From Streptosporangiaceae bacterium (GTDB lineage Bacteria > Actinomycetota > Actinomycetes > Streptosporangiales > Streptosporangiaceae): a stretch of DNA of 38,811 nt. Made by a program: the position numbers and the translations under genes. Of this stretch, positions 1 to 38,811 are shown one piece after another (the first letter of the stretch is position 1; every line of letters starts with the position of its first letter). The notes beneath the pieces were generated by a model. The model was not told the DNA's origin. It saw nothing but the letters and a program-made list of their open reading frames with translations, and did not search any database. The stretch lies in NCBI GenBank assembly GCA_030040155.1, contig JASHUG010000316.1, positions 1 to 38,811 on the forward strand, read 5' to 3'.

Positions 1-212
1 CCGCCGCCGAACCGCCCGGTGTGGGCGATCGGGCAGCGCTGCCGCAGGTCGTCCTGGATCACGTAGGGATCGGCGGACCACTCGTCCTCAAGGTGGGAGA
101 AGTCCGTCGCCCAGTCGGACACCGGGCCCGTCACGATTTCGTTGCGTACGCCGAGCGGCCGCCCTTCCCGCGTCTCGCTGAAGTCCTTGGGGAACCGCTC
201 ATCAACGCTCAC
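1..212 (-). CDS. Cytochrome P450, N-terminal part (runs off left edge)
   Basis: Reverse-strand translation from a GTG at 212 gives MSVDERFPKDFSETREGRPLGVRNEIVTGPVSDWATDFSHLEDEWSADPYVIQDDLRQRCPIAHTGRFGG, a typical P450 N-terminus. It lies directly downstream of a ferredoxin gene. Confidence 0.8.
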   Translation of the reverse strand, partial: MSVDERFPKDFSETREGRPLGVRNEIVTGPVSDWATDFSHLEDEWSADPYVIQDDLRQRCPIAHTGRFGG

Positions 213-213
213 G

Positions 214-414
214 TCAGCTCTCCTCGATAACCTCGACCGCGCGTTCCGGGCAGTTGGCAACCGCCAGGCGCGCCTCGCGCTCCTTGTCAGGCGGGACGTC
301 GCCGTCACCGAGAACCTGACCGAAGCCCTCTTCGTCCTCGCCGAAGAGGTCGGGAGCCAGGTCGTAGCAGCGGCCATGCCCCTGGCAGACGTCGGAGTTG
401 ATCCTCAGCTTCAC
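214..414 (-). CDS. 3Fe-4S-type ferredoxin (P450 redox partner)
   Basis: VKLRINSDVCQGHGRCYDLAPDLFGEDEEGFGQV...ANCPERAVEV: CxGHGxC plus distal CP, as in P450-associated ferredoxins. The GTG start at 414 overlaps the TetR stop (GTGA). Confidence 0.9.
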   Translation of the reverse strand: MKLRINSDVCQGHGRCYDLAPDLFGEDEEGFGQVLGDGDVPPDKEREARLAVANCPERAVEVIEES

Positions 415-1031
415 TGCTCGCTCCCTGTGGGTGCGGTCGAGGTGCCAGCCAGGCCGAGGCCGGCGACCACGCGACCGAGCAACGCGGCCCACTCGGCGTC
501 GTCGACCGCATGAAGAGCCGGGGTTACGAGCGCGCTGCCCATCGAAAGCAGCAGGCAGAAGTGCGCGAGCGCAACCGGCGACAGCGAGGGGTCGAGCTCC
601 TGCTGGTCCTGGGCAGCCCGCATGAGATCGGCCAGCCAGTCCGCTCGTTCGCGGACATAGCGTCGCATCGGCCGGGCAACGTCCGCGTCCCGCCTGGCGG
701 CAACGAGCGCTTCGACGAGGAGTGAGCCACTCTCGTCGGTGCGGCGAATCAGTCCGCGACCGATGCTGAGCAGCACGTCCATGATCGACTTGTCGGGATC
801 GGCGGCGAGAGCTTCCGCGAGCACTTGCCGGCCGTGGGTACGCAACGCGCCGACCAGTAGCTCGGCCTTGGACCCGAAGTGCGCGTACATCGCGCCGTTG
901 CTCACGCCCGCAGCCGCGGCGATGTCAGCCACCCTGGCGCCGTCGTACCCGCGTTCCGCGAATACTGCCGCAGCTGCCTTCAGCAACCGTTCACGCGTCT
1001 CGGTAGCCGTTACACCAGCGATGCGGCCCAT
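411..1031 (-). CDS. TetR/AcrR family transcriptional regulator
   Basis: N-terminal HTH ETRERLLKAAAAVFAERGYDGARVADIAAAAGVSNGAMYAHFGSKAELL. Confidence 0.92.
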   Translation of the reverse strand: MGRIAGVTATETRERLLKAAAAVFAERGYDGARVADIAAAAGVSNGAMYAHFGSKAELLVGALRTHGRQVLAEALAADPDKSIMDVLLSIGRGLIRRTDESGSLLVEALVAARRDADVARPMRRYVRERADWLADLMRAAQDQQELDPSLSPVALAHFCLLLSMGSALVTPALHAVDDAEWAALLGRVVAGLGLAGTSTAPTGSEQ

Positions 1032-1036
1032 GAGAG

Positions 1037-1060
1037 AATTAAACGAACGTTCATCTAATT
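1037..1060. promoter_or_regulatory. Candidate TetR operator
   Basis: Imperfect palindrome aattaaacGAACGTTCatctaatt, centred on GAACGTTC, beginning 6 bp upstream of the TetR start codon. Confidence 0.5.
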
Positions 1061-1062
1061 CG

Positions 1063-1974
1063 TCAACCCCGGCCTGAGGTCAGGATGCTTGCCGCGCGCG
1101 CCGCGTCGGCGAGGGCGTCGAGGACGGCGGCGGTGGGCGGGGCGGGCTGCGCCTGGCCTGCCCGGTGCCAGGCGGCGATATGCCGTCCGCCAAGCGGTGG
1201 CAGGGCGCAGACGGTTACATGAGCCTGCCCGAGGGCCAGCTGCGGGATGATGGCCGCGCCGCGGCCGGCCGCGACGAGAGCCAGTACAGAGGGGAACTCG
1301 ACGCAGACGTCCCCGGCCGCGATGGCGATGTCGGCCTCGGCCGCCAGTCGCCGTAGGGCATGGTCGCATGCTGTGCCGGGCGGCCCGGCTACCCATGGCT
1401 GGCCGGCCAGGTCCTGCACGCTGCGGACGACGACCTGCCAGTCGGGCGGGATGACCAGGAGGTAGGGGTCGAAGGCAAGGTGGCGCAGCGCGAGTCCGGG
1501 CTCGGCTGGAGGCGGATTCGCGGCGTCGTACTCGGCGAGCACGATGTCCAGGTCGCCGAGGCGCAGTTCCGCTACGGCAGCGGGCCCGTACCGCTCGGTG
1601 ATGATGGGCTGGATGGCAGGGCAGACGGCGGCGAGGGCGCGCAGGGCGGGTGCGATCAGCGGGCCCATGACGGTCTGGAACGCTGTGATCCGCACCGGGC
1701 CGGCCGCCTGGCCGGTCAGCTCGGCCAGGTCGCGTTCGGCCTGGCGCAATTGCGCGGCGATACGCTCGCCGTGGGCGGCCAGCAGGCGTCCGGCTGCGGT
1801 CAGGGTCACCTGCCTGCCTGAGCGGTCGATGAGGCTCGCGCCCGTTTCCCGTTCCAGGGCCAGCAGCTGCTGGGAAACAGCGGGCGGGCTTAGGTGCAGT
1901 GCGCCGGCGGCGGCTGCCACGCTGCCGTGCCCGGCGACAGCCTGGAGAACGCGCAGCCTGCGGGGATCGATCAT
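1063..1974 (-). CDS. LysR family transcriptional regulator
   Basis: Start chosen at MIDPRRLRVLQAVAGHGSVAAAAGALHLSPPAVSQQLLALERETGASLIDRSGRQVTLTAAG, the canonical LysR HTH. The longer ORF upstream is probably not translated. Confidence 0.9.
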   Translation of the reverse strand: MIDPRRLRVLQAVAGHGSVAAAAGALHLSPPAVSQQLLALERETGASLIDRSGRQVTLTAAGRLLAAHGERIAAQLRQAERDLAELTGQAAGPVRITAFQTVMGPLIAPALRALAAVCPAIQPIITERYGPAAVAELRLGDLDIVLAEYDAANPPPAEPGLALRHLAFDPYLLVIPPDWQVVVRSVQDLAGQPWVAGPPGTACDHALRRLAAEADIAIAAGDVCVEFPSVLALVAAGRGAAIIPQLALGQAHVTVCALPPLGGRHIAAWHRAGQAQPAPPTAAVLDALADAARAASILTSGRG

Positions 1975-2040
1975 CCGGAACTTCTGCTTTCGCTTCGCGG
2001 TAGATAATTCACCTTTACTTCTACATCGGAGCGGGTCACG

Positions 2041-2385
2041 ATGCCTGTCATGACACAGACAGAGGGCATGATGGTCAGGACCTGGTCGGCGACAGCCGAT
2101 GCCGTGGGCGCGGGGAAATACAGCCGCTACTTCGACGGCACACTGCTGCCTGAGCTGCGCAAGCTGCCAGGGTTCCACGGCGCTTACCTGCTCCGCCGTG
2201 ATCTTGGCGATGATGGCAGCGTCGAGTTGACCACGCACACGTTCTGGGATTCTGCAGACGCGATCCGCGCCTTCGCGGGAGACGACATCACCGTGTCCGT
2301 GGTCGAGCCGGAAGCCCAGGCTATGCTGCTCGACTTCGGCCGCACCGCTGCTCACCGCAGCGTGGTAGTCGATGCCCGTGGCTAA
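2041..2385 (+). CDS. Antibiotic biosynthesis monooxygenase (ABM)-like small protein
   Basis: 114 aa, MVRTWSATADAVGAGKYSRYFDGTLLPELRKLPGFHGAYLLRRD...VELTTHTFWDSADAIRAFAG: dimeric alpha/beta barrel (ABM-like) pattern. Divergent from the LysR gene. Confidence 0.7.
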   Translation: MPVMTQTEGMMVRTWSATADAVGAGKYSRYFDGTLLPELRKLPGFHGAYLLRRDLGDDGSVELTTHTFWDSADAIRAFAGDDITVSVVEPEAQAMLLDFGRTAAHRSVVVDARG

Positions 2386-2468
2386 CCCGTTGCTGTCGTC
2401 GGCACGGGAACGGGCACCAATCCGAGGCCGCGGAAATCTGATGGGGATTATGCGGCAGGCAACTTAGG

Positions 2469-3686
2469 GTGTCGAACGTGACGGACGAGCTCGATCTGGT
2501 GTCCTTCGACGAAGACTCCTACCACCAGGATCCGGAGCGGCTCCTCGCGCGGCTGCGCACGTCCCGGCCAATCGCCCCAGCGCGGACGCCGGACTACGGC
2601 CGGATATGGATCATTACCCGCTACGCCGACGTGCGGACGGCCCTGGCCGACCCCAGGCTGGCCAAGGACGTCCACCGATGGCCGGGCGGCGGCAAGTCCC
2701 GGCCGAGCGAAACGGTGAACCTCCACGCGCACATGCTGAATAGCGACCCGCCTGATCATGCGCGGCTGCGCCGCCTCGTGCAGAAGGCGTTCACGCCGCG
2801 CCGCGTCGAGCAGCTGCGGCCGCGCGCGGAGGAGATCGCCGCGTGCCTGCTTGACGAGCTAGCGGAGGCGCGCGGAGACGTCGTTGACCTGCTCGACCAG
2901 TACGCGCGCCCCCTCCCGATCGCGGTGTTCTGCGACCTGCTCGGTATCCCGGTGGCAGACCGCGAGCGGATCTCGGTCGCCGTAGTCGACTACGGCAAGC
3001 GCGAGGAATCCGAACGCGCCATACGGGAGCTGGCCGCTTATTTCACGAAGCTGGTGGCGGCCAAGCGGGCCGAGCCCGGCAACGACCTGCTGTCGGCGCT
3101 GGTCCTGGCTCGCGACAACGCCGAGGAGAGCGGCACCGAGGACGAGCTGACCAGCACCGAGCTGCTGTCCACCGCCTTCCAGCTGGCCACGGCGGGCTTC
3201 GACACCACCGTCAACTTGATCGCCTCCGGGACCCTCGCGCTGCTGACGCACCCCGCCGAGATGGCCCGGCTGCGCGAGAAGCCGGCGTTGCTCCCGGCGG
3301 CTGTCGAGGAGCTTCTCCGGTTCACCAATCCGGTGAACCACGCGACCGACCGGTTCACCACCGAGGACGTGCCGATCGGCGACGTAGTGATCCCGGCGGG
3401 CGAGTGGGTTCTCAGCGTCATCACGTCCGCCAACCGGGATCCCGCCCAGTTCCCCGAGCCTGGCCGCCTCGACCTGCGCCGTGACGCCAGCGGTCATGTT
3501 GCCTTCGGCTATGGCATCCACTACTGCCTGGGCGCTTCCCTGGCCCGCATGGAGGCCGAGGTCGCCTTCGGCGCGCTGCTCGCCCGCTTTCCGCGGATGT
3601 CGCTTGCAGGCTCCCCGGAGGAACTCCGCTGGCGTCAAGTCAGCCTGATGAACGGCCTGGAGTCCCTTCCCGTCCGCCTCGGCTGA
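2469..3686 (+). CDS. Cytochrome P450
   Basis: Full-length 405 aa. I-helix AGFDTT, ExxR EELLR, heme-binding loop FGYGIHYCLGASLARMEAEVAFGALL. Confidence 0.95.
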   Translation: MSNVTDELDLVSFDEDSYHQDPERLLARLRTSRPIAPARTPDYGRIWIITRYADVRTALADPRLAKDVHRWPGGGKSRPSETVNLHAHMLNSDPPDHARLRRLVQKAFTPRRVEQLRPRAEEIAACLLDELAEARGDVVDLLDQYARPLPIAVFCDLLGIPVADRERISVAVVDYGKREESERAIRELAAYFTKLVAAKRAEPGNDLLSALVLARDNAEESGTEDELTSTELLSTAFQLATAGFDTTVNLIASGTLALLTHPAEMARLREKPALLPAAVEELLRFTNPVNHATDRFTTEDVPIGDVVIPAGEWVLSVITSANRDPAQFPEPGRLDLRRDASGHVAFGYGIHYCLGASLARMEAEVAFGALLARFPRMSLAGSPEELRWRQVSLMNGLESLPVRLG

Positions 3687-4053
3687 CGGGCACGGACCAC
3701 GATCCCGCTAGTGGTTCAGGAGCGCGCATCCGCCACGCGTCGGTGACGAGTTCGGTCAGCCGGTCGACGTCAACGGCATCGAGCCGTACCATCACCAGCG
3801 GCCAGCCATCGTAGGCCTGGGTCGTGAAGAACAGGTCCGGCTCGCCGAGAAGTAGGGCCTGCTTTTCGGCCTCGTCGCCGACAAAAAGCACGGCAATGTC
3901 GGTGCGCAGCCTTCGCGGCTGGCCCGCTCGGCGCTCTGGGTACGACCAGACGAACCCCTGGCCGCCGACCCGAAAATCGAAGCCATCGCAGTCAATCTCT
4001 TCTACTTCGGGCAACGCCAGGGCAAGACGCCGCACGTCTTCTTCATCAGCCAT
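3640..4053 (-). CDS. MmcQ/YjbR family protein
   Basis: MADEEDVRRLALALPEVEEIDCDGFDFRVGGQGFVWSYPER...DLFFTTQAYDGWPLVMVRLDAVDVDRLTELVTDAWRMRAP. Overlaps the 3' end of the convergent P450 by 47 bp. Confidence 0.75.
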   Translation of the reverse strand: MADEEDVRRLALALPEVEEIDCDGFDFRVGGQGFVWSYPERRAGQPRRLRTDIAVLFVGDEAEKQALLLGEPDLFFTTQAYDGWPLVMVRLDAVDVDRLTELVTDAWRMRAPEPLAGSWSVPVSRGGREGTPGRSSG

Positions 4054-4131
4054 GGGCCCTGTCCGGGATTGAGCAACTGGAGCGCGACCATGCTAGGACT
4101 CGGCACTGACATCTGCGTCGGCCGCGGCGGC

Positions 4132-5841
4132 CTAGCCGGACCCGAGCCGCGAACTAGGCTGCCGCAGTGGGCCAGCCGGGGGCGCCAGGCCGCCCGGCGG
4201 GCTCGCCATCTGGCGCATGGCTCTCACCATGTTCCACCGCAGCGCGCCGACGAGGTCGCGCGCGTGCTCGGTGGCGGTGTAGTCGGGCCGGGCCCGGCTC
4301 GCCGCGACGGCTGCGTCGAGGTCATAACCGCACTGGTCGAGGACGATCGAGAAATCCCGTCGGACCGGATCGAGCCGGTCATACCCGAACGACCGCTGGA
4401 TCCGCGGAAACAACGACCGGTACAGCCGGGCTCGCTCGTGCAGGCCGGAGGAGTGCGACATCGGGTTCTTGGGCCGCTCAAGGACGTAAGCGGGCAGCAT
4501 GTCGCGGAATGCACGCCGCACGATCCATTTCTCCTGGCCGTCGCGGATCTTCAGCGCAGCGGGAATCCGCATGGCCAGTTCGACCAGCGCAAGGTCAAGG
4601 AACGGCACCCTCGCCTCGACGCCCTGACCCATGCTCACCCGGTCGACTCGCTGCAGCTCCGTCCGGTGCAGATTCCTGATCTTGTACTGGAACAGGCGCC
4701 GCGACGAGGCCGGCCCGATCCGTTCGTACATCGCGTACCCGCCGAACAGCTCGTCCGAGCCGTCTCCGGTCAGCACGACCTTGATCCCCAGCTCATGGGC
4801 TCGCGCGAACAGCGGCACCGAGACGACGGCGTTGATGATGTCTCCGTATTCGGTGAGCTCTGACATGCGGATCGCCTCCCGAATGAGGCGTGGGCCGATG
4901 CCAAGACGCGATACTGACACGACCTCGTGCCGTACCCCGAGGTCGGTGGCTAGGCGGCGAGCGTAGTACAGGTCCTCGCTGTCGGCTGAGCCGATCGTGA
5001 GCGCGACGCAGTCCGGGTGCATCTCCCTGACGTGCAGCAGCACCAGCGAGCTATCCAGACCACCCGACAAGATCACGCCGACTGTCAGGTCGGTGTCGAC
5101 CCGAACGCGAATGCTGTCCTCGAGCGCGAGCCGCAGCTGCTTGGCGGCCTCGGCCGGATCGTCGATAGCGTCCTTATCCTCGCCGAGAAGCTGGAGGTTG
5201 ACGTACGGGGTCAGAAGCGGGCCGAGGATCGGGGCTCCGCCGGCGAAGCAAACCCAGCCATGATGCCCAGGCGGAACCTCGGACACCGGCATACCGGTCG
5301 GCACGAGAGCCTTGATCTCGGAGGCGACATACAGCCGCCCGGCACCAGCCGACCAGTACAGCGGCTTCACTCCGACCGGATCACGGGCCAGGTAGGTCCG
5401 CCCCTGGGCGCGATCCACGACGGCAAAGGCGAACTCGCCGCGGAAGCGCGCGACCGCATCCTCACCCCAGTGCGCAAACGCCTCGAGCACGACCTCGGTG
5501 TCGCTCTCGCTGCGAAATTCCCGGCCGACCCTGAGCAGTTCCGTGCGAAGCTGCCGGTAGTTGAAGAGCTCGCCGTTGTAGCACAGCAACCAGCGGCCGT
5601 CGGCGGACTGCCACGGCTGAGCGGCGCGCTCACGGTCCACGATGCGCAACCGCTGCGTGCCCGCGAGCAGGCCGGGCTCACAGACGGTCTCCTCGACCTC
5701 ACCACGCGGCGCCAGCGACTCCAGCATCCGCCCGAACAGAGCCTGATCCGCGTCGCTGACGCCGGACGCGCCCGCGTCTGACCGGTCCGTGCTAGGCCCA
5801 GGCGCTACGCCGGGCCCGACGATCAGCCCAATCCCGCACAT
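4132..5841 (-). CDS. Asparagine synthase (glutamine-hydrolysing), AsnB-type amidotransferase
   Basis: Start set at MCGIG (nucleophile Cys2). GATase II residues YNGELFNYRQLR and SDTEVVLEAF; synthetase P-loop VILSGGLDSSLVL; GDGSDELFGGY. Confidence 0.92.
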   Translation of the reverse strand: MCGIGLIVGPGVAPGPSTDRSDAGASGVSDADQALFGRMLESLAPRGEVEETVCEPGLLAGTQRLRIVDRERAAQPWQSADGRWLLCYNGELFNYRQLRTELLRVGREFRSESDTEVVLEAFAHWGEDAVARFRGEFAFAVVDRAQGRTYLARDPVGVKPLYWSAGAGRLYVASEIKALVPTGMPVSEVPPGHHGWVCFAGGAPILGPLLTPYVNLQLLGEDKDAIDDPAEAAKQLRLALEDSIRVRVDTDLTVGVILSGGLDSSLVLLHVREMHPDCVALTIGSADSEDLYYARRLATDLGVRHEVVSVSRLGIGPRLIREAIRMSELTEYGDIINAVVSVPLFARAHELGIKVVLTGDGSDELFGGYAMYERIGPASSRRLFQYKIRNLHRTELQRVDRVSMGQGVEARVPFLDLALVELAMRIPAALKIRDGQEKWIVRRAFRDMLPAYVLERPKNPMSHSSGLHERARLYRSLFPRIQRSFGYDRLDPVRRDFSIVLDQCGYDLDAAVAASRARPDYTATEHARDLVGALRWNMVRAMRQMASPPGGLAPPAGPLRQPSSRLGSG

Positions 5842-5846
5842 CGCGC

Positions 5847-6770
5847 TCAGCTTCCGCTTACCTGCTCGGGTATTAGCCGCAATGCGCGCCCGGCTCCCGG
5901 ACGAGCACATATGTGCCAGGCCTGGCCCTCGTCGATCACATTGACCTCGCCCGCTCGCTGACGCTCGAGCAGGACTGCCTGCAACGCCCCGTCGACGTCG
6001 AACCGGCGGAACCAGGCCATCTCAACGTCGGCGGCGTACCCGACGCAGTGCGCGCTCGGCACCACGGCCGCGTATCCGAGGGCACGGAGATTGCGCTGAT
6101 AGCTCACGCTGCGCGTCAGGCTCGTGACCCACAAGCGGGGCGTGCCGGGCGGCGTCCGGCTCGCGAACTCGGCAGCAATCTGGTTGAGCAGGACCACGAG
6201 TTCGGCGCGAGCACACGGGAACCTGAGCCCGGCGGTGCGCGGCCTTCGACCGGGCATCGCGTGCCGCTCCGCGGACCTGGCGACCCGGCCTGGCAGCGTC
6301 GTGTACTGCAGCCGGTAGCTGAACAGCAGCCTGTCGTCCCGCCTGAGTGCCTCAAGGTGCAGCAGGTCAGGCGCGTTGACCACGTCCGCATCGGTCGCAA
6401 GCATGGGCAGGAAGCCCCACCACAGCTGGTCGATCTGCGCTAGCAGCGCGATGCGAATCATCGCCGTGAGGTTGTCCGCGGAACTGCGCGGGCTGCGCCG
6501 GTACGTGCGCGCCTCGCCAAGCACGCGGTCGACGACGGCATCGGGCCCGCCGGGAACAGCTCCGAGGACCGGCGCGAACGAAGGCTCACGCAGCCGCCGC
6601 GCCAGGATCCGCTCGGTCGCCGCCGGACCGGTCGACCGGCGCGAGCCTGCTAGCTCTGCCAGCACGTCGGCCACGGCTTCGCGGTAGGCCGCTACGTCCC
6701 GGTCGCGCCGTGCCTCGCCCGGAGGTATGCCGCCGCCGTCCGGTCCCCAGCTCGTCAGCCGTTCAGTCAC
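5847..6770 (-). CDS. DUF5715-like protein with LAS/M15-type metallopeptidase motifs
   Basis: LWVTSLTRSVSYQRNLRALGYAAVVPSAHCVGYAADVEMAWF contains SxHxxGxAxD (nt 6027-6056), and EGQAWH (about 5907-5930) fits the third-ligand ExxxWH motif. 5 bp upstream of the AsnB start. Confidence 0.65.
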   Translation of the reverse strand: MTERLTSWGPDGGGIPPGEARRDRDVAAYREAVADVLAELAGSRRSTGPAATERILARRLREPSFAPVLGAVPGGPDAVVDRVLGEARTYRRSPRSSADNLTAMIRIALLAQIDQLWWGFLPMLATDADVVNAPDLLHLEALRRDDRLLFSYRLQYTTLPGRVARSAERHAMPGRRPRTAGLRFPCARAELVVLLNQIAAEFASRTPPGTPRLWVTSLTRSVSYQRNLRALGYAAVVPSAHCVGYAADVEMAWFRRFDVDGALQAVLLERQRAGEVNVIDEGQAWHICARPGAGRALRLIPEQVSGS

Positions 6771-6919
6771 GTACGCCCCCCGCTAAGCGACCAAGGCCCC
6801 CACCTTGTCTGCCGTACGCAAAGTTACAGGAAGATAACTCCAAGTGATGGCATACGACTCGACTGCCGCCTCGGGCGCGCTAAATCCGCGCGCGTTCAGC
6901 GGTGGCCAGCCAGGCGCGG

Positions 6920-7366
6920 TCAGCCCTCAAGCAGGAAATAGACGTCCGTCTGCCGCTTGGCGGGGTTCTCTTCCCAGTCGCCATAGACCTCCCAGCGCAG
7001 GCCAGCCTGGCGGCCGTTGGCCACGCACCAGCGCTCGAGGACTTCGTGGGCCGCGGCCAGGTCTGAGTACTCGCCGAAATGCGATGTCGTTGCCACCTCG
7101 CCCGCAGGGGTTGCCACGCTGTTGACGTCGCCGCTCGCGAAGAACCCGGACGCCTCTACGCCGACGTCAACGCTTATCGTCTCCAGGTCGCCGGCGTAAT
7201 AGATCACGACATTGTGCCCGGTGACGACGCCCTGCCTGCGCACGACCGGCCACACACGGTCAAACAGCGCAAGGATCTCCCCGCTCAGCCGTCGCCGGGA
7301 CACGGTTGCGTGCGTCGCGGCCAGCCGGCGTGGTGCAACCTGCTCGACGCGTACCTCGTAGGCCAC
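6920..7366 (-). CDS. GyrI-like / AraC effector-binding-domain protein
   Basis: MAYEVRVEQVAPRRLAATHATVSRRRLSGEILALFDRVWPVVRRQGVVTGHNVVIYYAGD...VATTSHFGEYSDLAAAHEVLERWC...WEVYGDWEENPAKRQTDVYFLL. Confidence 0.8.
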   Translation of the reverse strand: MAYEVRVEQVAPRRLAATHATVSRRRLSGEILALFDRVWPVVRRQGVVTGHNVVIYYAGDLETISVDVGVEASGFFASGDVNSVATPAGEVATTSHFGEYSDLAAAHEVLERWCVANGRQAGLRWEVYGDWEENPAKRQTDVYFLLEG

Positions 7367-7455
7367 GTCGCCGGAAGCTAGCAGCCGGCTACCGAAGTCG
7401 CAACACCGACAGCGCGATAGCGACCACGATCTGCCAGATTCGTGAACCAGAGTCG

Positions 7456-8055
7456 TTAACCCTGCCTACTCCACCCTGGGCCGACCGCCAGCCACTCGGT
7501 CTCCCATTCGGTGAGTCTGCGCCGGTCAAGCATCCGGCGGACCGCCCACGTCAGACCGGTCAGCAGTACCGCGAGAGCGGCGAGCGCGACCATCGTGTCG
7601 GCTAGGACGCGGTCGTCAAGCTGGGCAGCGGACAGCGGCGGAATCTCGAGCTTCTCCGCCCGGTTCAGCCAGATCTTCACCTGCGTGTCAGCCGGAGTTC
7701 CGGCCGCGACGGGGTAATTGGCCGTGTGCGCTTGCCCGTTCAGGACCCAGCGGACCGGGGTCACGACGGTCCAGGTATTCGCGCTGCGGCCCGATCTCTG
7801 CGGGCCCGCGGCCGCCTGCAACGCCTCGGCGTTGACCTGATGCCAGGTCACTTTGGCATGCTGCAGCGCCGCATTGTCGGCTCGCACCTGCAGGTCGGTA
7901 AGGGTGTAGATAATCGGGCCCAGGAAGAGGAACAGCAAGATCGCCACCGGCAGCAGCCAGCCGGCGATCACGTCCGAGCGACGGCGCAGCGGGTTGCCGT
8001 CGATGCCCAGCCGGCGAGCCAGCCGTGTCCACCTCGTCGTGGGCGATGCCCTCAT
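7456..8055 (-). CDS. Rv1733c-like two-TM membrane protein
   Basis: Two TM helices (WLLPVAILLFLFLGPIIYTL; TMVALAALAVLLTGLTWAV) flanking an extracytoplasmic domain; C-terminal RRMLDRRRLTEWETEWLAVGPGWSR. Start taken at MRASPTTRW. Confidence 0.65.
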   Translation of the reverse strand: MRASPTTRWTRLARRLGIDGNPLRRRSDVIAGWLLPVAILLFLFLGPIIYTLTDLQVRADNAALQHAKVTWHQVNAEALQAAAGPQRSGRSANTWTVVTPVRWVLNGQAHTANYPVAAGTPADTQVKIWLNRAEKLEIPPLSAAQLDDRVLADTMVALAALAVLLTGLTWAVRRMLDRRRLTEWETEWLAVGPGWSRQG

Positions 8056-8444
8056 ATCTACTCCAGTGACGGCCGGCCACACTCTCACCCTCGCGGCCAG
8101 CACTAATCCGATTGTCCCCCTTCGCGTAACGTCACGGCTACCCGGATACGACTGACTCATCCGCCGGACAGCGCGGTCGGTTCTCCTCGATCATCGTGAC
8201 CGGTCTCCAGGCCACCGGGCCGGCGCGCCGCTGTGAAGGACCGTCGTCTGGGGCGCGCCTCGTTCCCCGCGACTCACCCTCTTGACAAGCGCAACCATTT
8301 CGAGTAATGGCAAATCTGTTGCCTGGGAACCGGATTTCAAAGTAAACCGGTCTGCAGGTTACTCGCGTCTAAGTAGGGACTAGGCGATTGCGCTGCAGAT
8401 GTTGCGAGCGTATTTTCTGGTTACAGCTTGGGGGGGACGGAGAA

Positions 8445-9251
8445 TTGGATACACGTATGCCGTGCCCAAGGTGCGGCGCGTCCAACAGGGCGCAGGCACG
8501 CTTTTGCCACGATTGCGGCTCGTCACTCGGGGTCGCCGAGCAGCAGACCCCGGTCGCTGATACTCCCCCAATCACTCAGACCGCATTAGCGGCTACGGCC
8601 TCAGCAGAAAGCGAAGTCCCGGCCTCACCAGCCGATCGGCACGCAGACGCAGGCCAGAGCCAGGAATTGTCATTTGGTCCTGGCCGCCGGGGTGACGGAT
8701 CGTCACCGCTGCGGCGTCCGGCCGTCGCCATTCCGCTCTCGGCCGCGGCCGTCGTGGCCGTGCTCGCACTCGTCGGCTGGCAGGCGAAATGGCCGACCAG
8801 CGTATTCGGCGCGAAGCAGGCAGCTGCGATCTCACGCGAGTCGCCTGTGCGTACCGGGCAGGCAACTCCGGAGTCGTCGTATTCGGCCACGCAGACGCCG
8901 CTCTCGCCGTCACCCACCGCTACTCAAACGGCTTCCCCGACTGCCAGTCCGACGCCAGCGCCCAACCCGGCGGTGGCCACGGTCGACGCCTATTTCGCCG
9001 CGATCAATCACCGCCATTACTCGACAGCGTGGAACCTGCTGGGCGGAGACGGCGGCACCAGTTACGCCGCCTTCGTTAAGGGCTTCAGCGGCACCATAAA
9101 GGATACGGTGACCATTCTCGCTGTACGTGGCGGAGTGGTAACAGTACGACTATCGGCGTTGCACTCGAACGGCGAGGTTCAGGTATTCGAGGGCACCTAC
9201 ACGGTTCGGAACGGAGTCATTGTGAGCTCGAACATCCAGCAGGTCAGCTAG
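8445..9251 (+). CDS. Zinc-ribbon, single-TM protein with extracytoplasmic NTF2-like domain
   Basis: CPRCGASNRAQARFCHDCG zinc ribbon, TM (AVAIPLSAAAVVAVLALVGW), Ser/Thr/Pro linker, then TVDAYFAAINHRHYSTAWNLLGG...VFEGTYTVRNGVIVSSNIQQVS. TTG start at 8445 has a GGGACGGAG Shine-Dalgarno; ATG 8457 is the alternative. Confidence 0.7.
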   Translation: MDTRMPCPRCGASNRAQARFCHDCGSSLGVAEQQTPVADTPPITQTALAATASAESEVPASPADRHADAGQSQELSFGPGRRGDGSSPLRRPAVAIPLSAAAVVAVLALVGWQAKWPTSVFGAKQAAAISRESPVRTGQATPESSYSATQTPLSPSPTATQTASPTASPTPAPNPAVATVDAYFAAINHRHYSTAWNLLGGDGGTSYAAFVKGFSGTIKDTVTILAVRGGVVTVRLSALHSNGEVQVFEGTYTVRNGVIVSSNIQQVS

Positions 9252-9290
9252 GACTGTCAACCACAGATTCGAAGGGGTGGGTCAGCGCGG

Positions 9291-10214
9291 ATGAATTGCA
9301 CGTCCTGCGGTGAGGTTGTGACCGGAAACTTCTGTGACATATGCGGGTTGGCCGTGGAGGCGCAGCGGCCGCCAGAAATCCCCGATACGGTTCAGCCGGC
9401 CGCCAGCACGGCCGCGTCGCCGACGGCCTCCGCCGCGGTCGCGGCTCCGGCACCGGTCGCGGCTCCCGCACCGTCCGCGCTGGCACCGTCCGCGCCGGTG
9501 ATGACCGGAGCGACCGCGATTGCGGACGCTGGCAAGCTCCCAGGGTCTCCCGTATTTCTGTGCCAGAACGAGCACCTGCTCCGCAGGTACCAGGCGGTCC
9601 AACTACGCACGGCGAGGCGTGGCCAGGGCACGCTCTTCGTCACCGATGCCCGGCTGGTCTTCTACGCGCGAGCCGCAGGACGCGGTACCCAGCGCGCAAG
9701 CTCGATCGTCCAGCAGACGAAGCTGGAGGACGTCACCGGGATGTCGGCGTTCGTGTCCCGCCGGGTGAGCGCGTTCTTTCTCGTCCTGATCGTGCTGTTC
9801 GGGCTGGCCGCAGTTGGCTCGCTGATTACGCTCCAGATCCTCGGGCTCGTCATCTCCCTCGCGGTCGTGGCCGCCTGCCTGATCATGGTGGCTGGGGGCG
9901 CGGCCGAACGGGGGCGGGCTGGCGTCACGATCCACTCGCAGGCGACCCAGACCAGTCCCATCGTGTTCGGCAGTTTCGAGCACAAGAGTCCTTTCGCCAC
10001 GATCCTGAGCGCCTTCTTCAGCCCGTTGCTGATGTTCACGCGCGCCGAAACAGCGTTCGACGTGCTCGTCGGCCGGCCGGGTCCGGACTCAGAGAAGCTG
10101 ATCGCCGAGCTCGGTGCCTTGATCCTCGACCTCCAGACCCGCGGAACGCTGTCCCTCGATCACTGGGGCGAGGTCGGCACCGAGGTGCCAAGGCAGCGGT
10201 CCGCCACGGCCTGA
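9291..10214 (+). CDS. Zinc-ribbon membrane protein with PH-like domain
   Basis: MNCTSCGEVVTGNFCDICG zinc ribbon, Ala/Pro linker, GTLFVTDARLVFYARAAGRGTQRASSIVQQTKLEDVTGM (bacterial PH-like), and two TM helices. Confidence 0.65.
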   Translation: MNCTSCGEVVTGNFCDICGLAVEAQRPPEIPDTVQPAASTAASPTASAAVAAPAPVAAPAPSALAPSAPVMTGATAIADAGKLPGSPVFLCQNEHLLRRYQAVQLRTARRGQGTLFVTDARLVFYARAAGRGTQRASSIVQQTKLEDVTGMSAFVSRRVSAFFLVLIVLFGLAAVGSLITLQILGLVISLAVVAACLIMVAGGAAERGRAGVTIHSQATQTSPIVFGSFEHKSPFATILSAFFSPLLMFTRAETAFDVLVGRPGPDSEKLIAELGALILDLQTRGTLSLDHWGEVGTEVPRQRSATA

Positions 10215-10275
10215 CCAGCCCGGAAGATGCACCGGCTGGACCAGCCCGCGAAATCAACTCAGCTAGGACGGATCT

Positions 10276-11592
10276 ATGGGTCAGCCCGGTGAACTGCGCG
10301 TGTCGATCCTCGAGGGTCAGAGCCTGCGGCGGGCCGACGGAGTGATCGGCTCGGCCGTCGAGCGGGAAAAACAGCAGATCTTCCGGGTAGTGCACGGGCG
10401 CAATGGTGCACTTCGTTTCGACCAGGACTACCTCAGCAGGCACGTCCTGTTCCTCGGCGGGATCGGCACCGGCAAGACCGACGCCATGAAGCACTTCGTC
10501 AAGACCTTGCTCGAGAAGGCGAGCAGCGACGACGTCTTCGTGGTCTTCGATACCAAGGCCGACTTCCTGAAGGCGTTCTACCGGGCGGGCGACGCCGTAA
10601 TCTCCAGCGCACCAGACACCGACCCTGGCGGCGTGCGGTGGAACTTGTTCTCCGACCTGCTCGGTGACGATCGCGCTGACCGGTCGGATCAGATCTACGA
10701 GATTAGCTCCACGATCTTTGGCGACGTGACGTCGCCATCGGCGCAGAACTACTTCTTCGGCGCCGCCGCACGAGACATCTTCGCTGCCGTGGTGGAGGCG
10801 ATGCACCGGGATGGGGGCGCCCATTCCAACTCCGATCTAAGGCAGCAGCTGGAAACGCCAGCCACGGAACTCCTCGACCTGCTCGCTGAGCACCCCGATC
10901 TCGCTGGCTCGGCTCGCTACCTGCAGGGCGAACGAACTCCAGAGCAGATCCTGGCGTTCTTGCAGCAGACGCTGAACACATCGCTGTCCGGCGTCTTCTG
11001 CGAGAAGGGGAACTTCTCGGTCCGCGAGTTCATCCGCCGCCGGGGCGGTCACACCCTGTTCATCGAGTACGACGTCTCGATGGGCAGCCGGCTGTCACCG
11101 ATCTACCGGGTGCTCATGGACCTGGCCATCAAGGAGGCGCTCGGGCTCGGCCGAGCGGGCAAATCGGGAAACGTGTTCTTCCTGATGGACGAGTTCGCCC
11201 TGCTCCCGAGGCTCACGCACATAGGTGACGGCATCAATTTCGGCCGGAGCCTTGGCCTGAGGTTCCTGGTAGCGGCACAGAACGTCAACCAGGTGCTACA
11301 CGCTTACGGCAGCGCCGTCGGCACGAGCATCCTGTCGGGCTTCGGTACGGTGCTGGCGTTCCGCCTCATGGACTCCGGTAGCCGCGATCTTGTCCGCGAA
11401 CGCCACGGCGTCAATCGCAAGGAGATCACGACGTTCGCGCCAGTCCGCTCCGATGGCGTGCACCAGATGACGGTCATGGGCAGCGTCATCGAGGACTGGG
11501 AGATGTCGCGCCTAAGGCGCGGCGAGTGCATAGCGTCCTTCCCCGATGGCCCGCCCTGGGTGTTCGAGTTCGCGAAATACGACGGGTCCTAG
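10276..11592 (+). CDS. TraD/VirD4-like (T4SS coupling-protein family) ATPase, no obvious N-terminal TM
   Basis: Walker A FLGGIGTGKTDAMKH, FVVFDTKADFLKAFY, Walker B NVFFLMDEFALLPRL, sensor FLVAAQNVNQVLHAYG. Confidence 0.8.
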   Translation: MGQPGELRVSILEGQSLRRADGVIGSAVEREKQQIFRVVHGRNGALRFDQDYLSRHVLFLGGIGTGKTDAMKHFVKTLLEKASSDDVFVVFDTKADFLKAFYRAGDAVISSAPDTDPGGVRWNLFSDLLGDDRADRSDQIYEISSTIFGDVTSPSAQNYFFGAAARDIFAAVVEAMHRDGGAHSNSDLRQQLETPATELLDLLAEHPDLAGSARYLQGERTPEQILAFLQQTLNTSLSGVFCEKGNFSVREFIRRRGGHTLFIEYDVSMGSRLSPIYRVLMDLAIKEALGLGRAGKSGNVFFLMDEFALLPRLTHIGDGINFGRSLGLRFLVAAQNVNQVLHAYGSAVGTSILSGFGTVLAFRLMDSGSRDLVRERHGVNRKEITTFAPVRSDGVHQMTVMGSVIEDWEMSRLRRGECIASFPDGPPWVFEFAKYDGS

Positions 11593-11602
11593 GGCTGCCT
11601 TG

Positions 11603-12301
11603 TCAGCCGAGTTCCATTTCCACTTCCGGTCCAGCTGGCTCGATCTTGAGATTCGGCTCGGCCTCATGCGCTATCTGATGAACCACGAGAACGCTCACGG
11701 CATCGTGGGCCCACACGGAAATGTCGTGCGAGATCTCGTGCTGTGTCGTCACGGTCAGCGTCAGGGCAATCTGAAGCGCGACGCTGGCTAGCACCTTAGC
11801 GACTCGTTTGAGCAGCGATATCGCCCGCCGACGGCGGACTGACGAGGTCGTGAGATCGCGCGCTAACGTGCAGACCTCGCGGCGCAGGTCCTCCACCCGG
11901 CGCCTGGCCAGCTTCAGCAGTGCCTCGCGCCTGCTCTTGCCGTGATACTTGGCTGTTTCCTTCACGGCAAGGCGAGCCTCGTCCACGTACGTCTCGTGGA
12001 TCGACACTCCGCGCCTGGCCAGCATGCCGATGGCGTCCCTGAAGGTCGGGCTTAGCAGGTGCACGAAGTCGTCTTGATCAGGGATCGCCTCGGCGATGGT
12101 GCCATCGGTCGGGCGCAGGCCCTGCCACCAGTCGCTGTCGGCCAGCCAGTCTGTGAGGAGGCCGCACGCCTCGCGGCACGCTGCCACGAGCGCCTCGTCT
12201 GCCTCCCGATGCGAAGCGGGGCCACTGGCAGCTGCCTTGTTCACTGCCTCGGTGATGTCCGCGCTGGTCATCGCGATGCGATCGATGGTCACGGCGGCCA
12301 C
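11603..12301 (-). CDS. Hypothetical protein with basic helical region and C-terminal hydrophobic segment
   Basis: 232 aa ORF with no family recognised; SLLKRVAKVLASVALQIALTLTV is a possible TM segment. Convergent with the ATPase gene, 10 bp apart. Confidence 0.5.
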   Translation of the reverse strand: MAAVTIDRIAMTSADITEAVNKAAASGPASHREADEALVAACREACGLLTDWLADSDWWQGLRPTDGTIAEAIPDQDDFVHLLSPTFRDAIGMLARRGVSIHETYVDEARLAVKETAKYHGKSRREALLKLARRRVEDLRREVCTLARDLTTSSVRRRRAISLLKRVAKVLASVALQIALTLTVTTQHEISHDISVWAHDAVSVLVVHQIAHEAEPNLKIEPAGPEVEMELG

Positions 12302-12548
12302 GGCGACTCCTTCAGGTGCAGTGCGCGATATTCCGGGGATGGGGTCTCATTATGGTGCGGAACCCAGGCAGGCGGTTGACTGCTTGCCCGCCGGTCCGGC
12401 CCCGCCGGGGCAAGAAACCAATTCGCCTGCAGACGGCGTGCCGGGTACGCTCGCTGGACGCATCCTCACGCGAATCCCTGGCTAAGAGGTAGTGATCATG
12501 GCGAACCTCTGCCCGGACGGGCAGCGGACCTAGCGGGTCAGTCGAGCA

Positions 12549-13847
12549 TTGGATGGGGTGACCCCGGCACCGCACCGCCGACGGACCCTGGGCCGCGACT
12601 TCTGGCTCTATTTCGGCGGTCAGCTAACGTCCCAGGTGGGCAGTTCCTTCACCCTTTTCGCACTGCCGCTGCTGGTCTTCAAGCTCACCCACTCTGCCAC
12701 CAACCTGGCGCTCACCACCGCGTCGAACTTCGTGCCCTACTTGCTATTCGGGCTGGTCCTTGGGGCTCTGACCGACCGCGTCAATCGCAAGCGGATGATG
12801 CTGCTCACTGACGTGGGCCGCGCGGTCGTGATCGCCGTACTGCCTGTGCTCGCCCTATCCGGCGCGCTTCGGGTTGAAGATATCTATGCGGTCGCCTTTG
12901 TCCAGTCCACGTTGGGGATCTTGTTCAACTGTGGCGAGTTCGCAGCGATCCCCAGCCTGGTCGGCCGCGGCGATCTGGTTGCCGCCAACGGCCGGATCAT
13001 GGCAACGAACTCGGCCGGCCAGATCCTGGGGCCGATTCTCGCCGGGGTGCTGGTCACCATTATGTCGCCGGCCGACCTGCTGTTCTTTGATGCGGCCAGC
13101 TTCGCCGTCTCGGCTGCTTCGCTGGCGGTCATCCGCCGGAGCTTCAACGCCGCCGACCGGCCAGGACCGGCCAAGGTTGGTGTCGCCGGACTGCTGCGAG
13201 ACGTCCGGGCGGGCCTGCAGTACGTCTGGTCGCAGCCGGTGCTCCGGGGCATCTCGATCATGATGGCCTTGATCAACTTCGTCTCGACCACCGAGATCAG
13301 CCAGCTGGTCCTGTTTGCCAAGCGTGTCCTTGGTGCCACCGACAGCGAGGTAGCCCTGCTGTACGCGGCCGGAGCCGCGGGTGTGGTGATCGTCAGCATG
13401 TCGGCGGCAGCGATCCGCCGGCGACTGAGCTTCGCCGTCACCGCGCTCGGCGCACTTGTCATCGCCGGTCTCTCGGTCACGGCTATGGCCTTGATCGGCT
13501 CGTACCCGGCAGCGCTCGTCCTGTGGGCTGCGGCCTCCGGGTTCGGGCTGCTGTTGAACATCAACACATCGGCGCTACGCCAGGCCATCGTGCCGGATGA
13601 AATGTATGGCCGCGTCATCAGCATCGCTCAGGTGCTGGCCTGGTCAGCAATTCCGCTCGGCGCGCTCGCCGGCGCGGCCGCCATCCAGCTGTCTGGCAGC
13701 GTCGTCGATGTCTATGCCGCGACCGGGGCGTTGACAGCACTGATCGCGCTTTCGTTCGCCTTTTCGTCGGTCGCACATGGTGACCGCTACCTGGCCGAGG
13801 CGGCCCGCCCGGCACCCGCGAACGAAGCCACAGTCGCCGAGACCTGA
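12549..13847 (+). CDS. MFS transporter
   Basis: 432 aa, many TM helices; RDFWLYFGGQLTSQVGSSFTLFALPLLVFKLT...GALTDRVNRKRMMLLTDVGRA (MFS motif A). Confidence 0.88.
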   Translation: MDGVTPAPHRRRTLGRDFWLYFGGQLTSQVGSSFTLFALPLLVFKLTHSATNLALTTASNFVPYLLFGLVLGALTDRVNRKRMMLLTDVGRAVVIAVLPVLALSGALRVEDIYAVAFVQSTLGILFNCGEFAAIPSLVGRGDLVAANGRIMATNSAGQILGPILAGVLVTIMSPADLLFFDAASFAVSAASLAVIRRSFNAADRPGPAKVGVAGLLRDVRAGLQYVWSQPVLRGISIMMALINFVSTTEISQLVLFAKRVLGATDSEVALLYAAGAAGVVIVSMSAAAIRRRLSFAVTALGALVIAGLSVTAMALIGSYPAALVLWAAASGFGLLLNINTSALRQAIVPDEMYGRVISIAQVLAWSAIPLGALAGAAAIQLSGSVVDVYAATGALTALIALSFAFSSVAHGDRYLAEAARPAPANEATVAET

Positions 13848-13962
13848 CATAATCGCTCGTGGCCACGGCGCCTCGCGCGCCGCGATTGGTGATCCGCCTA
13901 TTGTCACCAGGGTCACCAGAGGCGCGTGCATACCAGCTCATGAGACAAGGAAGGCTGACGCC

Positions 13963-14484
13963 ATGTCCGACTCTTCGAGCATCCAGATCCCCCCGGCCGG
14001 GACCTACCCGCTCGATCCTCAAGCCTCCTCGATCGGGTTCTCCACCAAGCACATGTTCGGCCTGGCCGGAGTCACCGGCACCTTCCGGGTGATCTCCGGG
14101 GAGATCACCATAGCCGACCCCGTAACCGACTCAACCGCATCAGCGGTGATCGATGCAGGCAGCTTTCACACCGGCCTGGCCGCCCGCGACAAGGACGTCA
14201 AGTCTGCGAACTTCCTGCACGCCGAGCAGCACCCGCAGATCACGTTTGCCTCGACCGACGTGGCTCGCGACGATGACCGGTGGCTGGTACGCGGGCAGAT
14301 CACCGTCAGGGGAAACAGCGCCCCGGCCGAACTGGTCGTGACCGAGCTCCGTACCGACGAGAGCGGCCTCTTCCTCAAGGCCACAACCCGGGTCGACAGA
14401 TACGCTCAGGGCCTCACCAAGAAGAAGGGCCTGGCGGCGCGGTTCCTGGACTTGACGATCACCGCCCACGCCACCCGCGGGTAA
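13963..14484 (+). CDS. YceI family protein
   Basis: GTYPLDPQASSIGFSTKHMFGLAGVTGTFRVISGEITIAD...DAGSFHTGLAARDKDVKSANFLHAEQHPQITFAST. Start at ATG 13963. Confidence 0.9.
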   Translation: MSDSSSIQIPPAGTYPLDPQASSIGFSTKHMFGLAGVTGTFRVISGEITIADPVTDSTASAVIDAGSFHTGLAARDKDVKSANFLHAEQHPQITFASTDVARDDDRWLVRGQITVRGNSAPAELVVTELRTDESGLFLKATTRVDRYAQGLTKKKGLAARFLDLTITAHATRG

Positions 14485-14627
14485 AGCCGCCCGAACGGGC
14501 TCCGGGCAGGTCAGCCGAGCCAGGTGCCTGGCCCGCCGCGCGTTCAGGAAGTGCAGCATCAGCGCGCAGATGAACGCAATGTCACGCCGCGGTGATCACG
14601 GCGCGACCGCATCGATAGAGTCTGCAT

Positions 14628-14903
14628 GTGACCTCGCCTGGAGCAGAACATCTTGACAGCCGTCATCGCGATACGCTGCGCCAGATCATGGAGCATCCGG
14701 CCAGCCACAACATCGAATGGCGGGCGGTCATGTCGCTGCTGGAAGCCGTCGGCGAGGTTACCGTGCGCCATGACGGCAAGGTCGCCGTCAAGATAGGGCC
14801 TGAACTGGAGTTCCTCGTGCCGCCGACCGGCAAGGACATTGACGATCAGATGGTCATTGACCTGCGCCGCATGCTGACTAACGCTGGCTACGGCCGGGCG
14901 TAA
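14628..14903 (+). CDS. Small HicA-like protein
   Basis: 91 aa: LRQIMEHPASHNIEWRAVMSLLEAVGEVTVRHDGKVAVKIGPELEFLVPP resembles HicA-like small actinobacterial proteins. No HicB partner seen. Confidence 0.5.
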   Translation: MTSPGAEHLDSRHRDTLRQIMEHPASHNIEWRAVMSLLEAVGEVTVRHDGKVAVKIGPELEFLVPPTGKDIDDQMVIDLRRMLTNAGYGRA

Positions 14904-15112
14904 GGTCACGCAGGCCGAGCGTCTGCGGCGGGCCTTGCCCGCGGCAACCACGGGCTTGGCCCGGGTACTGGATCGACGCAGAGTCGAAGCATCGCCCAGA
15001 TCTCGCGTTGACCGGCCGTCTCGTGACCGGTCCCGGCACCATAGCTCCTGTAGAACCAGCGTGCTAGGTAGGCTCACGCGCAGCAATCAGGCTCTGGGTT
15101 GAGGAATTCATA

Positions 15113-16873
15113 GTGCCGGAAGCATTCGATGCCGAGCGTACTGTCGGGCTCGTTGTCGGGACGGTCGCGGCAACGCCGCTGCAGTTCTCGGTGGCGGTCA
15201 GCCCAGAGCAGTACTTGCAGCTAGACGACGTTGTCGTCACCTCCCGCCAGCTCCCCGACCAGCCACCCGTACAGGTCTGCGGCGTGGTCACAAACGTCGA
15301 GGCCGTGCACGAAGGCGCGCGGTTCGCGTCCGATGTGTTCCTGATTCAGCAGGGAGCACTTCCGGCCGAGGTCGCCGAGGTCGCGCAGGTGTCGGTGACG
15401 AGGGTCGAACCCGAGGTGTACGTGCCGCCCCTGCCTGGCGCGGTCGTCCAGCGGGCCACCGGCAAGCAACGCGAGTCGGCGCTGTATTTCGACGAAATGG
15501 GTGAGGCGAAGGTCCCGGTCGGGTTCGGCCGCGACGGTAACCCCGTCTACATCAACTTCGAGTTCGTGGACGGCACCCGTGGCGCGCACGTCAGTATCTC
15601 GGGCGTGTCCGGCATCGCAACCAAGACCAGCTTCGCGCTTTTCCTGCTGCACTCGATTACCAGCTGCGGCGTGCTCCAAGCCGAGGCGCACAACACCAAG
15701 ATTCTCGTGTTCTCGGTCAAGGGCGAGGACCTGCTCTTCCTGGACTACGCGAACTCAAGGCTGGCGCCCGGGCAGCGCGAGCGTTACGGAGCGCTGGGAC
15801 TGCCTGCTACCCCGTTCCGGAATGTAAGGGTTTTTGCGCCTCCGCGGCCCGGCGACCCGTCAGGCACGCCGGATGTGGCTGCGAGGGACAAGGCCGTTAG
15901 CCCGTTCTACTGGACGCTCGCGGAATTCTGCGCCGACGAGCTGCTGCCGTTCGCCTTCGCCGATGCCGAGGACGAGCGCGCCCAGTACACGATGCTCATC
16001 GGCCAGGTCGCCGCCAGGCTCAGGCGCGACGCCATTCCCACGGGCAACGACGGTGCCGTCAAGATTGCAGGCGTCGACCCGGCCAATGACAAGATCATCC
16101 GGTCCTTTGGCGATCTGGTTGAGCTGCTCGAGGCGGAGCTGGGTGACGACGCGACCAGGGGCACCTGGGTCGCCGGGAGCGCGGTCACGGGCAGCGTCAA
16201 CGCGTTGCTGCGGCGGCTGCGCTCGGCGATCAAGCCGCTCAACGCGATCATCCGTGGTGATCTCACCCACAAGGGCGAGCGCTCGATCACGACGTCACGG
16301 GCGCAAGTGACCGTTGTCGACCTGCACAACCTGCCGGACCGGGCGCAGCGGTTCGTGGTCGGGGTCACGTTGCGCGGCGAGTTCGCCAGCAAGGAGCGTC
16401 AGGGTACCTCCCGGCCACTCATGTTCGTCGTCCTCGACGAGCTCAACAAGTACGCGCCGCGCGAGGGCGACAGCCCGATCAAGCAGATCCTGCTCGACGT
16501 CGCCGAGCGTGGGCGGTCGCTCGGCGTCATCCTCATCGGCGCGCAGCAGACGGCCAGCGAAGTCGAGCGCCGCATCTTGTCCAACTGCGCGATCAAGGTA
16601 GCCGGGCGGCTCGACCCGGCCGAGGCCGAGCGGCCCGAGTACGGCTACCTGCCGCCGCAGCAGCGGGTCCGGGCAATGCTGGCCAAGCCCGGCACGATGT
16701 TCATCGCGCAGCCCGACATTCCGGTGCCGCTGGCGGTGGACTTCCCGTTCCCGGCGTGGGCAACGAGGCCGAGCGAGAAGGGCGCCTGGGCCGGGGTCGA
16801 CGAGGGACCGGCCGCGCCGTCCGACCCGTTCGCCACGATCCCCGGCGCGCGTGACGACCCGCCGCCGTTCTGA
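15113..16873 (+). CDS. HerA-like (DUF87/FtsK-HerA superfamily) ATPase
   Basis: 586 aa. ISGVSGIATKTSFALFLLHSI (modified Walker A), LMFVVLDELNKYAPREGDSPIKQILLDVAERGRSLGVILIGAQQTASEVERRILSNCAIKVAGRLD (Walker B, sensor and Arg motifs typical of HerA). Confidence 0.85.
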   Translation: MPEAFDAERTVGLVVGTVAATPLQFSVAVSPEQYLQLDDVVVTSRQLPDQPPVQVCGVVTNVEAVHEGARFASDVFLIQQGALPAEVAEVAQVSVTRVEPEVYVPPLPGAVVQRATGKQRESALYFDEMGEAKVPVGFGRDGNPVYINFEFVDGTRGAHVSISGVSGIATKTSFALFLLHSITSCGVLQAEAHNTKILVFSVKGEDLLFLDYANSRLAPGQRERYGALGLPATPFRNVRVFAPPRPGDPSGTPDVAARDKAVSPFYWTLAEFCADELLPFAFADAEDERAQYTMLIGQVAARLRRDAIPTGNDGAVKIAGVDPANDKIIRSFGDLVELLEAELGDDATRGTWVAGSAVTGSVNALLRRLRSAIKPLNAIIRGDLTHKGERSITTSRAQVTVVDLHNLPDRAQRFVVGVTLRGEFASKERQGTSRPLMFVVLDELNKYAPREGDSPIKQILLDVAERGRSLGVILIGAQQTASEVERRILSNCAIKVAGRLDPAEAERPEYGYLPPQQRVRAMLAKPGTMFIAQPDIPVPLAVDFPFPAWATRPSEKGAWAGVDEGPAAPSDPFATIPGARDDPPPF

Positions 16874-16960
16874 GTTCTTGACGCGTGTGGGGGCAACACT
16901 GGTTGCGGCTTCTGCGGTAGACAAGCAAGCGCGAAGGAGAGCTGACCGGGTTAACGGAGT

Positions 16961-17224
16961 GTGAGCCAGCAGCAGGTCGAGTTCGCCGAGTTCTTCGAGT
17001 CAAGCTGGGATCCGTGCCGGCGCGCGGTGCTCGCCGGCGTCGGCAACCCGCAGCAGGCCGAGGACCGGGTGGCCGAGGCATTCGCCCGGGCGTGGCGGTC
17101 GTGGGGAACGGTCAGCCGCCATCCCGCGCCGCGCGGATGGGTGGTGCGGACCGCACTCAACACCGGGACACCGTGGGTCCCCGCCGGTCGGGCCCGTCAG
17201 AGCCTAGGGCGTCCTGGCCGCTAA
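16961..17224 (+). pseudogene. Truncated ECF (SigE-like) sigma factor region 2 remnant
   Basis: FAEFFESSWDPCRRAVLAGVGNPQQAEDRVAEAFARAWRSWGTVSRHPAPRGWVVRTALNT is sigma-70 region 2-like. Similarity ends abruptly (GTPWVPAGRARQSLGRPGR*), no region 4 follows, and the frame ends against the convergent amidase gene. Confidence 0.65.
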
Positions 17225-18438
17225 ACGACCAGCGCACCGTCAGGCGGGCAGATCGCCCTGGCGAGCCCAAGCAGTTCGACGTCGGCCCCGGCCGGGCCGA
17301 GAATACCGACGCCGACCAGCTTGCCGCTCGCCCTGTGGCGGACGGGGATAACCAGTTCAGGCCGCCCGGACAGGCTCGCGGGGGTCGTGAACCGCAAGGC
17401 CCCAGCCCGGAACTCGGCCAGTTCATCCGCCGATGCGCTCCGCAACGGAGGGAGGTCAGGCATCACCGGCACGACCAGGACCGTATCGGCGGGCACAGCG
17501 TCGTTGAGGGCGGCTGTGTACGCCCGCCACGCTCGCTCGTCCGCGTCCTGCTCGTGCTTCGGATCCGCACTGAGTTGCTGCCCGCGCCGCACCCGGCCCG
17601 CCACGTCCGGCGCGAGGGAGTCGATATGCGCAGCAAGCCACGGGCCGTGCATGGTCCAGACCTGCCTGGCCTGAATGCGGGAGAACAAGTCCCCGACCTC
17701 GCCGAGGAAGAATTCGGCAAGTTCCCCTTCGGCCAGCTCGCAGCCAAGCGTCCGCGCGAGGGCCATCGCTACGGCGCGGACCGACTCCGATGTCGCAGTG
17801 CCTACGCCAGCCAGGAGTAGATCAACCGCCAGCGCGACGCGGGCGAGGCGGGCCGCCACCGGCTCATCAGCGATCACGTCCAGGACGGGCCGCAGAAATA
17901 CCAGGTCACGGGCGATGACCCCGACGGTGTCGAACGAGGGCGCCAGGGGCAGCACGCCCTCGGTGCTTATCAGTCGGTGCGTCGACCGCAGGCCGTACAG
18001 CCCGCAGGCCGCCGCAGGTGCCCGAACCGAGCCACCCGTATCGGTGCCGAGGCCCACGTCGGCCAGCCCGGCCGCCACCGCCGAGGCCGGCCCGGAAGAC
18101 GACCCGCACGTAAACCGGTCTGGGTATGCCGAGTTCAGCGGCGCGGTGCCCTCCCCCACGTTCCCGATGATCGACCACGCAAGCTGGTCCAGTTTCGCCA
18201 GGCCAGCCACCGACGCGCCGGCAGCCAGCAGCCTGGCCAGGACGGGCGAGGTGTACTTCGACGGCGAGTGCGTTTCCCGCCACCGGGCAAGCCCGAAGGA
18301 CGAGACATGCCCCTCGATGGCGAACATGTCTTTCACCGCGACCGTCACCCCGGTCAGCGGCCCGGAACTGACCGCCGGGATTCCGAACGACCTCGGCACC
18401 CAGCAGTCCGGCGGCCGCGATTCGCCCTCCATGATCAC
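17221..18438 (-). CDS. Amidase (amidase signature family)
   Basis: VAVKDMF (catalytic Lys), CGSSSGPASAVAAGLADVGLGTDTGGSVRAPAAACGLYGLR (Ser-cisSer-Lys signature). Confidence 0.9.
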   Translation of the reverse strand: MIMEGESRPPDCWVPRSFGIPAVSSGPLTGVTVAVKDMFAIEGHVSSFGLARWRETHSPSKYTSPVLARLLAAGASVAGLAKLDQLAWSIIGNVGEGTAPLNSAYPDRFTCGSSSGPASAVAAGLADVGLGTDTGGSVRAPAAACGLYGLRSTHRLISTEGVLPLAPSFDTVGVIARDLVFLRPVLDVIADEPVAARLARVALAVDLLLAGVGTATSESVRAVAMALARTLGCELAEGELAEFFLGEVGDLFSRIQARQVWTMHGPWLAAHIDSLAPDVAGRVRRGQQLSADPKHEQDADERAWRAYTAALNDAVPADTVLVVPVMPDLPPLRSASADELAEFRAGALRFTTPASLSGRPELVIPVRHRASGKLVGVGILGPAGADVELLGLARAICPPDGALVV

Positions 18439-18601
18439 CTCCGCCTAGCCGGTCGCGCGCCTAGCGCTCACGTCCTCGTCACTACGGATCGTAGTCACCG
18501 CAGGCCGGCGATCCTGGCCATGCCCCGGTCCCGGATTGCGCCAGAAAATCGCGGGTAGGGCAGCTTTGAGCGGCCAGGACGCGTCGAAAGGAGAAGCCGC
18601 G

Positions 18602-19102
18602 ATGTCGACCACCAAGCAGAAGGAAGCCGCCAAGAAGAACATCGCCAAGGCCCGCGAAGTCCAGAGCGAGCGGGCCCACGGCGCGAAGATCCCGAGGCAG
18701 ACCAGGGGCCTGAGCACCGCGCAAGAAGACAGGCTGCCCGACAAGGACTTTGCCTTCCCCAAGGAGCGCAAGGAACCGCTGACCGACGCCAGGCACGTAC
18801 GCAACGCGGTCGCGCGCTTCGATCAGGTCGAGGGCGTTACCGACTCCGAACGGGACAAGGCCTGGAAGCGGATACGCGCCGCAGCCAAGCGCTTCGACGT
18901 CGATGTATCCGAGTCCGACTGGCGCGACCTCTACAAGGGGGACAAGAAGGCGGCCAAGGCGCCCGCCTCCAGGGCAGCTAAGCCATCGGCGTCCAAGGCA
19001 CCAGCAGCAAAGACACCCGCGGCCAAGGCACCAGCAGCCAAGACACCCGCCGCCAAGGCATCCGCAGCAAAAACACCCGCGGCCAAGGCAGCCAAGCGCT
19101 AG
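18602..19102 (+). CDS. DUF6582-like protein with histone-H1-like Lys/Ala/Pro tail
   Basis: RHVRNAVARFDQVEGVTDSERDKAWKRIRAAAKRFDVDVSESDWRDL followed by PAAKTPAAKAPAAKTPAAKASAAKTPAAKAAKR. Confidence 0.7.
   Translation: MSTTKQKEAAKKNIAKAREVQSERAHGAKIPRQTRGLSTAQEDRLPDKDFAFPKERKEPLTDARHVRNAVARFDQVEGVTDSERDKAWKRIRAAAKRFDVDVSESDWRDLYKGDKKAAKAPASRAAKPSASKAPAAKTPAAKAPAAKTPAAKASAAKTPAAKAAKR
18957..19100 (+). repeat. Low-complexity tandem repeat encoding the [K/S]-x-PAAK tail
   Basis: Degenerate gca-cca-gca-gc(a/c)-aag-(a/g)c units translating to repeated APAAKTPAAK. Confidence 0.8.
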
Positions 19103-19154
19103 CGATCCTGAGCGTGGCAGGACAGTCCGCCCCCCGCTGACCCATTCCGTGATC

Positions 19155-19193
19155 ATGTAGTGTTTGGGCTCCAACAGCGCCCAAACACTACAT
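19155..19193. terminator. Perfect 15-bp inverted repeat (terminator or operator) upstream of sbcD
   Basis: ATGTAGTGTTTGGGC-tccaacagc-GCCCAAACACTACAT: perfect 15-bp arms, 9-nt loop, no T-tract. Confidence 0.6.
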
Positions 19194-19226
19194 TCAAGTG
19201 CGTCTACGCTGACTAAAGTTCAGGTC

Positions 19227-20387
19227 GTGAAGATCCTGCACACCAGCGACTGGCACGTCGGCAAGGTTCTCAAGGGCCGGGACCGCTTCGACGAGCATGA
19301 GGCCGTGCTGCGCAGCCTGGTCAGCATCGCGAGGGCCGAGGACGTCGACCTCGTGTTGATCGCGGGCGACCTATTCGAGACAACCGCCCCGAGCCCGCGG
19401 GCGCAAGGCCTGGTCATGCAGGCGCTGCTCGCCCTTCGCGGCGACGGGCGCCAGGTGGTTGCGATCGCTGGCAACCACGACAACGCCAGCCTGCTGGACA
19501 GCGTGTACCGGCCGGCTCTGGGCGAACTCGGCCTGCACGTGCTCGGTACCCCGAAGCCGCCGGAAACGGGCGGTACTGTCAGCCTCACGACTCGCGGTGG
19601 TGAGCGGGCCACGGTCGCCGCGCTTCCGTTCCTGAACCAGCGGTACGCCGTGCGGGCGGCCGAGTTGCTGCTGCATGAGCAGTCCGAGCACGCGCTCGAC
19701 TACGCCCGTCGCATGGCGGAGATCGTCCGGCTGCTGACCGCGCAGTTCACGCCGGACAGCGTGAACATCGTGATGGCTCACGTCACGCTGCTCGGTGGCC
19801 GGCGCGGGGGCGGCGAGCGAGAGGTGCAGACGAGCTTCGAGTACGAGGTGCCGGCAAGCATCTTCCCCGCGACCGCGCACTACGCGGCGCTTGGGCACCT
19901 GCACCGGCAGCAGGAGATCCCGGCGCCGTGCCCGGCGTTTTACCCGGGCTCGCCGCTCGCGATCGACTTCGGCGAAGAGGCCAACGAGCCCGCCGCCTTG
20001 ATCGTGACCGCGGCGCCGGACGCCCGCGCCGACGCCCGCCGGGTCGACGTTCCCGGCGGGCGCAGGCTGAAGACCCTGAGAGGCTCACTTGATCAGGTCA
20101 TAGCAGAAGGTGAGCGTGCGGGCGATGCGTACCTGCGCGTCATCCTGGCCGAGTCGGCCCGCGCCGGTCTCGGCGACTACGTCAGGGAGAAGCTGCCCGA
20201 CGCCCTCGAGGTCCAGTTGGATGAGGCCCATCGGCCACGGCCTGGCAGCCACGGGCCGGACCGGCCCAGCCGCGCCGACCGCTCGCCGGTCCAGCTGTTC
20301 GGCGATTACCTGGCCGAGCAGAGAGTAAGCGACGAGCGGATCGAGCGCATGTTCGCCGAGCTGCTCGAGGAGATGACCGACCGCTAA
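19227..20387 (+). CDS. sbcD: Exonuclease SbcCD subunit D / Mre11-like nuclease
   Basis: MKILHTSDWHVGK (DxH), IAGDLFE, GNHDN, MAHVTLLGG, ALGHLHRQQ (GHxH): the phosphoesterase motifs I-V. GTG start at 19227. Confidence 0.93.
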   Translation: MKILHTSDWHVGKVLKGRDRFDEHEAVLRSLVSIARAEDVDLVLIAGDLFETTAPSPRAQGLVMQALLALRGDGRQVVAIAGNHDNASLLDSVYRPALGELGLHVLGTPKPPETGGTVSLTTRGGERATVAALPFLNQRYAVRAAELLLHEQSEHALDYARRMAEIVRLLTAQFTPDSVNIVMAHVTLLGGRRGGGEREVQTSFEYEVPASIFPATAHYAALGHLHRQQEIPAPCPAFYPGSPLAIDFGEEANEPAALIVTAAPDARADARRVDVPGGRRLKTLRGSLDQVIAEGERAGDAYLRVILAESARAGLGDYVREKLPDALEVQLDEAHRPRPGSHGPDRPSRADRSPVQLFGDYLAEQRVSDERIERMFAELLEEMTDR

Positions 20388-20408
20388 GTCCCCCCAAAGG
20401 ATGCTGGT

Positions 20409-20507
20409 ATGGCAGGTCGGCGGCGTCCAAAGCACCGCGGACGAGCGCCGGTAGCCTTCGCGGACCAGCGCCAGGCGGCCTCCGCGGCCGACGCGATGAT
20501 GCAATAG
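20409..20507 (+). CDS. Possible small ORF (32 aa, basic) between sbcD and the hydrolase gene
   Basis: ATG...TAG translating to MAGRRRPKHRGRAPVAFADQRQAASAADAMMQ, preceded by AAAGGA. Ends 4 nt before the next GTG start. Confidence 0.3.
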   Translation: MAGRRRPKHRGRAPVAFADQRQAASAADAMMQ

Positions 20508-20511
20508 GTCC

Positions 20512-21396
20512 GTGTCGCAGGGACAGGCAGTCAGCGTCAATGGTGTCGAGTTGTTCGTTCGCAAGTTCGGCGACCCGGGACTGCCGATGCTCGTCGTGAT
20601 CCACGGCGGCCCGACCTGGGATCACTCCTACCTGCTCCCCGCAGTTGCCGACCTCAGCGATGTGTCTCAGGTGGTCATGCTTGACCTGCGGGGCTGCGGG
20701 CGTAGCAGCAGGACGCCGCCCATCGGGGACCTTCCGGTCGAGGCGCTCCAGCCCGACTACCTGGCCGATGACGTAGCCGCCCTAGTCCGCCATCTCGGCG
20801 CCGATCGCGCGCACATGCTCGGCTTCTCCTACGGCGGCGGTATCGCGATGCGAGTCATCGACCAGCACCCGGACCTCGTCCGCAGCGTGATCCTGGCCTC
20901 CACCACCGCCTACCAGGACTTCCGGGAAGAGCTCGAGGCTTCGGCCGACTATCACGAGCGGGGCACACTGTGCACCGACATCGACTTCGCCGATCCGGCG
21001 GTGACCGGGCCAAACGCTGCGGACGGGGCACTGAGCCGGGCGATGGCATTTGGCGGCGCACCGCGTGACATCTGGCAACTCGGCCGGATCGATGAGTGGC
21101 ACGAGGTCCTCGGGAACGTGCGCTTCTCCAGCGACTGGAACGCGCCCTTTGCCGCGGGCCTGCTGCGGCGCGCTGCCCCCGATGACCCGGCTGAGGCGCT
21201 GACGTCGTGGGGCGGGCCGGTACTCCTCCTGCAAGGGCGCCATGACCTGGCGTTTCCGATCGGCGTGGCCCGCCGACTGCATGCCGAAGTGCCGGGCAGC
21301 GTGCTCGTCGAGGTAGCGGACGCGGGGCACATGGCACACTTTGACAACCCGTCTGCCTGGATCTCGGCCATCCGGACGTTCCTTGGGTCAAGCTGA
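20512..21396 (+). CDS. Alpha/beta hydrolase (proline iminopeptidase-like)
   Basis: VIHGGPTWDHSYLLP (HGGP oxyanion region), MLDLRGCGRSS, LGFSYGG nucleophile elbow, C-terminal DAGHMAHFDNP. Confidence 0.9.
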   Translation: MSQGQAVSVNGVELFVRKFGDPGLPMLVVIHGGPTWDHSYLLPAVADLSDVSQVVMLDLRGCGRSSRTPPIGDLPVEALQPDYLADDVAALVRHLGADRAHMLGFSYGGGIAMRVIDQHPDLVRSVILASTTAYQDFREELEASADYHERGTLCTDIDFADPAVTGPNAADGALSRAMAFGGAPRDIWQLGRIDEWHEVLGNVRFSSDWNAPFAAGLLRRAAPDDPAEALTSWGGPVLLLQGRHDLAFPIGVARRLHAEVPGSVLVEVADAGHMAHFDNPSAWISAIRTFLGSS

Positions 21397-21431
21397 CTTT
21401 TGCGTCCCGCGTAGACAAGGACGGTCATTCG

Positions 21432-22139
21432 ATGGAAGTGCAGGCTGCACGGACCTACTTCGATCTCAGCGACGAGGCGGTCAGGCGCATCTTCGCGCGG
21501 GTCGAGCGGGTCTGGGACATCCTCACCTGCCTGCCCGCGGTGCTCGACGAACTCGTCGGCAGCCGCCGGATCATCAAGGGCACGGTCATGCCAGGCGCCA
21601 TGCTGGCCGACGGGCCGCTTTACATCGGAGACGGGGCGGTCATCGAGCCGGGCGCTTACGTCTCAAGCTCGGCATACATTGGCGATGGCGTGACGATCAG
21701 GCATGGAGCGTACGTCCGCCGGAATTGTGTTTTCCTGCAGGGAAGCCTTCTGGGTCACGCCAGCGAGGCGAAGTCTGCACTGTTCTTGCCCGGCGCGAAG
21801 GCACCGCACTTCGCATACGCGGGGGACAGCGTCCTCGGTCATCGCGTGAACCTTGGCGCCGGCACGAAGCTCAGCAACTTGCGGCTGACCTCGGGCGACA
21901 GCGGTACGCTCCGCGTAGTTGCGGCAGGTAGGGAGTTCGACACCGGCCTGCATAAGCTCGGCGCAATCCTGGGCGATGACGTCGAGGTCGGCTGCAATGC
22001 CGTCCTGAACCCTGGTGCGTTCGTCGGACCCCGCTGCGTCATATACCCAGGCACTGTTGTCCCCAAGGGCTTCCACGCGGCGGGCACGATCCTCAAGCTG
22101 CGTCAGCGCCATGAACTGGGGTCGCTCGACCAGCCCTAG
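21432..22139 (+). CDS. Left-handed beta-helix (hexapeptide-repeat) transferase
   Basis: Hexapeptide periodicity: GPLYIGDGAVIEPGAYVSSSAYIGDGVTIRHGAYVRRNCVFLQGSLLGHASEAKSALFLPGAKAPHFAYAGDSVLGHRVNLGAGTKLSNL. GlmU C-terminal-like. Confidence 0.82.
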   Translation: MEVQAARTYFDLSDEAVRRIFARVERVWDILTCLPAVLDELVGSRRIIKGTVMPGAMLADGPLYIGDGAVIEPGAYVSSSAYIGDGVTIRHGAYVRRNCVFLQGSLLGHASEAKSALFLPGAKAPHFAYAGDSVLGHRVNLGAGTKLSNLRLTSGDSGTLRVVAAGREFDTGLHKLGAILGDDVEVGCNAVLNPGAFVGPRCVIYPGTVVPKGFHAAGTILKLRQRHELGSLDQP

Positions 22140-22555
22140 CCCGCCGCGCCCGAAGTCGGCGTCGCCGGCCCGCTCAGCCCGGTGGTCGGAGAGTGACGGG
22201 GATACTCGACGTACGCCCGCAGCTCGAACGTGCCATACGCGCCGGTCGGATGCCGCGACGCCACCTCGATAGCCTCAGCCAGATCCGCGCACTCGAGCAC
22301 CGCGTAACCGGCGATCTGCTCCTTGGTCTCGGCGAACGGGCCGTCAGTGATCAGAACCTTGCCGTCGCGGACGCACAGCGTCGTGGTCTCGCGAGGGCGG
22401 TCAAGAACGCCGCCGCCCACGAGGATGCCGCGCTCCTGCATCTCCTTGTCCCAGGCCTCGCGGATCCGCACCTCCTCAGGATCCTCGACGTTTTCGCCGT
22501 TCTCGTCCCAGCTCAGAACCGACTCGTCGAGGTAATGGATCATCATGAAGCGCAT
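22136..22555 (-). CDS. YciI / DGPF-domain family protein
   Basis: MRFMMIHYLDES...ILVGGGVLDRPRETTTLCVRDGKVLITDGPFAETKEQIAGYAVLECADLAEAIEVASRHP. Confidence 0.9.
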   Translation of the reverse strand: MRFMMIHYLDESVLSWDENGENVEDPEEVRIREAWDKEMQERGILVGGGVLDRPRETTTLCVRDGKVLITDGPFAETKEQIAGYAVLECADLAEAIEVASRHPTGAYGTFELRAYVEYPRHSPTTGLSGPATPTSGAAG

Positions 22556-22812
22556 CTGATCTCCTCGGCCAGGCAGGCGCCCGGCGCGTTTCGCTGGCCG
22601 CCTGTCCTGCTGAAGCCGGCCATATCACCAGCACGACGGTCCGCGGTCGGCTCGATGGACACCAGCCGCGGAGAAATCCCTGAACCGCCGAAGTATCCCG
22701 CCTCCCCGGCGGCACCGGCGGCAGAACGTCCGGACAACGCGGTATTCGAGCAAGTGTCCGTACGTTGCGCCAGACTGGTGGAGTCGCGGGAGGGACATCG
22801 GGAGGGTGGGAG

Positions 22813-25263
22813 ATGCGACCGCTTCGGCTCATCCTCGACGGCTTCGGGAGCTACCGGCACGAGACCGAGATCAACTTCACCGACGTCGACTTCTTTGCCC
22901 TCGTCGGCCCGACCGGATCCGGCAAGAGCACGGTCGTCGACGCGCTCTGTTTCGCCCTGTACGGAACGGTCCCCCGGTGGGACAACGAGAAGGAGGTTCG
23001 CAACGCCCTCGCCCCGTCGGCGAACGCCTGTCACGTCAGCCTGATCTTCGAACTATCCGGCGAGCGCTATGTCGCAGCCCGCCAGTTGCAGCGCGACAAG
23101 CGGAACAACGTCACTACGAAGGCCGCGCGCCTTGAGCGCCTCGATCCCGCGATCCCACGGGACGCGCCGCTGGCCGAGCTGCTCGAGGCCAGCGTCGAGC
23201 AGCTGGCGGAGGGCCCCGACCAAGTCAAGCTCAAGGTCTCTGAACTCCTCGGCCTCAGCTACAAGCACTTCACTCAGTCGGTGCTGCTGCCGCAGGGCAG
23301 CTTCTCCGAGTTCCTGCGCGCGAACCCGGCCGACCGTCAGAAGCTCCTCGTCGAACTGCTCGCCTTCGGCGTTTACAAGGAGATCGGCCAGCACGCCCGC
23401 ATCCGCGCCGAGCGTGCCGAGGACCTGCGCAAGCTCGCCGAGCAGGCCCGCGACCAGCTCGCCGGCGCCACGCCGGACGCCGAGACGGCTGCGGCGGCGC
23501 GCCTCGCCGGGCTGACCACCCTCGCCCAGACCGCCGACGCGAGCCTGGCCGAGCTGACCGAGCTTGGCCGCCAGGCTGACGTTGCCCGCCAGATCGCCGC
23601 GCAAAACGAGGACGAGGCGCACCTGCTCGCGGCCCTCCGCATGCCTGCCGAGGTCCCGGATCTGGCGGGCCAGATCGCGGCGGCCGATTCGCTGGTCGCG
23701 GACTGCCGAATTCGTCGTGATGAAGGGGAACGAGGCGCGACCGAGGCTGCCGAAGTCCGCTCCAGGCTCCCGGATAAGGCGGCCACGCAGCAGCAGCTCG
23801 GGTACTACGCCCTCCGTCGGGATCTGGAGTCCGAGGCCGAGGAGCAGAAAACCGCGCTGGCCGCCCGTGCCAGCCACGAGGAACAGCTCGCCCGCGAACT
23901 GCAGGCGGCCGATCTCGAGCTGACGCGCGCACAGGAGGCGCTCGAGACCGCGCAGCGCTCGCACGCCGCAGCCGACCTGGCCGAGACCTTGCATGTCGGC
24001 GAGGACTGTCCGGTATGCCGTCAGCAGGTCCGCGTGATGCCGCCGCACCAGACCCCGGCCAGCGTGAGCGCGGCCAGGTCCTCGCTGGACATCGCCAAGA
24101 AGGCGCAGCAGCAGGCCGCGAGCATCCGTCATGAGGCAGCCAAGTCGGCGGCCTCGGCCAAGTCCGCCCTGGACAACACACAGGCCCGGCTCGAGAAGGC
24201 GGCGGAGGTCATGGCCGGCACGCCGCCCGAGGCGGAGCTGGCCGGGCGGCTCGGCGAAATCGCCGCGGCCGACGAGGCCGTGGCCGCCACTCGCGCCCAG
24301 GCGACCGCGCGCCAGGCGGAGCTAGTGGCCGCGGAGGACTCGCGCCAGTCGCTGACCGCGGCCGAAGACAAGGCCTGGGCCACGCTCGGCACAGAGCGCG
24401 ACCGACTCGTCGGCCTCGGTGCGCCGGCCGTCGGCTCGGCAGGCCAGGGGCTCGCAGGAGCCTGGACCACGCTCACGGACTGGGCTGCGGCCGAGCGCGG
24501 CAAGCGCGAGACGCAGCTACCGGAACTGAAAGAGACCGCTGCCAAGCTGCAGCAGCGACTGGCCGACGCGGTCGACGCGCTGGCCGGCTTGCTGGCCGAG
24601 CACGGCATCACCGACGTTGACCCGCCGGCGAAGATCCCCGCAGTGGTGGCCGAGGCTCGAGTCCGTGCCGAGGCCGAGCTCTGCCGGATCCGGGCGGACA
24701 GGAAGAAGGCCGACCGGCTGGACAGCGAGATCACGGCCCGCAAGCAGGAGGCGGACGTCGCTTCGATGCTTGGCAACTTGCTGCGCGCCAACAAGTTCGA
24801 GAGCTGGCTATGCAGCGAGGCCCTCGACTCGCTGATCACCGAAGCGTCGGCGACGCTCCTGGAGCTGTCGGGCGGGCAGTACGAGCTCGACCAGGACGAG
24901 CGTACTCATGACCTAGTCGTAATCGACTACGCGGATGCGGCGACCAAGCGCCCCGTTCACACCCTGTCGGGAGGAGAGACCTTCCAGGCCTCGCTTGCGC
25001 TGGCGCTGGCGCTGTCCCGGCAGGTGATCGGCTTGTCGGCGGGCCTCCGCGAGCTGAACTCCATGTTCCTCGATGAAGGCTTCGGCACGCTCGACAGCGA
25101 CACGCTGGACACGGTTGCGAGCACATTGGAGCGACTCGCGGCAGACTCAGATCGCATGGTGGGTGTTATCACGCACGTCAGCGAACTGGCCGCGCGCGTG
25201 CCGGTCAGGTTCGTTGTCAGCCGCACCGCAGCGACCTCCACGATCGTCAGGGAAGCTTCGTGA
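22813..25263 (+). CDS. sbcC: Exonuclease SbcCD subunit C / Rad50-like SMC-family ATPase
   Basis: MRPLRLILDGFGSYRHETEINFTDVDFFALVGPTGSGKSTVVDALCFALYG; zinc hook CPVC (nt 24007-24018) at residues 399-402 of 816; signature HTLSGGETFQASLALALALS; FLDEGFGTLD. Confidence 0.94.
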   Translation: MRPLRLILDGFGSYRHETEINFTDVDFFALVGPTGSGKSTVVDALCFALYGTVPRWDNEKEVRNALAPSANACHVSLIFELSGERYVAARQLQRDKRNNVTTKAARLERLDPAIPRDAPLAELLEASVEQLAEGPDQVKLKVSELLGLSYKHFTQSVLLPQGSFSEFLRANPADRQKLLVELLAFGVYKEIGQHARIRAERAEDLRKLAEQARDQLAGATPDAETAAAARLAGLTTLAQTADASLAELTELGRQADVARQIAAQNEDEAHLLAALRMPAEVPDLAGQIAAADSLVADCRIRRDEGERGATEAAEVRSRLPDKAATQQQLGYYALRRDLESEAEEQKTALAARASHEEQLARELQAADLELTRAQEALETAQRSHAAADLAETLHVGEDCPVCRQQVRVMPPHQTPASVSAARSSLDIAKKAQQQAASIRHEAAKSAASAKSALDNTQARLEKAAEVMAGTPPEAELAGRLGEIAAADEAVAATRAQATARQAELVAAEDSRQSLTAAEDKAWATLGTERDRLVGLGAPAVGSAGQGLAGAWTTLTDWAAAERGKRETQLPELKETAAKLQQRLADAVDALAGLLAEHGITDVDPPAKIPAVVAEARVRAEAELCRIRADRKKADRLDSEITARKQEADVASMLGNLLRANKFESWLCSEALDSLITEASATLLELSGGQYELDQDERTHDLVVIDYADAATKRPVHTLSGGETFQASLALALALSRQVIGLSAGLRELNSMFLDEGFGTLDSDTLDTVASTLERLAADSDRMVGVITHVSELAARVPVRFVVSRTAATSTIVREAS

Positions 25264-26228
25264 CGACCGCTTCGCCGACGCTCTCGTTCTCCGTCGACCC
25301 GTGGGATCCCGGCTACGGGATGGCCTTCGGCGAGGAAATGGCCGGTCAGGCGCTCCAGGAGTCCTCCGCCGAGCTCAATCTCGACCTCGAGCTTCCGCGT
25401 GACAAGTGGCGGCCGCTGAGCCATGCCACAAAGACCGAGCCGCCCGAAACAGTGCTGTTCCTCGATGGCGTGCGCCGGATCGACGCCCGCATCTGGGTCC
25501 ACGGCACTGACCCGCAGCCGGCGCCCGGCATCGCCGCGTCCTACGCGGCCGGCCTCGTCTGCATCAACGGATCGGCCCGCATCAGTGAGGTCGCCGTTCA
25601 GCGCGGCCTGTTCACGGCCGCGCCCGAGGCCACCGCCCTCGCCAGCCGCCACGGCGACTACCCGGCCGTCCGGGCCGCCGGGCCTGGTCTTGACCAGCTC
25701 TCCCTGGCCCTGCAGCAGCGCCTGAGTGACGCCGAGGTCCAGCTGGCGCTGCTGTTCCGGAAGGAGAACCCGGACGCCAACGACCTGCTGTTCGTCGACG
25801 GCCCGCTGCGCGGCCGCACGCACCTGGACCGCACGATCGGCTTCATCAAAACTCACCACACCACCTACCTGCCGTCCGAGCAGGCGGCGGTGGTGGGCAT
25901 GCTCGAGCCTGGCCAGCGCACGCCAGCCTTCACGATGGGCACGTCCTGGCGCCGCAACTCCTGGTACCTCAAGCTGGCCGGCCCCCCCGGCGCACCCTGG
26001 TCGGGAGTCGTGCGGCTTGAGTGCTCGGCCGAGCTGCCTGCGCCCGAGGTCACGCGCCTGGCCGACCTCAGCGCAAGGCTGCTGCCGCCGCTGGCCAGCG
26101 CACCGCACAAGGACCCGCGGGCCCCGCAGAACCTGGTCCCGATCGGCGGCCTTGAGCGCGAACTCCGCCGCCGCCTCGGCGATCAGCAACTCCTTTACCG
26201 GTCGCTGCGGGCTGCCGCGGCCGGCTGA
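25260..26228 (+). CDS. NurA-like nuclease-domain protein
   Basis: 322 aa. ETVLFLDGVRRIDARIWV and NDLLFVDGPLRGRTHLDRTIGFIKTHHTTYLP acidic motifs; C-terminal SWYLKLAG...HKDPRAPQNLVPIGGLERELRRRLGD resembles NurA. GTG start overlaps the sbcC stop (GTGA). Confidence 0.7.
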   Translation: MTTASPTLSFSVDPWDPGYGMAFGEEMAGQALQESSAELNLDLELPRDKWRPLSHATKTEPPETVLFLDGVRRIDARIWVHGTDPQPAPGIAASYAAGLVCINGSARISEVAVQRGLFTAAPEATALASRHGDYPAVRAAGPGLDQLSLALQQRLSDAEVQLALLFRKENPDANDLLFVDGPLRGRTHLDRTIGFIKTHHTTYLPSEQAAVVGMLEPGQRTPAFTMGTSWRRNSWYLKLAGPPGAPWSGVVRLECSAELPAPEVTRLADLSARLLPPLASAPHKDPRAPQNLVPIGGLERELRRRLGDQQLLYRSLRAAAAG

Positions 26229-26378
26229 TCCCGGCCACCGGACTCCAGCTACGGAAAGTGCCACGGGTCTGGCCGGATAGGACGGTGGCATGCCGGTCAA
26301 TCGCCCGGCGAGACGCGTAAGAGATCGCAATCGCGGGCACTATCGCTGGATCATCACCACAGCGATCGGGGGATATCC

Positions 26379-26669
26379 ATGCGAGTCATGGCGAGAGTGC
26401 TTATCCCGGCGCAGGCCGGCAACCGCGCGGTCAGCAACGGAACCGTCGGCAAGATCATCCAGACGACGGCCGAGCAGTGGAAGCCGGAAGCAATGTACTT
26501 CACCGCATCTGAGGGCAAGCGGTGCGCGTACATGATCTTCGATATGCCGGACTCCTCGGACCTGCCGCCCTTCGCCGAGCCGCTGTTCAGCGGGCTCGAC
26601 GCCGATATCGAGATAGCACCAGTGATGGACGTGGAGGACCTGCAGCAGGGGCTAGCCAAGCTCGGCTGA
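26379..26669 (+). CDS. Conserved hypothetical small protein (possible DUF3303-like)
   Basis: 96 aa ORF, MRVMARVLIPAQAGNRAVSNGTVGKIIQTTAEQWKPEAMYFTASEGKRCAYMIFDMPDSSDLPPFAEPLF. Confidence 0.6.
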   Translation: MRVMARVLIPAQAGNRAVSNGTVGKIIQTTAEQWKPEAMYFTASEGKRCAYMIFDMPDSSDLPPFAEPLFSGLDADIEIAPVMDVEDLQQGLAKLG

Positions 26670-26749
26670 GGTCGGGCGGCGGGGGCCGCAGCCAGCGCCG
26701 CTCAATAACCCGTGGAGTGCGACGTCGGGCCCGTGCGACAATCCCGCCC

Positions 26750-27640
26750 GTGCGAAAGGCTGATATTACGGTCGATCTTGTCCGCCGGCTGGTCGCGGAC
26801 CAGTTCCCTGACTGGGCCCACCTGCCCGTGTGCCCGGTCGAGGTCGACGGCTGGGACAACGCCACGTTCCGGCTCGGCGAGACCATGTCGGTCCGGCTGC
26901 CCAGCACCGAGCACTACGTCGAAGCCGTAGAGAAAGAGCAGCGCTGGCTGCCGGTCCTGGCCCCGCAGCTGCCGCTGCCCATCCCAGTTCCGCTCGGACT
27001 GGGCCGGCCGGGCTGCGGCTTCGCGCGTCCGTGGTCGGTGTACCAGTGGATCGAGGGTGATCCGGTCACTGAGGAAACGGTCAAGGACATGCCTGCGCTC
27101 GCGGCCGACATAGCCGACTTTCTCGCCGCTTTGTACCAGATCGACCCGGCCGGTGGACCGGAACCCGGACTCCACAACTGGTACCGCGGCGGGCCGCCAG
27201 CCGTCTTTGACGAGGACACCCGGAAGGCGCTGGCCGTGTTGGAGGGGCACATTGACACGACGCTCGCCGCCGAGGTCTGGCAGGCGGCTCTCGACTGCCC
27301 GGTCGACGGTCCTCCGGTCTGGTTTCACGGCGACGCTCAGCCTGGCAACCTGCTGCTGCGGAACGGCCGCCTCGGCGCCGTTATCGACTTCGGCACGTCG
27401 GGCGTGGGCGACCCGTCCTGCGACACCACGATCGCCTGGACGTTCCTGTCCGGTGAGAGCGCTCGCGTATTCAAGGAGCGGCTGCCGGTCGATGCCGCTA
27501 CCTGGGTCCGCGGCCGCGGCTGGGCGATCTGGAAAGCCATGATCGTCCTCGTCGGCGCGCTCGAGAACGATCCGCAGGACGCTGCCTACACCAAGAACGT
27601 CATCGAGAAGATCCTCGACGACCACCTGGCGGCCGGCTGA
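26750..27640 (+). CDS. Aminoglycoside phosphotransferase (APH) family protein
   Basis: WFHGDAQPGNLLLRNGRLGAVIDFGTSGVGDPSCDTTIAWTFL (Brenner motif HGDxxxxN and IDFG). GTG start at 26750. Confidence 0.9.
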   Translation: MRKADITVDLVRRLVADQFPDWAHLPVCPVEVDGWDNATFRLGETMSVRLPSTEHYVEAVEKEQRWLPVLAPQLPLPIPVPLGLGRPGCGFARPWSVYQWIEGDPVTEETVKDMPALAADIADFLAALYQIDPAGGPEPGLHNWYRGGPPAVFDEDTRKALAVLEGHIDTTLAAEVWQAALDCPVDGPPVWFHGDAQPGNLLLRNGRLGAVIDFGTSGVGDPSCDTTIAWTFLSGESARVFKERLPVDAATWVRGRGWAIWKAMIVLVGALENDPQDAAYTKNVIEKILDDHLAAG

Positions 27641-27660
27641 CCAAGCCGAGTCGCGCCGGA

Positions 27661-28035
27661 CTACCGGCGGATGCGGGCGGCGAAGAGCTCGCGCAGGCTG
27701 ACGACGCCGCACACCTCCCGGCCTTCCACGACCGGCAGGTGGCGGAAGCCGCCCCGCAGCATAATCTGCGCGGCCTCCTCCGCGGTCGCGCTCGGGTCGG
27801 CTGACAGCGGGTCTGGGGTCATCCACTCGGAGACGACCGACTCGCTCAGGTCTTCACCCGATGCCGCGGCCCGCAGCACGTCGCGCTCGGTCAAGATCCC
27901 GGCCAGGAATGCACCTTGCATGATCACGGCGGATCCGACGCTGGCCGCCACCATCCTGGCCGCCGCCTCTGCGACCGCGCAGTCCGGCGTGGCGCTGACG
28001 ACGGACGTGTTCATTAGATCGCGAAGCGTCGCCAT
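27661..28035 (-). CDS. CBS-domain pair protein
   Basis: LRDLMNTSVVSATPDCAVAEAAARMVAASVGSAVIM...GILTERDVLRA...VSEWMTPDPLSADPSATAEEAAQIMLRGGFRHLPVVEG: two CBS motifs. Confidence 0.9.
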   Translation of the reverse strand: MATLRDLMNTSVVSATPDCAVAEAAARMVAASVGSAVIMQGAFLAGILTERDVLRAAASGEDLSESVVSEWMTPDPLSADPSATAEEAAQIMLRGGFRHLPVVEGREVCGVVSLRELFAARIRR

Positions 28036-28037
28036 CG

Positions 28038-28280
28038 TTAGCCGCTCTCGCCGATCTCGTCCAGGTCAGGGTCGTCGAGCGCGGCCGCCCGCTCGGCCAG
28101 CTCGGCCGAGAGCATCGTCCACAAGGATCCGGCCCAGCCCGACAGGTGCGGCCACTTCTTCCAGAAGACCTGCAAGGTCGTCTCATCGAACTCGGTCAGC
28201 GCGCGCTGCGCAGGCATGCTGCTCGCCACTTCTTCCAGCTCGTGGATGAGTTCCAGGAACCTGTCAGCAATCTCGTCCAC
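28038..28280 (-). CDS. Small hypothetical protein, likely co-transcribed with the CBS gene
   Basis: 80 aa, 2 bp upstream of the CBS gene on the same strand. Confidence 0.5.
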   Translation of the reverse strand: MDEIADRFLELIHELEEVASSMPAQRALTEFDETTLQVFWKKWPHLSGWAGSLWTMLSAELAERAAALDDPDLDEIGESG

Positions 28281-28593
28281 CGGCGAACCTCCAGAACGCC
28301 GACTGCCGTCCGCCGGCAGCGACTGAGTTTGACATTGACGGTAACCGACAGCGCGGTCGCGGTCACGGACATCTTCGGGAGCGGGCCCGAGGGCGCAGGC
28401 TCAGGCCGCTGGCATCTTCCAGATGCCGGTCATCGGCCGCCAGGACCGCCATCGTTCTCGTCCCAGGTGAGGGATCACCAGGCTGTCGTGCGTCATTGCC
28501 TACGTTACGTAGCCGCCAAAGTGCATCCGCAGCCAGGTGTCACTGGCGCCGCAACAATCGTGCATATCCCCACAAAGACTCAACTGCGGCCAG

Positions 28594-29145
28594 TTAGACG
28601 CGGACCTCGAAGTACATCGTCGGATGCCAGAACGAATTCATCTCGTGGAATCCGACCAAGGTCCCGGTCGTCGCCGCGCCAAACGTCCAGTTGCCCCCGG
28701 CATACAGCTCGACGTGACCCGAGCCAAAGAACGCCAGGTCACCGCGCTGCGCCTTCCACTTGGGGATCCGTACGAGCCGCCAGCTGTCGAGCATCTCGTA
28801 GGTGGTCCGCGGCAGCGTCACGCCCGCTGCCCGGTACGCGGCGTAGACAAGCCCAGAGCAGTCGAAGCCGAAAGGCCCGATGCCACCCCAAATGTAAGGC
28901 TTGCCGCGCTGGCGCAGTGCCCATCGCCAGGCTCTGATCCGGACCCGCGCCGCCCTTGCCGCCGCCGCTGCGGCCGGGCTTCTCGCCGCCTGAGAGGGCG
29001 GTCTGATGGACGACGCACGGGCAGGAACGGGCTGTGAAAGCCCTGCGGTTCCGACGACTACGAGGATTGCCGCGAGCGCGGCCAGCATCACGCCGCGCAG
29101 GTGAATACTTAGACGAGTAGCGCGGCGTCTGATGCCTTCGCTCAC
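28594..29145 (-). CDS. NlpC/P60 family cell-wall hydrolase, secreted
   Basis: Signal-like N-terminus LRGVMLAALAAILVVVGTAGLSQPVPARA; RQRGKPYIWGGIGPFGFDCSGLVYAAYRAAGVTLPRTTYEM...GDLAFFGSGHVELYAG (Cys/His). GTG start at 29145 preferred. Confidence 0.88.
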   Translation of the reverse strand: MSEGIRRRATRLSIHLRGVMLAALAAILVVVGTAGLSQPVPARASSIRPPSQAARSPAAAAAARAARVRIRAWRWALRQRGKPYIWGGIGPFGFDCSGLVYAAYRAAGVTLPRTTYEMLDSWRLVRIPKWKAQRGDLAFFGSGHVELYAGGNWTFGAATTGTLVGFHEMNSFWHPTMYFEVRV

Positions 29146-29315
29146 ATACGCCTTTCTGACGCAGTTGCGCCCGGACGCAACACGGGCGCCTGACATTCCA
29201 CATCGTGGCAGCCCGGCTTGTACCCAGGCGCTAATGCGCCGACACCCGCTGAAGGCTCTATCCGGGGACTGCCGGCCTTTCTAGCCCGACGCTTAGCCGG
29301 CCCTTTCCGCAATTC

Positions 29316-29693
29316 CTACCGTTCGGCCAACCGCGGACCGTGCTGCCACACCCCAATGGCGTTACCCGCCGGATCAGCGGTCATCGCGACCCAGAGGTCA
29401 CCTTCTGGATAAGGCTCGGTGCTGACCTTGCCGCCCGCGTTGCGGACCTTGTGCAGGGTCTCGTCGATATCCTGCACATATATATAAGGCACTACGCCCG
29501 CCTCGCCCGCTACCGGCAGGTCCGGCATGAAATGGCCGATAACGTGTCCGGTCCCGTCCTCGAAGCTGGCCGAACCGGGCCGGACCTTCCACCCGAAGAC
29601 GGCCGGATAGAACTCAGCCGCACGTGCCGGATCCGGGGCCGGGATGCGCATATAGGACAAGCCGCCCGGCCGGAACACCGAGACCTCTGCCAC
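29316..29693 (-). CDS. VOC (glyoxalase/bleomycin-resistance) family protein
   Basis: VFRPGGLSYMRIPAPDPARAAEFYPAVFGWKVRPG...YIYVQDIDETLHKVRNAGGKVSTEPYPEGDLWVAMTADPAGNAIGVWQ. Confidence 0.85.
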   Translation of the reverse strand: MAEVSVFRPGGLSYMRIPAPDPARAAEFYPAVFGWKVRPGSASFEDGTGHVIGHFMPDLPVAGEAGVVPYIYVQDIDETLHKVRNAGGKVSTEPYPEGDLWVAMTADPAGNAIGVWQHGPRLAER

Positions 29694-30093
29694 CTGCCTG
29701 ATGCTACGCCGGTCAAGGCCGGTCAAGGCAACCGGCCGAAATGGCGAGAAGTTGCCCAGGGCGGCGTGTCCGGGTCTTGTGCAGGAAAGGGCGGAGACGC
29801 GCGACGGCAATGGCAGGCCGCTGGCCGCGGTGCCGAGCAATCCGGGACCCTGTCGGGCTCGTGTCCAGCATCGACCGACGTCGAGACCTTCCTCGCGCCG
29901 ATCGACTCGATGAGGCGCTGAGGCGGACAAGATCACTTCTGGCAGCCCTCGCGGTCACGAGCGGGTAAACCGCGGGCCGGGTGACGCCCTCCCAGTCCTA
30001 AAGATTTTGATTTGTCAGCGCACCAGAAGCTGGCTCACCTCCCTCGCGGGGGGGTAGGACTTATCCGAAGGGGCGGCTGACAGGAGGTCACCC

Positions 30094-31482
30094 GTGCCGG
30101 GGTTCGCGCTCGACGTTCAGTCCACGCTCGCGGGGCGCGCAGCGCTGCTGCGCGATGCCTGCGAACGGGCGTTGGCCTACCTCGATGGCGTTGCGGACCG
30201 GCCGGTCGCGCCAGGCGAGCAGGCAGTCGACGGCCTGGCAGAGCTGGGCTTTCCGCTGCCAGAGCGAGGGCTGGGCGGGACGCAGGCGCTGCGCCTGCTC
30301 GACGAGCTCGGTTCCCCGGCCACAGTCGCCAGCAACGGCCCGAGGTACTTCGGATTCGTCACCGGCGGGGCCCTTCCCGCGGCCCAGGCCGCCGCATGGC
30401 TAAGTGCGGGCTGGGATCAGAACGCTGCCCTCAGCGTGATGTCTCCGGTCGCGGCGCGCTGCCGCGACGTGGCGATCGGCTGGATCGCGGAGCTGCTCGG
30501 CCTGCCGCCCGGCACCAGCGGTGCGTTCGTCACCGGCGCCACCATGGCCAACGCGACCTGCCTGGCAGCGGCGAGGGACGCCATGCTGACCCGCTGCGGC
30601 TGGGATGCCGCCAGCCAGGGCCTGATCGGCGCACCGGCCGTCACCGTAGTCGTCGGGGCCGAGGTGCACACGACCCTGCGCAAGGCCCTCGGCATCATCG
30701 GCCTGGGCCGCGATCGCGCCGTCGTCCTGCCGGCGGACAGCCAGGGCCGCATTGACGCGCGCGACCTGCCGGAGATAACCGCCCCGGCCATCGTCTGCCT
30801 GCAGGCCGGGAATGTGAACACCGGGGCAAGTGACCCCTTCGGCCCCCTGGTCGAGTGGGCGGCCAAGCGCCAGGCCTGGGTACACGTGGACGGTGCGTTC
30901 GGGTTGTGGGCCGCGGCCTCGCCGACGACCAGGGCCCAGGTCGCCTTCGTGGAGCAGGCCGACTCGTGGGCGACAGACTGCCACAAGTGGCTGAACACGA
31001 CCTACGACTGTGGCCTGGCCCTGGTGTCTGACCTGGGGACGCTGCGCCGCTCTATGGAGGCCACGGCATCCTACCTGCCGGGCTCTGAAGCCGAGGCCAT
31101 GGGCCTGAGTCCGGAGTCGTCCCAGCGCGCCCGTGGCGTCGAGGTCTGGGCGGTGCTCGCTTCGCTTGGCCGGGATGGCGTAGCCGAGCTGGTGGACCGG
31201 TGCCGCCGGCTCGCCCGGCGATTTGCCGATGGGATGCAGGCGGCGGGATTCGACGTGCTCAACGACGTAGTGCTGAACCAGGTGCTCGTGTCGTTCGGGT
31301 CGCAGCAGCGCACCGACTCGGTCATCGCGGCCGTCCAGGACGAGGGAACCTGCTGGTGTGGGCCGACGACATGGCACGGTCACCGGGCAATGCGCATGAG
31401 CGTTAGTGGCTGGAGCACGACAGAAGACGACATCGACCGGAGCATCGCTGCAGTGCGTGCGTGCGCGCTGCAGTCGACGTGA
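30094..31482 (+). CDS. PLP-dependent group II (aromatic amino acid type) decarboxylase
   Basis: VHVDGAFGLWAAASPTTR (PLP Asp) and ATDCHKWLNTTYDCGLALV (PLP Lys). GTG start at 30094 after AGGAGGT. Confidence 0.88.
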   Translation: MPGFALDVQSTLAGRAALLRDACERALAYLDGVADRPVAPGEQAVDGLAELGFPLPERGLGGTQALRLLDELGSPATVASNGPRYFGFVTGGALPAAQAAAWLSAGWDQNAALSVMSPVAARCRDVAIGWIAELLGLPPGTSGAFVTGATMANATCLAAARDAMLTRCGWDAASQGLIGAPAVTVVVGAEVHTTLRKALGIIGLGRDRAVVLPADSQGRIDARDLPEITAPAIVCLQAGNVNTGASDPFGPLVEWAAKRQAWVHVDGAFGLWAAASPTTRAQVAFVEQADSWATDCHKWLNTTYDCGLALVSDLGTLRRSMEATASYLPGSEAEAMGLSPESSQRARGVEVWAVLASLGRDGVAELVDRCRRLARRFADGMQAAGFDVLNDVVLNQVLVSFGSQQRTDSVIAAVQDEGTCWCGPTTWHGHRAMRMSVSGWSTTEDDIDRSIAAVRACALQST

Positions 31483-32090
31483 ACCACACGCTGGCAGTCG
31501 GCGCCCTTGCGTGCTGGCTGCTAGCAGAGGCACTGGGCCTGCTCATGCTGAGTAAGTGGGTCTCCAGCGGTGCCGCCCGGCTGCGGAAGACTAGGCCCGA
31601 CGGCATGTCGCTGCCGGTCCTGGCGAGTCACGCTGGCCTGAATCTCACCGGGATGCTGTGCTGGGTCGCTTTTGTCCTCAGCAAGGCGCCGGTCGCGGCC
31701 TGGCTAGCGCTCTCGTTCATGGTTCCGGCCATTGGCCTCGGCGTCTCTACCGTGAGTGTCTGGACGCCGTATCCGGTGAAGCGAGCGCAGCCGGAGGTAG
31801 AGCGGTTCCCCGGTGACGAGCTGGAGGGCCGCGCGCCCATAGGGTCAGGCGGCCAGGTCGACTGGCGGCACGCTTCAATTCCCGACGAGGTCCTGGCCCG
31901 GGCGATGGAGGACGAGGCCTTCGCGAGCAAGCTGGCCGAAGACCTGCTCATTCGCAACCTGGCGTACGAGGCGCGGACCACCGAGCGCACGGTCCGGCTT
32001 GACGTACGAGCTGCTATCCCGCTCGCCCATGGGGTACTTGCCATCGCCACGTTCCTGCTGGCGACGCTCGCGGCCATCAGCGCGTCGTAA
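31479..32090 (+). CDS. Hypothetical membrane protein, translationally coupled to the decarboxylase
   Basis: GTGA overlap with the upstream stop; several hydrophobic helices (TLAVGALACWLLAEALGLLML, LNLTGMLCWVAFVL, WLALSFMVPAIGLGV, LAHGVLAIATFLLATLAAI). Confidence 0.6.
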   Translation: MNHTLAVGALACWLLAEALGLLMLSKWVSSGAARLRKTRPDGMSLPVLASHAGLNLTGMLCWVAFVLSKAPVAAWLALSFMVPAIGLGVSTVSVWTPYPVKRAQPEVERFPGDELEGRAPIGSGGQVDWRHASIPDEVLARAMEDEAFASKLAEDLLIRNLAYEARTTERTVRLDVRAAIPLAHGVLAIATFLLATLAAISAS

Positions 32091-32257
32091 ACCGAGCCAT
32101 CGGACGACGTGCGGGTGCCAGGGCAAATTGCCGGAGTTATGACACCGGCCGGCGCCCGCACTGAGGCCGGGTGGATGCAGAAGACCCCGGACCGGGTAAT
32201 GCAGTCGCGTAATAAAACTTCGCCCTAGGGGACTGATCCACCACGCAGAGGTCAGAC

Positions 32258-32587
32258 ATGTATAGCGAACTCACCGTGCCTGATTTTCCGGACCTGCCGG
32301 AACTGGCCGACAGCATCGGGCCAGCGGAGGCAGAACGGGCGTTGCCCGACATCCTCGCGGCCGTTGCCGGTGCCAACCGCATACTTTCCAGCAACGAGCC
32401 GGCGCCCATCACCGCACCGCAGGCCGAGACGCTGGCCGGCTACACGGCGGGCCTAGTCGAAAAGCTCAGGCAGTGGCTCCAGGCGCTCTACGCACGGCTG
32501 CGCGCCATCGCCCTTGCGCTGGGTGCTCTGTCGTACTCGGTCACGGTCGGGACATCGATCAGTGTCACGATTGGTTTCGGCGACTGA
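32258..32587 (+). CDS. Hypothetical protein
   Basis: 109 aa with ATG start; no family recognised. Confidence 0.45.
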   Translation: MYSELTVPDFPDLPELADSIGPAEAERALPDILAAVAGANRILSSNEPAPITAPQAETLAGYTAGLVEKLRQWLQALYARLRAIALALGALSYSVTVGTSISVTIGFGD

Positions 32588-32648
32588 GATCAGCCAGAAA
32601 GCAACGCCCGCCGTGCACCGCGGGCCCGAACCGCGATGGAGGATCCCG

Positions 32649-33068
32649 ATGAGCCAGGATGATCGCCCAAACCCGGAGACAGGCTTCGTTCTGACGCACT
32701 TCCTGGTCGTCGCCGATCAGGACCGGTCCCGTGACTTCTATGCGGACGTGTTCGGGGCGAAGGTCGTCCGGGAGCGCGATCCGGTCATCATGAAGCTGGC
32801 GAACAGCTGGCTCATCTTGAACGTAGGCGGAGGACCAACTGACGACAAGCCAACCGTCACGCTCATCACCCCGCCCGACCCCAATCAGACAAGCGCCTTC
32901 CTGAACATCCGGGTCGCTGACATCCAGGCTGTGTACCGCGATTGGTCTGCGCGCGGCGCCGAGTTCCTCACCGAGCCCAAGGACCATCCCAGCGAGTTCC
33001 GCGCATACATCCGCGACCCGGACGGCCACCTCATCGAGGTTGGCCAGTCGAAGGCCAGGACGGGCTAG
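32649..33068 (+). CDS. VOC (glyoxalase) family protein
   Basis: TGFVLTHFLVVADQDRSRDFYADVFGAKVVRERDPVIMKLAN...AFLNIRVADIQAVYRDWSARGAEFLTEPKDHPSEFRAYIRDPDGHLIEVGQS. Confidence 0.88.
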   Translation: MSQDDRPNPETGFVLTHFLVVADQDRSRDFYADVFGAKVVRERDPVIMKLANSWLILNVGGGPTDDKPTVTLITPPDPNQTSAFLNIRVADIQAVYRDWSARGAEFLTEPKDHPSEFRAYIRDPDGHLIEVGQSKARTG

Positions 33069-33102
33069 GGCTCGCCTTCTACCGCGCCGGCCACGTGCGA
33101 GA

Positions 33103-33134
33103 GTGCCCCGCCCCCTCGGGGAAGGGCGGGGCAC
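33103..33134. terminator. Strong bidirectional stem-loop between convergent genes
   Basis: GTGCCCCGCCC-cctcggggaa-GGGCGGGGCAC: perfect 11-bp GC-rich arms between the ends of convergent genes (33068 and 33220). Confidence 0.8.
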
Positions 33135-33219
33135 TGGTCCGCGCGGCCGGCCGTGCGATAGCCCAGGCGGGGGTGACCTGAGCCGGGGGTGGCATCGGCC
33201 GCGCGGCGGTCAGGAGGGG

Positions 33220-33975
33220 TCAGAAGCCGGGAGTGGCCGTGGAGATGTCGTAGTTCGACCCCCAGTACCACTGCGTGGCCGAAGACCCAGGCACCACGTG
33301 AGGCACACCGGTCGGGTCCGCGATCCACCAGCGCACGTGCGACTGCTCCGCGCCCGGCACCGCGGCGTGCACTGCCGACTGCGCGGCAGACCATTCCGAC
33401 CGCATTGTGTAGATGATCGCCTGTCCGCTCGGGTCGGCATGCAGCTTCTGCGCCGCCCAGCTGCCGGCCGCGGCCGGTGTCACATCACCAGGCTCGACGT
33501 CCAGGGCACTGGCTCGCGGGTCCGACCCGTTGGTGTCGATCCACAGCACCTTCTTGCCGGCCATCGCGCCCGGCGAGACCGCGAACGGCCCGTCGGCATA
33601 GGTGGCCTCTTCATGGCCCGACGGGATCGCCGACGGTGTCACCGAGTCATAGATCTCGTATGGCCGGGCCCGCGCGGAATCGCCTCGCACCGACGGCGCA
33701 TCCGCCCGGCGATCACTCACGAGCGTGGCATGCCGAGATACGGGCACGTGACGCTCAGCCGCAGTGCGGCGCTCGGTCGCCCCAAGCTGATCGCGCTCGT
33801 GTGCCACGGCGGCGACAGTCGCCGCGTGCTGGCCGGGCGTGTACGGCGAGGCGGCACCGACGGTCGCGGCAGTGGCGGTGCCCGCACCGGCCGCCAGCGC
33901 GGCGGCGGCGCCGAGAAGTGCTGCAGCCTTACGATGACCGCGCAGCGCATCGGTCAGTCGGGCAGTGCGGGGCAT
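33220..33975 (-). CDS. Secreted hypothetical protein
   Basis: Signal-like N-terminus RGHRKAAALLGAAAALAAGAGTATAA; C-terminal VLWIDTNGSDPRASALDVEPGDVTPAAAGSWAAQKL...WYWGSNYDIS. Possibly glycoside hydrolase-like fold; unassigned. Confidence 0.6.
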   Translation of the reverse strand: MPRTARLTDALRGHRKAAALLGAAAALAAGAGTATAATVGAASPYTPGQHAATVAAVAHERDQLGATERRTAAERHVPVSRHATLVSDRRADAPSVRGDSARARPYEIYDSVTPSAIPSGHEEATYADGPFAVSPGAMAGKKVLWIDTNGSDPRASALDVEPGDVTPAAAGSWAAQKLHADPSGQAIIYTMRSEWSAAQSAVHAAVPGAEQSHVRWWIADPTGVPHVVPGSSATQWYWGSNYDISTATPGF

Positions 33976-34283
33976 GAAGCGTCCTTCCTGTGGGGGGTTC
34001 CGCGCGGCCTGGGCGACTCGCCCGGTGTCCGTCACGGTGAGCAACGGGAGGTTCGACGTCGCGCGAGCGAAGCTGGTTTCGCACTGAGACCTACTTCACT
34101 ACTGGCGGGTAATGCTGCTGCCCGGTTATCCGGATATAGACCGGCAAACCGTCGGCGAAGACGGGCCAGCGGCCGACTGTCCGAGGGCAGAAACCGACCA
34201 GAAACGGCCGTTAAATGGGGTTCTGGGGTCGCCGACAGCCGGCGGAACCAGTACCGGCTAGGCCGCCCACGAGGTTGACCGCC

Positions 34284-35051
34284 CTATGCGGCCATCGGAG
34301 CCGTGGCCGTAGCCATGAGCCGGCGCATCAGGCCGAACGTCGGCAGCACGCTGACAGCCTCATCGTGGAGAGATTGCAGCGCCGCATCGTCGCCAGGGTC
34401 AAGCGCGGCTGCCTCCTCCCACATCGCCAGCTCGCGCTCCCGCCAGCCGGGCCGGTCCAGCACCTCGACGCTCGCGAAGCCGGCCCCGGTCAGCCCGCCG
34501 CCGAGGTCGACAAGGCGCAGTCGTTCCGGTATGCGCTCGTCGGCGCTGCTTGTTTCCCAGCAGGTCAGCACCGCCCGCCCGCCCGGACCAAGCACCCGCC
34601 GCAACTCCGCATAGGCGGCGGCTGGGTCACGTGCGAACTGAATGGCGTCGACGCACAGCACACCGTCGACCGAACCAGAATCCAGGCCGGTCGCGGCGAG
34701 GTCTGCGACCCGAAAGTCGGCCGCGCGACCCAGGCGCCGCGCGTGCTCACGGGCCTGGCGCACAGCCTCGGCGGAAAAGTCAACCCCGATCAGCGCGGCG
34801 CCGCTACGGCCCGCAACCTCCAGGCCGTAGCCGCCGCGGCCGCATGCGAGGTCGAGCAGCGTGGCACCCGGATTGAGTTGGAGGGCAGCCACAACCTCGC
34901 CGATGCCCTCCCAGCCCAGCAAGCTGCTCGACAGCAGGGCTGGCGGCAGGCCTAAGTGTCGCTGCACGATCTCGTCTTTGACCGGCGAGCCCGCCATATC
35001 GGCGTACCAGTTGTTGAACGTCGTCACCTCAGGCCACGGCTTTGGCGCCAT
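34284..35051 (-). CDS. Class I SAM-dependent methyltransferase
   Basis: ATLLDLACGRGGYGLEVAGRSGAALIGVDFSAEAVRQAREHA...DSGSVDGVLCVDAIQFARDPAAAYAELRRVLGPGGRAVLTCWE. Start at ATG 35051. Confidence 0.92.
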   Translation of the reverse strand: MAPKPWPEVTTFNNWYADMAGSPVKDEIVQRHLGLPPALLSSSLLGWEGIGEVVAALQLNPGATLLDLACGRGGYGLEVAGRSGAALIGVDFSAEAVRQAREHARRLGRAADFRVADLAATGLDSGSVDGVLCVDAIQFARDPAAAYAELRRVLGPGGRAVLTCWETSSADERIPERLRLVDLGGGLTGAGFASVEVLDRPGWRERELAMWEEAAALDPGDDAALQSLHDEAVSVLPTFGLMRRLMATATAPMAA

Positions 35052-35094
35052 TCGCCCAGTATGCACCCGAAGGATTGTGGTCGTCCGGTGCTGC

Positions 35095-35133
35095 GCCACG
35101 CTCGGCCCAAACCTGCCTGCGATTCGCTCGGAC
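35095..35133. repeat. 39-bp direct repeat, copy 1
   Basis: gccacgctcggcccaaacctgcctgcgattcgctcggac; 37/39 identical to 36283-36321. Confidence 0.9.
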
Positions 35134-35148
35134 CTGAGTTGGCTCACG
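35133..35148 (+). repeat. 16-bp inverted repeat, left arm
   Basis: cctgagttggctcacg; exact reverse complement of 36268-36283. Confidence 0.9.
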
Positions 35149-35197
35149 TTACGCGAACTGGCTAGCGAGTCGCCAGATGACGCCGTGGAGAGACCTC

Positions 35198-35839
35198 CTA
35201 TGCCGGGCGAGATGAGAAAACGAGAACCGCAAAGATGCCTGTACAGGCCCAGACAGCTATGAAGCCGACACCGAGGCAGTTGACGGTAACCCAGTTCTTT
35301 CCGCGCCCGCGGAACAGGGCCGGCAGGTGTTTATGCTCCCGCCTGCGTTCGGATTGCCTGCGGCCGACCAGCGAGTAGATCGACTCGGAGGTTTTTAGCA
35401 GCTCAAGCGAGGCGCCGACGTCGGCGAAATTCAGCCTGAACAGGTACCAGAAGATGACGGAGAGGCTAAAGCCAGCGAGAATGATGATGAGGCTGAACGC
35501 GAACACCTCCGCCCGAAGCTCAAGGCGGGCGGGTGATGTCATGCCAGCGACTACGCTGACCAGCGAAGCTGCAGTAGCGAGGAAGATCGACTCGGCGACA
35601 AGGAAGAACGCCACTCGCTGCGAAAGCTGATTGTCATCGTGAGCGAAGTACTGCCACAGCCTGTCTAGATCGCGCTCTTCGAGAGTGACCGGGCCTTGCA
35701 CTTGTCCCGCTATTTCTTCTGGCATCCCCCGCGCTTGCTGCGGCTCGCACATACCGGGCCGGTCGAGCGGTTGTCCCGGAGGTGGGCCCTCTTCCGGCAA
35801 GCGCTCGTAACCACCGGCCATATCAGGCTGCATCGGCAT
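35198..35839 (-). CDS. Putative 3-TM membrane protein, unassigned family
   Basis: Three hydrophobic helices (VAFFLVAESIFLATAASLVSVVAGM; VFAFSLIIILAGFSLSVIFWYLF; WVTVNCLGVGFIAVWACTGIFAVLVF). ATG at 35839 with upstream GGGAG. Confidence 0.6.
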   Translation of the reverse strand: MPMQPDMAGGYERLPEEGPPPGQPLDRPGMCEPQQARGMPEEIAGQVQGPVTLEERDLDRLWQYFAHDDNQLSQRVAFFLVAESIFLATAASLVSVVAGMTSPARLELRAEVFAFSLIIILAGFSLSVIFWYLFRLNFADVGASLELLKTSESIYSLVGRRQSERRREHKHLPALFRGRGKNWVTVNCLGVGFIAVWACTGIFAVLVFSSRPA

Positions 35840-36267
35840 CTCCCATTGCAGACGTTCAGATAAGAGACGGTTGTTCAGTGGTGCAGGGTTACCGGTCAGC
35901 TCGGCGACCACCGGCCAGCTAGCCTTCCTCGGGATCTCGGTAGGGCTCTTGGCGGGCCAGCCGAGCCACATGAAGACCTGCTGGGTTTGAGTTCTCTGGC
36001 GCTCATCCGCCTGCTATTGCGGCTCGTCGAGTGGCTCGTGCAGTTCCTGGACCTGCAGATCGGGAGCTGCGGCGAGTCTCGTCCGTCCGCTGCCGGTCGC
36101 AAGCCTGAGTGGACAACCTGCACCGCCGCTGCGCCCGACGCGGTCCTGACCGTCCAGACGTACGCGCGCACCACGCCGCTCTAAGGATCCGAATGAGTGC
36201 GCAGATTCGCTCAACAAAAGCCGGCAACCCGCAGGTCAGCGCGCTGAGGCCGCCGCAACTCCATGAT

Positions 36268-36283
36268 CGTGAGCCAACTCAGG
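36268..36283 (-). repeat. 16-bp inverted repeat, right arm
   Basis: cgtgagccaactcagg; exact reverse complement of 35133-35148. Confidence 0.9.
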
Positions 36284-36321
36284 CCACGCTCGGCCCAAAC
36301 CTGCCTGGGATTCGGTCGGAC
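36283..36321. repeat. 39-bp direct repeat, copy 2
   Basis: gccacgctcggcccaaacctgcctgggattcggtcggac; two mismatches to copy 1. Confidence 0.9.
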
Positions 36322-36361
36322 ATCCAAAAGCAACGGCGCTGGCCCGCGCCAACTGGGCGTC

Positions 36362-36967
36362 TTACCGGTGGGCGGCCGCCGCTCGGTGCTTGGTGAGCGA
36401 GTGCGTTACCGACGCTATGAGGATCTCCTTGACGGAATCCCGGCGGCGCGCATCGCACAGCAGGACGGGCACGTCGGAATCCAGGTCCAAGGCATCGCGG
36501 ATCGTCTCGGTGTCGTACTCGGGCGCACCGTCGAACTTGTTAGCCGCGACCACGAACGGGGTCCTCCGCCGCTCGAAATAGTCGACGGACGAGAAGCAGT
36601 CGGCCAATCGCCTGGTGTCGGCGAGCACGACAGCACCGAGCGCACCGTAAGCAAGCTCGTCCCACATGAACCAGAATCGTTCCTGCCCCGGCGTGCCGAA
36701 CAGGTAAAGCACGACGCCGCTCGGAAAGGTGATCCTGCCGAAGTCCATCGCCACCGTCGTCGTGTGCTTGTGTTCCACCACGGCCGTGTCATCGACTCCG
36801 ACTCCGACCTCGCTGAGCACCTCCTCCGTGCGCAGCGGCCGTACCTCGCTGATCGCCCCAACCAGCGTGGTCTTCCCTACCCCGAAGCCCCCCGCGATCA
36901 GGATCTTCGTGACGACCGGCGCAGCTATGGCTCCCGCCACTGCCTCATAGCGCGCGGAGTCCATCAA
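36362..36967 (-). CDS. Conservon-type GTP/ATP-binding protein (CvnD-like)
   Basis: ILIAGGFGVGKTTLVGAISEVRPLRTEEVLSEVGVGVDD...TTTVAMDFGRI...LFGTPGQERFWFMWDELAYGALGAVVLADTRR. Confidence 0.92.
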   Translation of the reverse strand: MMDSARYEAVAGAIAAPVVTKILIAGGFGVGKTTLVGAISEVRPLRTEEVLSEVGVGVDDTAVVEHKHTTTVAMDFGRITFPSGVVLYLFGTPGQERFWFMWDELAYGALGAVVLADTRRLADCFSSVDYFERRRTPFVVAANKFDGAPEYDTETIRDALDLDSDVPVLLCDARRRDSVKEILIASVTHSLTKHRAAAAHR

Positions 36968-37316
36968 GCACGCTCCTCATCACACTTTCTTCCAGAGTGC
37001 ACACCGCGGGCGGGCGGGCAACGGTCACCGCGCCGCGTTCCAGGAGGTCGCCGAGCAGGACCCGCACGACGCCCAGCGGCAGGTCCGTTTCTGACGCGAG
37101 TTCCGCAACCGCGGTGGGCGCGCGGCACAGGTGCAGCAGGCGCCGATGCTCGGGCCCCAGCCCTCGGGCGTCGACCACGAGAGGCCCGGCTGCCGCAACA
37201 TGGTCGATCAAGCCCAGCGCGGCGCCGTGCGGCCTCGTCCGGCCACGGGTAAGTGCGTACGGTCGGACGACCGGACCGGCCTCCCGATCGAGCCACCTAT
37301 CTCCGCCGTCAGTCAT
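36945..37316 (-). CDS. DUF742 family protein (CvnC-like)
   Basis: VVRPYALTRGRTRPHGAALGLIDHV...GLGPEHRRLLHLCRAPTAVAELASETDLPLGVVRVLLGDLLERGAVTV. Start at ATG 37316. Confidence 0.9.
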   Translation of the reverse strand: MTDGGDRWLDREAGPVVRPYALTRGRTRPHGAALGLIDHVAAAGPLVVDARGLGPEHRRLLHLCRAPTAVAELASETDLPLGVVRVLLGDLLERGAVTVARPPAVCTLEESVMRSVLDGLRAL

Positions 37317-37747
37317 TCCATCAGCCGATCCACTGCCGCCACGGCGACTTCCGCTGACCTCGGGTTCGTCGACAGGTACTGACCAAGGCGCTTGACGAGC
37401 ATGGCCATCTCGTAAACGACAAGGCCGTGGTCTGCATCTGCCGGGCAAAGCGCCGCAAGGCAACTTCCCTGTCCGGCGGCCATGACGAACATCAGAGCCG
37501 TATCCATCTGAACAATTGTCTGCCGGGCCTCGCCACCGTGGAAGCGGAGGGCGGCACCGCGCGCGAGGCTCTGCATTCCGGCCGCCACCGCGGCCATGTG
37601 CTCGGCGTCCTCGCGACTCAGGCCGTCTGACGCTCCGAGCGTTAGGCCGTCGCGGGACAGGAGGACCGCCTGACTGATGCCGCTGACCCTGCGCACCAGA
37701 TCATCGAGAACCCAGTCCATCGTCGCTGAAAAGGCCCCCTGCTCCAT
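37313..37747 (-). CDS. Roadblock/LC7 domain protein (CvnB-like)
   Basis: MDWVLDDLVRRVSGISQAVLLSRDGLTLGASDGLSREDAEHMAAVAAGMQSLARGAALRFHGGEARQTIVQMD. ATG at 37747. Confidence 0.92.
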   Translation of the reverse strand: MEQGAFSATMDWVLDDLVRRVSGISQAVLLSRDGLTLGASDGLSREDAEHMAAVAAGMQSLARGAALRFHGGEARQTIVQMDTALMFVMAAGQGSCLAALCPADADHGLVVYEMAMLVKRLGQYLSTNPRSAEVAVAAVDRLME

Positions 37748-38811
37748 CACTCCCCCCCATCGTCCTCCGGCCAGGCGGCCAGATCCGGGTTTCCGGCTGG
37801 CGATGGCCACGACTCCCCGGCCGACGGCGGCGTCCAAGACTCACCGGGCGTCGGCGGCCGCGACTTGTCGGCAGGTGTCGAACCGGCTCCTTCCCCCGGT
37901 TCGCCAGAGGACTTAGCGAGTTCGAGTCCGAACTGCAGCGACTGTACGAGGGCTCGGGTCTCCGCCGGGTTGGGTCCGTAGCCGGCCGGCTCGTTGTTGC
38001 CTTCTGGCTCGCTCGCGCTCACCTGAGTGCTCTCGGGTACCAACGGATCATCAGTCTTGAGCTGTGGCGCGAGGCTAGCCTGGCGGACCCGGCGTGGCAA
38101 CCACGGCTTATCGGAGTCGACCGGCCTTGGCGCAACCAGGCGCGGGGACTCCGGCCAGGCAGAGTCGTCGTCGTCGTCGGTCACCGCAGATGCATGTCTG
38201 CCGTTCCCCGGTCCGGGCGCCGAGGTATCGGCACCGTTAGGCGATCCGACCGACGGATTGATGCGGAACATATCGAATGCCTGACCGCTGGGAGCCCCCG
38301 GCTGCCGCGCCGCGCCCGCAGGCTCGCCGACGTCGTCGAGCGGGCCGGATCGGTTGCCGACCAGATCCAGACCGCCGCCGGGCAGGTTCAGGCCACCACC
38401 CGCGGGCTCAAACCTGGGACCAGGGGGCTGCAGGTCGGAACCGGCGGGCTGCAGGCCGGGACTGGAGGGCTCCTGCACTGGCCCCTGAGCACCAACGGCC
38501 AGGTCCAGGTCATCGTGCGCCAGGCCGGTGGTGGCTAGCTCTTGACCGGCGTTGCCGACAACCCCGGGGCCAGCGGCGGCCAGCCCGGGGCCGGCGTTGC
38601 TGACGAGCCCGGGTCCAGTGGAGGCGAGCCCAGGGCTGGTGTCAGCGACGTCCCCGCCACCGCCGGCCGCGAGCTCGCGCCCACCGCCGGGCTCGTGCGC
38701 AACGCCGCGGAAATCCGGTCCGCTGCCGCCCTGGTCGCGTCCGCTGCCGGCAAGTTCCCGGCCTGCGCTGATGAGCTCGCGGCCGTTCCCGATGACGCGA
38801 ACTCCGGGGGT
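37747..38811 (-). CDS. C-terminal part of a large Pro/Gly-rich protein, probably the conservon sensor kinase (CvnA-like); runs off right edge
   Basis: I translated the frame of ORF 37747..38478 from the window edge (38811) without meeting a stop: ...NGRELISAGRELAGSGRDQGG...TSPGLASTGPGLVSNAGPGLAAAGPGVVGNAG.... Position upstream of roadblock/DUF742/GTPase fits cvnA; the catalytic domain is outside the window. Confidence 0.65.
   Translation of the reverse strand, partial: TPGVRVIGNGRELISAGRELAGSGRDQGGSGPDFRGVAHEPGGGRELAAGGGGDVADTSPGLASTGPGLVSNAGPGLAAAGPGVVGNAGQELATTGLAHDDLDLAVGAQGPVQEPSSPGLQPAGSDLQPPGPRFEPAGGGLNLPGGGLDLVGNRSGPLDDVGEPAGAARQPGAPSGQAFDMFRINPSVGSPNGADTSAPGPGNGRHASAVTDDDDDSAWPESPRLVAPRPVDSDKPWLPRRVRQASLAPQLKTDDPLVPESTQVSASEPEGNNEPAGYGPNPAETRALVQSLQFGLELAKSSGEPGEGAGSTPADKSRPPTPGESWTPPSAGESWPSPAGNPDLAAWPEDDGGE

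Follow-up and report, generated by a model that had tools for sequence, protein, structure and literature searches.

An IS1634-family derivative resembling a mobile insertion cassette carries a membrane-protein gene in a Streptosporangiaceae genome

Results

A 1,151-bp element with inverted repeats inside direct repeats

Near one end of the 38,811-nucleotide stretch of DNA analysed here (the window), an element bounded by inverted repeats lies between a SAM-methyltransferase gene and the GTPase gene of a conservon-like signalling-gene cluster, with both of these genes and the ORF inside the element on the minus strand (Table 1). The first-pass annotation had described 39-bp direct repeats, identical at 37 positions, outside exact inverted repeats that enclose an insert of about 1.15 kb, and each of these observations was reproduced. 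The direct repeats occupy 35095-35133 and 36283-36321 (37/39 identical), and CCTGAGTTGGCTCACG at 35133-35148 on the plus strand pairs with 36268-36283 on the minus strand at 16 of 16 positions. The same annotation had the inverted repeats abutting the 39-mers, which is correct as regards the common register on both sides but overlooks one shared base per side, where the outermost position of the inverted repeat coincides with the edge of the 39-mer. Without this overlap, the duplication proper is 37 bp long.

A match of at least 35 of 37 bases at a fixed register has a chance of about 5e-18, and of 1,104 position pairs drawn at random from the same loci as a control, 1,103 reached a score of at most 10 and the remaining one a score of 33, compared with 29 for the window duplication. 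The two copies have diverged at 2 of 37 positions, which makes a recent insertion improbable. Neither the 39-mer nor the 16-mer inverted repeat has a further copy in the host genome, and the whole element is likewise present there only once.

Table 1. Coordinates of the element, its parts and the flanking genes in the window
Feature	Position	Strand	Basis and remarks
Whole transposase-less element, MIC-like IS1634-family derivative	35133-36283	.	1,151 bp; inverted-repeat pair (16/16) and flanking duplication; inverted repeats common to IS1634-family elements
Left TSD copy	35096-35132	+	37 bp (39 with two ambiguous edge bases); 35/37 identical to right copy
Right TSD copy	36284-36320	+	35/37 identical to left copy
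Left terminal inverted repeat, CCTGAGTTGGCTCACG	35133-35148	+	Variants terminate IS1634 elements in related genomes
Right terminal inverted repeat, CCTGAGTTGGCTCACG, transposase-start side	36268-36283	-	Exact pair of left inverted repeat
IS1634-type right end (subterminal DNA and transposase gene start)	36107-36283	-	Identity to L175 and L186
Transposase N-terminus remnant, codons ~3-24	36106-36171	-	tblastn, 15/22 identical (68%), E=1e-4; similarity then stops
Passenger ORF, 257 aa, distant relative of 8xMP (octameric membrane protein)	35198-35971	-	ORF list; three predicted long helices; true start possibly an internal codon
SAM-methyltransferase gene (context)	34284-35051	-	PF08241, E=5.7e-19; left TSD copy ~45 bp upstream of ATG
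GTPase gene of conservon-like cluster (context)	36362-36967	-	PF03029, E=1.2e-31

The host assembly comprises 5.6 Mb in 508 contigs and is 74% complete. Two syntenic loci, L044 on contig C315 of the same assembly and L045 on contig C68 of genome G008, are without the element, and since the methyltransferase gene is missing from them too, they provide no clean empty site. No empty site with a single 37-mer was found, the related genomes contain no 39-mer beyond chance, and the 39-mer core has no match in viral contigs. When empty sites were sought with two related insertions, L130 and L101, the left flank of L130 proved not to be conserved, and homology of its right flank begins at a gene end, next to the edge of its duplication. 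The methyltransferase gene, for which the best DNA matches are in other genera (G072, G054, G025), may be a separate gain, as suggested by these matches together with its absence from L044 and L045. Contig C315 holds a second, ~79% identical copy of window positions 32191-38810, which is either a paralogous region or part of a co-binned second species. Rfam and tRNA searches of the window returned nothing. Elsewhere in the window, positions 18974-19105 consist of 15-bp tandem repeats that would encode an Ala/Lys/Pro-rich tail of a putative protein, comparable to actinobacterial HU-like proteins.

The ends belong to the IS1634 family

A search of 298 related genomes with the 16-mer, allowing one mismatch, found CCTGACTTGGCTCACG 12 times in G210 and three times in G146, as well as an opposed inverted-repeat pair 203 bp apart in the congener G007. 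In G210 these variants delimit an element of 1,663 bp that is present in many copies, has CCTGAGTTGGCTCAAT and CCTGACTTGGCTCACG as its two ends and encodes a protein of 511 aa with a hit to the IS1634 family transposase model NF033559 (E=2.9e-109). The window inverted repeat differs from these IS ends by 1-2 bases. Matches to a degenerate pattern of the inverted repeat occurred in 36 of 343 family genomes; the reversed control had just a few.

Similarity to the IS continues inward from the right end of the element. Window positions 36118-36283 are 77.5% identical (E=1e-26) to L175, an IS copy on contig C136 of the congener G007, and positions 36107-36283 are 74.7% identical to L186, an IS of Micromonospora sp. 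C95. Over its outermost 31 bp, the right end shares 90% identity with L101, a MITE in G007. The left end, inside the inverted repeat, has little similarity to IS left ends. Since the right ~170 bp match an IS end that includes about 22 transposase codons, the body of the transposase has been swapped for another gene. Of the DDE transposase that characterises the IS1634 family, only these ~22 N-terminal codons are left, and for this reason we count the element, on the alignments, as a derivative of the family and not as an autonomous member. The initial statement that no transposase is present is wrong in this detail, as it misses the 5' remnant.

The passenger ORF is nearly an orphan

The passenger ORF lies on the same strand as the transposase remnant, beyond the point where similarity to the IS ends. 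Its product scores below threshold against PF24838 (8xMP; E=1.9, 8.8 bits against a gathering cutoff of 30), while the protein of L051, to which it aligns by BLASTP with 28% identity over ~100 aa (E=2e-9), passes this cutoff (E=2.4e-8, 34.3 bits). Because the passenger fails where its aligned relative succeeds, it is to be regarded as a distant relative only of the 8xMP family. A single-sequence structure model has three long helices at low confidence (pLDDT 54.6), too poor for a fold search. No match to the protein was found in plasmids, viral contigs or GTDB contigs, and the element DNA has no similarity in phage or plasmid collections. The ORF is nearly an orphan, with L051 as its sole relative of note.

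Long and variable target duplications accompany the related ends

Direct repeats abutting the outer ends were sought in all fetched elements bounded by these inverted repeats (n=31, including that of the window). Such repeats, most of them exact, were present in 23 of the 31 elements, that is, in the window and in 22 others, with lengths of 19, 26, 37 (window), 49, 54, 55, 60, 73, 101, 103, 119, 119, 124, 127, 129, 134, 142, 151, 163, 201, 260, 567 and 579 bp and a median of 119 bp. The remaining elements (L098, L135, L138, L143, L149, L154, L155 and L163) had no detectable duplication and were kept in the survey but not counted as having TSDs. On the control scale the shortest real duplication scores 19; an earlier control with 459 pairs, in which pairs in register with real duplications were not excluded, reached a maximum of 90. 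Directly outside the inverted repeats, A occupies position -1 at 40 of 62 ends against a background of 17% A, and G occupies position -2 at 35 of 62 ends. The left end of the window element fits this GA preference, with A next to the inverted repeat and G before it (GGA).

The direct repeats differ in both sequence and length at every related insertion, and this variation marks them as target DNA instead of a conserved site. The window 39-mers are accordingly best read, by comparison with these relatives, as a target-site duplication of the long type typical of part of the IS1634 family. Duplications of IS1549 and IS1634 have been reported as 8-514 bp (PMC2266710). What had been flagged as far longer than usual is therefore normal for this branch, and at 39 bp the window duplication lies on the short side for its IS1549-like members.

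Related ends enclose other cargo

Four transposase-less elements besides that of the window have the same inverted repeats and different cargo. The first, L127 (G181, 4097-4894), measures 798 bp, encodes a RibD_C-type reductase and has a duplication of 119 bp (118/119 identical), and the second, L130 in G008, encodes a 458-aa protein between duplication copies matching at 132/134 positions. The third, L098 in G146, carries SDR cargo between remaining transposase codons, 2-19 on one side and 436-511 on the opposite side, and has the same build as the window element, the transposase body being replaced by a passenger gene. The fourth, L149, carries an alpha/beta hydrolase. Two 203-bp MITEs in G007 (L100 and L101), with duplications of 60 and 129 bp, share the inverted repeats and the long TSDs with the window element but are without a passenger gene.

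A further group of 2.9-kb elements (L153, L154, L155 and L158, in G457, G460, G462 and G472) ends in CCTGACTTGGCTCAAG/CCTGACTTGGCTCAAA. These elements, L153 and L158 among them, contain an IS1634 transposase frame together with extra DNA, which in L153 encodes a glyoxalase-family protein and part of an alpha/beta hydrolase. The four elements look like transporter ISs.

Discussion

IS derivatives that have IS ends and a passenger but no transposase are termed mobile insertion cassettes (MICs) and can be activated by a cognate transposase (PMC3129680). The window element has IS ends around a passenger gene and no transposase gene, and we consider it very probable that it is such a cassette, derived from an IS1634-family (IS1549-like) IS in which the transposase was replaced by a passenger, and most likely inserted by a transposase acting in trans. 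The non-autonomous element with a target duplication, which was among the options put forward at first, was the right one, given the IS1634-type inverted repeats and the long TSDs of the relatives, while a new small mobile element it is not, because its inverted repeats belong to an IS of the IS1634 family. The inverted repeat, moreover, recurs as the ends of whole elements, each with its own different duplication, and not as the dispersed unit lacking cassette-like occupancy that had been named as the case against a mobile element.

The course of events that we infer is as follows. An IS1634-family IS would have kept both terminal inverted repeats and the subterminal DNA on the transposase side, while a passenger of the same orientation took the place of its transposase body; in the window element this passenger is a gene which, if expressed, would provide an 8xMP-like three-helix membrane protein. 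An IS1634-type transposase, most likely supplied in trans, would then have recognised the 16-bp ends and inserted the cassette into the interval that separates the methyltransferase gene from the conservon GTPase gene. Joining of the ends to opposite target strands at a distance of 37 bp, followed by filling of the gaps, would have produced the two 37-bp copies.

In known systems, the closest likeness is to IS1549 of Mycobacterium smegmatis and IS1634 of Mycoplasma mycoides, which share ends starting with C and long, variable duplications; the same-IR relatives of the window element are ~1.65 kb long and encode an IS1634 transposase. The window element differs in its length of 1,151 bp, in retaining ~22 transposase codons only and in carrying a passenger. 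In its IS-type ends, its passenger and its lack of a transposase it resembles MIC231 of Bacillus cereus (cited in PMC2266710), which has IS4-family IS231 ends, whereas the ends here are of the IS1634 family and the duplication is 37 bp. This likeness in layout is not proof of mobilisation in trans. As for a source of the enzyme, the host assembly, which is fragmented and 74% complete, yielded no intact IS1634 transposase; one decayed piece with two stops lies at C237:9730-9849, and the congener G007 has transposase pieces ~70% identical to that of G210.

The element might instead be a dead fossil, that is, an IS1634 copy that suffered an internal deletion and later received unrelated DNA, immobile and never mobilised as a cassette. 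We regard this as rather unlikely. In its favour, the TSD copies have diverged at 2 of 37 positions, the element is single-copy and the host has yielded no intact transposase. Against it, both inverted repeats are intact at 16/16, and this build is also seen, with other cargo and separate TSDs, in several independent relatives. The TSD also abuts the outer ends, as would be the case if all 1,151 bp had transposed together once, although a later replacement of the interior is still compatible with this.

A metagenome misassembly that joined repeats and so created the layout is very improbable. The source assembly is fragmented and partly contaminated, and contig C315 offers a 79%-identical copy of the neighbourhood, but neither the repeats nor the element recur in the genome, and the layout agrees to the base with the biology of the IS family at both ends, including the GA outside the left one. 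Least probable of all is the recombinase-dependent cassette initially suggested, in which the 39-mers would be att sites (core and arms) and the inverted repeats the binding arms of a tyrosine or serine recombinase. The layout does recall att architecture, in that inverted repeats abut long direct repeats, but the repeats outside related inverted repeats vary from insertion to insertion (19-579 bp) with no conserved att sequence, the related inverted repeats terminate elements encoding a DDE-type IS1634 transposase, and the window has no tRNA and a 39-mer unique in the genome. A regulatory-repeat reading was rejected, as neither repeat occurs elsewhere in the genome and the flanking repeats differ per insertion.

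A mobile insertion cassette remains our preferred reading, and it bears on two matters beyond this locus. As of 2008, no mechanistic model accounting for the variation in duplication length had been put forward (PMC2266710), and the 23 duplications measured here, 19-579 bp long and with GA favoured outside the ends, constitute a data set for this open question. One may speculate, tentatively, that the actinobacterial IS1634-branch transposase selects a GA site for each end separately, at distances of tens to hundreds of bp and with no fixed stagger, and has spread passenger cassettes (8xMP-like, reductase, SDR, hydrolase) through actinobacteria. In the 2008 survey, passenger modularity had not then been seen outside the IS231 group (PMC2266710), and our literature search, incomplete in its coverage, found no paper on passenger modularity for IS1634. 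The present elements show that an ordinary IS family, if its target duplications are unusual, can give rise to a striking arrangement of direct repeats, inverted repeats and cargo, and that in actinobacteria passenger genes are carried between IS1634-type ends.
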